64,000 nt of DNA from NCBI GenBank assembly GCA_019244055.1, contig JAFATG010000126.1:1-64000 (forward strand), read 5' to 3'. This DNA is from Acidobacteriaceae bacterium. GTDB taxonomy: Bacteria > Acidobacteriota > Terriglobia > Bryobacterales > Bryobacteraceae. The position numbers were made by a program, and so were the translations under genes. The notes beneath the pieces are model-generated. The model worked only from the letters and a program-made list of their open reading frames with translations. It was not told where the DNA came from and made no database searches. Below, one piece after another: positions 1 to 64,000 of this stretch (position 1 is its first letter; the number at the start of each line of letters is the position of its first letter).

Positions 1-635
1 GGTCCGAAATTCTGACCGTCGGAAACATACAGAGTCAGAAATGCGTTACCGGTGGTATAGTCGATTCCCGAAAGCGTAAAGTTCCACCCCGCCGCATCGT
101 ATTTGCTGGCGAAATTGGAGTCATTACCTTCAAACAACACAACGTCCCGCTTGCCGGTGGTTAGGCCGCTGTTGTAGAACGTGAACAACGCCGCACCGTT
201 CACTTGAGCGTCTGTTTTCTGGAAATTACTCAGGGCATAAGATCCATTACCCGTCACCAGAGAGGTAACGTTGGCGCGGTATGCCTGACTATTTAGCGAC
301 TTCCAGAAATTATCCTGTGAGAATCCGATGTTCGTGCCTGTAATCGCGGTCCCATTGAAATTCACGTTTGCATTCGCGTTGGGATCGGTCGAATTCGTCG
401 GGCCATGCCAAAACAGCAAAGAGTCGGTGACCGTACCAGTGATGCCGGAAACGTTAAGGGTACCAGCCCCGACATTCCGCAGCCCAATGTCAGACGTCAC
501 AAAATTTGTATTGAAAATAGTTTGCGCAAATGAGATCGTATTCGCACTCGCAGGGACACCGAGCACCAGCGCCAGTGCAAACGCAACCGTGACGGGGCAC
601 AACTTCCCGCTAAGACACATTCCGCTATTGTTCAT
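1..635 (-). CDS. Secreted protein, partial (C-terminus lies before window start); possible PEP-CTERM/anchor-type surface protein
   Basis: Reverse strand reads uninterrupted from ATG at 635 to the window edge: MNNSGMCLSGKLCPVTVAFALALVLGVPASANTISFAQTIFNTNFV...; Sec signal peptide. Missing from the ORF track because it runs off the edge. Confidence 0.75.
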   Translation of the reverse strand, partial: MNNSGMCLSGKLCPVTVAFALALVLGVPASANTISFAQTIFNTNFVTSDIGLRNVGAGTLNVSGITGTVTDSLLFWHGPTNSTDPNANANVNFNGTAITGTNIGFSQDNFWKSLNSQAYRANVTSLVTGNGSYALSNFQKTDAQVNGAALFTFYNSGLTTGKRDVVLFEGNDSNFASKYDAAGWNFTLSGIDYTTGNAFLTLYVSDGQNFG

Positions 636-833
636 TTATGGTTGTTCCTGCTTCCTCTGCTGTTCCAAGTTACACGAGATCAGCGCTCTGCATAGGACTA
701 GATATCCCCAAGGGAGTACTCCTTTGTACCTCGCTTTGTACCTCCTTTGTTTCCCAGCGGTACTAAAACCTGAGGCCACGGTAGTAGCGAACGCAAGGCG
801 CATCACAATCTGCCCCGCTCTTATCCTGGGAAC

Positions 834-1583
834 ATGACTGTCTTTGTAACGGGAGCCACATCCGGATTCGGGAAAGCAATCGCAAACCAATTCGCAAAAG
901 ATGGCGCGCGAATCATCGGAACCGGACGGCGCGGCGAACGCCTCGCGAGTCTGCACAAACAACTGGGCGACCGTTTTCTTCCCCTCACCTTCGACGTCGG
1001 CAAACGCGCCGAGGTCGAAGAGGCGATCGCGAAACTACCCGCCGAATTTGCCGCCGTCGACATCCTCGTCAATAACGCGGGCGGAGCTATTGGACTCGAT
1101 CCGGCGCAAGCCGCGGACCTGGACGATTGGGATGCCATGATCGACAGCAACGTCAAAGGATTGGTCTACTGCACGCGACTGCTGCTGCCCGGTATGGTGG
1201 AACGGAACCGAGGACACGTCATCAATATTGGGTCTACCGCGGGCGAGTGGCCGTATCCAGGCGGCAACGTCTACGGTGCAGCCAAGGCGTTTGTACACCA
1301 GTTCAGCAATAATCTCAGGGCGGACTTGCTGGGCACTGGTGTGCGGGTGACCACCATTGAACCTGGGCTCGCAGGCGGCACGGAATTTTCGGAAGTCCGA
1401 TTCAAAGGCGACAAGAAAAAAGCCGCGTCCGTGTATGAGGGCACACAGCCGCTCACGTCGGAAGACATCGCGGACGCTGTTCACTGGGTCGCGACGCGGC
1501 CTGCGCACGTGAATGTGAACATGATGCAGATTATGCCGGTGGCGCAGGCGTATGCTCCGCTTGCGGTCAAGCGAAACAAATAG
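834..1583 (+). CDS. ydfG: SDR family oxidoreductase (YdfG-like NADP-dependent 3-hydroxy acid dehydrogenase)
   Basis: VFVTGATSGFGKAIA (TGxxxGxG), NNAGG, YGAAK active-site motif; 249 aa. Confidence 0.85.
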   Translation: MTVFVTGATSGFGKAIANQFAKDGARIIGTGRRGERLASLHKQLGDRFLPLTFDVGKRAEVEEAIAKLPAEFAAVDILVNNAGGAIGLDPAQAADLDDWDAMIDSNVKGLVYCTRLLLPGMVERNRGHVINIGSTAGEWPYPGGNVYGAAKAFVHQFSNNLRADLLGTGVRVTTIEPGLAGGTEFSEVRFKGDKKKAASVYEGTQPLTSEDIADAVHWVATRPAHVNVNMMQIMPVAQAYAPLAVKRNK

Positions 1584-1592
1584 CCGGATGAA

Positions 1593-2612
1593 TCAGAAGC
1601 CCCGCTGAGGCCGGTAACCCGGGCGCGCGCGAATCTTGAATTTCCGCATTGCTTCGTCCGTTAGCTCGATACGAATCCGACGAAAGCCTTCATTCGGATT
1701 CGGCTGCGGATAATAAGTGACCGTGTAGCTGTTGCCCAGATCTTCGCGAATGTTCTCGAATGCTTCCACCTGCTTCTGCCAGGTCTTCGCGAAATAATTC
1801 TTGCCTCCGGTGTTGCTGGAGATCCGGCGGAAAATCGTAGCCGAAATCGGATCGTTATTCACTTCGCTGGTCGAGATGACGTAAATTGGAATGCCTTCAT
1901 CTTCGGCAACGGCGCGAACGTCGTCCGGGGCCACCATGCTCGCGTTATCGGGTCCGTTTGAAAACACGATGACAACTTTGCGTCCCGGCACTCTAGCGGC
2001 ATCGCGCAGGGTGAGCAGCAGACAGTTGTAGAGCGCCGAGTCGTCTCCGGCGACGGCTGTGCGGAGCCCCGAGATGGCCCGGTTCCGATCCCGAACCAGC
2101 GGCACCGCTCGATTCAGATTGCGGCTGTAAGTGTAGACGGCGATCGAATCCGCGCGATCGAGACCCCGAATAAAATCAGCAATCGCATCGGAGGCGTACA
2201 CAAACCCGCGATACATGTAGTTGCTGGTATCGAAGAGCACAAAAACGTTTGTGCCGCTGGCATCCTGGCGCAGATCAGCCACGCCCGGAGGAGCGACGTT
2301 CGCCCCATCGACCGGCGCTGTCCGCACCGCGCGCGTGCTTCCGTTATCCAGCACCTGTACGGGCGCGCGGTTGCCTTCCGCAAATGTGGCAACCTTTTGC
2401 GGAATATCGTCCTCGTAGACCTTAAAATCGGAAGGCTTGATCCCGTTGACGTACTTGCCGTGCGTGTCCATAACCTCAAAGCTCAGGACCACCATGTCGA
2501 CTTTGACATGGAAGGTGGTCTGATCCTCATTTTGATCCTGCGCGCGCAACCAGACGCACGCGGCGACACCCGCCAAAGCGAGCGGGCCGGCGATTCGCAA
2601 AATGTTTTTCAC
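1593..2612 (-). CDS. VWA domain-containing protein (VWFA-related acidobacterial type)
   Basis: Signal peptide, FHVKVDMVVLSFEVMDTHGKYVNGIKPSDFKVYEDDIPQKV, VWA-like core FVLFDTSNYMYRGF. Confidence 0.85.
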   Translation of the reverse strand: MKNILRIAGPLALAGVAACVWLRAQDQNEDQTTFHVKVDMVVLSFEVMDTHGKYVNGIKPSDFKVYEDDIPQKVATFAEGNRAPVQVLDNGSTRAVRTAPVDGANVAPPGVADLRQDASGTNVFVLFDTSNYMYRGFVYASDAIADFIRGLDRADSIAVYTYSRNLNRAVPLVRDRNRAISGLRTAVAGDDSALYNCLLLTLRDAARVPGRKVVIVFSNGPDNASMVAPDDVRAVAEDEGIPIYVISTSEVNNDPISATIFRRISSNTGGKNYFAKTWQKQVEAFENIREDLGNSYTVTYYPQPNPNEGFRRIRIELTDEAMRKFKIRARPGYRPQRGF

Positions 2613-2621
2613 GATTCCTTC

Positions 2622-5600
2622 CTAATTTAATGAGCTGGTTGCTTCCGTAACCGGCTGGTTCACGCTCTGCATAACGGTCCCCGAGACCGTCTTCAGAGAG
2701 CGGAGCAGTGCCGGCCAATCTTCAAGATGTGTCGCGAATATGTTCTCAATCGCCGCGCGATTCCAGTCTGGGACATATATATCAAGCTGCGAGACCGGCA
2801 CCCCTACGCGATCGGCAAGCGCGGCGTAATACAGATTGTTCGATTCCCAGCTCTCCGCCATAATGCGGCTCGAATAACCCATAAGCGCCGGGAACGTCCG
2901 CAGATACAAAAGCCCAGGTAAATAGGAATGCGTCAGGGTTGGTTTCGGAGTGCCGAATGCTCTCGAAATCGAAGCGGGGAGAAGTTCCGGATCGTCTTTC
3001 GCTGCCATCTCGGCGATCTCTCTCGAGGGTAGATCGGGAGAGACATTTTTCAGGCTTGGATCTTCCGCCACGCTGTAGAGAATGGAGGGCGGCAACTGGC
3101 CCAAAGCGTGTGCGAAATCGGCCGACCGCAACCGGTCATCGATCCTCTCCACATCACCGGGAGTCTCATAGCGCCGCAACGCATCCATAACCTTCGATTC
3201 CACCTCGCTGTTCAGCGCCGCGGCCGCCAGCAGCGCTTCGCCGCGCTGCATGTGCAGCCCAACCCAACGAACTTGCTGTGGAGAAATGTTACGCCAGCGA
3301 TTTACGGTGACATCCACAATCATTTGAGGAACCAGATCACCCCAGATGAGGGCCTGTTCGCGTTTGGGGGTGAGGAAGTTCTGTTCCGCTTCTGCGATCG
3401 CATAGGGCAATGAAATCAGCGATCCCGCGAGGCGGCCGCCGGCGCTCTCCGGCCATCCTGTTCCCGCAACCTGTGTGGCGCGCCAGATGGCGGGAGAGCC
3501 GTCCGGGCCGATGAAGTCGTGGCTCCGAACGAAGAGCGGATTCGCAAGCAGGAGTTGGGCTCCATCGGGTGCGTAGTAGCTATAGAGAATCCCGACCAGA
3601 GAATCCCGCAGGAAGGGCGCCAAGGTTGCCTTGACGTCTTTCCTCTCGTTTCCCTTTGCCAAATTATCGAAATTCGTCTTTCGCTCTTGCGTAATGTGCC
3701 GCTCACTCCAGTAGCCCGGAACATAGGCGCTTTTTTCCGGTGCCGATAAAGAACCGCGCACGGTCTCAGCCTCCTCGAGCCGCGATAACTGCTCGGTCAG
3801 GTTCTTCATCAGCTTTGGATCCACCGGACCCTTTCCTAGGTGGTCCGCGGCAGCAAATAAGGCGTCTATCGAAACCAGGCGCTGGGCATCGAATATCCGC
3901 ATGAAGTTCTCAACCGGACTATTCGGCGCGTTCGCCGGCGCGTGTATCTTCCCGACGAGCAGTTCCGTCAGAGACTCCTGCGGCGAGAGCTTCGTGGCAC
4001 CGGCACTCGCGAGCAGCGATTCGACTGCAGCACGGTCTGCGTCAAACAGCTCTGAGCCTCCTCTGGCACGCCCAAAAGGCCCTATCAGCTTGCTGAACGA
4101 AGCATCTTGCGCTTCAGGCGCGATCGAACCCTGCCGGCAGAGAATCCGCCATAGCTCGACAACGGATTGCAGACTACCCATCGTGTCGGATTTGAGCAAA
4201 ACATCTCTTATACTCGCCGTTTCGGACATGAGGTCCACATAGTGCTGAATAGAAGGCTCACTGAGATTCGGTGCGTCGGCGAACACGGCGTATTGGGACC
4301 CGTAGGTATGGTAGGCGCTGACAAGAGCTGACGCGAGCTCCGGTGAAATCGGCTTCGCACGGTGCCGGTCGATATCGTTCAAAGCTAGGAAGATCTTCAG
4401 CGGCTCATTCTCCACCGATTTGCGGCTCAAAGCAAATAGCGCTTCGATCAGATCGTCGCTGGTGCGCCACGTTGTCGCCGAGCGGGTGAGTCTCCCATCG
4501 TATTTGCCGTTCGGGTGATGTATGAACAGGTTCCGCCAGACATCGAGGTCGCCGGGAACATGCGGTTGGCCATTCGGATCAATGTAGAGAGATGTGGTGA
4601 GCAGCATCAGCTCCGTGCTCGAGCGGAACACCGGACGCGCAGGTCCAGGGCTGGTGATCTTTCCGCGCAGCGCGTCATAGAACCGCTTCATGCGGTCGGG
4701 CTGGGTGAGATAGGTTGCCGTGGCGCCGCGGCTCCGCGAGAGAGCATCGAAGTAGCTGGCCAGCCACCCATCGTCGGTGGCGATCAACTTGATGAAGAAA
4801 GCTCCGGGATTTGATGGTGAAACGCCCACGAGCCCAGCCCAAACCTTCGGAGAACCAGGCACAACGGCAGCGCCGTTCTGGACCTGAAACATGCTCCCGA
4901 AAAAGTCCAGCACATGCGCGTAGACCTTCAACTTGGCCGGAGTGGACTGGCTTCGCAGAGCCTCCGCTGTAGCGCGGTCGAGATGTGATAACCCGAGATA
5001 CAGACGGGCTAGCGATGGATCTGACAGGAATGCGTCTATGAAGTCACCCTGACCCGGGCGACCCAGGGCGGTCATCCAATACTGTGCCGTATAGAGCACC
5101 GGGACCGGACTCGGAGCATACGGAAGCTCGAACGGGTGATTCGCTCGCAAGTCCTGCTCGAGCTCAGAAATCGGAAAGGCCGAATCGACGGTCAGAAAGG
5201 CCCGAGTGGCGTTGACCGTTTCAAGCACTAGGTCTCCGCCACAGCTCCCTCGCATGCGATAGCCGAGAATCTTCAGCAGGGCGCCCGTCTGTTCGCTGTC
5301 GCAAGTGGGGATCGCGATTTTGCCCTCCTTATTTGCCATAGCTTGCAATTCGCGTGCTTGCCCGATATAGCGGACCAGCAGGCGCATATATTCGGTCTGC
5401 TGAAGCAATTCGTTGCCGGACGCCTCATAGCCATTGGTGACGACATTCCGGGCCAGCGCGGGCAGCAGATCCTGTGCGGGCATATCGGGCGACAAAGCGG
5501 CCATACGCGCAAAGGACCGGAACGGTCCTGGAATCAGGATGGTGGAATACGGCGGCTTCAAGTTTTGTGGAGGCGGTGTGAGATCGTCGCCGCCGGCCGA

Positions 5601-5996
5601 CCGATACCGAGCAAGATCGTCCTGCAGATCCGTATTGGTTCCCTGCATGAAATCGAGCAGCACCAACTCGCGCAACGCGAGTTTGCGCAAGCTTGGGTCT
5701 TGCTCTTCATCGGCCCACTTCCGGTACGCCTGGCGCGACTCGGGATCGCCATGCCGGTCCAAAAACAGAGCTAGATCGCGCGAGGCGAGAGTATTTCCTG
5801 GTGTGTTCGCTTGCTGCTCGAGCAGCGAGCGGGCGCCGCGCAAATCACCGGCAGCCTCTTTTTGAAATACCTCGTCATCGAGCGTCGGATTGGCGCCACC
5901 CGCAGCCCGCAAATCCGCGGACCAAATGCAGGATAGAAAGGCAAGGGAAAAAGCAGCCCAGGTAGCTGACTTTAGTCCCCACGGGATAATTGTCAC
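2622..5996 (-). CDS. Large secreted hypothetical protein (1124 aa)
   Basis: Long ORF with N-terminal signal peptide; 9 bp upstream of the VWA gene on the same strand; no family recognised. Confidence 0.75.
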   Translation of the reverse strand: MTIIPWGLKSATWAAFSLAFLSCIWSADLRAAGGANPTLDDEVFQKEAAGDLRGARSLLEQQANTPGNTLASRDLALFLDRHGDPESRQAYRKWADEEQDPSLRKLALRELVLLDFMQGTNTDLQDDLARYRSAGGDDLTPPPQNLKPPYSTILIPGPFRSFARMAALSPDMPAQDLLPALARNVVTNGYEASGNELLQQTEYMRLLVRYIGQARELQAMANKEGKIAIPTCDSEQTGALLKILGYRMRGSCGGDLVLETVNATRAFLTVDSAFPISELEQDLRANHPFELPYAPSPVPVLYTAQYWMTALGRPGQGDFIDAFLSDPSLARLYLGLSHLDRATAEALRSQSTPAKLKVYAHVLDFFGSMFQVQNGAAVVPGSPKVWAGLVGVSPSNPGAFFIKLIATDDGWLASYFDALSRSRGATATYLTQPDRMKRFYDALRGKITSPGPARPVFRSSTELMLLTTSLYIDPNGQPHVPGDLDVWRNLFIHHPNGKYDGRLTRSATTWRTSDDLIEALFALSRKSVENEPLKIFLALNDIDRHRAKPISPELASALVSAYHTYGSQYAVFADAPNLSEPSIQHYVDLMSETASIRDVLLKSDTMGSLQSVVELWRILCRQGSIAPEAQDASFSKLIGPFGRARGGSELFDADRAAVESLLASAGATKLSPQESLTELLVGKIHAPANAPNSPVENFMRIFDAQRLVSIDALFAAADHLGKGPVDPKLMKNLTEQLSRLEEAETVRGSLSAPEKSAYVPGYWSERHITQERKTNFDNLAKGNERKDVKATLAPFLRDSLVGILYSYYAPDGAQLLLANPLFVRSHDFIGPDGSPAIWRATQVAGTGWPESAGGRLAGSLISLPYAIAEAEQNFLTPKREQALIWGDLVPQMIVDVTVNRWRNISPQQVRWVGLHMQRGEALLAAAALNSEVESKVMDALRRYETPGDVERIDDRLRSADFAHALGQLPPSILYSVAEDPSLKNVSPDLPSREIAEMAAKDDPELLPASISRAFGTPKPTLTHSYLPGLLYLRTFPALMGYSSRIMAESWESNNLYYAALADRVGVPVSQLDIYVPDWNRAAIENIFATHLEDWPALLRSLKTVSGTVMQSVNQPVTEATSSLN

Positions 5997-6132
5997 TTCT
6001 CAGTGCCCCCAAACTGGTTTCCTACTCTACCACTTGTCGGTTGAGACCGGAGTACCGTTATATTACGCAAATGTAAACTTTTGGTGCGGTTTGGGGGGAA
6101 GGTTCTTCGAGAACTTGGCAGGAGAACGAAAA

Positions 6133-6158
6133 AGCCCGTGGCACGACTGCCGCGGGCT
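6133..6158 (-). terminator. Rho-independent-terminator-like hairpin reading on the minus strand
   Basis: AGCCCGTGGCA-cgac-TGCCGCGGGCT, 11-bp stem with one wobble/mismatch; minus-strand readout ends in TTTTTCG. Confidence 0.5.
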
Positions 6159-6347
6159 CTCTCAAGGAGGAAGCCGAATCCGGCCTTCCTGAATCAGTCC
6201 ATCAGACACCCAGTCACCATAATCTGGCCCAAGCTGGTGAAAACGAGTGACATATCAGTCATAACCGAAAATCGGCCGCACGTTTCCCGACCAATGGTAT
6301 AGTTTGGGTTAGCGGCACTCGCCGCAGTCTGTTTTCCCCACCGAGAC

Positions 6348-6423
6348 GGGCGCGTAGCTCAATTGGCAGAGCAAGTGACTCTTAATCACTAGGTTGTAGG
6401 TTCGATTCCTACCGCGCTCACCA
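6348..6423 (+). tRNA. tRNA-Lys(CTT), CCA encoded
   Basis: Acceptor GGGCGCG/CGCGCTC, anticodon stem AGTGA/TCACT with loop CTCTTAA, T-arm GGTTCGATTCC, 3' ACCA. Confidence 0.95.
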
Positions 6424-6427
6424 GCAT
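6377..6427. repeat. 51-bp direct repeat copy 1 (tRNA-Lys 3' part), candidate att site
   Basis: gactcttaatcactaggttgtaggttcgattcctaccgcgctcaccagcat, identical to 8794..8844. Confidence 0.95.
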
Positions 6428-6478
6428 CTATAAACCAGTTCCAAACTCCCGGACGAGTGCAACCTACTGTGGTGCATT

Positions 6479-7285
6479 TTGTGCGGTTCGTTTTGGCGCG
6501 AGCCGGATGTGCGAGTAACGCTCCAACATGGCTCGGCTCATGTAACCCGGCATTGTCTGAAGGGATTTGTTCTTCTGTTGTTGTTCGCCTTCGCTGCGGG
6601 TACAGCATTAGCAACTGCAATAGATGTAAACGGCACATGTGAGCTGGGGAATTGCGCCACGCCAGACACGCTCACTGCCTCCGACGGGACGCTAACCACC
6701 TCATTTAATTTTCTGTTCACCTTCGGCAACACAGACCCGTTTTCAGTCAATGGGACAGCGGTCGCAACAAATTCGGGTGCAACTGCCTTTACCCTGGTCC
6801 CCGTCTTCACGGCCACCTACGTTGGGAATAAAGCTGGTACGAACTCTGGCAACGATACTCTGACGGTTGATTTCTTGCAGAATTATCAAAACTTGGGCGG
6901 CTCCTCTGGCCGCGCACAAGAAAGTTTCTTTGGAGAGTTTGGGGGAGGGTTTGCGCCGCTCACAAGCAGCGCCTTACAGTTTTTTCCAGGTCCCAATATG
7001 CTGCCGCTGCTAGGGCCTATTTCGCCACCGCCCGACAAGTTTTCCGCATCGTCAGGCATCCAACTTGTTGGGGGCCTCGGTAATCCTGTGTTGTTCGATG
7101 TTCGATTCACCGACACGTTCGGGGCCGGATCGGCCCCAGGGGCGTTGATCATCGCGAGCAATGTTCCCCTCCCTCCTTCGACTGTGCCGGAGCCGCGAGC
7201 TTGGTATCTGTGTGGAACGGGTATTGCGCTGCTCTTTCTTAGCAAATTGCGTGGCTCTCGTCAGGCTGAACTGGGCAGAGACTAG
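6479..7285 (+). CDS. PEP-CTERM sorting domain-containing protein
   Basis: Hydrophobic N-terminal segment and C-terminal STVPEPRAWYLCGTGIALLFLSKLRGSR (PEP motif + TM + basic tail); exact start uncertain, no ATG in a convincing position. Confidence 0.75.
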   Translation: MCGSFWREPDVRVTLQHGSAHVTRHCLKGFVLLLLFAFAAGTALATAIDVNGTCELGNCATPDTLTASDGTLTTSFNFLFTFGNTDPFSVNGTAVATNSGATAFTLVPVFTATYVGNKAGTNSGNDTLTVDFLQNYQNLGGSSGRAQESFFGEFGGGFAPLTSSALQFFPGPNMLPLLGPISPPPDKFSASSGIQLVGGLGNPVLFDVRFTDTFGAGSAPGALIIASNVPLPPSTVPEPRAWYLCGTGIALLFLSKLRGSRQAELGRD

Positions 7286-7376
7286 ACTCTGTCGAAGGCG
7301 TTGGTCGAAGCACATGCCAGAGTTGAGGCGCAGATCACTAGCAACCGGAAGCCATCGAATTCGTATCCCCACATCC

Positions 7377-8546
7377 TTAAGCCGCAAGTTCTCGCCACTG
7401 TGGAACGTAGAGATAACCAATACGCTTGTCGACAGCTTCCTCCACCCGATTTAAGAACGGATATGGTGCTTCACGGGCGCGCATCAGCTTAGACCCCGCT
7501 TTCACCGCAACAGCAAGTGCCACGCCTTTAAACCCACCAAGGAACAACGCAAAAGAATGAGCCCCAATCGCATCCTTTGCAAGATCGACCGCCTTTTCGA
7601 GACCTTTGTCGGTTACCGCGTCCTTCAAAGCCTCCTGAAGCTGGGGCAGTTTCTTCACGCATCCACGCCAGTCTTCTAGCACCTCTTCCGCCTTGGCCTT
7701 CAGGAGGTCATCGCGTTGTTTTTCGTCTATGCCAGCCGGTATATGGGTCACAAAGCTGCTCAACTTGCCGTAGAATTTTCGCAGTTCGCGGCCGCCCTCA
7801 ACCACGATGTCCCGAATGTCCTCCGGTTTCAAGCGGGTGAGATCAAACCCCGTAGCCAAAACGACCTGGCATAGCTCCTGCACTACTAGCTGTTCACCGA
7901 TTTCATCGTCGGGTAAGGCGGGTACTTGCAAGAGCCGGTCGAAAACTTGTTTTTGGGTGCCCGCGAGAAGCGCATTGTGAGCCTCGGGCGAGGGTGTCAC
8001 GACCTTGAGTCCGTCTTGCTTGGCAATTGCTAAAGCCAGAACCGACATGATGGCGGCACCCATTTGTGGATGCATAGTTAACCAGTCGAACGTGTCATGC
8101 TCCTGAACCCCCCGCGTATTCCAAGCCAGCTTCTTTTCGACGAGCCAATCGGAGAAAGTAAAATTCAAAATCTTCATTCGGTGCACTTGAAACGCTTTGG
8201 CACCGGTCCGATACTCTTCTGGAGTGCGCTTCTCTGAGTAACGCTTAACCAGAGTCCTCTCATGTTTCTTCAGGTTTTCGAACAGATCGTTTTGCGCCCG
8301 CTGCACGCGGTCACTGTAGATGCGAGCTTGATCGAGCAGCGGGTTTCCCTTCTTATCCACCAGAGCGAGATATGGCTGAATTACATTGTTATCGGACAAT
8401 GTAAAGCGGTTCGGAACTATGCGATGAACTTTCTGGAAAGCGAGAAGGGCCGATTTAAGCCAGTTCTCGTTCCGAATATGAATGTATGGATAATAGAGCG
8501 CTGCCCGCTCTTCGTAGTTCCCGTTCGTGGCCTCGGCTCCTGCCAT
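7377..8546 (-). CDS. DUF6236-like family protein
   Basis: 389 aa; N-terminal ALYYPYIHIRNENWLKSALLAFQKVHRIVP pattern recalled for DUF6236; not verified by search. Confidence 0.65.
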   Translation of the reverse strand: MAGAEATNGNYEERAALYYPYIHIRNENWLKSALLAFQKVHRIVPNRFTLSDNNVIQPYLALVDKKGNPLLDQARIYSDRVQRAQNDLFENLKKHERTLVKRYSEKRTPEEYRTGAKAFQVHRMKILNFTFSDWLVEKKLAWNTRGVQEHDTFDWLTMHPQMGAAIMSVLALAIAKQDGLKVVTPSPEAHNALLAGTQKQVFDRLLQVPALPDDEIGEQLVVQELCQVVLATGFDLTRLKPEDIRDIVVEGGRELRKFYGKLSSFVTHIPAGIDEKQRDDLLKAKAEEVLEDWRGCVKKLPQLQEALKDAVTDKGLEKAVDLAKDAIGAHSFALFLGGFKGVALAVAVKAGSKLMRAREAPYPFLNRVEEAVDKRIGYLYVPQWRELAA

Positions 8547-8793
8547 TGCATCAAACCCCCGTTCACGGTGATCTGGATTCGCGGAAGTATTATACGCGCA
8601 CCGGCTTAAACGATGTGAACGGCGCGCCCACCCTTCTCTTTCATACAGGGACTCTCATAGGGACTCTGCTTCAATTTTGTGCAATCTGGTGAACAACCCT
8701 GCGTAGCGTCCACATGCAGGGAAGTCCTGGTTACGGGGGTTCTGAGCACTCCGGCACAATCGTGAGTACCGCTGGAAACACCCCGGGGGCGGC

Positions 8794-8844
8794 GACTCTT
8801 AATCACTAGGTTGTAGGTTCGATTCCTACCGCGCTCACCAGCAT
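8794..8844. repeat. 51-bp direct repeat copy 2 (orphan tRNA-Lys 3' fragment), candidate att site
   Basis: Identical to 6377..6427; lacks the 5' half of the tRNA. Confidence 0.95.
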
Positions 8845-8919
8845 TTTTAAGCACTCCCGAGTTCGCTTCCAGGATCGCTGCAGTGACGGCGGCGAATAGC
8901 GAACTTAAGGCGGCAAATT

Positions 8920-9252
8920 TCAGCGGTCCACGAGCGGCTGTGCGGAATCAAGCGATGAAGCGGATTTGGGCGACGAGGAAGGTGGTGCAGAAATGGCGGA
9001 ATGTGCAGACTCGGTCGCACGGATGAACATCAACTTATCGTCTGACAGTTTCTTCACTTCCCAGCCTGAAGCTAGCCATGCTCGACATTGACCCGATGGG
9101 GGTTGATTATTGTTCCACGAGGAGGCCTTCGAAGCGTTCAGTGGTAACTTGCCGCCGACAATCCGACTGAACTCATCCAAGGTAAGCGTGAGACTTGTTT
9201 CGCTTGGACCTCTGCCGTTGAGAAAGTCCGTCAACTTGGAGTACTTCGCCAT
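8920..9252 (-). CDS. Small protein, DUF7662-like
   Basis: MAKYSKLTDFLNGRG...LTLDEFSRIVGGKLPLNASKASSWNNN...AWLASGWEVKKL. Confidence 0.6.
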   Translation of the reverse strand: MAKYSKLTDFLNGRGPSETSLTLTLDEFSRIVGGKLPLNASKASSWNNNQPPSGQCRAWLASGWEVKKLSDDKLMFIRATESAHSAISAPPSSSPKSASSLDSAQPLVDR

Positions 9253-9318
9253 ACCTGCTCAACATACTACCCCAGTCGCATCCGCGTTGTGGAAGGTCGG
9301 GCTCTAGAGAGCGGGATG

Positions 9319-9891
9319 CTACTGGACGATGCCGCTGAAAATGTCGGCTATTCTAATCGCGCCATTGCCGATCGAGCCCGGGAGCGGAACCGTCTGTGTG
9401 AAATTCAGGACCCGCTCCGAACCGCTTTCGCAGAGATGGACACGCAGTTCCTGAGGGTCCACAATCCACACCGCAAGGCAGTGGGCATCCCGCAGGAACA
9501 GATCCTTCTTCTTTTGAAGCTCCGGCCACGTGTTCGACTCGGACCTCACCTCGACCACGAGTTGTGGGCTGCCCTGAGGGTACCCGCCGTGTTCATCGGC
9601 AGCGATCCAGCGCGCCCGGTCGATCACAAATACGTCAGGTCGCGGACCTTCCATAATTCCAAGGTTTATCGTTGTGTCAAGCCGGACCACATAGCCTGGC
9701 AGAACCGCCGCTTCGAGGAGGCGCTGTACCGCATGGCATAGATCCTGATGACGGCGACTCGGGCTGGGCGACAAGATCACTTCTCCGTTGATAAGCTCGT
9801 CCCGGCTGCCAGGCGGGGCGTTGAACCTTGTGTATTCGTCGAACCTCACTACCCCTTCATTATCGGTCAATGCCGGACCTTTACGACTCAT
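9319..9891 (-). CDS. Uma2 family endonuclease-like protein (DUF820)
   Basis: DELINGEVILSPSPSRRHQDLCHAV...GPRPDVFVIDR...PQLVVEVRSESN. Confidence 0.85.
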   Translation of the reverse strand: MSRKGPALTDNEGVVRFDEYTRFNAPPGSRDELINGEVILSPSPSRRHQDLCHAVQRLLEAAVLPGYVVRLDTTINLGIMEGPRPDVFVIDRARWIAADEHGGYPQGSPQLVVEVRSESNTWPELQKKKDLFLRDAHCLAVWIVDPQELRVHLCESGSERVLNFTQTVPLPGSIGNGAIRIADIFSGIVQ

Positions 9892-9911
9892 TGCATCTCA
9901 CCAGACGATCT

Positions 9912-11093
9912 CTACGCAACCTTCACCGAACTCGAATGGATTACATCCGTCATCCTGCGATGCCACTCCACATCCCGCCACATACCCGCAAACTGCGGCC
10001 CATTGAAATTGCTGGTCGCCATCGCGACCCAACGCCCCGTCGCAGCGGCAGTGCGAACACCCAGTTCGCATAGCTGCTTGAGCCAATCCCATTCCAGTAA
10101 GGGCCAATCCTTGTAGTCGACCAGACTCCAACACTCCGTAGTAATCAACGGCTTGCCGGAAGTACGAGACCAATCAGCGCACATCTCGATGCGCTCTTTC
10201 AGTTTGTTATCCCAGTAATCACGCCTTTGCATGTAAACGCGCTTCGCGTTGTTCACCAGGTTCCTGTAACCTTCCGGATCGAAGCGCTCGTAATGGTAGC
10301 CAACCTCCTCGTAGTACCCAGGTGCCTGCGCCATCCAGATATGCGGTTCCAGGAAGTCGAGCATGGTTATATCCTGCTGCTTCCATGTCTCGTACTCACT
10401 CGTTTGCGAGAACGTATAGTCGAGATCCGGATATGCGCTGCGCACCTCCTGAATGGCGCGACTCATCCAGTCGGCATTTTCTGCCGAAGCTCGCTTGAAC
10501 CCCGGGGGCAGGAAGGGCGCCCAAACGTCAAGCGGCCATTCATTGCACAGATCAACGTAGAGAATGTGCGGGAGCAGATCGTCGCGAGCAATCGAATCAA
10601 GCGTCACCTTCCAAATCCGGCCATGATCCTCAGGCGTGTGGATGCGCATAAACGTTTGGTCGGGATCATGCCTGAACCAAGTGGATAACCCGACGCGCAG
10701 CTTCCGGTCCCCGCACTTACGAATGAACTGATTGAGAGCCGGTTGAACCTGGACGATGTTTTTAGCAGGGCTTCCCCAGTCTTGAGTGCTCCAGCACGGG
10801 ATGAGCTCCCAGGCCGCGCTCGGATTCGCCGCTATGAAGTGCGGATAGGCATCAATGCGAACCGCATCGTAGCCACGCTGAATAAGGCCATCCAGCGCGA
10901 GATCCCAGTCCTCATATCCCGCCCCTGGCCAGCGTCGCTCCAGCCACGAGAAATCCCACATCGTGATGGCAAATGGACGCTGAATCGCATGTAGGCGCCT
11001 AGCCCGGCTTTCCTGGGGTGCTTGGTCCGGGGCTTTTACCGCCGTGCTCGCCACACCCGTGACTGAGCTGATTAAGAACGACCTTCGGTCCAT
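9912..11093 (-). CDS. Cellulase-like family protein with Tat-type leader
   Basis: MDRRSFLISSVTGVASTAV leader; MWDFSWLERRWPGAGYEDWDLALDGLIQRGYDAVRIDAYPHF glycosidase-like barrel. Confidence 0.75.
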   Translation of the reverse strand: MDRRSFLISSVTGVASTAVKAPDQAPQESRARRLHAIQRPFAITMWDFSWLERRWPGAGYEDWDLALDGLIQRGYDAVRIDAYPHFIAANPSAAWELIPCWSTQDWGSPAKNIVQVQPALNQFIRKCGDRKLRVGLSTWFRHDPDQTFMRIHTPEDHGRIWKVTLDSIARDDLLPHILYVDLCNEWPLDVWAPFLPPGFKRASAENADWMSRAIQEVRSAYPDLDYTFSQTSEYETWKQQDITMLDFLEPHIWMAQAPGYYEEVGYHYERFDPEGYRNLVNNAKRVYMQRRDYWDNKLKERIEMCADWSRTSGKPLITTECWSLVDYKDWPLLEWDWLKQLCELGVRTAAATGRWVAMATSNFNGPQFAGMWRDVEWHRRMTDVIHSSSVKVA

Positions 11094-11307
11094 GCAGGCG
11101 TTCTATCACGCACCGCCTCGAAGCCTCGCTGGACTCGGCGGAACGTCCAGCTTGCCGCCCTGCAACCGGGCACTGTACGATGCGCATGGCGGCGTGGCTC
11201 GCGGCAAAGAGGGCAAGCGAATCCGTTGGGGATTCGTCTTCTGGATGGGGATGCCCAGGAGCCCCGGCTGTATTCGATGTCACATTTCCCTTAGGCTGTA
11301 TTTCAGT

Positions 11308-12078
11308 TCAAGCGGCAAGCTCAGTGACAACTTCCGCGCGATGGCTCCAAGGCACCGGTTCAATATGGTAATTGTTGAAGGCGTCCATAACCCCCCCTGA
11401 AATTGTCTGCTCCGCGTCATTAAGTACGGCATATGCTTTCGATTCCGGAGGACGCACTTCCCGCGTGTCGTTCCAGGCGTAAATGAATGCTTCTGCATTG
11501 TCGCGGGTAGGGCGGTTAATGGCCTGGACGATGCGCTCTGGCTGCTTGCGGGATTTCGGCACGACAAAATCGAACAGGTGGTCAAATCCGCTGATGCCCG
11601 TGAATTTTACCTTTGGGGTATAGCGGATGTCGTTCACATCGAGCCACGCAATTACATCTTCATAGAAAAGGCTCTCCACGACAGGCTTTGCAAGGAAAAA
11701 CAGGTCATTGACTGCAAGCATCGCCTGAATGAGATTGTGCTTGCGCAGCGGGAAGGTTTCGCCAGTTGCTCGAATCTCAAGCGTTTGATTGTTTAACCTC
11801 ACCCCAAAACCGGCGAGGGTCATTCGTAGAAGGTCTTGCCGCTTTTCAGTATTCAGGTTGCATCCCGAAGCTTCCAGGTCGTGAATGGTGTAACTGTCAT
11901 CGCTGAGAAGGTATCCGCCATTCTCGCGCCGAGCGTAAATTTGGAGTGCATCGTTATGACGGTCGAGATAGGGCGTTGTTATTTCCACCCAATCACCATT
12001 CACCTCCCGCAAGGTGGTTTTGTCCTTCAGCCAGGCGCGGTAATCATTCAAAAGCTTTTCGATTTCAGCGATGCTCAT
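11308..12078 (-). CDS. DUF1828/DUF1829-like domain protein
   Basis: ORF restarted at ATG 12078 ([21 protein letters not shown]...[25 protein letters not shown]); ATGA overlap with the upstream reading frame. Confidence 0.75.
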
Positions 12079-12522
12079 GAGAACAGTCCCATTTGAATGT
12101 CGGGAGCCAAAGTGACATTGCCATGCCGCATAAACGCTTGAAATTTCGAGAACAGGTCGCCGGTTGTGGGATAGATGTCGGCAGGTGCCGGAATAGCCCA
12201 TTTATCGCCGTAGCCTTCGATAAATGTGAAGGTGTGGGCAGGGTATTTCCTGGTCATCGGGATTACGGTGCGGACGGCCATCCAAGTCTAAGCGCATCAG
12301 CACTATCGCCTGACGGGCACGGTTTTGGTAGGTTGCTTTGGTCAGCTTTATTTGGCCGCGCGTCACGTCCAGCATAAAGTTCTCGCGTTTATCGGGAGAG
12401 GTGAGAGGAATGGCGAGTCTGCTGCCAGGCTCTGGAAAAAACCATTGTTTATCATCGACACGCTGCTTCTCCATCGAAATGAGCGCATCAGCCTCGGCTT
12501 GCGAGATATTGATATCAGCCAT
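12075..12522 (-). pseudogene. DUF6978-like protein, split by a frameshift
   Basis: Frame A ends ...[12 protein letters not shown], frame B continues [34 protein letters not shown]...; junction ~12215-12222. Confidence 0.65.
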
Positions 12523-12600
12523 AGACGTCAGTTCAAATTAAGCTGTTCAGCTACAAAAAACATTTCCTTCTCGTTTTGTCTCGTATGATAATACTTCAAC

Positions 12601-13453
12601 GTGATCGTGCCTTCTGATCTTGCGCTGTCCAGGCGTTTAGAGCGGGCGGAAGGGTACGCGTGTGTCCAATCGGCCGAGGCACGCCGCCGTCTGTTTCCGG
12701 ATTGCGGCGCCGAGTGGATCGAATGTACCGGAGCCTACGCCGTGTTTGATAGTCCGCACTCGCCCGTTACTCAGAGCTTCGGACTCGGCCTATTTGAGGA
12801 ACTGACGGCAGCTTCGCTAGACAGAATCGACCGGTTCTTTTTTGACCGCGGTGCGCCCGCGGGATCATGAAGTGAGTCCGTTCGCTGGTACTGCGGCGAT
12901 CTGCCTGCTGTGTGCTCGCCATTACCGGCCGATCGAGATTGGTAACGTCATGTATCGTCCCGTGGAGAAGCCTGCGGCCGAAGAAGATCGTAATATCTCG
13001 GTGCGAGTCATCGGTCCGGAAGAATGCCAAGTGTGGATCGACGTGAACGCGAAGGGATGGGCGCAGGAGCACCCGGAGCTGCTTGAGTATTTGCAGCAAA
13101 GTAGCGCGATCTTTTCGGCTCGCCAGCAAAGTGTCTGCTTTCTGGCCGAGTTTGGTGGTCAACCGGGCGCCGCTGGTGCATTATGTCTACACGAGCGCGT
13201 TGCCCTCTTTGCAGGCGCCGCGACGATTCCCGAATTGCGTCGTTTGGGACTGCAAGCGGCGCTCTTTCGAGAACGCATGCGCTACGCCTTTAACCACGGG
13301 TGTGATCTGGCCATGATGGTCGCCGCCGCCGGCAGCGATTCCCAACGCAATGCCGAACATCATGGTTTCCGAATCGCTTACACACGCATCAAGTGGCGCC
13401 TATTACCGGCGGCCAATTCCGGCTATAAAGCGTCCGATTCGCTGAGGGTTTAG
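12601..13453 (+). pseudogene. GNAT family N-acetyltransferase, split by a frameshift
   Basis: Frame A MIVPSDLALSRRLERAEGYACVQ...FFFDRGAPA|GS*, frame B DHEVSPFAGTAAICLLCARHYRPIE...GLQAALFRERMRYAFNHGCDLAMMVAAAGS. Confidence 0.7.
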
Positions 13454-13562
13454 GCCCAGACAGGAGAAATACACTGATCCTCATGGTCGAAAATGCTGGA
13501 ATTATCCCCACAGAGAGCAGTGAGTTGTACGCGAGCGAGTCGCTCGTCACCATCACCCAGAT

Positions 13563-14255
13563 TCAAGGGTGTCGAAAACTCAGTTCGACCGCGGCCTCGC
13601 TACTCACAGGAGCGCCGCCTCGAATCGCAGGTTTGAATCTCCATTTCTTGACGGCTTCGATCGCACTCGCGTCCAGGCCAAATCCGAGCGGCTCTATTAC
13701 GTGAATATCTCTGGCATGGCCCGTTTCATCAACCGTCAGTGAAACCAATATGGTTCCACCAACATCCCTTGAGGCCGCCGCTCGTGTGTACTGCGGTTCC
13801 TCCTTTGAGATTAGTTGAGGCTCACTATCATTCTTGAGCTTGGGATAAAGCGGGGGCAGAGAATTTTGTAACTCCTTGGCTTCTTCTGTTTTGTTTTGCT
13901 CAAGCAGCGCCTTGACCAGCCTGCGTTTGACCACGGTTGCCGCTTCCTGGTAAAGAGGCCCGTTCGCTTCCAGAATCGACAGCGCAGAACGGAGTGCCTG
14001 CTCGCCAGCGGCGTAATCTCCCGTGTGCATCAGGGCTGCTCCGAGCTTCGAGTAGTACTGCGCGATGCCAACCGAGCGATGACCCATGCCGGACGACCAG
14101 ACCGCAATGATCTCTCTGAGCGTCTCGGCATCTTTGTCCCACAGCATTTTGCTCCGGTAGACGGACTCTTGCGTAGTCAGGTCAGTGAGGGTTTGGTCAA
14201 AATGGGCCTGAATCGAAAGAGAGAGCAACATCAAACCGAGACCGACCCTGTGCAT
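13563..14255 (-). CDS. TonB C-terminal domain protein with TPR-like N-terminus
   Basis: VGGTILVSLTVDETGHARDIHVIEPLGFGLDASAIEAVKKWRFKPA. Confidence 0.85.
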   Translation of the reverse strand: MHRVGLGLMLLSLSIQAHFDQTLTDLTTQESVYRSKMLWDKDAETLREIIAVWSSGMGHRSVGIAQYYSKLGAALMHTGDYAAGEQALRSALSILEANGPLYQEAATVVKRRLVKALLEQNKTEEAKELQNSLPPLYPKLKNDSEPQLISKEEPQYTRAAASRDVGGTILVSLTVDETGHARDIHVIEPLGFGLDASAIEAVKKWRFKPAIRGGAPVSSEAAVELSFRHP

Positions 14256-14346
14256 ATCTATTTCCCTGATCCCTAACAGGTGAGAGAAGACGGGAATTTG
14301 TTACCGGCTTCGCGATCGTGTGTTTCCATACGCCCAATTCGCGCAG

Positions 14347-16662
14347 TCACTCCTTCAAGCGAAACTCCCCATGCAGCTTGGCGGTTGAATCTTCGCCCAC
14401 CCAGACGTCGAACTGCTCCGGCTCGACCACCCATTCTTTCTTAGCCGGGCTCCAGAACTGCAACTCGTCCCGACCCAGCTTGAAGCGAACGGTGCGTTTC
14501 GCGCCCGGTTCCAACGTCACTTTTTCGAATCCTTTCAACTGTCGCACTGGACGCGAAGCGCTACCGGCACGCTGGTGAATATAGAGCTGCACCACGGAAT
14601 CACCCACGCGGTTACCTGTGTTCGTCACATCGGCCGATACTTCGATCGTGGCTCCCGTGTGCGCCTCCGTGGGACTCACTTCGATGTGGTCAAAGGAAAA
14701 CGTTGTGTAGCTGAGACCGTAGCCAAACGGGTACAGCGGAGTGCTCAGGACGTCCCAATATCGCGACTTGAATTCGGGCGAGGTCTCCGGCAGCTGCGTG
14801 ACGTTATGGCTGTAATAGATCGGAACTTGTCCCGTTACCCGCGGCCAGCTAACGGGTAAGTGCCCAGCCGGATTGACATCCCCAAACAGCACGTCGGCGA
14901 TACCGCTTCCGCCCTGGCTTCCGGGGTACCACGCCTCCACGATCGCTGGGACATGCTGGGCAGCCCAAGAGACGTCCAGCGGACGCCCGTTGATGAGGAC
15001 TAACACGACCGGTTTACCGGTGCCTGCAACAGCCTCCAGCATTTCTTGCTGGCCGTGCGAAAGCTTCAGCGAGGATCGCGATGCCGACTCGCCGCTCATC
15101 AGTGCAAGCTCGCCCAGCACGAGCACACTAACATCCGCGCGCCGCGCAACTGCCACAGCATCCTCGACGGCCTTACGAGATTCTTCAGCGCTCTGTTTCG
15201 GCTGCTCCTTCATCGCTGAGATCGGAATGCCTTCAAAAGGCGATGGAATGTCGCGCCAGATGTTCGGCCCATGTGCGTACTCGACACGCACCGCCTTACC
15301 GGCCTTCTCCCGAATACCTTGCAGAACGCTGACCGTTGGTCCCGGCTTCACCATTGAGCCCCACATTCCCAGCAGATCCATCTCTGCATCTGCCAGAGGG
15401 CCGATCACTGCGATTGAACTGATTTTCTTGCCCGCCTTATCCAAAGGCAGTAATGCGTTCTCATTCCGCAACAGCACGATCGAGCGTTGCGCCGCCTGAC
15501 GTGCAGCTTGTTTATGCTGAGGATCGTTCACCACCTGTTCCATTCGCGATTCATCTGTATAGGGGTGCTCAAAAAGGCCCATGCGGATCTTGGCCTCAAG
15601 TATTGGCCGCACGGAATCATCGATCTGCTGCATGGAAATGCGCTGCTGCTGCACTTCCTCTCCCAGGTACTTGAAATAACTCCCGCTGGCCATATCCATG
15701 TTTAGCCCGGCGGTGAACGCCTTGTAGGCGGCATCTTGCGAATCGCGCGCATACCCATGAGTGATGAGGCTGTGAACCGCCATCGCATCACTTACGACGA
15801 AGCCTCGATAGCCCCAGATCTCATGCAGTACGTGTTGCAAGAGGAAACGGTTGCCGCTGGCGGGAACGTCATTCAGGTCCATGTAGGCGCTCATCACGCT
15901 GCCCACACCCGCGTCGAGTGCCGCCTTGAATGGCGGAAAATAAACGTTCCAAAGCTCCTCTTCCGGGATATACGAGGAGTCATAATCGCGGCCGCCATCG
16001 GCCGCTCCGTAACCCGCGAAATGCTTCACGCACGCGAGTAAGCGATCGGTGCCACCTGGTTCGTTTCCTTGAAACCCTCGGACTTGTGCGCGTGCGATCG
16101 CGGCCCCGAGGTATGGATCCTCCCCGGCGCCTTCCACCATGCGTCCCCAACGGGCATCTCGCGCGATGTCCACCATCGGCGCGAACGTCCATTGAATCCC
16201 TGCGGCTCGCGCTTCGGCCGCTGCGACACTCTGCGCTTGCTCCACAAGCTTTGGATCCCACGACGACGCCATCGCGATCGGCGCAGGAAAAATCGTTCGG
16301 TAGCCATGTATCACATCGAGCCCGAACAGAACCGGAATGTGCAGCCGCGATTGCTCCACGGCAATGTGCTGCAACCGATTGATCTCTTTCGGATCGGAAA
16401 CCCACAGCACGGAGCCCGCTCCGAGCCGCTGAATAATCTGTTCGGGCGTTTCTTGCACGTTCTGTTTGAACTCGGGAACCGGAAAACCGGGGAGCTGCGA
16501 TAACTGTGCTACCTTCTCTTCGAGCGTCATTTGTCGAAGCAGATCGCTTGCTTTTGTCTTGATCTGGGCATCGTCACTGGCACTAAGGCCGCCATCTTGC
16601 GCTTTGATCCCAAGTCGCAAGCAAGCAATCGCGGCTGCCATTACCAGGATGCGCTTCTTCAC
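14347..16662 (-). CDS. bglX: Beta-glucosidase, GH3 family (BglX-like), secreted
   Basis: Signal peptide; LFGLDVIHGYRTIFPAPI, GFVVSDAMAVHSL catalytic Asp region, C-terminal fibronectin III-like domain. Confidence 0.93.
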   Translation of the reverse strand: MKKRILVMAAAIACLRLGIKAQDGGLSASDDAQIKTKASDLLRQMTLEEKVAQLSQLPGFPVPEFKQNVQETPEQIIQRLGAGSVLWVSDPKEINRLQHIAVEQSRLHIPVLFGLDVIHGYRTIFPAPIAMASSWDPKLVEQAQSVAAAEARAAGIQWTFAPMVDIARDARWGRMVEGAGEDPYLGAAIARAQVRGFQGNEPGGTDRLLACVKHFAGYGAADGGRDYDSSYIPEEELWNVYFPPFKAALDAGVGSVMSAYMDLNDVPASGNRFLLQHVLHEIWGYRGFVVSDAMAVHSLITHGYARDSQDAAYKAFTAGLNMDMASGSYFKYLGEEVQQQRISMQQIDDSVRPILEAKIRMGLFEHPYTDESRMEQVVNDPQHKQAARQAAQRSIVLLRNENALLPLDKAGKKISSIAVIGPLADAEMDLLGMWGSMVKPGPTVSVLQGIREKAGKAVRVEYAHGPNIWRDIPSPFEGIPISAMKEQPKQSAEESRKAVEDAVAVARRADVSVLVLGELALMSGESASRSSLKLSHGQQEMLEAVAGTGKPVVLVLINGRPLDVSWAAQHVPAIVEAWYPGSQGGSGIADVLFGDVNPAGHLPVSWPRVTGQVPIYYSHNVTQLPETSPEFKSRYWDVLSTPLYPFGYGLSYTTFSFDHIEVSPTEAHTGATIEVSADVTNTGNRVGDSVVQLYIHQRAGSASRPVRQLKGFEKVTLEPGAKRTVRFKLGRDELQFWSPAKKEWVVEPEQFDVWVGEDSTAKLHGEFRLKE

Positions 16663-16844
16663 GCCCTTCCTCCTCGCTTCCGGTGCAGATATCGTTCGAG
16701 TGAGATCAGAACTGCGCCTCTTCTGTCGAGGAGTTTATAACATCCAACCCGCATAAGCGGCAGCGCCGTATTCGAAAGCCTGGAGCAATCTGAAACGTAC
16801 CCTGACCCTGCTGCGTATGCTTAATCGACTCTCGCCTTACCGAT

Positions 16845-18194
16845 ATGCACCGTCTCGTTTTAGCCCTGATTCCGACTCTCACCGCATGCCTGTTTGCGCA
16901 GGAAGCTCCGGTTACGTTTAAGAGCGACGTCGCGTTGGCACGCGTCGATGCACAGGTACTGGATCGGGGTGGGCGTGCGGTGACCGGCCTCGAGGCGAGC
17001 GATTTTGTGCTTCGAGTCGACGGGCGCGTTGTGCCTATCCGCAATTTCGCCAGCGAAAACATGCCCATCGATATTCTTCTGTTGCTGGATGTGAGCGGCA
17101 GTATGCAGCCTCATATCGAACGTATCTCTTCCGCTGCGCAACAGGCGCTGGATGTGCTTGCCGCCAAAGATCGTGTATCGATCATGGTCTTCGATACAAA
17201 CACTCGCCTGCGCTTACCGTTTCGGGCAAGCCATACTGAGATCACGGCGGAGCTGAACCGATTGCTCCGCTCGGAGCGATTTAACGGTGGTACTCATATC
17301 ACCCATGCCTTGCTGGAGGCGGCGAGCTATGTGCAGCGAGAGGCTCGCCCGGACGCGCGCCGTGCGATGGTAATTCTCACCGATGATGAGACGCAGGATT
17401 CCGAGGACGAGCCGCGCGTCGAGAACGCGCTTGCACAGGCAAATGCGGTGCTCAGCTTTCTTCAGGCGCCGTATGAACCGCCCGTCATGAATGGCGGCGG
17501 GCGGCGGCCTCGTCGCACGTGGGGTGGTGGAGGTTGGCCGGGCGCTGGTACAGGCTGGCCGGGCGGAGGAGGCGTCGGATTTCCAGGCGGCGGTCCGGTG
17601 ATTTTGGGGCGCGGCGGGCCCGGCGGCTATGGTGGTGATCCCTCGCATACGGCCGGAACCGCGACCATCGCCGGTGACTCGGGCGGCGACACAATCCGCG
17701 TGGATGAAGCTTCCGCACTTGAAGACACCCTGGCCCGATTACGCCAGCGCTATACCTTCAATTTCTATTTCCCGCCCAACGTGGCCGAGCGTGCAGCCGT
17801 ACATGTAGATCTCTCACAGGAAGCCAGAATTCGGTACATGGATGCCGAGCTGCATTCGCGCCAGGTATTCGTTTCGGCTCAAGGATCTGGCGAGCACTCC
17901 GGACCTACGGTGATCACTCGCTCCCACGTCAACGATGCCGCGAACAATGTCAGCGGCTCGGACGGTGAGACGACGGCCGAACCCTCATCTTCGGGACACC
18001 GGCGTGTTGCTGTCAATGAGGAGAGCGGGCCTCGCGTAAACCTCCCTAGTGATGATTCCGATCCTTCAATTCCGCACGCCCAGGCACCGGCGAGCCAAGG
18101 TACTCCTCCGTCGAATACACAAGCCCAGGGCAGCCAAAATTCTGCTGGCGGCGGATGGCCTCGTACGCACCAAGACAATCCCAATCCTCAGTAG
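16845..18194 (+). CDS. VWA domain-containing protein (VWFA-related acidobacterial type) with Gly-rich insertion
   Basis: ILLLLDVSGSMQPHI MIDAS motif; Gly/Pro/Trp-rich segment; disordered C-terminus. Confidence 0.9.
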   Translation: MHRLVLALIPTLTACLFAQEAPVTFKSDVALARVDAQVLDRGGRAVTGLEASDFVLRVDGRVVPIRNFASENMPIDILLLLDVSGSMQPHIERISSAAQQALDVLAAKDRVSIMVFDTNTRLRLPFRASHTEITAELNRLLRSERFNGGTHITHALLEAASYVQREARPDARRAMVILTDDETQDSEDEPRVENALAQANAVLSFLQAPYEPPVMNGGGRRPRRTWGGGGWPGAGTGWPGGGGVGFPGGGPVILGRGGPGGYGGDPSHTAGTATIAGDSGGDTIRVDEASALEDTLARLRQRYTFNFYFPPNVAERAAVHVDLSQEARIRYMDAELHSRQVFVSAQGSGEHSGPTVITRSHVNDAANNVSGSDGETTAEPSSSGHRRVAVNEESGPRVNLPSDDSDPSIPHAQAPASQGTPPSNTQAQGSQNSAGGGWPRTHQDNPNPQ

Positions 18195-18365
18195 CGGGTT
18201 TTGCACTGAAGCGCTATTATCCTGTTGAACGTGCTCCACTCCCTCCCGGAGGGCGGCTTGGAAGCTAGGGCAATGGAGCGCAGACGATCTGTCGCTTCGC
18301 AGCGGCCTTAGCTCTCAAGGGCCACTGCAGCAACAACCTATTTCGCGCAATCCTGAAGGAAGCTC

Positions 18366-19349
18366 ATGAAGGCCATTGTTTATGAGGGCTTTGGTTCCCC
18401 CGACATTTTAAGATGTCAGGACATTGAAAAGCCAGCGCCTGGAGAGAACGAAGTCTTAATAAAGGTCCGTGCGGCTTCCATCAACCCACTCGACTGGAAG
18501 CTAATGAAGGGCGGCCCGTTCCTCGTCCGCATCCTGCTGGGGCTCGGCAAACCCAAGCTCCGAAGACCCGGCGTGGATGTGGCCGGCCACGTTGAGGCGA
18601 TCGGCAGGAATGTAACACAGTTCAAACCGGGTGACGAAGTGTTCGGCACGTGCGTGGGGGCCTTTGCCGAGTATGCGATTTCCGCATCCGTCTTCGGCAT
18701 CAAATCGGCGTTAGTCATAAAACCAGAGAACGTGACCTTCGAGCAGGCGGCCTCCGCACCCGTGGCGGCATTGACCGCGTTACAGGGTCTTCGCGACAAA
18801 GGACGGATTCAAGCGGGGCAGACGGTTTTGATCAACGGCGCGGCGGGTGGCGTGGGTACGTTCGCAGTGCAGATTGCCAAACTATTAGGTGCAAATGTGA
18901 CGGGTGTGTGCAGCACGGCGAATGTCGACATGGTTCGATCCATCGGCGCAGACCGGGTCATTGATTACACCCAAAATGATTTCACCAAGAGCGGGGAACG
19001 TTGCGACCTCTTCTTGGACTGCATTGGGAATCATTCTTTATCTGCATGCAGACGCGTTTTGAATCCCAAAGGCAGGCTTGTGATGGTCGGAGCGCCAGAC
19101 GATGGTCGAGCAATCGGTCTTCTAGCTCGCATCATTGGCGCGCTTGTGTGGTCACTATTCGGAACCAAGAAGATGGTCTTTTTCATCGCGCGGATGAATA
19201 AGCAGGATTTGACCACCGTGGGCGAGTACATAGCGGCCGGAAAGTTAAGACCAATTATCGATAAGCGGTACGCTTTGAATGAGGCGAGTGAGGCATTCCG
19301 GTATATGGAAAGAGGGCATGCCCGCGGTAAGGTAATAATCACCCCTTGA
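18366..19349 (+). CDS. NAD(P)-dependent alcohol dehydrogenase / quinone oxidoreductase-like MDR
   Basis: GVDVAGHVEAIGRNVTQFKPGDEVFG; GAAGGVGTFAVQIAKLLGA. Confidence 0.9.
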   Translation: MKAIVYEGFGSPDILRCQDIEKPAPGENEVLIKVRAASINPLDWKLMKGGPFLVRILLGLGKPKLRRPGVDVAGHVEAIGRNVTQFKPGDEVFGTCVGAFAEYAISASVFGIKSALVIKPENVTFEQAASAPVAALTALQGLRDKGRIQAGQTVLINGAAGGVGTFAVQIAKLLGANVTGVCSTANVDMVRSIGADRVIDYTQNDFTKSGERCDLFLDCIGNHSLSACRRVLNPKGRLVMVGAPDDGRAIGLLARIIGALVWSLFGTKKMVFFIARMNKQDLTTVGEYIAAGKLRPIIDKRYALNEASEAFRYMERGHARGKVIITP

Positions 19350-19618
19350 GCGTAAGAGCGAACCGAATCAAGGGGATGAACACAGCCGAGCGCATTAAAT
19401 ATCTGGATATTTTCCTCACGTCCTGCACTCGCTCTCTCTGTGAGTGCTATAGACTCCTTTCGAGGTCCACGGGGCAATTCGCGACCGCTAGTCTTCCCTC
19501 GGCTGGGACCTGAGCCGGATTGGCCCACGCAAGATCTCTTCCCTTCTCTTGGAATGACGTCGCTTTAAGGCAAGACAGTAACGCATCTTGAGAGCTTGTC
19601 CGTCAGTACAATGACCGC

Positions 19619-21436
19619 ATGCTTTCCTCGCGACTGCGCTGCGGTGCTGTCCTCTTCGTGGCAGCCGTTGCCTCGAAATTAGCTGCCGCTGAGATTCCTC
19701 GTCCCGAATTTCCCGAGCCTCAGTTCGAACGCACGCAATGGATAAGCCTCAATGGCACTTGGAAGTTCGCGTTTGACGATCAGGACGCGGGGCTCTCCAC
19801 CAAATGGTTTGAAAACGGCCTCAAGAACACCCGCAGCATCGTTGTTCCCTTCTGCTTCGAAAGCCGCCTGAGCGGCATCGCGGATACAAGCTTTCATCCC
19901 GTGGTCTGGTACCAGCGTGCGCTCGAGATTCCGTCCGACTGGCGCAGCCAGCACGTCCTCTTGCATTTCGGAGCCGTCTACTATCGCGCCTGGATCTGGC
20001 TGAATGGCGAATTCTTAGGAACGCACGAAGGTGGAAACGTGCCCTTTGTGTTCGACATCACGGACGCGTTTCGCGATGGCCCAAACACTCTGATCGTTCG
20101 CGTCGAAAATCCTCCCACCGATCGCTCCATCGCGCGCGGGAAACAATATTGGAAGCCGAAATCCGCCAGCATCTTCTATACGCGGACCAGTGGTATCTGG
20201 CAGCCCGTTTGGATCGAGCGCACCGGCGACAATCATCTGCTGTATGTACAGGTGACTGCGGATCAGGATGGAACAGCGCGATTTGCTGGTGTGATGGCGA
20301 AGCATGAGGCCGAGCCGCTAAGGTTTCAAGTAGCCGTTTCGGACGGCGGCACCGAGGTCGCGACCACTACCTCCCAAACCCATGAAGACCAGGTCTCCGC
20401 AATGCTGCAGGTCAACAGTCCGAAACTGTGGTCTCCAGACTCGCCGAATCTATACACCGTGAAGTACCGGTTGCTGCGCGCCGGCAAACCCATCGACGAA
20501 GTGAATTCTTACTTCGGCTTTCGCACCATCGCGGTCGCAAACGACCGCGTCACAATCAACGGCCGCCCCACCTATCTGAAATTTCTGCTCGATCAAGGTT
20601 ACTGGCCCGAAAGTGTCTTAACGCCGCCCTCCGAGGAAGCCATTCAGCGCGATATCGATCTGGCGCTGTCGATGGGCTTCAATGGCGTACGCAAGCATCA
20701 GAAGGTAGCCGATCCCCGTTTCTTGTATTGGGCCGACCGCCGCGGGTTCCTGGTCTCCGGAGAAATCGCCGATGCGTACGAATTCACCACCGAAGAAGCG
20801 GAGCGCTTCACGAGTGAATGGATGCAAGCCGTCCAGCGAGACTACAACCACCCATCGATCATCATCTGGAATGCCATCAACGAAAGCTGGGGCGTGCCCG
20901 ATTTGAAAGATCCCCGCCAGCAGGCGTACTTAAAGGAGTTGTACCAACTCACGCACACTCTGGATAACACGCGTCTCGTCATCGATAACGAAGGTTGGGA
21001 GCACACCGGCGGCACCGACCTGTTTGCCATCCATGACTACGAGAAGTCCGGCCAGGTCCTTTACGACAAATACAAAGATGTTACGCGACAGAGTGCTACT
21101 GTTCCCCCGAACGGCCGCCCGGCGTTAATTGAGGGCTATCGTTACAACGGTTCGCCGCTGTATCTGTCCGAATTCGGCGGGATCGCCTACATCCCTCCGG
21201 GAACAAATGTACCTGCGGAGAGCTGGGGGTATTCGGGCGTGGAAAAAACGCAGGAAGCCGCGCTAGCGCGCTTGACGCAGCTATTCGAAGGAATTGCGAA
21301 GCTGAATAATCTCGCCGGCATCTGTTACACCCAGATCACCGACGTTGAACAGGAAGTGAATGGACTTGCAACGTTCGATCGCAAGCCCAAGTACCCGGTC
21401 GAGAAAATCAAGGAGTTGAACGACAAGCTGCATTGA
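19619..21436 (+). CDS. Secreted glycoside hydrolase family 2 protein
   Basis: Signal peptide; FERTQWISLNGTWKFAFDDQ, RDYNHPSIIIWNAINESWG acid/base region, LSEFGGI. Confidence 0.93.
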   Translation: MLSSRLRCGAVLFVAAVASKLAAAEIPRPEFPEPQFERTQWISLNGTWKFAFDDQDAGLSTKWFENGLKNTRSIVVPFCFESRLSGIADTSFHPVVWYQRALEIPSDWRSQHVLLHFGAVYYRAWIWLNGEFLGTHEGGNVPFVFDITDAFRDGPNTLIVRVENPPTDRSIARGKQYWKPKSASIFYTRTSGIWQPVWIERTGDNHLLYVQVTADQDGTARFAGVMAKHEAEPLRFQVAVSDGGTEVATTTSQTHEDQVSAMLQVNSPKLWSPDSPNLYTVKYRLLRAGKPIDEVNSYFGFRTIAVANDRVTINGRPTYLKFLLDQGYWPESVLTPPSEEAIQRDIDLALSMGFNGVRKHQKVADPRFLYWADRRGFLVSGEIADAYEFTTEEAERFTSEWMQAVQRDYNHPSIIIWNAINESWGVPDLKDPRQQAYLKELYQLTHTLDNTRLVIDNEGWEHTGGTDLFAIHDYEKSGQVLYDKYKDVTRQSATVPPNGRPALIEGYRYNGSPLYLSEFGGIAYIPPGTNVPAESWGYSGVEKTQEAALARLTQLFEGIAKLNNLAGICYTQITDVEQEVNGLATFDRKPKYPVEKIKELNDKLH

Positions 21437-21561
21437 GCAACCTGAGACGCATTCGTGATCAATTTTGCCCATCGCCGTCGTTGTCCTTGCGATCACTTTA
21501 CGGCGCGTACCGCTCTTCATCGATCTCAAGGGGAAACGCACCTGAGGCGCGTCGAGCAATA

Positions 21562-21608
21562 GGTATCCGGTCGGAAAAATCAAGGAATTGCAAGACAAGC
21601 TGGATTGA
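21562..21608 (+). pseudogene. Orphan 3'-terminal fragment of a second GH2 gene
   Basis: RYPVGKIKELQDKLD* against KYPVEKIKELNDKLH* at the end of 19619..21436. Confidence 0.65.
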
Positions 21609-21652
21609 GGCGCAGGCGCGTTTCCGCCAAGCAGCTCTATTAGCGGAACGCT

Positions 21653-21721
21653 CTATTGTTCCCGAAGCGTTTCTACCGGATCAAGCCTCTCTCGCCTGGT
21701 CAGATCTTTGAGCCAACTCAT
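21653..21721 (-). pseudogene. Deletion scar of an ADOP-type ABC/FtsX permease (N- and C-terminal codons fused)
   Basis: MSWLKDLTRRERLDPVETLREQ*: start like an ADOP N-terminus, end like an ADOP C-terminus (...ARRxxxxDPVxTLRxE). Confidence 0.5.
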
Positions 21722-21898
21722 ACTTCTGGCCTAAGACTCGGAGGGCGAGAGGACCAGCGTGATGCCTTCCACCATTCGTTTGAAGCTGGAGACTTCCCGG
21801 TCCACATGCTTCCGGCTGGCTGCGGGGGCCGAAAAAACCCAACGGGCTGCACGCCCGGTTAGGGAAACAGCCCTCAAACACTTGAAATGTAACTGATC

Positions 21899-22906
21899 TT
21901 AGCTACGATGTCTGCGTCTCAGTCTTGCGCCGAGAACAAGACCCGATCCCAGCAACAGCAATCCCACAGAACCCGGTTCGGGTGTCGACGCCAGTAGGCC
22001 ATTTACGTGCGTACCATCCGAGTAGAAGCCTACCAGGTCACCCAGATCGTTTACGCCATTGATGGTTGTTCCGCTCACGCCGAATGCCGGCGTGAATGAC
22101 TGCTTCGGGTCATTGACGGTCGTCCAGGTCTTGGTCATCCAGTCATAGACCAGGCCGTTCGTGCCGCTTGCATTCACATAGCTTCCGACCACTTCACCTT
22201 TATTGTTCAACCCGAAAAAGCTGGTGTTCGTCCCATTTCCTTTCGGAGCGTCGAGACTCACAAATGTTCCACTTTCATCGAGAAATCCGTGCACATTTCC
22301 CGCGCCATCTGTGTAGAAGCCCGCAACCCATCCACCGTTGTTGATCGCGGAAGCCGTGGTACTTACCGCGCCGAATGACGTCGGAAGAATGATCGGCGTG
22401 AATGTTTTTGTGCTCACGTTGTATTCGTAGCCGTGCGCGTCGTTGGCGGCATCGGTATAAAACCCGACGGCAGTGTTGCTATCGTTCAACCCAAGCAACT
22501 GATTGAAGGGTGGAGTAGCAGTCGTGGCCGGATTATCCACCGTGCTTTGAGTGCCCCCGATCTGCGTGAACCCGTGGTTCGCGTTCGCTGTATCGACGTA
22601 AAACCCCGCAGTGTTGTACGTTCCCTTGGTTAACACGTTGTTAATAGCCGTCACCTGTGTCTGGGTGGCGCCCGTAAAATTCTCGGCCACGAAACCGCCC
22701 GCCTTGGTCCAGGTGTAACCGTTATTCGGCACGACTACTGAATCACCGAAATACCCGGCGATGACTCCTTCATTGTTAATACCGAGTAACTGATTGAAAT
22801 TCAGATCCCGGGGATTGTTTATAGTTTGAAAGTTGTACGATGCCGCACTGCTGGTTCCCGCTGCCAGTGTGAACATCGCAAGGACCGCGAGTGGAATTCT
22901 CAACAT
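21899..22906 (-). CDS. PEP-CTERM sorting domain-containing protein with HAF-like beta repeats
   Basis: Signal peptide; repeated LGINNEGVIAGYF/LGLNDSNTAVGFYTD motifs; C-terminal STPEPGSVGLLLLGSGLVLGARLRRRHRS. Confidence 0.9.
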   Translation of the reverse strand: MLRIPLAVLAMFTLAAGTSSAASYNFQTINNPRDLNFNQLLGINNEGVIAGYFGDSVVVPNNGYTWTKAGGFVAENFTGATQTQVTAINNVLTKGTYNTAGFYVDTANANHGFTQIGGTQSTVDNPATTATPPFNQLLGLNDSNTAVGFYTDAANDAHGYEYNVSTKTFTPIILPTSFGAVSTTASAINNGGWVAGFYTDGAGNVHGFLDESGTFVSLDAPKGNGTNTSFFGLNNKGEVVGSYVNASGTNGLVYDWMTKTWTTVNDPKQSFTPAFGVSGTTINGVNDLGDLVGFYSDGTHVNGLLASTPEPGSVGLLLLGSGLVLGARLRRRHRS

Positions 22907-23148
22907 TTGCGCTCCTCTTTAGCCTCCGCGTTTCGAAAGCTCGCGAATGCTGCGAAATGGGCGATTTTTCAGCCGGAAATGTTACGCGGAAATTCGTCCA
23001 TTTTGTGTGCAGGGTTTAGAGTTCCTAGTAAATTTTCGATCGATTCCCTCATACTGAATCTCCCCGCGCTCGTTATCAATAGGCCGCAACCAACGCACGC
23101 GAGGAGGAAACTGTAATCTCAGAGGCAAACTCGATCGACGGTTGCGCC

Positions 23149-24000
23149 ATGCCAGACCCCCGGGATAAATCCAAAGTCGCTGAGCCTATTGATCTCGGCC
23201 CGGGTTACCGACTCGCCGCGAGAGGGCGCCAGGAGGCCGAAGATGATCGGCTAGCTCTCTTGGAACAAATTTTCGACCCGGCCTCACGTCACCGGCGTGA
23301 ACTGGTCCAGCCTGGCTGGCGGTGCCTTGAAGTCGGTGCGGGTCGTGGATCGATGGCAGTGTGGCTAGCGGAGCGGGTCGGCAAAAGCGGCCACGTCATG
23401 GCGACGGACATAGATGTCACCTACTTGGAGCGAATGAATCTTCCGAACCTCGAGATACGCCGGCACGACATCCTCAAGGATCCTCTAGATGTGCTCGGCC
23501 CGAGTTCATTCGATCTGGTTTGCTCACGGCTGATGCTATTCTGGCTAGCCGGCAAACAGGAAACAGCTATCCAGCGCATGGTGGAGTGTTTGCGGCCGGG
23601 AGGATGGCTCGTTGATGAGGATGGTGACTGGGGTACGGTTTCTCCAGTCGATCCGTCTCATCCTTACTACGCCCGCTATGAGGGGGCCTGGCAGGGTGGT
23701 GAGTGGTGGGCAGCGCGCGGATATGATCCAACTTTTGGACGCAAGCTCCCAGTGCTATTCGAGAAGTGCGGCTTGAAAAACATTCGCAGCGAGGCAACAG
23801 CGGAGATAGTTCGCGGAGGTAGCTTGTGGGCAAAGTGGTGGCAGGAGACGCTGCTCGCCATCCGAGCATGGGAGCAGAGTGAGGATCGCCTAACGGAGGC
23901 GCGGGAAGAAGAGTACAAAGTGCTCACAGCTCCTTGGAGCGACCCATCGCTTTGGTTTCTCAACGCCCTTCTTCACGCCTGCTGGGGCCAACGTCTGTGA
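23149..24000 (+). CDS. Class I SAM-dependent methyltransferase
   Basis: CLEVGAGRGSMAVWLAERV...VMATDIDVTYLE; FDLVCSRLMLFWL. Confidence 0.88.
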   Translation: MPDPRDKSKVAEPIDLGPGYRLAARGRQEAEDDRLALLEQIFDPASRHRRELVQPGWRCLEVGAGRGSMAVWLAERVGKSGHVMATDIDVTYLERMNLPNLEIRRHDILKDPLDVLGPSSFDLVCSRLMLFWLAGKQETAIQRMVECLRPGGWLVDEDGDWGTVSPVDPSHPYYARYEGAWQGGEWWAARGYDPTFGRKLPVLFEKCGLKNIRSEATAEIVRGGSLWAKWWQETLLAIRAWEQSEDRLTEAREEEYKVLTAPWSDPSLWFLNALLHACWGQRL

Positions 24001-24493
24001 GATGGACAAGTGATCGTCACCTTAAGTGGCCAAAGCAGCCGAAACGGCGTCGCACTACACGCGTTCCTCGAATGGAAGCCCAAAAAAGTTTCGGATTACA
24101 CATCCTTCATTCGCTGGCCGGTTACAAATTTGGGCCCAGGCATGTGGCGTTTCCACTAAGACCATCTCGGAGTGCGGCAAAAGGCCTGCTTCGCGGGCAT
24201 GCCATTAACGACCGAAATCATTTCTGTTTGAAAATCCCGGACCACCTTTGCCCAAGAAGCACAGGCAAACGACCTCAGCGATGATGGTTTGACGGCGCGG
24301 CAGTTCCGGGCTTTGCTGAAGATGAACTGCCATAAGTAAACATGGCTCTGCGACCACCGGTGATTCGCCGTGCGGTCGCTCAGAGCTACTTTTCCGATAA
24401 TGCGGTTTCACAGGCCCAACCAGCATGCGAACGCCGGGATTGGCAAACCTTTGCTGATCACGCACGAGCTAAGTTCAAAACAGGAAGACACAG

Positions 24494-25438
24494 TTAGGCT
24501 ACCTGAGTCGCGCTGCCTATGCCGTCTCGCAGTGTTTTGATGTCCCGAATTGGTGGCTGACCGAAGAGTCGACTGTACTCGCGACTGAACTGGCTTACGC
24601 TTTCATAACCAACTTCGTATGCCGCTGTGCTAGCGTCTATCCCGCCCGTCAGCATCCGTTCGCGTGCAGCTTGCAACCTGAGTTGCTTCTGATATTGAAG
24701 TGGACTCATAGTAGTTAACGCGCGGAACTGATGGTGAAGTGTTGAGACACCCATCTGAGCAATGGCGGCGAGCTCTTCCATGTGAAGCGGCTTTGTGTAG
24801 TTCGTCCTGAGCCAAGCGATGGCTCTTGCGGTCCGATGGCTGAGATCGCCTCTGGTCGCAATGGATCGTAATCGCTCGCCCTGAGGCGTTCGGAGTATCC
24901 GGTACACGAGCTCACGGTGGATCAACGGCGCCATAAACGGTATGTCTTCTGGACTATGAAGCAGTTGGATCAATCTGTCGCAGGCGCTCAGCAGTTCGGG
25001 TGTAGTTTCGCCGACAACGAGCCCCCGCCGTTGAGATGTTGATTGGACGTCCGGCAGATCTTCCCGGCTCAGTACCTCCCGCACGATCCCCATATCAAGC
25101 CGCAGAAGCATCGAGAGCAAAGGAACCTTCTCCGATGCCTGAACAACTCGGCTTTGAACCGGCATATCGATCGCCGATAACACAAATGAAGAATCATCGC
25201 ACTCGTACTCAGTTCCCCCGACATTCAGGAACTTGCGTCCTTGTGTGAACACCGCAAGACTGGGTTCGTAGAACACACGTTGGCAGGCGGTCGGCTCGAT
25301 ACGCCGGAAAAGGGATAGGCCTGGGATTGCGGTCACGTGCTCTCCGGGCGATTGCGCGAGGGTCAATATCCGGCTGGCTAACGCGGCCCGCATCTCGGCG
25401 ACATCTATGTTGTGAAGCGGTTCAGTTCCTTTTGCCAT
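24494..25438 (-). CDS. AraC family transcriptional regulator (AraC_N + HTH)
   Basis: C-terminal LRLQAARERMLTGGIDASTAAYEVGYESVSQFSREYSRLFGQPP. Confidence 0.93.
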   Translation of the reverse strand: MAKGTEPLHNIDVAEMRAALASRILTLAQSPGEHVTAIPGLSLFRRIEPTACQRVFYEPSLAVFTQGRKFLNVGGTEYECDDSSFVLSAIDMPVQSRVVQASEKVPLLSMLLRLDMGIVREVLSREDLPDVQSTSQRRGLVVGETTPELLSACDRLIQLLHSPEDIPFMAPLIHRELVYRILRTPQGERLRSIATRGDLSHRTARAIAWLRTNYTKPLHMEELAAIAQMGVSTLHHQFRALTTMSPLQYQKQLRLQAARERMLTGGIDASTAAYEVGYESVSQFSREYSRLFGQPPIRDIKTLRDGIGSATQVA

Positions 25439-25598
25439 TTGCTTGAGCCACGCCTTTTTTCAGCGTACCCTCCAGGGACCAACATCGTGCACAAATTCTG
25501 AATGTCAAACAGAATCAGGCAAAGAATCGGCAGGATCAGGTAAGCGCGGCTGCGCATTTTGCCGCTAGTTTTGGAATTGAAAGGGGGATGAGAACCGA

Positions 25599-26063
25599 GT
25601 GAAGAACATCCTTGCGATCTGCCTCGTCCTGCTGGCAGTTGGTCGGACGATCGCGCAGGACCGAACCGGAACTGCGGACGTACGGAATAAGTTCATCGGA
25701 GCATGGCGGCTCGCCTGGCTGGAACGGTCGGGCGCCGATGGACAGGTACACAAGATTGATTGCACTGGCATGTTCGTCTTCACGCGTGATGGGCACGCCT
25801 CTGTGCAGGTGATGCAACGCAACCCGGAGACGAAGGCCGACGCTGGCCCTCAGCAATACTCGGCGGGTGGATATGAGGCGTCCTGGGGTACCTACAAGGT
25901 GGATGAGGGCGCTCATACATTCACGTTTCACATCGAGGGAGCAGCGGTGCGATCCCTCATGGGCAAAGACCTGCCGCGTGCCTATGAGTTCTCGGGAAAA
26001 CAATTGATCGTCAAATCAACTCGCCCAGATGAGCACTGGCGGGTTGCCTGGGAGCGTTACTGA
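25599..26063 (+). CDS. Lipocalin-like domain protein, secreted
   Basis: Signal peptide; FIGAWRLAWLERSGADG...GMFVFTRDGHASVQVM. Confidence 0.75.
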   Translation: MKNILAICLVLLAVGRTIAQDRTGTADVRNKFIGAWRLAWLERSGADGQVHKIDCTGMFVFTRDGHASVQVMQRNPETKADAGPQQYSAGGYEASWGTYKVDEGAHTFTFHIEGAAVRSLMGKDLPRAYEFSGKQLIVKSTRPDEHWRVAWERY

Positions 26064-26072
26064 AGGGGGCAC

Positions 26073-27799
<1,727 letters not shown>

Positions 27800-27819
27800 T
27801 CAGCGAAAGAGGAATACGA

Positions 27820-28791
27820 ATGCAAACGCGACAAATCGGAAATCTTAAGGTCTCTGCCATTGGATTTGGCTGTATGGGTTTCAGCCACGGCTACGGACCA
27901 GGGCCGGACGAAAACGAAGCGGTTGACCTGATGCGCAAGGCTTTCGAGCTGGGCTGCACTTTCTTCGATACAGCGGAAGGCTATGGCGCAGGTGCAAACG
28001 AACGGCTCGTTGGCCGGGCTTTAGCACCGATCCGTGACAAGGTTGTGATCGCCACCAAATTTTTTATCGCCGGCCCTATTTCAGCCGCGGAGCTCGGCAA
28101 GCAGATCCGACGCCGCTTGGATGCATCGCTCGACCGGCTCGGGACGGATCACGTTGAACTCTATTATCAACACCGGGTGCCGGACTCTATCCCAGTCGAG
28201 GACGTCGCCTCTGTGATGGGTGAACTGATCGCAGAAGGCAAGATTCTCGGTGGGGGCCAATCGCAAGCCACTGCGCAGCAAATCCGCCGAGCACACGCGG
28301 TTACGCCTCTGACAGCTATCCAGAGTGAGTACTCGATAATGGAGCGCATGTTCGAGAAAGACGTGATTCCCGCGTGCGAGGAACTCGGGATCGGGTTCGT
28401 GCCCTTCAGTCCGCTCGCCAGCGGGTTTCTTTCCGGCAAGGTGACCGCGAATGGTAGCTACATAGGTGATGATGTCCGGTGGGTGATCACCCGTTTCGAT
28501 AAGGACAACATCCGCGCGAACCAGCCCTTGCTGGACTTACTCGCGGCATTCGCAAAGGAAAAGGGCGCCACTCCAGCACAGATCTCGCTCGCCTGGATGC
28601 TCCACAAGAAGGACTTCATCGTCCCCATCCCCGGAATGCGCAGGCTCGAGCGGATTGTGGAGAACCTGGGCGCCGCTGACGTGCAACTGACGGAGCAGGA
28701 ATATGCGCGAATCGAGTCGGAGTTGGCCAAAATCGAGACCCACGGCAACCGCACCGACGAGGACATCGCCAAGTTGCGCAAGATGCAGTAA
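27820..28791 (+). CDS. Aldo/keto reductase (paralogue of the preceding gene)
   Basis: MQTRQIGNLKVSAIGFGCMGFSHGYG...FFDTAEGYGAGANERLVGRAL. Confidence 0.92.
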   Translation: MQTRQIGNLKVSAIGFGCMGFSHGYGPGPDENEAVDLMRKAFELGCTFFDTAEGYGAGANERLVGRALAPIRDKVVIATKFFIAGPISAAELGKQIRRRLDASLDRLGTDHVELYYQHRVPDSIPVEDVASVMGELIAEGKILGGGQSQATAQQIRRAHAVTPLTAIQSEYSIMERMFEKDVIPACEELGIGFVPFSPLASGFLSGKVTANGSYIGDDVRWVITRFDKDNIRANQPLLDLLAAFAKEKGATPAQISLAWMLHKKDFIVPIPGMRRLERIVENLGAADVQLTEQEYARIESELAKIETHGNRTDEDIAKLRKMQ

Positions 28792-28841
28792 TTCCGGCAG
28801 ACCGCCGATCAACGTCAAAGATTGATGCTCCGGAAACGGAA

Positions 28842-29601
28842 ATGAACCACTCATTTGAGAACCAGGTCGCGTTAGTCACTGGTGCGGCCTCCGGCATAGG
28901 ATTGGCGCCCGCCCGGGCTTTCACCGAAGCAGGTGCCGCCGTGGCATTGAGTGATATTGACGAGAACGCGGTCGGCTCCGGCGGCGAGCGACTGCGCTCG
29001 CCTGGGCATAATGCGAGGGCGGTCCGCTGTGATGTCTCTGATGAGGACGCCGTTGCTGCCGTGGTCCACCAGACCGTTTCCACGTTCGGTCAACTGGACA
29101 TTGCATTCAACAATGCCCGGATTCAGGTTCCCGTTGCTGAAACCGCTGATGCTCGGGTGAGGACTTCGACCGCGTGATTGCAATCAACCTGCGGGGAATC
29201 TGGAATTGCATGAAATACGAACTCCGCCACATGCGTGAGCGAGGAAGCGGCGCGATCGTCAACTGCTCATCCACCAGTGGATTGGTGGGTACGGCGGGCC
29301 TGGGCGGGTACACCGCGTCTAAACACGGCGTGATTGAGTTGACGAAAAGTGCTGCCCTCGAGTATGCGGCGGGGTATCCGCATCAATGCAGTATGCCCAG
29401 GGGCAACGGATACTCCCCATGGTCGCGAACGCGCTAGCGGACGAACCGGAGACGATGAAAGCCGTCATGAGGGAGATCCCGCTGAGTCGGCTGGGCAGAT
29501 CCGAAGAGATTGCTTCGACCGTCCTTTGGTTGTGCAGCCCCGGCGCGGGATTCATGGTGGGGCAAGTGATCGTTCCCGATGGCGGATACACAGCGCGCTA
29601 A
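28842..29601 (+). pseudogene. SDR family oxidoreductase broken by three frameshifts
   Basis: Continuous SDR homology over frames 28842, 29174, 29349 and 29386: VALVTGAASGIG / VIAINLRGIWNCMKYE...GGYTASKHGV / GIRINAVCPGATDTP / MVANALADEPETMK...VIVPDGGYTAR. Confidence 0.85.
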
Positions 29602-29632
29602 CGACGCCAACCTAAACAGAACGGAGGAAGTA

Positions 29633-30010
29633 ATGAGTGCATGGTCAAAAGACGAACTGCGGAAGATTGCGGAAACGGATGACCTCCACATCTCACCGTT
29701 TCCCGAAGATGGGACAACGTACGGAACGCCCACTTGGATTTGGTCCGTTGTCGTCGACGATCAGTTATACGCCCGCGCTTATAACGGGAAGAGTTCGCGT
29801 TGGTATCGGGCCGCCTTGCGACAGAAGGCAGGCCGCATCACGGCAGCCGGGATCACAAAAGAAGTCGCCTTCGAGCCGGTCGAAGGCGCGATAAACGACC
29901 GCGTTGATGACGCGTACAGGACGAAGTACAAAGGCAGTCCGTATCTCGATCCAATGATCGGTTCGCGCGCACGCGCCGCAACCGTCAGAATCGAACCACT
30001 TGAAGGATAG
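29633..30010 (+). CDS. DUF2255 family protein
   Basis: MSAWSKDELRKIAETDDLHISPFPEDGTTYGTPTWIWSVVVDDQLYARAYNGKSSRWYRAAL. Confidence 0.85.
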   Translation: MSAWSKDELRKIAETDDLHISPFPEDGTTYGTPTWIWSVVVDDQLYARAYNGKSSRWYRAALRQKAGRITAAGITKEVAFEPVEGAINDRVDDAYRTKYKGSPYLDPMIGSRARAATVRIEPLEG

Positions 30011-30014
30011 ACAA

Positions 30015-30173
30015 GTGCCCGCGGAACCAACCGAAAATTTTGCTCACATCGGTAGGTCGGAACTGCGCAACGGCGGAAGATACATCCGCCCTGACGGCGT
30101 AGTATTGGCCGATATTTGGCTCAATGGCCTTGAAGTCCGGTTTCGGAAACTTGCCGAAGCCGATGCATCGTGA
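30015..30173 (+). CDS. Possible 52-aa small ORF (GTG start)
   Basis: Starts 4 nt after the DUF2255 stop; VPAEPTENFAHIGRSELRNGGRYIRPDGVVLADIWLNGLEVRFRKLAEADAS. Confidence 0.25.
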   Translation: MPAEPTENFAHIGRSELRNGGRYIRPDGVVLADIWLNGLEVRFRKLAEADAS

Positions 30174-30374
30174 TCTTACCGAAGCCCGACTGTGCCGTGC
30201 GGAACGCAATATGATCTGAAGGAGACCACAACATTGCCCGCGGGTTCATGCAGCTAAACAAGAGGTGCAGTATGAAGCGAAGACCTCGCAGGCGATACAC
30301 TACGCCCGATGGAGAAAGTCACGGTATTGGTGGGGTATTCTTCCGCGCGAAAACCGGCTTCAGTTGCGAACGCC

Positions 30375-32843
30375 TCACTCGGCCCGCAAACTCATCATCG
30401 GATCGATTTGAGAGGCCCGGCGAGCCGGGAAATATGATGCGGTCAAAACTGCGAGAACTAACAATAGTGTGACGGCACAGAAAACCAGCGGATCGGAAGC
30501 CGATACCCCATACAGCAGACTCTGCATTAGCCGGGTCAGAAAGAGCGCGCAGCAGATTCCGATTGCGATGCCCAGTGACATAATCTGAACGCTCTGCATG
30601 AGAACCATGCGCAACACATCATAGGGGCGAGCGCCAAGGGCCAGGCGAACGCCGATGTCTCGAAATTTGGCTCGGACCCAAAGTGACATCACGCCATAAA
30701 GGCCCACGCTCGCCAATATGAGACCGAGTGCTGCAAAGCATCCCAACAAAACCGCCGCCAGCCGTGGTTTCGCAACGTCGTCATTAAAACGCTGGTCCAT
30801 TGTTTGCACGCCGATGATCGGCTGCTGCAAGTCTAGCCGCGCGATCTGCCTACGCAACTCCGGCTCTATGTAGGTGGGACTTATCGCAGTGTGGACCAAT
30901 ATGCCTACATCCTCGTTCATCGTCCCGACTTGTGAATACGGAAAATAGATGACCGACTCGGGGCCGGACACAACTCCGCCGGTCTTTAGATCAGCGACAA
31001 CGCCAATAATCGTGCTCCAAGGATCGCCTCTTTCCAAACGCACTCCTTGACCGAGCGGATCTTGTCCTACAAAATTGCGCCGCACGAAGGTCTCGCTAAC
31101 GATCGCAACGCGGGGTCCGCTACCGTCCTCTTCAGCAAAGCCGCGCCCTTTCAAAAGCGGAACTTGAAGCACGCGAAAATAGCCGGGGCTGATCGCATAC
31201 GATCTGGCTGTCGGCCTGTGGCCTGCGGGTTTTTGCGCTTGGCCCTCAATGGCAAACCCGTTGGTGGCATGGCCCTCGCCGGGAGGTAAGTTGCCCACTG
31301 CAACGCCTTCCACGCCGGGCAGCACGCTCGTATTGTCTAGCAATAGTCTAAGAAAACGGATCTGTGCGCCAGTGTCCGCGTACTTTGCCCCGCTGAGATG
31401 AAGTTGCGTTGCTAACAGATGCTCTGTCCGGAAGCCCAGGTCACGGTATCGCAAATTCCAGAAGCTCTGCAACATAAGTCCGCCGCCACATAACAGCACA
31501 ATGGCGATCGCTACCTGCGCGCCCGCGAGCCCATTGAGAAGCAACTGCCGGTGGGCGCCGAAAAAAACAAACCGGCCCTGCTTCGCAAGACCGTGGGAAA
31601 TCGAAGCACCGGAACTGACCAGAGCAGGCCCAAGTCCAAAGACGATCGCGCTGAGCAGGGCACTCAGCAACGCAAACGAGAGGACCCGCCAATCGAGAGG
31701 AAGTCCTTCGAGCCCTGGGATGCCTTGCGGCACAAGGTGCATGAGGATTCCCTTCGTGCAGTAGGCGAGAAACAGGCCTGCTACGCAGCCGAGCATGGCA
31801 AGCACCACGCTTTCGATCAATAGCTGCTTTATCAAGCGCGCGCGAGAGGCGCCAAGAGACGAACGGATTGCCATCTCCTGCTGCCTTGCTATCGCTCTAC
31901 TGAGCAGCAGGTTCGACAGGTTGGCACAGCTCATGAGAAGGAGGAAGCCTACGGCGCACAGTAGTGCGAAGAGCGATGTCCGCAAACTCCCCACGAACTG
32001 CGTTCGCAAGGAGATCACCCTGACCGTCATTCGTAGCCTTGGCATGAACGAAGGGGGTGCAATGTGTGATTCCAAGCCCTCCATTTCGATACGAGCCTGC
32101 TCGAGCGAAACTCCAGGCTTCAAGCGCGCAATAACGTTGTGGACCACGGTTATTTCCTGGCCGCGCTTCCTTTCCGTATCCTCGTTCTTGGCCAGCGGAG
32201 TGATCAGATCAATCGAGCCGTTGGAAGGGAAGAAAAAGAACGGCGGCAGCACTCCGACGACCGCGTATGTGCGATCGTCGAGCGTGATGGACCGGCCGAG
32301 GACGTTCCTATCGCCTCCGAAGCTTCTTTGCCAGAGACCGTACGAGATGAGCGCAACTTGATCGCTGCCCCTGCGATCTTCCTTTTGCGAGAAGTTCCGG
32401 CCAAGAAGCGGCTCGACCTGCAAAATAGCGAGCAGAGTCGAGGACGCCTTGGCCGTGTGCAGTTGCAAAGGCTCACCGGCGTTGGTCAGCGTGCGCGTCA
32501 TGAGGTTGAACGCGGCCATCGCCGTGAATACCGTATTCCGATCTCGCCACTCCAGAAAGTCCGGCGTGAGTGTCACTTGATCGGTCGAGTTTCCTTTGAG
32601 CGTTTCGCCGATCCATACGAGGCGATCGGCCGCCGGATACGGCAGAGGTTTCAGCAAGACGGCGTCGATCACGCTGAATATTGCAGTGTTTGCGCCCACC
32701 CCAAGGGCCAGCACGGAAATCGCGACGAGAGTGAAACCGAGCGCCTTGCGAAGTTGGCGCAACGCGTATTTCCCATCCTGCAAGACGCCCTCAACCGCTG
32801 GAAGCCCGCAACGTTCGTATGCCACTTGCTTCATTCGCGTCAC
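30375..32843 (-). CDS. ABC transporter permease, ADOP/MacB-FtsX type
   Basis: DGKYALRQLRKALGFTLVAISVLALGVGANTAIFSVIDAVLLKPLPYP...ends SYFPARRASQIDPMMSLRAE. Confidence 0.92.
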   Translation of the reverse strand: MTRMKQVAYERCGLPAVEGVLQDGKYALRQLRKALGFTLVAISVLALGVGANTAIFSVIDAVLLKPLPYPAADRLVWIGETLKGNSTDQVTLTPDFLEWRDRNTVFTAMAAFNLMTRTLTNAGEPLQLHTAKASSTLLAILQVEPLLGRNFSQKEDRRGSDQVALISYGLWQRSFGGDRNVLGRSITLDDRTYAVVGVLPPFFFFPSNGSIDLITPLAKNEDTERKRGQEITVVHNVIARLKPGVSLEQARIEMEGLESHIAPPSFMPRLRMTVRVISLRTQFVGSLRTSLFALLCAVGFLLLMSCANLSNLLLSRAIARQQEMAIRSSLGASRARLIKQLLIESVVLAMLGCVAGLFLAYCTKGILMHLVPQGIPGLEGLPLDWRVLSFALLSALLSAIVFGLGPALVSSGASISHGLAKQGRFVFFGAHRQLLLNGLAGAQVAIAIVLLCGGGLMLQSFWNLRYRDLGFRTEHLLATQLHLSGAKYADTGAQIRFLRLLLDNTSVLPGVEGVAVGNLPPGEGHATNGFAIEGQAQKPAGHRPTARSYAISPGYFRVLQVPLLKGRGFAEEDGSGPRVAIVSETFVRRNFVGQDPLGQGVRLERGDPWSTIIGVVADLKTGGVVSGPESVIYFPYSQVGTMNEDVGILVHTAISPTYIEPELRRQIARLDLQQPIIGVQTMDQRFNDDVAKPRLAAVLLGCFAALGLILASVGLYGVMSLWVRAKFRDIGVRLALGARPYDVLRMVLMQSVQIMSLGIAIGICCALFLTRLMQSLLYGVSASDPLVFCAVTLLLVLAVLTASYFPARRASQIDPMMSLRAE

Positions 32844-32921
32844 CTCGCGACCTGTTCTGCCGCAAGTTTAGCCTAACGCGATGCTGCTACCGGGCGTGGC
32901 CGGTGAGATTCAACGCGCCCT

Positions 32922-35459
32922 TCAGCGCGTATACACTGCCGTAGCAGCCGACTCGGGTTCTGCAATTGCTGGAGCGTCGCTGATGCGCATGCGGTAGAAC
33001 GAGCGCCACACAAAAATCAGCGCTAGTACGAAAAATATAGCAGCGAGGATATGGCTCAAGCCGGTTCCATTTGTGGCGGAGAGAGAAACCGCAAGTTCTA
33101 CTGCCAGCAATCCGAATAGCGTCGTGAACTTGATGATCGGGTTCAAGGCAACCGACGAAGTATCTTTGAACGGATCGCCTACCGTGTCGCCCACAACTGT
33201 AGCCGCATGCAGGTCGGTTCCCTTCTCCTTCAGTTCAGTCTCCACAATCTTCTTTGCGTTGTCCCATGCGCCGCCCGCGTTTGCCATGAAGATGGCCTGA
33301 TAGAGGCCGAACAGCGCAATTGAGATCAGGTAGCCAATGAAAAAGTAGGGTTCAACGAAGGCGCAAGCCAGCGTGATGAAAAACACCATCAGAAAGATGT
33401 TGAACATGCCGCGCTGCGCATACCGTGTGCAGATCTCGACCACTTTCTTGCTGTCAGCCACCGAAGCTTTCGTCACGCCCTCCAGCTTGATATTCGCTTT
33501 GATGAATTCGACCGCGCGATAAGCGCCCGTCGTGACGGCCTGCGTGGAGGCGCCGGTAAACCAATAAATCACCGACCCGCCCGCGACCAGACCAAGCAGG
33601 AACGGCGGATGCAATATGGAAAGATTCGATATCAGATCGGGACGCAGACCGTTCGTCAAAGCCACGATGATCGAAAAGATCATGGTTGTAGCGCCCACCA
33701 CCGCAGTGCCAATCAGCACCGGCTTCGCCGTGGCTTTAAAGGTGTTGCCTGCGCCGTCATTTTCCTCCAGGTTCTCTTTGGCGCGCTCGAAATCTACATC
33801 GAAGCCGTACGCGCTCTTCAGATCATTCTCAATCCCTGGAATCTGCTCGATCGTCGACAGTTCGTAGACCGATTGCGCATTGTCCGTCACTGGGCCGTAC
33901 GAATCCACCGCGATCGTTACCGGGCCCATGCCGAGGAAGCCGAACGCCACTAGGCCAAACGCGAAGACCGACGGCGCGGCCATCAGATTGTCTAAGCCCA
34001 TAGTACTAACGAAATAGCCGATCGACATCAGAGCGAGTATGCACAGTCCAAGCCAGAATCCGCTCATGTTGCCGGCAACGAATCCGGAAAGGATATTGAG
34101 CGAAGCGCCGCCTTCACGCGAAGACGAAACCACTTCGCGCACGTGACGCGATTCCATCGACGTAAACACTTTCACTAGTTCGGGAATCACCGCGCCCGCT
34201 AACGTGCCGCAGGTGATGACGCTCGAAAGCTTCCACCACAGCGAAGTATCGCCGAGCAGATTGGGAATCATCAGGTACGAAACTACATACGTCAGAGCGA
34301 TCGAGAGCAGCGAAGTGATCCAAACGAGCGAAGTCAGCGGCGCCTCGAAGTTCATCTTTACGACGTTGCCGTATTTGCTCCTGGCGACCGCGGCATTGAT
34401 GAAATACGCGAGAGCCGAAGAAACAACCATCATCAGGCGCATCGCGAAAATCCAGACCAGCAGTTGACTCTGGACTAGGGTGCTGTTGACCGCCAGAACA
34501 ATAAAGGAGATCAAAGCCACGCCGGTAACGCCATAAGTTTCAAAACCGTCCGCGCTCGGTCCCACGGAATCGCCCGCATTGTCCCCGGTGCAGTCTGCGA
34601 TCACGCCCGGATTGCGCGCGTCGTCCTCTTTGATACGGAAGACAATCTTCATGAGGTCCGCTCCGATATCCGCGATCTTGGTGAAGATGCCGCCTGCGAC
34701 GCGCAGCGCCGCCGCTCCGAGCGATTCGCCAATCGCGAAGCCGATAAAACAGGGCCCCGAATAATCTTGCGGAACGAAGAGCAAGATGATCAGCATGATG
34801 GCAAGCTCCACGCTGACCAGCAGCATCCCGATGCTGATACCAGCTTTCAAGGGGATGTCATAACACGGGAAAGGCTTGCCGCGCAGGCTGGCGAATGCGG
34901 TCCGCGAATTCGCGAATGTGTTGACGCGAATGCCGAACCATGCGACGCCCGTGCTTCCGCAGATGCCCACGATACTGAAGAGCAGAATGATGAATACTTT
35001 CAGCGCCGCGAAGTGCTCCAGATATCCGAAGTAGAAGATGATGATTACTCCGATAAAAATCTCCAGCACAACCAGGAACTTGATCTGCGTAACCAGATAA
35101 GTTTTGCAAGTCTCGTAAATCAGCTCCGAAATCTCCAGCATCGATTTGTGAACAGGGAGAGCTTTGAGCTGCCGGTACGCCATAATCCCGAACAGCAAAC
35201 CCAGGGCGACAATAATAAAGCCCCAGATCAGGAAGGAACGCCCGTCCACTACACCGCCGAAAAATTTTGAGAGGGACAGATCCGGGAGCACAAGATTCGC
35301 TTCGCCGCCCGTCTTGGAAGTGTCCTGTGCGTGCGCTGTCGACGGATTCAGCAGGAATAGCGCCATGGCACTCACCAGTGCCGCGAAGACTGCGCGGGAA
35401 CGGCTCGAAACTTGTTTCATATTCAGCCATGCGAACAGGGCATTAACGCCAGACATCAT
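32922..35459 (-). CDS. hppA: Membrane-bound ion-translocating inorganic pyrophosphatase
   Basis: IADIGADLMKIVFRIKEDDARNPGVIADCTGDNAGDSVGPSADGFETYG; GDTVGDPFKDTSSVALNPIIK. Confidence 0.95.
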   Translation of the reverse strand: MMSGVNALFAWLNMKQVSSRSRAVFAALVSAMALFLLNPSTAHAQDTSKTGGEANLVLPDLSLSKFFGGVVDGRSFLIWGFIIVALGLLFGIMAYRQLKALPVHKSMLEISELIYETCKTYLVTQIKFLVVLEIFIGVIIIFYFGYLEHFAALKVFIILLFSIVGICGSTGVAWFGIRVNTFANSRTAFASLRGKPFPCYDIPLKAGISIGMLLVSVELAIMLIILLFVPQDYSGPCFIGFAIGESLGAAALRVAGGIFTKIADIGADLMKIVFRIKEDDARNPGVIADCTGDNAGDSVGPSADGFETYGVTGVALISFIVLAVNSTLVQSQLLVWIFAMRLMMVVSSALAYFINAAVARSKYGNVVKMNFEAPLTSLVWITSLLSIALTYVVSYLMIPNLLGDTSLWWKLSSVITCGTLAGAVIPELVKVFTSMESRHVREVVSSSREGGASLNILSGFVAGNMSGFWLGLCILALMSIGYFVSTMGLDNLMAAPSVFAFGLVAFGFLGMGPVTIAVDSYGPVTDNAQSVYELSTIEQIPGIENDLKSAYGFDVDFERAKENLEENDGAGNTFKATAKPVLIGTAVVGATTMIFSIIVALTNGLRPDLISNLSILHPPFLLGLVAGGSVIYWFTGASTQAVTTGAYRAVEFIKANIKLEGVTKASVADSKKVVEICTRYAQRGMFNIFLMVFFITLACAFVEPYFFIGYLISIALFGLYQAIFMANAGGAWDNAKKIVETELKEKGTDLHAATVVGDTVGDPFKDTSSVALNPIIKFTTLFGLLAVELAVSLSATNGTGLSHILAAIFFVLALIFVWRSFYRMRISDAPAIAEPESAATAVYTR

Positions 35460-35648
35460 TACTTACTCCTCGGTTCTGTATCTCAATGCGGGAATGACTA
35501 CGATTCGTGCAGGATTCCTGCGAATGCGGAACCCGATACAAATTGGACTTTAGGATATGGTACCGCGTACAAACATTCTTAGCCTACGAAGGCACGCCGG
35601 GCGCGGTCACTAGGTCAAAGCGGACCAGCACTCCGTGCCCTGTTCTAG

Positions 35649-35722
35649 TAGGGACGGGCAGATTCGAACTGCCGACCTGCCGCTTAGGAGGCGGCCGCTC
35701 TATCCATCTGAGCTACGTCCCC
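35649..35722 (-). tRNA. tRNA-Arg(CCT), CCA not encoded
   Basis: Minus strand ggggacgtagctcagatggatagagcggccgcctcctaagcggcaggtcggcagttcgaatctgcccgtcccta; loop CTCCTAA. Confidence 0.95.
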
Positions 35723-35760
35723 GGACTCTCCCTTTTATTCTCTTGTATTCTGTTTGCAGT

Positions 35761-36999
35761 CTACCAGCGGCGCACGCCTTTTTGGCCAATATCGGTTCGA
35801 TAGTGCATGCCCTCGAAATGGATGTTTTGAACCGCATCGTAGGCATGCGCTATGGCCGAAGGCAGTGTGTCACCCGCCGCTGTAACGCCCAGAACCCGGC
35901 CGCCGCTCGTAACCAGCCGCCCATCCACCCGCTTCGTGCCGGCCTGGAAGATCGTCGCTCCGGCCGCCTCCGCCTCTTCAATTCCTGTAATCGGATCCCC
36001 GGCTCGCGGAGTGTCGGGATAGCCAGCCGCCGCCAGTACAACACACACCGAACACGTTCCCCAGGCCCGCGCCGTTACTCCACCAACGCCCGAAACCATC
36101 ATGCCGAGAAACTCCGCAAAATCCCCACGAAAGCTGTGCATGAGCGCTTGCGTCTCGGGATCGCCCAACCGCACATTGAACTCCAGCACCTTGGGACCGT
36201 CCGCTGTCAGCATGAGACCGGCGTAAAGAAAACCCGTGAACGGTGTTCCCGATTCCCGCATCCCTACAATCGCCGGAATCATTATGCGGTCCATGATCTG
36301 GCCCGTCTGCTCTGAACTGAGAATGCGCGAATCCACGTAGGCGCCCATACCGCCAGTATTCGGGCCTTGGTCATTATTAAAGATGCGTTTGTGGTCCTGG
36401 GTCGGGGCGAGCGGCAGGATCGTCTGGCCGTTACTGATCCCGATGAAGCTGACCTCTTCGCCTTCGAGAAACTCCTCGATCACCAGATCGGGTCCGAGCC
36501 GTTGAATAGCCTCCGCTGCTTCCGCATGATCTTGCGCGATGATGACTCCTTTACCGGCTGCGAGGCCATCCGCTTTGATCACAACAGGAAAGTTAAAGTA
36601 CTTTAGAATAAGAAGTGCTTCGTCATACGAATCGACGTTGATCGCCCGCGCGGTAGGGATACCCGTTCTCTCGAGAAAACGCTTGGCGAATACCTTGGAG
36701 CCTTCGAGTTTGGCGGCCTCTCGGGTAGGCCCGATAATCTTAAGGCGTTGCTGGTGAAAGTGATCGACGATCCCGGCGACTAGCAGCGCTTCCGGGCCGA
36801 CGATCGTCACATCGACGCCGTAAGACTCCGCAATCGCCGCGTACCCGGTGACGTCCTTCGGAGCAGGCACGCAGGTCGCGATTTGGGCAATTCCCGGATT
36901 GCCCGGGCTAGCAATCAGAGCCTTGACGGACGGAGATTTCGAGAGCCGCCACGCGAGGGCGTGCTCGCGGCCGCCGCCGCCGACAATCAGGATCTTCAC
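35761..36999 (-). CDS. purD: Phosphoribosylamine--glycine ligase
   Basis: MKILIVGGGGREHALAWRL; VIKADGLAAGKGVIIA; NVRLGDPETQ. Confidence 0.97.
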   Translation of the reverse strand: MKILIVGGGGREHALAWRLSKSPSVKALIASPGNPGIAQIATCVPAPKDVTGYAAIAESYGVDVTIVGPEALLVAGIVDHFHQQRLKIIGPTREAAKLEGSKVFAKRFLERTGIPTARAINVDSYDEALLILKYFNFPVVIKADGLAAGKGVIIAQDHAEAAEAIQRLGPDLVIEEFLEGEEVSFIGISNGQTILPLAPTQDHKRIFNNDQGPNTGGMGAYVDSRILSSEQTGQIMDRIMIPAIVGMRESGTPFTGFLYAGLMLTADGPKVLEFNVRLGDPETQALMHSFRGDFAEFLGMMVSGVGGVTARAWGTCSVCVVLAAAGYPDTPRAGDPITGIEEAEAAGATIFQAGTKRVDGRLVTSGGRVLGVTAAGDTLPSAIAHAYDAVQNIHFEGMHYRTDIGQKGVRRW

Positions 37000-37055
37000 G
37001 AGCGGGTTTCCCTCGTTAGAATATCTGATAAGCTCCCTGCTTCCCCTTATCTCCC

Positions 37056-38939
37056 ATGCAGAAAAAGTATGACGTAGTGGTGGTCGGTGCCGGGCACGCC
37101 GGCTGCGAGGCGGCTCGCGCCTGTGCGCGTCTGGGCCTTCCGACCGCCATGGTCACGATGAACATTGACCTGATTGCCCAAATGTCCTGCAATCCCGCAA
37201 TCGGCGGGATCGCGAAGGGCCACTTGGTCCGTGAGATCGACGCGCTCGGAGGAGTGATGGGGCAGCTCACTGACGCGGTGGGTATTCAGTTCCGCCTTCT
37301 GAATACCAGCCGGGGACCGGCAGTCTGGTCGCCACGGGCACAGTGCGACAAGAAGCAGTACCGGATTCGCATGCGCGAGTGGCTCGAACAGGAGCCGAAT
37401 CTCAGAATCCTGCAGGCGGAAGTGGGCGAACTGCTATTTGGGCCCAGCGATGAATCCTCTGAACACCGACGAATCGCCGGAGTACGGCTGAAGGACGGGC
37501 GCGATCTGCTCACCCGAGCGGTCGTCGTCACGACCGGCACATTTCTTAACGGTTTAGCGCACGTCGGCGAGCAGAAGTATGCCTGCGGTCGGAACGGCGA
37601 AGCGCCTTCTAATACGCTTGGCGGCCAATTACGAACGCTTGGTTTGCAGTGGACGCGCCTGAAAACCGGAACGCCGCCTCGCCTTGACGGTCGAACCATT
37701 GATTGGTCGAAATTCGAGTTGCAGCCCGGTGACCCCGTCCCGACGCCCTTTTCATTCTTGACCGAACGAATCGATCGTGAGCAGATCTGTTGCCATCTGG
37801 GCTACACAACCGACGAGACGCACCGGATTCTGAGCGAAAGCATCGCGCGATCGCCGCTCTATAGCGGCCAAATTGAAGGTGTCGGACCACGTTACTGCCC
37901 TTCTATCGAAGACAAGATCGTCAAATTTCCCGATAAGCGCCGGCACCAGATTTTTCTGGAGCCGGAAGGCCTGGATACGCACGAAATCTACATGAACGGT
38001 ATGTCTACCAGCATGCCGATCGACGTCCAGACCGCAATGGTGGCGTCCATTGCGGGATTGGAGACCGCTGAGATGATCCGGCCCGGCTACGCCATTGAAT
38101 ATGATGCCGTCGATCCACGCGAATTGACGCACTCACTGGAAGCGAAGGCCATCGAAGGGCTCTTTCTAGCGGGGCAGATCAATGGAACCTCCGGGTATGA
38201 GGAGGCAGGCTGCCAGGGCCTCATCGCCGGGCTGAATGCAGCCGCGAAGGTGAGAGGCGAACGTTGCTTTAGCATCGGGCGCAGCGGCGGATATACAGGG
38301 ATTCTGATCGACGACCTGGTGAGTAAAGGAGCGGACGAGCCGTACCGGATGTTTACCTCGCGAGCAGAGTTCCGCCTGCATTTGCGCATCGATAATGCCG
38401 ACGAGCGATTAACCCCGCTTGGGAGGCGAGTCGGCCTCGTCAGCGAAGAGCGTTGGGCGAAATTTGCCCGGAAACAGGACCAGAAGGGACGAATTCTGGC
38501 CCTGCTGGATACGACAAGAGCGAGCGCCGTGCCCGAGCTGCTTGGGTTGGATGCGGCCAGCGACAACCCAACGTTAGCCGTCTGGCTGCGGCGGCCGGAA
38601 GCCAGTATCTCCCGGCTAGAGAGCTGGGTCGAGGGCCGGTTGGGACAGCCGCTCGCGCATGGCGTTCTCACAACGATCGAAACGGAATTGAAATATGCCG
38701 GCTACATTGCCCAGCAAGAGCGTCAAATTCAGGAGTTGGCCGATGCTGAGGGCCGGCGAATCCCTGCAGACTTCGCGTATCAAGGCATTCCTGGGCTTTC
38801 GCTCGAGGTCCAGCAGAAACTGAGCCGGGTTCGACCCGCCACCTTGGGCCAAGCAGGGCGCATTCCCGGCGTTACACCAGCCGCCGTCGCGGTTTTGGAT
38901 GTGTATTTGAGTCTGGGAGCCCGAGCCAGTCTGGTCTAA
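37056..38939 (+). CDS. mnmG: tRNA uridine-5-carboxymethylaminomethyl(34) synthesis enzyme MnmG (GidA)
   Basis: [67 protein letters not shown]. Confidence 0.98.
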
Positions 38940-38943
38940 AACA

Positions 38944-38959
38944 GGTTTCACGTGGAACA
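38944..38959. promoter_or_regulatory. parS-like site 1
   Basis: GGTTTCACGTGGAACA; 14/16 to the parS consensus TGTTTCACGTGAAACA. Confidence 0.85.
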
Positions 38960-38984
38960 TTGCGCTTTCAAAACTAAATGAAAA

Positions 38985-39000
38985 TGTTCCACGTGAAACG
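38985..39000. promoter_or_regulatory. parS-like site 2
   Basis: TGTTCCACGTGAAACG; 14/16 to consensus; inverted relative to site 1 (15/16 as reverse complements). Confidence 0.85.
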
Positions 39001-39020
39001 TGTTAGGATGAACCTCAATA

Positions 39021-39818
39021 TTGGCCCACATAATTGCGGTAGCTAATCAGAAGGGCGGGGTAGGCAAGACCACCACTGCCATTAATCTTGCGGCGGGATT
39101 GGCGGCCTCGGAACTCCGAGTGCTCCTGATTGACTCCGATCCCCAGGGAAATTCGACCAGCGGTGTCGGAATCGAGAAAACCGCCGACCGGAAGACGCTC
39201 TACGACATTCTGCTCCGGCAAGCGCACTTGGAAGAAGCCATCGCTCAAACAGAGTTCGAAGGGCTCTCCGTCGTGCCAGCCGATCAAAATCTCATCGCTA
39301 CAAATCTGGATCTAGTGGATGCCGACCGGCGCGAGGACCGCCTTCGCTCCGCCCTCGAACCCATCAAAAACCACTTTGACTACATTTTGATCGATTGTCC
39401 GCCTGCCCTCGACCTCCTGACGTTGAACGCCCTTGTCGCGGCGGACTCGGTTCTGGTCCCCATCCAATGCGAGTTCTTCGCTCTGGAGGGGATTTCGCAG
39501 CTCGTGGACACGATCGACCGCGTTAAAGCTGCCTTCAATCCCCGCTTACGAGTGGAAGGCGTTCTGCTGACCATGTATGACGACCGGATGAACCTCACGC
39601 GTCAGGTCGAATCGGATCTGCGCGAGTTCTTCGGCAGCGAAGTCTTCAAAACCGTGATCCCCCGCAGTGTTCGTTTGGCAGAGGCGCCTAGTTTCGGAAA
39701 AACCATCCTGGCCTACGACCCGCGATCCCGCGGTGCCGAGGCGTATATCCAGCTCGCAAAGGAGATCCTGAGCCATGAGCAAAGAGCCCGATCGGAAGCC
39801 GCGAAAAGCGCTCGGTAG
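39021..39818 (+). CDS. parA: ParA/Soj chromosome-partitioning ATPase (TTG start)
   Basis: AHIIAVANQKGGVGKTTTAINLAAGLA deviant Walker A; ILIDCPPALDLLTLNALVAADSVLVPIQ. Confidence 0.97.
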   Translation: MAHIIAVANQKGGVGKTTTAINLAAGLAASELRVLLIDSDPQGNSTSGVGIEKTADRKTLYDILLRQAHLEEAIAQTEFEGLSVVPADQNLIATNLDLVDADRREDRLRSALEPIKNHFDYILIDCPPALDLLTLNALVAADSVLVPIQCEFFALEGISQLVDTIDRVKAAFNPRLRVEGVLLTMYDDRMNLTRQVESDLREFFGSEVFKTVIPRSVRLAEAPSFGKTILAYDPRSRGAEAYIQLAKEILSHEQRARSEAAKSAR

Positions 39819-40731
39819 AGGTATCCACACCCTCCTTCCGCACCGCCCCCCGCCTGCCGACCACGCCCTCTCGGTAGTCCCTATGCCGAGCCCGGCTGAA
39901 AAACCCGCCGTGCCGGAGCATTTCGAAGAGTTCCAGAGCATTGCGCTCGATCAGATCGAGCCGGGCGAGCAGCAGCCACGAACCCATTTCGACGACGCCA
40001 AGCTGGAGGAATTAGCGCAATCGATCCGCGCCAATGGCGTGATTCAACCTATCACCGTCATCAAATCTGACACGGGCAAGTACCGCATTGTGGCGGGAGA
40101 GCGGCGCTGGCGGGCCGCGCAACTAGCTGGGTTGAAAGAGATTCCCGCGCTGGTGCGAGCCGTCGATCCCCGGCATTTCCTCGAGTTAGCCTTGGTCGAA
40201 AATCTACAGCGCGAAGACCTGAACGCAATCGAAATCGCCGAGGCATTCTATACCCTCGCAACGGAACTACAGCTGAGCCACGACGAGATCGCGCGGCGCA
40301 CCGGAAAAGACCGCTCTACGGTTACGAATTTTATTCGCCTTCTGCGCTTGGCGGCGCCAGTAAAGGAGATGCTCCTCTCAGGCGCAATCAGCATGGGCCA
40401 CGCTCGCGCTGTCGTAAATCTACTAGGGGACGATCAGGTACATATTTGCCAACAGATTACTCGGAATCAGCTCTCGGTGCGGCAAACGGAAAAGCTCGCC
40501 AATGACCTCGTCGAACAGAAGGCAGCAGGAACGTGGCAGGAAGCGAAATCAGCGTCAGCTAATCCAAAGCCACTAGATCCGAACATCCGCGCAGCATTGG
40601 ATGAGATGGCGATGGCGCTCGGAACCAAAGTTCGTTTGGTACCAAAATCCAAGGCAGCGGGACGTCTGGAGATCGAATACTACTCGCAAGACGACCTGGA
40701 CCGCATCTACTCGGTCATCGTCAAGCAGTGA
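39775..40731 (+). CDS. parB: ParB/Spo0J-type DNA-binding CTPase
   Basis: KALGRGIHTLLP; GEQQPRTHFDD; YRIVAGERRWRAAQLAGL; LVENLQREDLNAIEIAEAF. Confidence 0.97.
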   Translation: MSKEPDRKPRKALGRGIHTLLPHRPPPADHALSVVPMPSPAEKPAVPEHFEEFQSIALDQIEPGEQQPRTHFDDAKLEELAQSIRANGVIQPITVIKSDTGKYRIVAGERRWRAAQLAGLKEIPALVRAVDPRHFLELALVENLQREDLNAIEIAEAFYTLATELQLSHDEIARRTGKDRSTVTNFIRLLRLAAPVKEMLLSGAISMGHARAVVNLLGDDQVHICQQITRNQLSVRQTEKLANDLVEQKAAGTWQEAKSASANPKPLDPNIRAALDEMAMALGTKVRLVPKSKAAGRLEIEYYSQDDLDRIYSVIVKQ

Positions 40732-40751
40732 TACCCTGGGATGGCGACTCT

Positions 40752-40828
40752 GCCGGTGTAGCTCAGGTGGTTAGAGCGACGGTCTCATAATCCGTAGGTC
40801 GCAGGTTCAACTCCTGCCGCCGGCACCA
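40752..40828 (+). tRNA. tRNA-Met(CAT), CCA encoded
   Basis: gccggtgtagctcaggtggttagagcgacggtctcataatccgtaggtcgcaggttcaactcctgccgccggcacca; loop CTCATAA. Confidence 0.93.
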
Positions 40829-40857
40829 AAATCTCCCTCTGCCTCGGTTTCCAGCCC

Positions 40858-41363
40858 TCAGAAAAAATTCTTCGCCAGCAAAATGTCGCTCGACGAATGA
40901 TCCACTTGGTTAAAAAGAAATTCACGTCCATCCCGAGTGACGCTAAGTCCGGAGTCTCCGAATGGCGGCTGGGTCGAAATCATGGCGAGCAGGCCGATGT
41001 TTCCAGACGCCAGCGAGTAGCGCTCGAGTGCGCTCCGGCCTGACGCTTCCGGCTCAAGGAAGTAAATACTATTGCGATCGAGCGTCCAGTAGCCCCAGTA
41101 TTCGCGCGAAGCCCCGAGGTAACGCGGCGAAGCTCGCCGGTTTTCACGGACTTGATGTAAAGGTGTGCGGCGCTTTCGTTCTCTTTATTCCAGATGAAAG
41201 CGATCCAGCTGCCGTCTGGGGAAAACTTCGGCTCGTACTCACCTCCCGGATAAGTTGTGAACGGAAAGATCCGCGATTCGAGTGCGCCACGCGATCTAAC
41301 GGCCGTCATTCTATAAATGACTGCGGCTGCCGTGAGTAAGATGAGTAACAAAGCACCGATCAT
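40858..41363 (-). pseudogene. Truncated, frameshifted remnant of a TM + PD40/TolB-like beta-propeller protein
   Basis: Frame A: MIGALLLILL...FPFTTYPGGEYEPKFSPDGSWIAFIWN...SVKTGELRRVTSG; frame B: EYWGYWTLDRNSIYFLEPEASGRSALERYSLASGNIGLLAMISTQPPFGDSGLSVTRDGREFLFNQVDHSSSDILLAKNFF*. Confidence 0.8.
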
Positions 41364-41758
41364 CCCATAATGTCAACCGGAAGAGCTGGCTTGATCGGCC
41401 ATTGTCTGGAGTGTTTGCCGTTTCCGCGAGGATGCCGCGGGAACCGCCTTGCCAGCTATCTAACTCCGATTTATGCGCATAAACCGAACTCAACTTCTGA
41501 TGGCGACGACGGTGGACCGGCAGACCTTCCGTTCTCTCCCATCGTTGGACGGTCCTGATGTCCCGCTTCAGAATACAAGGTACTTAGGCCTTAACAGCGG
41601 CAAAGAGCGACAAAGCTAACAAGCCGCAGTTTTTCGCTTTTATTTTGTGCGGCTTCGGTGGAATCTTGCACGTAGGGTTAACAGAAGCGAATCCACACAT
41701 AACACGGCGGCCTGGGGGCGGTAGCGGAGGCCGGCCTCCCGCCGTGGCGCAGCAACAT

Positions 41759-44014
41759 CTAACGCAATACTACTTTCGCCAACCCAGCATTGTTAGCTGA
41801 ATCATAAACGCGGAAAACCAAGAGATGCTCGCCGGGGTGGAGGTGCGCGAGGTGCAGGTGGAACTGCTCCCGTGGAGAATCTGTGATACCGTCCACTGCT
41901 TCAATCGGCTGCCAGAGACCAGCATCGAGAGAGTACTCGCAAAGCCGCAGCGAGCTCGATTGATCGACTGCTTCCAGATCGATATCCAACGACTCACCGG
42001 TCCAGTGAGGCGCTCCTAACGTCACCACCGGCGGCGTGTTGTCGATCAACACGGGGCTGCTGACCAGCTCCGCGGTCTGTACGTATTGTGCAGCGTTCGA
42101 TGGAGCGTCGGAGGCGACTACACGAAAGAAATAACGTCCATCCGCGAATACGTCTGCATCGAGGAGGAGCGTGTTCTCGAACATGTGATTGCGAATAAGC
42201 TGCCATTGCGTTTGGTCCTCGGCGCGGAAATAGACGGAATAGACTAGCTTGTCGCCATCCGGATCGTCCGCTTGCCAGGAGATCTGGGTCTGTGTGGTCT
42301 GCAAGCGTGAGACATTCTGGGTCGTTGCCGTCGCAGTACTCGCGGCAGGCTGAGTGCCTGTATCGGTGACTGTAACAGAATAAGCGCCGGTGCTGGCTGA
42401 ACTCGACGATGGTGCCGACGTTTTCACGGGATTGCTGCTGACGATCGAGCTCACTGTAATGCTGTGCACTGAGGGAGGGTTGTTTTGCGGAAGAAACGAA
42501 ATGGTAACGTCATCGAGCATGGCCTTGCTGCCCGCGGGCCATTCGGCGCGCCATTGCACGAAGCGGGCAGGTGGACTGGAGATCAAGGCATTGGCCGGAT
42601 CTGTCAATGGAGACGACCAGTTGCTCCAGGTGCTGTCTGGACGGGCCGCGTTTCCGGAACGTGTGCGGAATAACACGCCGGAGCCCGTGCCGCGCCATTG
42701 CAGATGACCCCAATGCGCAACGCTGGTGGCATCATGAATTTGCGACTCGTAGAAGCCGGCCGCGCCGTCCCCCGCTGGTGAAAGCGCCATGACCCGGGCC
42801 GGATTGCTGAGAGCAGCTATCAGAAGGGCGCCGGTTTTCAGAAGACGGGTCGTTTCCCCGCTGCCAGGCTCCGAAATGAGAGTGGCGCGGCGGCCAGTAA
42901 GCCGGTAAATCCGGGCGTGATCGTCGGTCGAAAACAGAACGTTGTCCCCGTCGAGAGTCAGGTCGTATACGTTGTCGGTCGTCGAACTCCGCAGGGTTTC
43001 AATGACGCGCTCAGGCGTGATGCGATAAATAGCCGACTTTTCCACTCCACTCACTTCCACAACGGCCGTGTTAGAGGTCGCGGCGGAAGCGGAGGCGGAA
43101 GAACCGGCCGTCCGGCTCTGGTCGGAGGACGGCTTCACTTGCGCCTGTTCATCATCGGAAGGGACACCGTTCTCCTTCGCAGCGGTAACTGTGATCACGG
43201 TGGGCGCGCCTGCGACTACCGGGGCGGTATTCATAGTCGTGGCGGAAGCGGGGACGGCGGTACGGCTGGTAACCGCTCCTCCCATCGCTGCGGCGTAGAC
43301 AACTCCGTTTGGATCCACCGCTATCGCGCGAATCTCGGGCAGTGTCGAGTCGTAGAGAATCGTGCCCTGATCACGCCCCGAGATCTCATACAGAATGCCG
43401 TTGGGATCTGTTCCGGCATAGAGGTGCCCATTGGGTCCAACCGCGAGAGCTGTGACATTGGTCTGGCCAGTGTCGTAGAACAGGGTGACCTGGCCGGAGG
43501 GCTGGACTTCATATATGCGTCCTGGCTCGCCGGTCGCAACGTACATGCCACCGCTTGCGCAGGGTTCGAGTGCCCAGATGTAATGCGTGGGAGCATGCCA
43601 GACCTCTTTCATGGCCCCTGCCTCCATTCGATAAACACTGCCGCTGGGAGAGGATCCGGCCCAGAGCGCGCCGCTTCGATCAAATGCAATCGCGAAGATT
43701 TCCGATTGGGGAGCGGTCCAGATGACGGACGATTTGCCTTCCGATGTGATGCGAAAAATTTTGCCCTGATGGCCGCTTCCGGCGTAGACTGCGCCGTCGG
43801 GGCCGGCGGCAATGCTCCATCCGGCGGGTTGATTGAGAGCCGCGTCCCACCGTATGGATGGTCCGGGCTGCAGTATGCCATCGGCGCTCAGTGAAAGTCC
43901 GGACAGCCGGCCTTTGAGAAACTCGCCGACGCCGGCCACTTCCCAGGCGGTGCTGGTGGCGCCAGAAAGAGAGCCTGCCATCGCCATCAGGGCGAATACG
44001 AATCGTCGAATCAC
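41759..44014 (-). CDS. Secreted beta-propeller-like protein (751 aa)
   Basis: Signal peptide; repeats AIAFDRSGALWAGSSPSGSVYRM / ALAVGPNGHLYAGTDPNGILYEI; C-terminal fibronectin-like segment. Confidence 0.75.
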   Translation of the reverse strand: MIRRFVFALMAMAGSLSGATSTAWEVAGVGEFLKGRLSGLSLSADGILQPGPSIRWDAALNQPAGWSIAAGPDGAVYAGSGHQGKIFRITSEGKSSVIWTAPQSEIFAIAFDRSGALWAGSSPSGSVYRMEAGAMKEVWHAPTHYIWALEPCASGGMYVATGEPGRIYEVQPSGQVTLFYDTGQTNVTALAVGPNGHLYAGTDPNGILYEISGRDQGTILYDSTLPEIRAIAVDPNGVVYAAAMGGAVTSRTAVPASATTMNTAPVVAGAPTVITVTAAKENGVPSDDEQAQVKPSSDQSRTAGSSASASAATSNTAVVEVSGVEKSAIYRITPERVIETLRSSTTDNVYDLTLDGDNVLFSTDDHARIYRLTGRRATLISEPGSGETTRLLKTGALLIAALSNPARVMALSPAGDGAAGFYESQIHDATSVAHWGHLQWRGTGSGVLFRTRSGNAARPDSTWSNWSSPLTDPANALISSPPARFVQWRAEWPAGSKAMLDDVTISFLPQNNPPSVHSITVSSIVSSNPVKTSAPSSSSASTGAYSVTVTDTGTQPAASTATATTQNVSRLQTTQTQISWQADDPDGDKLVYSVYFRAEDQTQWQLIRNHMFENTLLLDADVFADGRYFFRVVASDAPSNAAQYVQTAELVSSPVLIDNTPPVVTLGAPHWTGESLDIDLEAVDQSSSLRLCEYSLDAGLWQPIEAVDGITDSPREQFHLHLAHLHPGEHLLVFRVYDSANNAGLAKVVLR

Positions 44015-45852
44015 TCTTTCACTTCTACCTGAACAGTTTTTGCGCCGGTGACGACATAACCCGCGAGTGGAAGAGTAATTTCCTGAACCTGCGAACCTCG
44101 CGTGACCGTAAGCGCAGCGTTGCTGGTCACCGAGGATGATGGATCAGCGAGAACAAGGGCGATGGAGGGCGGAGGATCTGTCAGTTCGCCTCCCGGAAGT
44201 GCGCCCGCTACCGTGAAGGATGGTTCCTGGCGCCAAACGCGGACATAGAGAGACTCACTCCGGCGAAAGGCATTGATGGCTTCGATGAGCTGTGCGGGAT
44301 TCTGCAGAGCGGATTGGGTCAAACCGGCGAACTCAGGGAAGTTCAGCGTATTGGCATCGCTCACCGTGAAGTTGAGCGGTCCTTGAGGCGCGCCGACAGG
44401 TACGCGGAAGGTGGTCGTCTTGGTTAACTCGAAGCCGTTCTCCCCTTGCAGAAGAGCCGAGATTTCGACCGGATCGCCGGGCCGGACTTCGTGGGTAGAT
44501 GTCCACGCCTGGGCTACACGAAGCTGGCGCTTGACTTCCGAAGTATCAAGCTGAAACGACATATTCTTCAGGTGGAGATCCTTGAAACCGCCCCCGAGGA
44601 CAAAACCGAGAGCGACGACGGCATCAGCCGAAACCTGCTGTGCAATTCCGCTGTCGCTCACAAAGCTGTCCTGAATAATCAGGTCGGGCAAGCCGTCTTC
44701 GAATTGGACGCGGCCTTCGAGGCGAATAGTCCCTGCGCCGAGCGTGCGTTCCGTCGCATCAACAACTGAGAACAGTGCCAGTTGCGTGATGAACGGAGTA
44801 AGAAGCCGGCTATTGATCACGCGAAAGCGATAGTCATGTATGTTAGTGGAACTCGAACGCACAAGAACCGAGAGCGGCACGGTGTGGGCAGCGCGGCCGA
44901 TCTCGCCCGAAATAGCGGTGGCGCGATCGCTGAGGATGGTGCCGATCCATTGGCGCGGAGCCGAAACTTTAAAGGATGTCGTAAGGTTCGGGACGACTGT
45001 GATCACTTCGGAACGTGCAAACGGTAACTCAATAGAGCCGGCGTCGAGAAAACGATGCCCGAAGGCGTAAACGCGATTGTGGTCGACGTAGGTAACTGTG
45101 CCGTCGGCGTTAACGTTCATGTCCCCACTTAATAAACCGACGCTGATCATGGAGCCGGGCACGACCGTTCCCGAGTATTGCTGAGACGGCGGCGTTCCGC
45201 TCGACACTCCCTGTTGTGGCTCAAAGCCGAGCCGGCGGAACTCCGGTGCAAACGTCTGGATGGCTGAGCTTGTGAAACCTGAGAGCGAAAGAGGAGTCAA
45301 AATCTCACTCAGGTTCCCGAGCGACGAGCGAACGGAACTGGATTCTGCCGCGGAAAGACCAGGGCCGCGGCCGCGCCACAGCATGGAATACTCCGCGTGA
45401 TGATTCTCGACAAATGTTTCTATCGAGCCAGATGCCGGTCTGACGCTGAAATTGGCGTCGGCAATCATCGCTTCAATCGGCTGAATGCCGGCGATCGGCT
45501 CTTTCGAAAATGGGAAACCGAGCGCGATCGCGCCGAGCAGTTTGCCATCGATATAGACGGGACTTCCACTCATACCTTGCATCACGCCCGTCTCGGCCAA
45601 AGAAGCGCCGCTGAGTCTGGCGAGGATGATGGATTGTTTTGGAGCCATATTTTCGAGGACTCCGAGGATTTCGACCTGGAACTCTTCAATGCGGTTGCCC
45701 TGGAAGATCGTACGGCCGACGCCATGGAGGCCGGGGCGAACATCGCGGAGTGGGAAGAAGTTCTGAGCCTTGCCGGAGCGGAACAGAAGCAGTAGCAGCA
45801 GAGGCGGAAGCGCCAGGCGAGAAAGCGATTTCCGCGTCATCAAAAATTTCAT
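44011..45852 (-). CDS. SpoIVB peptidase S55 domain-containing protein
   Basis: RDVRPGLHGVGRTIFQGNRIEEFQVEILGVLENM...GVMQGMSGSPVYIDGKLLGAIALGFPFSKEPIAGIQPIE. Confidence 0.88.
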   Translation of the reverse strand: MKFLMTRKSLSRLALPPLLLLLLFRSGKAQNFFPLRDVRPGLHGVGRTIFQGNRIEEFQVEILGVLENMAPKQSIILARLSGASLAETGVMQGMSGSPVYIDGKLLGAIALGFPFSKEPIAGIQPIEAMIADANFSVRPASGSIETFVENHHAEYSMLWRGRGPGLSAAESSSVRSSLGNLSEILTPLSLSGFTSSAIQTFAPEFRRLGFEPQQGVSSGTPPSQQYSGTVVPGSMISVGLLSGDMNVNADGTVTYVDHNRVYAFGHRFLDAGSIELPFARSEVITVVPNLTTSFKVSAPRQWIGTILSDRATAISGEIGRAAHTVPLSVLVRSSSTNIHDYRFRVINSRLLTPFITQLALFSVVDATERTLGAGTIRLEGRVQFEDGLPDLIIQDSFVSDSGIAQQVSADAVVALGFVLGGGFKDLHLKNMSFQLDTSEVKRQLRVAQAWTSTHEVRPGDPVEISALLQGENGFELTKTTTFRVPVGAPQGPLNFTVSDANTLNFPEFAGLTQSALQNPAQLIEAINAFRRSESLYVRVWRQEPSFTVAGALPGGELTDPPPSIALVLADPSSSVTSNAALTVTRGSQVQEITLPLAGYVVTGAKTVQVEVKE

Positions 45853-45908
45853 TATCCACGATGCACGCAGGCTACTTGCATCTCGACCGTGCTAACCCGA
45901 ACAGAATT

Positions 45909-48900
45909 TCACAAACCAAGTGCATCAAGAATAGACCAGGAGCTGTCGACTTTCTGAAGCTTTACCTTTACGGGTTTATGAGTTTGGCTGGACTGCCCGC
46001 GAAGAGTGGTCGTGATCAGAAGATCGCAAGAAATGGTCGCCATATTGCCATTGACTTCGGCAGGCGCAACAGGCTCTAGATGCATGACGAACGTGCTGTC
46101 GGATGCGCGCATCGCCTCCGTGTACTTGGCAGGCACCGCGGGCCAAATCTTTCTCACGTCGTTAGGCTGTCCCTTCTGAAAGGCGGCATTGAACTGATCC
46201 AGGGCAGCATGAATTTCGAAGCTCTCAGCTTGCACTGTTGAGGCGCCGCTTCCTTTTGGCGTATTGGCTTCCATCGTCGCTATTAGCGATTCGGCCTGGT
46301 TGCTGTACTTGCTATTTGGATGCCCGTCGAGATAATCCTGCAATGCATCTTCGTCGCCCTTATCGACGCTCAGCCAATCGAGATCATCGATCCGTTGAGA
46401 TGCTTCCCGTGTGTGGCGGCCGCGAGCATGTTGAGAAAGGTACGCCTTCAGCGATTGAACGTCGCTGGTGTCAACGCGGGACCAATCGAGATCGTCAATT
46501 TCCGCCTGCGCATCGATCATATGAGAACTGGCCGGATACCTGGCGATGAACCGCCGCAGTTGTGCTGGGTCTCCGGAGGAATGCGCGCGTTGCCAGTCGT
46601 GCGCTTCCAGAGCTTCCGGGCTGGGAACGGCAGGCGTTGGCGCGGGAACGGTTGGCGACGGCGCGGGCGCAGTAGGAGGGGTCGCGGAACCGGTTTGGCC
46701 CGGCGCGGTTTTCAATGGAGGACCTTTCAATTCGGAAGCGGCCTTTTGAGGAACAAGTTCGAACGCGAGAGTCCGATGTAGGAAACGAGGCCGCAGCAGG
46801 AGAGCCGCGACGGCTATCACGCACGCCGCAACGCCTACTAATAATAGCTTGTTCGGCCCTCGTTTTTCGGCGAGAGCGCTCTCGATCCGGGCCTGGATCC
46901 GCGATCCGATCTGCACGATTTGCGCATCATCGGAGTGGGCGGATATCCAACGATTCGCCTCTTGCTGAGTTCGCCGCAGCTTTCGCCGGCTCGTGATAGT
47001 TCCGATTTGATCCTCGAGCGCGAGCAGACTCGCTAGATCGCGATCGCGGGCTTCGCGCCGCTGCTGCTCCTGTAAGTCACCTTCCAGCCGCCGGCGAAGC
47101 TCACTCGCCTCCGGAGAATCGCCGTATTGCAGGATCGCGCGCTGAAGAACGGCTAACGCTTCCTCACAACGCGACTGATCGCAAAGCGCGAGCGATTCGC
47201 GTATTAGTTCTTCGCGCCGCTTTTCAGCCAACGCTGCGCGAGCCCGGTTAAGCACCTCTTGCAGTTCGGCGGTGTGGATTGGAGCCTTTTCGAGAACGGC
47301 AATGGCCTCCTCCAGCCGGCCATTTCTCACAAGACTTTCCGCTTCGATCCGGAATAACTCTGCTTCGGGCCCAAATTTCTTCAGCGCCGCTCGAGCCTGC
47401 TCACTAGCTTCTTCGAATCGTCCGGCCACCGTTAAATTTTGGAGGCTCTCCCGCGCGAGATTGAGCTCTTGCTCACGAATTCGCGGGCGATCCGCGCGTT
47501 CCTTCTGTTCCCGCTTTCGCTCGTCTGCGATTCCAACGAGCCGTGTCAGTTCCACATTGGACGGATTACTTTTGACTGCCTCATGCAAGATGCCAGTCGC
47601 CGAGAGCAAGTCGCCCCGCGCCACGAGTGCTTCTGCTCGAATTACGGTCTGCCGAACTTCATTTTCACGGTGTTTTTCCAGGAGCTCGGATTCAATCTGC
47701 TGGCTCAAGAGTTGGAACTCGGCGTCCTTCGCCAGGGACTCGGCCGGCATGAATTTAGCGGCAGACCTGAGGAGAATGAGCGCATCTTCTAATTGCCCGC
47801 CCTGCCGGAGCGCTTTGGCCTGATTGGTGATCCGGGTTCGGATCAGCTTTTGTTCATGCGCGGCCTTTGCGGCTGAAATGCCTTCCTTGCAGTGAACCAG
47901 ACGAGTCTCTTGCGGATTCTTCTTGAGAGCTTCATCGAGGAGTTGCAACGCCTCGTCAAATTTTTCAGAACGTGCGAGGCTTTCCGCTTCTGAAATGACG
48001 TTCGAGATTTCCGGATTCCGTTGCTGCTCACGAATCTGGTCCCGCGCGACGCCAAGCAGGTGAGTAAGGGCAGAATCGTCCGGGTACTGTATTGTTGCCT
48101 GCTGCAGCATTTGCGAAGCCGTACCGGGGCGCCCTTCATCCAGAAGCCCATGCCCGTCCAGCAGGAGTTTGCGAATAGCGGCGATGCGCCTTTGCTTTTC
48201 TAATTCTTCTTCGGCGGAGCGGCGGACGCGGTCCAGTTCCGCCGCCTCTCCGTACGCTGCTGTGAAAGCCGCGATGCAGTCGAGTGCCGGCGCAAACGCG
48301 CTATTCGCGATCAACCGGGCAGCTTCGGCGTGTGTTCGTTCGAGCGCCTCCTTCCTGGCCCGCTCGCTCTTCGCGGAGCTCACGGCTTGCAGCCGCTCAC
48401 GGAGGCTGCTCGCAGTCGGATGCTCTTGCAGGGCGTTACGCAAGCGGCTTATCGCCTCATCGAACTCGCCTGCCTCCATAAGAGCCGATGTCTCGGCCGT
48501 AACCTGTGCGATCAGAGCCGATCGCCTCTGGGATCGTTCTTCGTCCGCAGCATAGGAGCCGAGATCCGCGATCGAGTTCGATTCAGGAAAGTCGCGGAGC
48601 GAACGAGAAGCAAGATCGGAAGCTTTCGCGAATTCCTGGTCCCTGATAAGTTTCTTTACTTCATTAGCCCGCGCCTCGAGGCGTTCCCGGCGAACCTGCG
48701 CGTCGCGCTCTGCCGTTACTTTCGTCAGGAGGCGCTCAACATCGGCCGATTCCGGATATTCCGAGCGCAACTGATTCAGCTCGTTCAGAGCAGGTTCAAA
48801 GCTGCGTAGCAATACGAGACCTCTGACCCGCACAAGTCCCTCGTGCAAGCGAGCCTCTCGCTCGCGCGCCTCGATCTTTTCGCGAACTTCGGCCAGGAGC

Positions 48901-50165
48901 GCTTTCGCCTGACTGTGGTCCGGAAATGCCGACAAGGCATCGTTTATTCCTTTGTGGGCCGCGGTAAGCTCTCCAGCACTCAGGGCCTGGCGCGCTTCCC
49001 CTACCAAACGATCGGCGCGCTGCTGCTGTTCCCAAGCTGCGCGGGCCTGCTGAATCAGCTCCTGAATTTCCCGATTGGATTTGTCGAGCTGGAGCGCTGA
49101 CTCGAACTTCCTAATAGCCTGCTCGTAATGCTGCGCCTGAATCTGCTGCCGGCCGGCACCTATGAGGGCAGTGATCTGTGGCCGAATTGCACGGTCTTTG
49201 GTAAGGCGCTGAACACGGTCGCGGAGTTCGCGCGCGGTGCGGTTGCCGGGATCGATTTCAAGCGCCTCGCGAACCAGGGGTTGCGCCTGCTCGAACTCCC
49301 CGGACTCAATCAGGGTACGGGCTTGCTGGATCAGATCGCCGATTCGTTCCCTGCCGAGTTCGTCAATGATTGGCTCGAGATCGAACTTGACATCTTCGAG
49401 CGTCTGATACCGGGAGTCCCGCTCCTTCGCCATCATTTTCGAAACGGCGTCTTCGAGAGCTTCCGGACACTCCGGGACAAGTGAACGAATAGGCGCCGGG
49501 GTCTTGTTCACTATATTGAACATCATGCTGGCCATTTCCGGCGCCTGGAACGGATGTACTCCCGTCAGCAGCTTGTAGCAGGTGACCCCGTACGCGAATA
49601 GATCCGTAAGGGCATCGGAGGCGGCTCCATAAAACTGTTCCGGAGCCATATACGGAAAGGTGCCGACGAGGGAACCTTGCCGAGTGATACGGGCGACCGT
49701 ACCCTGACTCAGCAGGGCGATGCCGAAGTCCATGATTTTCACGGTTCCGTCGGCCAAGATCATGATATTGGCGGGCTTGATGTCGCGGTGGAACGTTCCG
49801 TGAACATGCGCATGGTGCAGCCCTTCGGCTGTTTGTGCCATGATGTCCAATTTTTGAAGAAGAGGTAATGGACGTTGGCTGGCGATGATGCGATCGAGGT
49901 CCTCGCCCTCGAGGTATTCCATCACCAAGTAAGGAACGTGATCTTCCTCACCGAAGTCGTAAATAGTGACGATGTTCCTATGGCGCAGCTTGCCTGCGGC
50001 CGCCGCCTCGCTCCGGAATCGTAAGAGCAGTTCCGGATCTTCCGCCGCGAGCAGGATTTTGATCGCGACTGTGCGCCCTACGGTAGGGTCGTGAGCGCGA
50101 AAGACCTGGCCAAATCCTCCGCGGCCAACGTCAGCCTGTATCTCGTATCTGCCGATACGTTTCAT
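45909..50165 (-). CDS. Serine/threonine protein kinase with long TPR-like repeat region, one TM segment and C-terminal repeats
   Basis: IGRYEIQADVGRGGFGQVFRAHDPTVGRTVAIKIL; FHRDIKPANIMI; DFGIALLSQ; TM KLLLVGVAACVIAVAALLL. Confidence 0.93.
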   Translation of the reverse strand: MKRIGRYEIQADVGRGGFGQVFRAHDPTVGRTVAIKILLAAEDPELLLRFRSEAAAAGKLRHRNIVTIYDFGEEDHVPYLVMEYLEGEDLDRIIASQRPLPLLQKLDIMAQTAEGLHHAHVHGTFHRDIKPANIMILADGTVKIMDFGIALLSQGTVARITRQGSLVGTFPYMAPEQFYGAASDALTDLFAYGVTCYKLLTGVHPFQAPEMASMMFNIVNKTPAPIRSLVPECPEALEDAVSKMMAKERDSRYQTLEDVKFDLEPIIDELGRERIGDLIQQARTLIESGEFEQAQPLVREALEIDPGNRTARELRDRVQRLTKDRAIRPQITALIGAGRQQIQAQHYEQAIRKFESALQLDKSNREIQELIQQARAAWEQQQRADRLVGEARQALSAGELTAAHKGINDALSAFPDHSQAKALLAEVREKIEAREREARLHEGLVRVRGLVLLRSFEPALNELNQLRSEYPESADVERLLTKVTAERDAQVRRERLEARANEVKKLIRDQEFAKASDLASRSLRDFPESNSIADLGSYAADEERSQRRSALIAQVTAETSALMEAGEFDEAISRLRNALQEHPTASSLRERLQAVSSAKSERARKEALERTHAEAARLIANSAFAPALDCIAAFTAAYGEAAELDRVRRSAEEELEKQRRIAAIRKLLLDGHGLLDEGRPGTASQMLQQATIQYPDDSALTHLLGVARDQIREQQRNPEISNVISEAESLARSEKFDEALQLLDEALKKNPQETRLVHCKEGISAAKAAHEQKLIRTRITNQAKALRQGGQLEDALILLRSAAKFMPAESLAKDAEFQLLSQQIESELLEKHRENEVRQTVIRAEALVARGDLLSATGILHEAVKSNPSNVELTRLVGIADERKREQKERADRPRIREQELNLARESLQNLTVAGRFEEASEQARAALKKFGPEAELFRIEAESLVRNGRLEEAIAVLEKAPIHTAELQEVLNRARAALAEKRREELIRESLALCDQSRCEEALAVLQRAILQYGDSPEASELRRRLEGDLQEQQRREARDRDLASLLALEDQIGTITSRRKLRRTQQEANRWISAHSDDAQIVQIGSRIQARIESALAEKRGPNKLLLVGVAACVIAVAALLLRPRFLHRTLAFELVPQKAASELKGPPLKTAPGQTGSATPPTAPAPSPTVPAPTPAVPSPEALEAHDWQRAHSSGDPAQLRRFIARYPASSHMIDAQAEIDDLDWSRVDTSDVQSLKAYLSQHARGRHTREASQRIDDLDWLSVDKGDEDALQDYLDGHPNSKYSNQAESLIATMEANTPKGSGASTVQAESFEIHAALDQFNAAFQKGQPNDVRKIWPAVPAKYTEAMRASDSTFVMHLEPVAPAEVNGNMATISCDLLITTTLRGQSSQTHKPVKVKLQKVDSSWSILDALGL

Positions 50166-50428
50166 GAGTGAATGCCAAAATCGGTTCGGATTTGTATTCG
50201 CGTTTTTGGTAGGCGTTCCGAACCGGCCGGTACTAACTTTGTGGTGAGTACAATGCTAACATTGCAAGCGGGATTTAGCGATTCGCCGAGCGCAACTGTT
50301 TCCAACAACTTCGCCGCAATCGAGCCAAGCGGCACGGTAACCGAAGCGGATTCCGCGACATCCCTAAAGCGGAGCTATACTGAAGGTTCAGTTCCTTCAC
50401 CCTGCAACTGCACCCTCAAAGCGGTCGA

Positions 50429-52561
50429 ATGCCCCACCCAAATACTATTTTCGTGAGCGCACGTTTCCTGGTAAGCGCAGCGCTGGCCGTCTTCTCCGGA
50501 TCGACGCTGTCGGCGGCGGCTTTGCCGTTCCAGGACGCCGCTCCCCCGGCCGCTACTGTTGCTGGATCGCAGCCGAACGCACAGTTGCCGCCTCCGGTGA
50601 AGCGCAGCAATTCTGTTAAAGCATCCGCTTACTACCATTTCGCTCTCGGCCATTTGTACGAAGAATTGGCCGGTACCTACGGCAACCGGAACGATTACGT
50701 TAACAAGGCGATCGACAACTTCCGCCTGGCGATGAAAGAAGATCCCAACGCTTCTTTTCTGGTGGAAGATATCGCCGAGCTATACCGGATTTCGGGCCGC
50801 ATTCGGGAGGCGGTGGAAGAGGCGCTCGCGGCGATTAAGGCCAATCCCGATGATTTGAATGCACGCCGGGTGCTGGCACACATTTATACGCAGCAGATCG
50901 GGGACGCTCAGACCAATCACATTGATGAAGGCATGGCGCGTCGCGCCGTGGAGCAGTACAAGATCATTACGGACAAAGATCCCAAAGATCTGGACAGCCT
51001 GATCATGCTGGGTCGTCTGGATCGAGTGCTGGACAATTCGGTCGACGCCGAGGCGGCCTTCAAGAAAGCTTTGGCGGTCGAACCGGACAACGAGGATGCC
51101 ATTACGGGTCTCGCGAGCGTTTACTCCGACCGTGGGGATGCCAAGACCGCCTCTGGTCTGCTCGAAAAACTTGTCCAGAAGAACCCGACGCCGCGCGCGT
51201 TCGTGACTTTGGCCAACAACTACGAAGCGATGCACGAATACTCGCTCGCGGCCAACGCCTATCAAAAAGCGCTCACGCTTGACACGAACCGGATCGAGCT
51301 GAAAGCGGCGCTCGCGCAGGACCAGGCTTTGGCCGGAAAATATGATGATGCGCTCGCTACTTATCAGGAAGTCGCGGAAGCCAATCCGCAGGATGCTCAA
51401 GCATATCTCGGAATGTCGCAGGTATATCGCGAGAAGCGGGATTTCGCGAACGCGCGCAAGATGAACGATAAGGCGCAAAAGCTTGATCCGGACAACATTG
51501 AGATCCGGTACAACGGAGTCGGGCTGCTCGAAGACGAAGGCAAATTGCCGGAGGCGATCGCGGCTCTGAAGGGCATTATCGACTCGACGGCCCGGCGCAG
51601 CTATAATCCCGCGGAGCGCGGCTCTCGCGCCAAGATGTTGGAGCAGCTCGGTCTGCTCTACCGAAGTAATGATCAAATCGATCAGGCCGTGGACGCTTTC
51701 CGGCAAATCGCGACACTAGATCCGGACACGTCTCCACGCGCGGAAGCGCAAATTATCGATACCTACCGCCTGGCGCGCGACTACCCGAAGGCGCAGCAGG
51801 AGAGTGACGCCGCTGCCAAGAAGTATCCGAACGACCGAAGCATTCGTGAAGTTCGTGCCCAACTTTTGGCGGATGAAGGTAAGACCGAGCCCGCCATCGA
51901 TGAGCTGAAAAAGCTGCTGGACGGAAAGAACGATCGCGAAGTTTATCTCGCGATGGCTGATGTGTATCAGAAGGGACGCGAGTTCGACCAGATGGGCAAC
52001 GTGCTTGATCAAGCCGACAAGCTTTCCCAAACCAAGGAAGATAAGACCAACGTTCTGTTCCTGCGCGGCGCGATGTATGAGCGCGAAAAGAAGTACGACG
52101 AGGCCGAGAAGACGTTCCGCCAGGTGTTAGAAGCCGATCCCGCCAACGCGTCCGCGATGAACTATCTCGGCTACATGTTCGCGGATCAGAATGTTCACTT
52201 GCAGGAGGCGCAGGAACTGATCACCAAAGCGGTGAGTCTGGAGCCGAATAACTATGCCTTCCTTGACAGCCTTGGTTGGGTCTACTATCGCCAGGACCGG
52301 CTGGACGATGCGGAACAGCAGCTCCGGCATTCGGTTCAGTTGATGTCAAAAGACCCGACCATCCATGACCATCTGGGAGACGTGCTGTTCAAGCAGGGCA
52401 AGATTAAAGATGCGATCGCGCAATGGGAATCCAGCTTAAATAATTGGCACACCAGCGCGCCGGCCGATGTTGAGCCGGACGAAGTGGCAAAGGTGCAGAA
52501 AAAGCTCGACAGCGCGCGCGTGCGTCTGGCGAAAGAGCAAACTCCGGCACGGGTAAATTAG
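50429..52561 (+). CDS. Tetratricopeptide repeat protein, secreted/periplasmic
   Basis: Signal peptide; many TPR units (e.g. GMYEREKKYDEAEKTFRQVLEADPANASAMNYLGYMFAD). Confidence 0.92.
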   Translation: MPHPNTIFVSARFLVSAALAVFSGSTLSAAALPFQDAAPPAATVAGSQPNAQLPPPVKRSNSVKASAYYHFALGHLYEELAGTYGNRNDYVNKAIDNFRLAMKEDPNASFLVEDIAELYRISGRIREAVEEALAAIKANPDDLNARRVLAHIYTQQIGDAQTNHIDEGMARRAVEQYKIITDKDPKDLDSLIMLGRLDRVLDNSVDAEAAFKKALAVEPDNEDAITGLASVYSDRGDAKTASGLLEKLVQKNPTPRAFVTLANNYEAMHEYSLAANAYQKALTLDTNRIELKAALAQDQALAGKYDDALATYQEVAEANPQDAQAYLGMSQVYREKRDFANARKMNDKAQKLDPDNIEIRYNGVGLLEDEGKLPEAIAALKGIIDSTARRSYNPAERGSRAKMLEQLGLLYRSNDQIDQAVDAFRQIATLDPDTSPRAEAQIIDTYRLARDYPKAQQESDAAAKKYPNDRSIREVRAQLLADEGKTEPAIDELKKLLDGKNDREVYLAMADVYQKGREFDQMGNVLDQADKLSQTKEDKTNVLFLRGAMYEREKKYDEAEKTFRQVLEADPANASAMNYLGYMFADQNVHLQEAQELITKAVSLEPNNYAFLDSLGWVYYRQDRLDDAEQQLRHSVQLMSKDPTIHDHLGDVLFKQGKIKDAIAQWESSLNNWHTSAPADVEPDEVAKVQKKLDSARVRLAKEQTPARVN

Positions 52562-52611
52562 GCGCTGGGCGCTGATAATCGGATTGTAGCCAGCGGCGTG
52601 CGCCTTCTCAC

Positions 52612-53388
52612 TCAAATCTTCAACAGCGTCCGCAACCTCCGCGTCTGAATCCGGCTGACCGGAATCTCCGTCTGCTTCTTGTCGTCCATTTTCAATTGAA
52701 AACTCGACTTGAACCAGGGGATCACTTCGCGAATCTTGTTGATATTCACCAGAAATGAACGGTGAACGCGCCAGAAGACATTCGGATCCAAGTTGGATTG
52801 CAGCTCTTCGATGGTCCGGTAATTCGACTGCCCCTCGAAATGGGAAGTCACCACTGTAATGGTGCCGTCGTCGATTGTCGCGTAGACCATGTCCTGCGCA
52901 TCGACGATCAGGTTGCGATTGTTGGTTTTGACCAGCAGCTTCGTCCGCTGCACAGTGGCCTTCGCCGGTTCGGCGGCCGGTTTCTCGGCCGATTGCTTCT
53001 CCTCAAAAACGCGTTTGGCGCGCGTGATCGATTCGGCTAACCGCTCCTTGTCCACCGGTTTGAGCAAATAATCGAGGGCCTGCAGGCGGAATGCCTCGAC
53101 AGCGTATTGATCGAAGGCCGTGGTGAGGATAAAGTGCGGCATGGCGCCGCCCTTTTCGCGAACTTTGCCGATCACGCTCAGGCCGTCCAAGCCGGGCATC
53201 TGGACATCCAAAAAGACCAGGTCGGGATCGAGCTGCTCAATCAGGTTCAGAGCTTCGAGGCCGTTCGCGGCCGTCTGGACGAGATCGATTTCCGGGAAAT
53301 CCTGCAGTAAATACGAGAGTTCTTCGCGGGCGAGCTGCTCGTCGTCGACGATCAGGGTCGAGATCACTCCCTCTTCTGCCTGCGACAT
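52612..53388 (-). CDS. LytTR-family response regulator
   Basis: Receiver: TLIVDDEQLAREELSYLL...LVFLDVQMPGLDGLSV; LytTR: FWRVHRSFLVNINKIREVIPW. Confidence 0.93.
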   Translation of the reverse strand: MSQAEEGVISTLIVDDEQLAREELSYLLQDFPEIDLVQTAANGLEALNLIEQLDPDLVFLDVQMPGLDGLSVIGKVREKGGAMPHFILTTAFDQYAVEAFRLQALDYLLKPVDKERLAESITRAKRVFEEKQSAEKPAAEPAKATVQRTKLLVKTNNRNLIVDAQDMVYATIDDGTITVVTSHFEGQSNYRTIEELQSNLDPNVFWRVHRSFLVNINKIREVIPWFKSSFQLKMDDKKQTEIPVSRIQTRRLRTLLKI

Positions 53389-53485
53389 CGAATGCTAGTA
53401 TAGCGGAGGATTCGCCCTGCGGCCCTGGTCCGCGCTGGACGCTCCTCTCGGCCTATCTTGCGGGCATCCGTCGAGGAGAGTTGCT

Positions 53486-54805
53486 TTGCCCAAACAACCA
53501 AATGTGACGTTAGCCCCTCCGAGTGGAAGGCTCGGAGTGCTGATTCCCGGCATGGGAGCCGTCACTTCTACCTTCATCGCCGGTGTGGAAGCAGTGAAAA
53601 GAGGGCTGGGTGCCCCGATCGGCTCACTGACCCAGCTTGGGACCATTCGGCTCGGCAAGCGCACGGAAGGGCGCACGCCCCGGATCAAGGATTTTGTGCC
53701 GCTCGCGCCGCTGGAGTGCCTGTCTTTCGGCGGGTGGGACATCTATGAAGACAATGCCTATGAAGCCGCAGTTCGGGCCAAAGTTTTGGACAATTCCCTA
53801 CTGGATCAGTTGAAGGAGCCGCTCTCGGCGATTCAACCGATGAAAGCCGTCTTCGATCACAACTATGTGAAAAAGATCGATGGCCCGAACGTGAAGTCCG
53901 GCGCGAACAAGATGGACTTGGCCCAAGCCGTCATGCAAGATATTCAGGAGTTCGAGCGCCGCAACAACTGCACCCGCTTGGTAATGATCTGGTGCGGCTC
54001 GACGGAAGCCCACCATAAAGCGGCGGATGTGCACGGAAGTCTAGCCGCCTTCGAGGAAGGTCTGCGCCGGAACGATCCCAACATCGCGCCCAGCCAGGTC
54101 TACGCCTATGCCGCGCTGCGTCTCGCTGTTCCATTCGCGAACGGGGCTCCGAACCTGACGACTGATGTTCCGGCCATGCTGGAGCTCGCCCGGAACAATG
54201 AAGTCTCGATCTGCGGCAAGGATTTCAAAACCGGCCAGACCTATATGAAAACGCTTCTGGCGCCAGGCTTCAAAGCCCGGATGCTGGGCGTGCGCGGCTG
54301 GTTCTCTACCAATATCCTGGGAAATCGTGACGGCGAGGTGCTGGAGGATCCCGCTTCGTTCAAAACAAAAGAAGAGACAAAGCTGTCGGTATTGGAACAG
54401 ATCTTGCAACCGGACTTGTATCCCGAGCTTTACAAGGATCTCTATCATGCGGTTCGCATCAATTACTACCCACCACGTGGAGATGCCAAGGAAGGCTGGG
54501 ACAACATCGACATCTTTGGCTGGCTGGGTTATCCGATGCAGATCAAGATCGATTTCCTATGCCGCGATTCGATTCTGGCCGCTCCGCTGGTGCTCGATCT
54601 AGTGCTTTTCATGGATCTTGCGCAGCGGGCCGGAATGAAAGGAATCCAGGAATGGCTTTCGTTCTACTTCAAAGGTCCTATGACCGCGCCGGGCTTGTAC
54701 CCGGAGCACGATGTTTTCATTCAGCTCATGAAGCTGAAAAACACGCTGCGCTGGATGCAAGGGGAAGATTTGATTACACATCTCGGTCTCGAATACTACG
54801 ACTGA
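53486..54805 (+). CDS. Inositol-3-phosphate synthase (TTG start)
   Basis: RLGVLIPGMGAVTSTFIAGV; LAQAVMQDIQEFERRNNCTRLVMIWCGSTE; GWDNIDIFGWLGYPMQIKIDFLCRDSILAAPLVLDL. Confidence 0.9.
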   Translation: MPKQPNVTLAPPSGRLGVLIPGMGAVTSTFIAGVEAVKRGLGAPIGSLTQLGTIRLGKRTEGRTPRIKDFVPLAPLECLSFGGWDIYEDNAYEAAVRAKVLDNSLLDQLKEPLSAIQPMKAVFDHNYVKKIDGPNVKSGANKMDLAQAVMQDIQEFERRNNCTRLVMIWCGSTEAHHKAADVHGSLAAFEEGLRRNDPNIAPSQVYAYAALRLAVPFANGAPNLTTDVPAMLELARNNEVSICGKDFKTGQTYMKTLLAPGFKARMLGVRGWFSTNILGNRDGEVLEDPASFKTKEETKLSVLEQILQPDLYPELYKDLYHAVRINYYPPRGDAKEGWDNIDIFGWLGYPMQIKIDFLCRDSILAAPLVLDLVLFMDLAQRAGMKGIQEWLSFYFKGPMTAPGLYPEHDVFIQLMKLKNTLRWMQGEDLITHLGLEYYD

Positions 54806-54835
54806 TGCCGCGCGTCTAAATCAATAGATAGACTT

Positions 54836-55912
54836 ATGCCCGCCGCTGGCGAGACTCGAAACGCTTCCAATCGAGCGGCTGGGCGTCCACCTGAGCCGGC
54901 GCTGAAGCGAATCCTGGTTATCGGCGGTACCCAGTTTATCGGAAAACTATTGATTCGCGAGCTGTTGAAAATGGGCCGCGAAGTGTATCTTCTGCATCGC
55001 AGTTCGCGGCACCCGTTTGGCAAGCGCGTCCACAATCTGGTTGCGGACCGGAATGACGCTGCCGCGGTCCGCAAAGCCGTGGGCGCCATCCGTTTCGATG
55101 CCGTGTATGACAACGCTTACGACTGGGAACGCGGCACGACTGGAGCGCAGGTAGAAGCAAGCGCGCAGATTTTCGATGGGAAAATAGCTCGTTACATTTT
55201 CATGTCGAGCGTAGCCGCGTATGGCGACGGTCTGAATCACCACGAAGGCGATGCGCTCGCACCCGACGACCATCCGCATAGTTATGCGCGGAATAAAGCC
55301 ATGAGCGAACGCGCGTTGTTCCGCATGCACCAAAGGACCGGCTTCCCCATTGTGACGTTCCGGCCGCCGTTCGTGTATGGCCCCGGCAATCCCTATTACC
55401 GCGAGGCTTTTTTCTGGGACCGGTTCCGGGCGGAGCGGGCCGTCATTCTGCCGAGCGAAGGGCATCGGTTGATGCAATTCGTATACGTGAAGGACCTTGT
55501 GGAGCTGGCAATTCGGGTACTGGATCATCGCAACACGGTGGGACACGCGTTTAACGCGGCGAATCCGCGTGCCATTACCCAACATGAGCTAATCCTGGAC
55601 CTGGCCCGCACGGCTGGTCTGAAGGAGCCGCGGGTCATCTCGATTCCGCGAGAGTTTATTCACCGCGCCGGCGGGCAGGTCGTCGGCGCGAAGCTCTATT
55701 TCGGGGATTATTATGATGTCCCGGCGATTACCGAAATCATCACCAAGGCGCAGCGGATGCTCACCTTTAAACCGACCGACTTCGGCGAAGGGCTGAGAGT
55801 AACTTATCGCGAGTACCTGAAAGATCGCAACTATCCGAAGCCCGATTTCACCTTTGAAGACGAGCTGATTCACCGCTTTTCTCTGCTGGCTCACACAATC
55901 CGCACGGCTTAG
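54836..55912 (+). CDS. NAD-dependent epimerase/dehydratase family protein
   Basis: RILVIGGTQFIGKLLIRELLKMGREVYLLHRSSR; RPPFVYGPGNPYYREAFFWDRF. Confidence 0.88.
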   Translation: MPAAGETRNASNRAAGRPPEPALKRILVIGGTQFIGKLLIRELLKMGREVYLLHRSSRHPFGKRVHNLVADRNDAAAVRKAVGAIRFDAVYDNAYDWERGTTGAQVEASAQIFDGKIARYIFMSSVAAYGDGLNHHEGDALAPDDHPHSYARNKAMSERALFRMHQRTGFPIVTFRPPFVYGPGNPYYREAFFWDRFRAERAVILPSEGHRLMQFVYVKDLVELAIRVLDHRNTVGHAFNAANPRAITQHELILDLARTAGLKEPRVISIPREFIHRAGGQVVGAKLYFGDYYDVPAITEIITKAQRMLTFKPTDFGEGLRVTYREYLKDRNYPKPDFTFEDELIHRFSLLAHTIRTA

Positions 55913-56011
55913 CTAAATTCGATGCGCTCCGCTTCACTGATTTCGAATTAATTCCAACTAATTTCGTCACCCAAGGGTCTCAGGGCGAATCTTTTGGCTG
56001 GGGAAACACCG

Positions 56012-56305
56012 ATGCGAAATAAGTTATTGACTCTTACTCTGCTCTTTGGGGCCTTCACCCTGGTTCCCGCTTACGCCTTACAGAACAGCGCCGGCCAAGA
56101 TGCGAAAGATCTAGGCCACGACAGCAAGATGGCCGCCAAGAAGGGCTACACCAAGTCCACCGAAGGCGCGAAGAAAGGCACGGAAAAGACCACCGACGCC
56201 GTGAAGACCGGCACCGAAAAGACCACCTCAGGAACGAAGAAGGGCTATCACAAGACGAAGAACGCGGTTAAAAGCGCGACGAGCGATACCACGACCACCC
56301 GCTAA
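56012..56305 (+). CDS. Small exported Lys/Thr/Gly-rich protein with 11-residue tandem repeats
   Basis: MRNKLLTLTLLFGAFTLVPAYA signal peptide followed by five consecutive 33-bp/11-aa units. Confidence 0.75.
   Translation: MRNKLLTLTLLFGAFTLVPAYALQNSAGQDAKDLGHDSKMAAKKGYTKSTEGAKKGTEKTTDAVKTGTEKTTSGTKKGYHKTKNAVKSATSDTTTTR
56135..56299 (+). repeat. Five in-frame degenerate 33-bp (11-aa) tandem repeats
   Basis: AKKGYTKSTEG/AKKGTEKTTDA/VKTGTEKTTSG/TKKGYHKTKNA/VKSATSDTTTT, exactly 5x33 bp. Confidence 0.85.
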
Positions 56306-58074
56306 CGAGGGTGGATCCTGCTCACCTCTACTTCTTTCTTCGGGATGACGGGCAAAACGAGAGCCGAGGGATAGCGCGGGTCGTGGAAAACAGTCTGACG
56401 CGCTTTGGCCAGCTTAGTTTGGCCTGCATTCGGTCCAGTGGAATTTAGGTTCCGATCGAAACGTGGGAAGTTGCTGCTTGAAACCTCCAGACGCAGGCGA
56501 TGGCCCGCTGCGAACACGTAGCTGGTAACGCCTGCGTCTACATTGATCTGATACGGCGTATTCCGTTTGACAAAGGTCGGATTGGCCAAGGAAAGCCGGT
56601 ATCGAAGCCGCTGGATTCCGTCCGTCACCATCAGAGCGCGGCCCTCCGGGTCTACGTCAACCAGCTTCGCTGTAAAATCAGTGTCGTTCGCGCTGGTCGC
56701 GATGTATAGGATGACGCGTACGACGCCTGTTACTTCGATCGGTTCATGAAGCGGCTCCGAGGTGTAGACGAGAACATCAATCCGTTGTTCGATCAGGTTC
56801 TGTTCGAGCGGGCCGGGGGGCAGAGTCTTCGGATTGCAGCAGATCGCTCCACCGGCGGTCGGCACCGGCCGGGCGGGATCATACGCGAACCCATCGGCCG
56901 TTCCAGCTTGCGGTTCGTCCCATCGCAACACTCCATCTCCTGAAGCGCTGTTTGCGTGCCCGTCACTGGCGAGATAGAGAGAAGTGTACCGGCTTCGGGC
57001 GAGAGGCCATTCATATTCGTCGCGCCAGATATCCGGACCCATTACAAAAATGTGCAGCACGCTCTCGTGGCTCTTGTGGAGCTTGCCCAAGAGCGTGTGC
57101 TCATGCAAAGCCGAATCGAACCAGTCCGCTTGTTTCGCTCGAATAGGAAGGGAAGCCTGCGGCCCGAAGACGCGGGTTGGGAACTCGTACGCAGGGTTGT
57201 GAGCCCAGGGCCCAATCCACGTCTCGACGTGCTTGTCTTGCAGAGAAAGACGGGCAAAGGCGTCGAGATCGCTTTCCGCGTATTCATCAAACCAACCGCC
57301 GAACGACAGCACGGGAACGTTTACTTTCCGTATCTGGCCGCGTATGCTTCGCGCATGCCAGTAAGCGTCGTCCGAAGGATGGGCAATCGCGGTTCTCCAG
57401 AGTGTGAGTGGCCGGCCGCTCGCGGCTATATCTGCTGAGCGGAGCGGCAGATGCCAAATATAATCGCCTAAAGCAGGCCGCGCGGCTAACGGCGTCTTCA
57501 TGCTCTCGGATAACCAGGAGAGTCGATGCGCCAACTGGAGCGCGCCACCCGTCGAGTAGTATCGGTCGAGGTATTCGTCGTCTCCCGAGCACATAGGCGA
57601 GATCGCAACCAGGTGCGGATTGTCCTGAAGCGCCGCCCACCACTGAACCATGCCGAGATACGAGCTGCCGGCCATCACGACCCGGCCATTAGACCAGGGC
57701 TGCTCGGCTATCCAATTAATTGTGTCGTTCCCATCAGGCCCTTCCTGATCGATAGAGCCGAAAGTTCCCTCGGACGCAAATCGGCCGCGCACATCCTCCA
57801 AAACGACCGCATAGCCAGAATTCCGGAAATAAAGATAGCTTTTGAGCGATTTCGCTTTACGGCTATAGGGCGTGCGTACCAGAACAGCGGGCCAGCGCTC
57901 TCCGGTTTCGGGGAAATAAACGTCAGCCGCAAGATGTACGCCGTCGCGCATGGGAACAGCAAGACCCAGACGCACCGTGGGTTGCGCTTCAGTTTGTTTT
58001 CCGGTTTGAGGCGCGGCGGACACCCACATCGCCGCCACGAAGAGCGCTAGCAGAGACTTGCTCAGCACCCGCAT
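56302..58074 (-). CDS. CocE/NonD family hydrolase (X-Pro dipeptidyl-peptidase-like)
   Basis: VPMRDGVHLAADVYFPETGERWPAVLVRTPYSRK; VMAGSSYLGMVQWWAAL. Confidence 0.93.
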   Translation of the reverse strand: MRVLSKSLLALFVAAMWVSAAPQTGKQTEAQPTVRLGLAVPMRDGVHLAADVYFPETGERWPAVLVRTPYSRKAKSLKSYLYFRNSGYAVVLEDVRGRFASEGTFGSIDQEGPDGNDTINWIAEQPWSNGRVVMAGSSYLGMVQWWAALQDNPHLVAISPMCSGDDEYLDRYYSTGGALQLAHRLSWLSESMKTPLAARPALGDYIWHLPLRSADIAASGRPLTLWRTAIAHPSDDAYWHARSIRGQIRKVNVPVLSFGGWFDEYAESDLDAFARLSLQDKHVETWIGPWAHNPAYEFPTRVFGPQASLPIRAKQADWFDSALHEHTLLGKLHKSHESVLHIFVMGPDIWRDEYEWPLARSRYTSLYLASDGHANSASGDGVLRWDEPQAGTADGFAYDPARPVPTAGGAICCNPKTLPPGPLEQNLIEQRIDVLVYTSEPLHEPIEVTGVVRVILYIATSANDTDFTAKLVDVDPEGRALMVTDGIQRLRYRLSLANPTFVKRNTPYQINVDAGVTSYVFAAGHRLRLEVSSSNFPRFDRNLNSTGPNAGQTKLAKARQTVFHDPRYPSALVLPVIPKKEVEVSRIHPR

Positions 58075-58076
58075 AC

Positions 58077-58805
58077 CTATAACTGGTTCGATTCGCCTCG
58101 CTGTGGTTTGGGACGCGCGCCGAACAAAGCAGTTCCGAGGCGAATAATAGTGGCGCCCTCCTCGATCGCTACTTCGAAATCGTTCGTCATGCCCATGGAT
58201 AGGTCCTTAAGACCATATTGCCGAGCGAGCCGCGCGAGTTCCTGAAAATAAGGACGCGACAGCTCAGCGTTTTCCGACCACGGCGGCATGGTCATCAACC
58301 CTGTCACCGTCAGATGATGGCAGGAGAGCGCCGCTTCCAGGATCTCAGGGAGATGCTCCGGCAGGGCTCCGCTTTTGCTCTCTTCGGACGATAGTTTCAG
58401 CTCGATCAGCGCTTCGAGCCCCGAACCCCTCTCACCAGCGGCTTTGTCCAGGCGTTGCATCAGCTTTGCTGAATCAATCGTTTGAACGACTTGAAACAGA
58501 TCGCAAGCGAGCCTCGCCTTGTTGGACTGTAAATGCCCGATCAGATGAAAACGCGCCTCGGCGAGATCAGAGAGGTGCGGCCGTTTCTCAGCGAATTCCT
58601 GGACATAATTCTCTCCGAACTCACGCAGTCCGGCGGCATAGGCGTGCCGGATGTGTTCAGCAGAGAATTTCTTTGTGACCGCCACTAGCTTTACGGCTGA
58701 TCGCTCCCGGTTCCTGCGCAGCAACGCCGAGGCGATTCTGGCCTCGATCGCGCACAGGCGGTTCGCGAAAGTGTTTTGGTCCAGTGGCAAAACTCCCGAG
58801 GACAA
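58077..58805 (-). CDS. YggS family PLP-homeostasis protein
   Basis: VKLVAVTKKFSAEHIRHAYAAGLREFGENYVQEFAEK; FHLIGHLQSNKA; LSMGMTNDFEVAIEEGATIIRLGTALFGAR. Confidence 0.95.
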   Translation of the reverse strand: MSSGVLPLDQNTFANRLCAIEARIASALLRRNRERSAVKLVAVTKKFSAEHIRHAYAAGLREFGENYVQEFAEKRPHLSDLAEARFHLIGHLQSNKARLACDLFQVVQTIDSAKLMQRLDKAAGERGSGLEALIELKLSSEESKSGALPEHLPEILEAALSCHHLTVTGLMTMPPWSENAELSRPYFQELARLARQYGLKDLSMGMTNDFEVAIEEGATIIRLGTALFGARPKPQRGESNQL

Positions 58806-60337
58806 AACTCCATGATAAAGGCACGTCCCGGCGGTCTGAGCCAGGCAACCCGAGTGAGCTTCTCCGAACTGTCGAGACTTTCCTTTCGACGTGCCGCCGT
58901 CCAGCGGCGCTCGAGTACGGAGAGGATCCGATTCCTCTCTTGCCCGGGGAGTACGCTCTCGAAATCCGCTCTGGCAAGCTGTTCATTGAAGTTTGGGACC
59001 GGAAGCGCAGCCTTTCGCGACGGATAGTGAGCGTGGACCGGCACACGACCGGCGTGCTCGATTGCAGCGTGCAGAAATTTGGCGGCGTACCGGGCAAGCT
59101 TTCGCTCCTCGATCTGGATCGGCCGCAGACGGTGCACCGCTGTATTCGCGGCACGCGCGAGAACTTTGCCGAGCGGTTCCGGCGAATGCTGGCGCGGCAA
59201 TTTCCGGGTTGGACGATCACGGGTCTCTCATCGAGCCTGGATCTGCAACGATCCTTTTCCTCCGTATTTCCACGCGCCAGGCTGGAGCGCGGCAATCAGC
59301 GCATCGCGGCCCTCGGGTGTCCAGCGGTTGAGAACGAGCCGGACCTGCTCACCTTCGGGTTAGTCTGGCTCGATTACGTCCGGAATCACAGCGCGGGTGG
59401 CGCGCAAACATCGCTGTGCCTGTTTCTGCCAGAGGGAAGTGGTAAGCTGACCGCGCACCGACTGCGATTCTTAGACTCCGCCTCTGTATCCAGCCGGCTA
59501 TTTCTGTTCAATGAGCATGGCTCGGCCGGAGAAGTCGATCCGCAAGACCTTGGGAATCTGGAAACGCACGTGACCTCGCTCTACAAACCGTGCCAACCCG
59601 ACCCACGCATGGCAGCGCTTCTGTCCCGTTTGTCCCGCCTGCACGGAATTGGCTGTTCGCCGGAGCTTGGAGGAGCCATCAGCATTCGTCATCGTGGGCT
59701 CGAGTTCGCGCGCCTCGAAGGTGAGCGGATTCTGCTCGGAATCCAAGAACAGCGGGAAGTGAGCCCATGCCATATTGAGTACGTGGAGGATTTCGCAGCG
59801 CAGCTCGCGGCGCTTTCAAACCGGGCGCGACCGGCAGAAACTGACTCTGCCCCTCCGGTCTTTCCGGAGCGATGGCTCGAATCATCCGTGCGCACCCAAT
59901 TAACGGAAATCGATCCCATCCTGCTTCCCAACCCGGTCCATGGCCAAGTGCTAACGTTTGCGGCGGGCGACCGCGATCGTCTAGATCTCCTCGCAATCTC
60001 TGAGTCAGGCCGGCTGAGCGTGCTGGAGCTGAAAGCGGAGGAAGACATCCACCTGCCGGTTCAGGCGCTGGATTATTGGACTCGCATCAAGTGGCATGCC
60101 GAGCGCGGCGAATTGAATCATTTGTTTCCGGGAATTGCGATTGCACCAAAAGCGCCCAAGTTGTTCCTGATCGCTCCGGCGATGGCCTTTCACCCGGCAA
60201 ATGCGACGATCCTGCGATACTTCTCTCCTGAAATTGAAGTCGAACGTGCGGGCGTTAACTCGGACTGGCAAAAACGATTGAAGGTGATTCTGCGCTTGCG
60301 AGGCGCGGATTCGCCGCAATCTCACGGGAGTTCTTAA
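58784..60337 (+). CDS. Hypothetical protein with a PD-(D/E)XK nuclease-like C-terminal segment
   Basis: 517 aa; GDRDRLDLLAISESGRLSVLELKAEEDIHLPVQALDYWTRIKWH (D...ExK pattern); start may be further downstream. Confidence 0.65.
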   Translation: MAKLPRTKLHDKGTSRRSEPGNPSELLRTVETFLSTCRRPAALEYGEDPIPLLPGEYALEIRSGKLFIEVWDRKRSLSRRIVSVDRHTTGVLDCSVQKFGGVPGKLSLLDLDRPQTVHRCIRGTRENFAERFRRMLARQFPGWTITGLSSSLDLQRSFSSVFPRARLERGNQRIAALGCPAVENEPDLLTFGLVWLDYVRNHSAGGAQTSLCLFLPEGSGKLTAHRLRFLDSASVSSRLFLFNEHGSAGEVDPQDLGNLETHVTSLYKPCQPDPRMAALLSRLSRLHGIGCSPELGGAISIRHRGLEFARLEGERILLGIQEQREVSPCHIEYVEDFAAQLAALSNRARPAETDSAPPVFPERWLESSVRTQLTEIDPILLPNPVHGQVLTFAAGDRDRLDLLAISESGRLSVLELKAEEDIHLPVQALDYWTRIKWHAERGELNHLFPGIAIAPKAPKLFLIAPAMAFHPANATILRYFSPEIEVERAGVNSDWQKRLKVILRLRGADSPQSHGSS

Positions 60338-61266
60338 TGGGCCTAGAGGCTTTAGTTCACATCAGGAAAGCGATCGGCACTCTGAATCCGCAACAGGTTC
60401 GCGATCTTAGCGAGCGGCAGCTTCGCATCGCGCTTCACGCGCGGAGTCAAGAGGGCTATCAACGCATGGAGCAGTTCTTTTTGCAGGACCTGTCTCCGGC
60501 GCGGCGGAGTCAATCGGCGACGCAGCTAGTGCGCGCCCCGATTCCGCCCGGCGCGCCAGTCGATCTGGACGTGTACGACTACGATGTGGTGGCCCCGCCG
60601 AACGGACTCATCTTGTCGGTGGCACACGGCCACGAATTTGTTCGCCACGCTCTGGCGCGGCAATCCGAACTCGGGGTGGCGATGGCGAGATCATTTGTGC
60701 CATTCCGCCGGCCATTTATCGATCGCGTAGTCGCTAGGGTGGCCCGTGAAAATACGCTGTTCTCCGTCACCACCGCGCTTCCCGATGTGATTCCGAGTGT
60801 TATCGAGCTTCCCTGGGCGGTTGCTGAGTTTGCTTCCGACACCGCATTTCTAACGATGAACCAGGTACGCATGGCGTTCCTAATCGCCGCGGGCAGCGAC
60901 CGCGAGGTCGGATATCGTCATCAGAAATCGGAAATCGCGACTGTGATCGGCAGCGCCTTCGGCTGGCGCGCACTGGCGCGGCAATTGGTTGGCAAGATTC
61001 CGCTAGGCGGTGGTTTGATCGCCAAAGCGGCCGTTTCCTACGCGGGCACGAAGGTCTTGGGTCTGTCCTTGGAACGCTATTACCGCATTGGATTCACGTT
61101 CACGCGTCACGAGCGCGACCACATGTATTGGGACGCATTCCGGCAAGGCAAGCGCGTAGCTTTGAAATTCCTGAGCTCGGTGCGGCCCGAACTCGCGAAG
61201 AGATTCGAGAAGGAATTACAGGAACACGATCGGACTATAACGGCCGTGTCCACGCACGTGAGTTGA
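60337..61266 (+). CDS. Hypothetical protein, EcsC/DUF697-like hydrophobic segment
   Basis: IGSAFGWRALARQLVGKIPLGGGLIAKAAVSYAGTKVLG; shares an ATG/TAATG junction with the preceding gene. Confidence 0.6.
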   Translation: MGLEALVHIRKAIGTLNPQQVRDLSERQLRIALHARSQEGYQRMEQFFLQDLSPARRSQSATQLVRAPIPPGAPVDLDVYDYDVVAPPNGLILSVAHGHEFVRHALARQSELGVAMARSFVPFRRPFIDRVVARVARENTLFSVTTALPDVIPSVIELPWAVAEFASDTAFLTMNQVRMAFLIAAGSDREVGYRHQKSEIATVIGSAFGWRALARQLVGKIPLGGGLIAKAAVSYAGTKVLGLSLERYYRIGFTFTRHERDHMYWDAFRQGKRVALKFLSSVRPELAKRFEKELQEHDRTITAVSTHVS

Positions 61267-61309
61267 TTCCGGAAACCCGCTCGCCAAAAAAGCGCGTCAT
61301 CTTCTTAAA

Positions 61310-62188
61310 ATGAATTTCAAAGGCTTGCGCGGTATGTCCCGGGCATTTCGGATCTGCATGACAAAACGCATTCTTATTTTTTTACTCAGCACCGCGGGCC
61401 TGCTAACGGCCGATACGCTGGTCCTGCACAACGGCCAGCGGCTTGACGGAACCTATGCAGGCGGCGACAGCCGGACAATTCGCTTCACGGTAGGAAATCA
61501 AGTCAATACCTACAACCTGAACGATGTTGATTCGATTAGGTTCAGCAGCGGCCAGGTCGTGAGTAGCAGCGCCAACACTGGATATCCCCCATACGCGCCT
61601 CCACCACCGCCCACTTACCGCAATGCCGCGCCAGCTCCGGCTCCTCCGCAAGCTCCTCAACCTACATCGAGTGACGGGCCGGCTGGGATCGAAGTACCTG
61701 CCGGAACGCAGATCGTCGTGCGTTTGATCGATCCCGTCGATTCGCAGGAAGACAGCCTCGGCCAGACATTCCGGGCCAGCATTGATCAGCCGGTAATCGT
61801 GAATGGCGAGACCCTCATTCCCCGTGGCGCCGATGCTGTGGCCGCGCTGGTGGATTCTCAGAAGTCAGGCAAAATTGAAGGCCGGACCGTACTGACCCTC
61901 GATCTGAGGAGCGTCACGGTCGACGGCCGAACGTACCAGATCACGACGACAGGCGTTGCGCAGGCCAGTTCTTCACGCGGCCAGCGCTCGGCCAAGGTCA
62001 TCGGAGGCACTGCAGCCCTGGGAGCAATTATTGGCGGTATTGCCGGCGGAGGAAAGGGCGCGGCAATAGGAGCCGGCTCCGGTGCGGCGGTCGGAACGGC
62101 CGCGGAAGTCGCGACTTCAGGTCAGAGGGTGAAGATCCCGTCCGAGACGCGGCTCACATTCACGCTGCAGAACCCGCTAGATCTCTGA
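61310..62188 (+). CDS. Secreted protein with glycine-zipper C-terminus
   Basis: Hydrophobic leader; GGTAALGAIIGGIAGGGKGAAIGAGSGAAVGTAAEVATSGQRVKIPSETRLTFTL; Pro-rich linker. Confidence 0.8.
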   Translation: MNFKGLRGMSRAFRICMTKRILIFLLSTAGLLTADTLVLHNGQRLDGTYAGGDSRTIRFTVGNQVNTYNLNDVDSIRFSSGQVVSSSANTGYPPYAPPPPPTYRNAAPAPAPPQAPQPTSSDGPAGIEVPAGTQIVVRLIDPVDSQEDSLGQTFRASIDQPVIVNGETLIPRGADAVAALVDSQKSGKIEGRTVLTLDLRSVTVDGRTYQITTTGVAQASSSRGQRSAKVIGGTAALGAIIGGIAGGGKGAAIGAGSGAAVGTAAEVATSGQRVKIPSETRLTFTLQNPLDL

Positions 62189-62213
62189 TCGCGAGGGAAA
62201 ACGGACGCGCGCG

Positions 62214-62852
62214 ATGGAACATCTCGATCCTGCTGAAGCGCGCGTTTTGGGAGCGCTGATCGAGAAGGAAGCGACCACGCCCGAGTATTACCCGCTTTCG
62301 TTGAACGCGCTTGTGAACGCGTGCAATCAGAAATCGAACCGTGATCCAGTGGTCGATTACGACGATGACACGGTCGAAGACGCGCTCGACCGGCTCCGCG
62401 AGAAGAAATTGGTTCTGGTCATAATGGGCAGCGGCCGCGTGACCAAGTACGCGCAGCGAATTTCGGAAACGCTGAACCTCGGGCGGCGCGAACTCGCGGT
62501 GCTGTGCGTGTTACTTCTGCGTGGTCCGCAAACTCTCGGGGAGATAAAGGACCGAAGTGAGCGAATGTTCTCGTTCGCGGATGTCAGCGAAACAGAATCC
62601 GTATTGGAGAAGCTGGCGAATTTGCCAGAAACCGGTTTGGTTCGAAAGCTGCCGCGACAAGCGGGCCAGAAAGAAGCACGATACGCTCATCTCCTCTCCG
62701 GCGAGCCGGCGGCTGTCGAAGCAGGTGCATCGGTCCTTGCATCGACGCCGCCGACCCGCATTGCCCAGCTCGAAGAGGAGTTGAAGCAATTGCGAAGCGA
62801 ATTCGACGATCTGAAGCGCCGCTTCGAAGCGCTGGAAGCGCAGCTACGCTGA
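62214..62852 (+). CDS. YceH family protein (DUF480)
   Basis: LDPAEARVLGALIEKEATTPEYYPLSLNALVNACNQKSNRDPV. Confidence 0.95.
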   Translation: MEHLDPAEARVLGALIEKEATTPEYYPLSLNALVNACNQKSNRDPVVDYDDDTVEDALDRLREKKLVLVIMGSGRVTKYAQRISETLNLGRRELAVLCVLLLRGPQTLGEIKDRSERMFSFADVSETESVLEKLANLPETGLVRKLPRQAGQKEARYAHLLSGEPAAVEAGASVLASTPPTRIAQLEEELKQLRSEFDDLKRRFEALEAQLR

Positions 62853-62935
62853 AGCAACTGTAATCACCAGGCGTGTGATGGACGATCGCCTTTCGGCCGT
62901 CTGCCAAACACAGGTGATATTCTCGTCGCTTTGCT

Positions 62936-64000
62936 ATGCGTTCTGCTACAGCTCACCCGTCTCGCCTCCTTCTCCTGCTCGCAATCACGGTTGTCTCGGT
63001 GAACGCGGCTACTAGTCATTGCGAAGGCCTCTTGAAAGCCGCATTGCCGAACACAACTATTACGACGGGGGAATCCGTTCCTGCCGGGAAGTTCACTCCG
63101 CCGTATGGCAACGGCGTAGATGTTCCGGAGTTTTGCCGCGTAGCGGGTGTGCTGCGGCCATCAAGCGATTCCTATATTCGTTTCGAAGTTTGGCTTCCCA
63201 CGAGAGCTTGGAACGGGAAATACCTGGGTGTGGGTAATGGAGGGTTCGCGGGCTCGATCGACTATCGCGCGATGTCAGGAAATCTGAAGAGAGGCTACGC
63301 CACTGCTGCAACCGACACTGGGCATGAAGCGGACGCCGCGGATGCAAGCTGGGCCTATGGTCACCCGGATAGGGTGATCGCCTTCGGCTATCGCGCTTTA
63401 CACGAGACCACTGCGAACGCCAAGCTTCTGATACAAGCGTTCTACGGCCGGGCACCCGAGCACTCCTATTTCGATAGCTGCTCCGATGGCGGCCGCGAAG
63501 CTTTGATAGAGGCGCAACGCTTTCCCGAAGATTTCGACGGGATTCTAGCTGGCGCACCTGCTAACGCCTGGAATCATTTGCTGACGGCTGGACTGGACGT
63601 AACACGTTCGGTGTTGGCCAATCCCGCGGGTTACATTTCCAGCAATAAGCTGCCCGCAATAACATCGGCCGTAATGAAGGCCTGTGGAGCGTCCGATGGC
63701 GTGAAGGCCGGATTTCTAAACGATCCGGAGCGTTGCCATTTCGATGCCTCCGTCTTGCTATGCAAAGGAGTGGAATCGCGGAGCTGTCTCACAGCTCCGC
63801 AGATTGCCTCCCTAAAGAAGATCTATACCGGCGGTGAGGATTCGCGAGGCCACGCCACTTTTCCCGGCTTGGTTCCTGGCAGTGAAGATCCGGGCTGGGC
63901 CGATTGGGTCCTCGGTTTTGGGCCGGGAGGAAGTTTCGGCAACGTGTACGTTGAGAACTATTTCCGCTACATGGTCTATAACGACCCCTCGTGGAACGTG
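62936..64000 (+). CDS. Tannase/feruloyl esterase family alpha/beta hydrolase, partial at window end
   Basis: Own translation from ATG 62936 to the edge: signal peptide, YFDSCSDGGREALIEAQRFPEDFDGILAGAPANAWNHL; absent from the ORF track because it runs off the edge. Confidence 0.92.
   Translation, partial: MRSATAHPSRLLLLLAITVVSVNAATSHCEGLLKAALPNTTITTGESVPAGKFTPPYGNGVDVPEFCRVAGVLRPSSDSYIRFEVWLPTRAWNGKYLGVGNGGFAGSIDYRAMSGNLKRGYATAATDTGHEADAADASWAYGHPDRVIAFGYRALHETTANAKLLIQAFYGRAPEHSYFDSCSDGGREALIEAQRFPEDFDGILAGAPANAWNHLLTAGLDVTRSVLANPAGYISSNKLPAITSAVMKACGASDGVKAGFLNDPERCHFDASVLLCKGVESRSCLTAPQIASLKKIYTGGEDSRGHATFPGLVPGSEDPGWADWVLGFGPGGSFGNVYVENYFRYMVYNDPSWNV

Follow-up and report, generated by a model that had tools for sequence, protein, structure and literature searches.

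The Repeat-Bounded Interval at tRNA-Lys(CTT)

The window, a 64,000-nucleotide stretch of an Acidobacteriaceae contig, carries a tRNA-Lys(CTT) gene at 6348..6423 on the plus strand (ARAGORN; Rfam RF00005, 73.1 bits). The last 47 bases of this gene (tRNA positions 30-76) and the GCAT that follows, at 6377..6427 (+), recur at 8794..8844 (+) as a displaced 3' fragment; we refer to the two copies as the attL core and attR. Repeat comparison gave 51/51 identical bases with zero mismatches, the same orientation, and a start-to-start distance of 2417 bp; when extended, the repeat covers 57 bp at 96% identity. A search of the whole 6.2-Mb assembly (372 contigs, 96.7% complete) returned exactly two exact occurrences of the 51-mer, both on the window contig. 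Coordinates, identity, and uniqueness in the genome thus confirm the original prediction of a perfect 51-bp repeat of the tRNA-Lys(CTT) end at this spacing. No further tRNA-Lys fragment (21 bp, ≤3 mismatches) was found in the window, and shuffled windows give an expectation of 0.00 for a 21-bp piece of the repeat at up to 3 mismatches. The GC content of the island is 53.8%, compared with a window mean of 57.0%, which places it at the 1.3rd percentile of the window.

Read from the sequence, the repeat pair has the recognized form of a tDNA accompanied by its displaced 3' fragment. The anticodon loop (the 'A' subsite) is among the standard crossover subsites of tRNA-gene islands (PMC4383910), and the fragment starts there, at tRNA position 30. 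The window island therefore has the att boundary of Islander-type tRNA islands, together with their intact tDNA and downstream same-orientation displaced 3' fragment, and it lies just above the Islander size floor of 2 kb (PMC4383910). We consider it unlikely that the duplication is an assembly artefact. Contigs of a same-genus assembly (G014) break with 141-bp overlaps, and contig C3 of the window genome overlaps the start of the window contig by about 145 bp, overlaps that imply that a 51-bp repeat would be spanned.

The interval between the repeats encodes two proteins. The first is a PEP-CTERM-type ORF at 6548..7285 (+) with a VPEP..TM..RGSRQ C-terminus, taken from the ORF list, where it is given from a TTG at 6479. 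This TTG is the sole in-frame start before the signal peptide and falls inside the integrase relic described below. The ORF is 34% identical over 93 aa to a protein of the related genome G001, and the G001 homologue possesses a start and a signal peptide of its own. Our ORF has probably lost its start codon through 5' truncation at a deletion junction near 6548. The second gene, at 7377..8546 (-), comes from the ORF list and homology searches, encodes a 389-aa protein, looks intact, and is rare. Among the GTDB representatives searched, the protein has one full-length homologue (44%), in a Bryobacterales MAG. It has no family in Pfam (even at E ≤ 10), NCBIfam, or PHROGs, and its structure model is poor (pLDDT 44). 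Of the two labels first given to these genes, PEP-CTERM is kept as PEP-CTERM-type, with an NF038129 C-terminal match (E = 1.6e-4) that is below the cut-off, and DUF6236-like is unconfirmed, there being no family match; a search for literature on DUF6236 returned nothing. The original prediction had also considered that all relatives might carry the same two genes; a search of 120 other family genomes recovered the 389-aa gene from none of them, so the island has, like Islander islands, cargo absent from relatives.

Outside the island, on its right, the window encodes a Uma2-family protein at 9319-9891 and, at 11308-12522, a DUF1828/DUF1829 and DUF6978 pair that matches the PADLOC candidate-defence models PDC-M24B/PDC-M24A.

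A C-Terminal Integrase Relic beside the tRNA

The interval had been described as lacking an integrase. This description does not hold: tblastn and a family HMM both reveal the last codons of a tyrosine integrase at 6467..6547 on the minus strand, where they run antisense to the PEP-CTERM-type ORF over its 5' part. The C-terminal relic sequence, GYMSRAMLERYSHIRLAPKR..., includes the catalytic-Tyr motif MLERYSHIR, and the relic translates as GYMSRAMLERYSHIRLAPKRTAQNAPQ-stop, with the stop codon at 6464-6466. This stop lies about 43 bp, and the relic about 45 bp, from the tRNA-Lys(CTT) 3' end, and the relic is antiparallel to the tRNA, as is the case with intact relatives. With the integrase of the related genome G005 as the tblastn query, the match spans 6482-6691 (minus) at 43.9 bits; the noise level, from 100 dinucleotide-shuffled windows, is ≤30.4 bits for the G005 query and ≤36.6 bits for all 20 queries together. 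A profile of the G005 integrase together with relatives of it from the fetched loci matches the stop-to-stop fragment 6467-6607 at E = 5.5e-9, over model positions 307-342 of 371. The aligned segments (6473-6547) are well conserved: over 6473/6482-6547, 22-25 residues align at 76-82% identity with the intact tRNA-Lys(CTT) integrases of G063, G079, G105, and G115 (tblastn; loci L146/L147/L149/L151).

We note that the relic is short, with about 25 well-matched residues. A possible extension to 6691 (tblastn, 35% over 72 aa) is not counted here, as that stretch reads as a plausible PEP-CTERM protein start on the opposite strand. The relic matches integrases at Lys-TTT, Met, and Val genes equally well, and its sequence alone therefore carries no tRNA-target information; from its position, we infer that its integrase targeted tRNA-Lys(CTT).

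The relic also bears on two other origins for the repeat pair. A chance duplication of the tRNA end, by gene conversion or template switching and without site-specific recombination, would account for the perfect identity of the copies and for nothing else. We regard it as exceedingly improbable, given the integrase relic at the expected place and the anticodon-loop boundary, which is shared by displaced fragments in G001, G019, G022, G026, G047, and G105. Alternatively, at least two successive insertions may have made 8844 an edge common to the members of a tandem array; an autonomous element with its integrase would then have lain to the right, among the DUF7662, Uma2, cellulase-like, and DUF1828/DUF6978 genes, with the outer att lost. 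Tandem islands are frequent at tRNA sites, and more accessory genes, including the candidate-defence pair, do lie on the right side. This arrangement is nonetheless very unlikely: tblastn judged against shuffled windows found no above-noise integrase-like sequence right of 8844, and neither a further tRNA-Lys fragment in the window nor a further exact copy in the genome accompanies the pair.

An Intact Element at tRNA-Lys(CTT) in a Relative

In G105, contig C153 carries an intact 8.4-kb element at tRNA-Lys(CTT) (L146:385-8750). The tRNA-Lys (309-384) is followed by an integrase (406-1560, -), a serine recombinase (1767-2969, -), a DUF3987 and CHC2 primase-helicase (4805-7249, -), an HTH_17 regulator (7250-7582, -), and a displaced 50-bp tRNA fragment (8701-8750) with 49/50 bases identical. 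The element shares with the window island its tRNA-Lys(CTT) target, att boundaries that agree within 3 bp, and the family, placement, and orientation of the integrase. The two differ in size and content: the G105 element is 8.4 kb long with an integrase, a serine recombinase, the DUF3987 primase-helicase, and HTH_17, and they have no cargo in common. A search of the window island for traces of a primase or regulator found none, and the other genes of the G105 element show no homology to it by tblastn.

The gene set of the G105 element resembles that of phage satellites. PICMI satellites are defined by a core of integrase, PF12728, and DUF3987 and insert next to fis in Vibrionaceae (PMC10803314). 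The G105 element has an integrase, an AlpA-type HTH_17, and a DUF3987 primase, is small, and has no structural genes that we could see; the comparison is by gene set, as the element sits at tRNA-Lys(CTT) instead of fis, outside Vibrionaceae, with no helper phage known. Its integrase reaches about 28-29% in the best match to phage records. The window island has none of the three PICMI/PICI genes (integrase, AlpA/HTH_17, primase) intact, and its likeness to these satellites is only by way of the G105 element.

tRNA-Lys(CTT) in Related Genomes

The tRNA region has a match in 57 of 60 related genomes, and the sequence 3' of tRNA-Lys(CTT) is different in almost every relative. Displaced fragments start at tRNA position 29-31 in G001, G019, G022, G026, and G047, and elsewhere in G056 (position 38) and G030 (position 53); in G022, phage-like genes lie next to the fragment. 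Intact tyrosine integrases lie 3' of the tRNA and antiparallel to it in G005 and G007, with their ends about 30-38 bp away, and integrase relics occupy the same place beside tRNA-Lys(CTT) in G014, G017, and G018. The family of the window relic is widespread (60/150 family genomes at E < 1e-30), its members usually antiparallel and within a few tens of bases of a tRNA 3' end. In intact members the distance to the tRNA 3' end is 15-33 bp, and they are again antiparallel and often at tRNA-Lys(CTT), as in G005, G063, G079, G092, G105, G115, G136, and G157; at 7 of 30 fetched integrase loci the tRNA is tRNA-Lys(CTT), at a distance of 21-23 bp. Because displaced fragments, variable 3' sequence, adjoining integrases or their remnants, and phage-like genes recur in relatives, we conclude that elements have repeatedly integrated at tRNA-Lys(CTT) in this bacterial family and that the gene is a hot spot.

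Two further observations concern this hot spot. Compact intervals (1.4-2.8 kb) that run from tRNA-Lys(CTT) to a displaced fragment and lack an intact integrase occur at L038:15157-17451 (G001), L056:9115-11926 (G056), and L067:4962-6440 (G030), and their contents are unrelated to the window island. In G014, contigs C256 and C138 (L044/L045) share an overlap of exactly 141 bp at tRNA-Lys(CTT). The assembly graph thus forks at the hot spot, and the fork may stem from variants in the population whose inserts differ.

Within this genus, the tRNA itself has moved repeatedly to other places in the chromosome, as seen from the loci compared (window 6348-6423; L106, L157-L161; L038-L052). Many genus and family members have tRNA-Lys(CTT) after an NAD-epimerase/Fe-S reductase pair. 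In the window genome (reductase at C216) and in G002, G005, G006, G011, and G014, the search next to this pair revealed no tRNA. The left neighbour of the window tRNA, at 2622-5996, is conserved, with orthologues in 56 of 60 genomes searched, and the orthologues fetched have no adjoining tRNA. Genes flanking the window site are not shared with the tRNA-Lys sites of relatives, and no syntenic empty site is comparable because the tRNA is in a non-ancestral place.

Possible Mobilization in trans

The perfect att copies that bound this short unit look complete, and the original prediction had offered, as one of two readings, a minimal satellite moved in trans. Under this reading, the 2.4-kb unit would be non-autonomous, in the manner of a MITE or CIME, and would be excised and moved by a tRNA-Lys(CTT)-specific integrase from a co-resident or incoming element. 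The intact tRNA-Lys(CTT) integrases of many relatives could supply such an activity, and compact units of about 2.2 kb (G001) and about 2.7 kb (G056) with no detected integrase occupy the same tRNA. We nevertheless judge this origin very unlikely. Only two att copies are present in the genome, with no circle, second copy, or tandem. Our search of the 96.7%-complete assembly found no intact integrase of the relic's subfamily, only decayed copies: one at C335:3946-4955 (L104), with 8 stops, adjoins the 3' end of tRNA-Thr(CGT), and another, on C3 at about 3870-4435 (L105), is in fragments. Two intact integrases in the genome are more distant; that on C304 sits about 47 bp from tRNA-Arg(CCG), and that on C206 is on a contig without a tRNA. 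The unit itself looks as if a deletion had produced it: its integrase is truncated, and its cargo ORF lacks a credible start. It has no cargo in common with the other compact islands, and the att copy in G001 is decayed. Mobility in trans is thus possible in principle and unsupported. A broader version, in which tRNA-Lys(CTT) hosts a class of integrase-less 2-3-kb cargo units, the window island among them, moved by the tRNA-Lys-specific integrases of co-resident satellite-like elements, appears quite unlikely.

Origin of the Window Island

The other reading, a decayed element, is borne out by the integrase relic, its intact relatives at tRNA-Lys(CTT), the 8.4-kb G105 element with the same att geometry, and the low GC content; the same evidence upholds the view of the repeat pair as the footprint of a tyrosine recombinase in a tRNA gene. 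In all likelihood, the window island is the remnant of an integrative element that inserted at tRNA-Lys(CTT) and was shortened by deletion. It is very probably an immobile, deletion-shortened remnant of the G105-type satellite-like element family.

In the sequence of events that we propose, a tyrosine integrase would have brought about recombination between attP of the element and the anticodon-loop/3' portion of tRNA-Lys(CTT). The gene at 6348..6423 would have been made whole again by the tRNA 3' half that the element brought with it (attL, 6377-6427), and the original 3' half, displaced along the chromosome, would have become the orphan attR at 8794-8844. The integrase gene would have been antiparallel to the tRNA with its end beside it, as in intact relatives. 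A later deletion, probably a single main one, would have taken out roughly 320 codons from the start of the integrase gene along with most of the element, including the replication genes and regulator, and fused what was left of the integrase with the PEP-CTERM cargo gene near 6548. The unit that remained would be unable to excise by itself. The perfect att copies and the well-conserved relic segment suggest that the loss was recent and by deletion, not slow decay.

Remnants of tRNA-bounded integrative elements are ordinary in bacteria, and CIMEs are att-flanked, integrase-less, cis-mobilizable elements. Like CIME-like remnants, the window island keeps its att sites and has lost its recombination genes; it differs in having no tandem cognate element and no evidence of mobilization. 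With Islander-type islands (PMC4383910) it would further share an integrase gene originally inside the interval. It differs from them in that its integrase is a short C-terminal relic, not an intact gene, which would fail the Islander integrase filter, and we therefore file the island as a remnant and not as putatively active.

What appeared to be an integrase-less minimal island would thus be explained as a deletion remnant whose integrase tail survives antisense in a cargo ORF, one that a gene caller would start inside that tail. For annotation, the antisense strand of short att-bounded tRNA intervals should be searched for integrase C-termini before mobilization in trans is proposed. In this family, the satellite-like element of G105 could serve as the active form for study.
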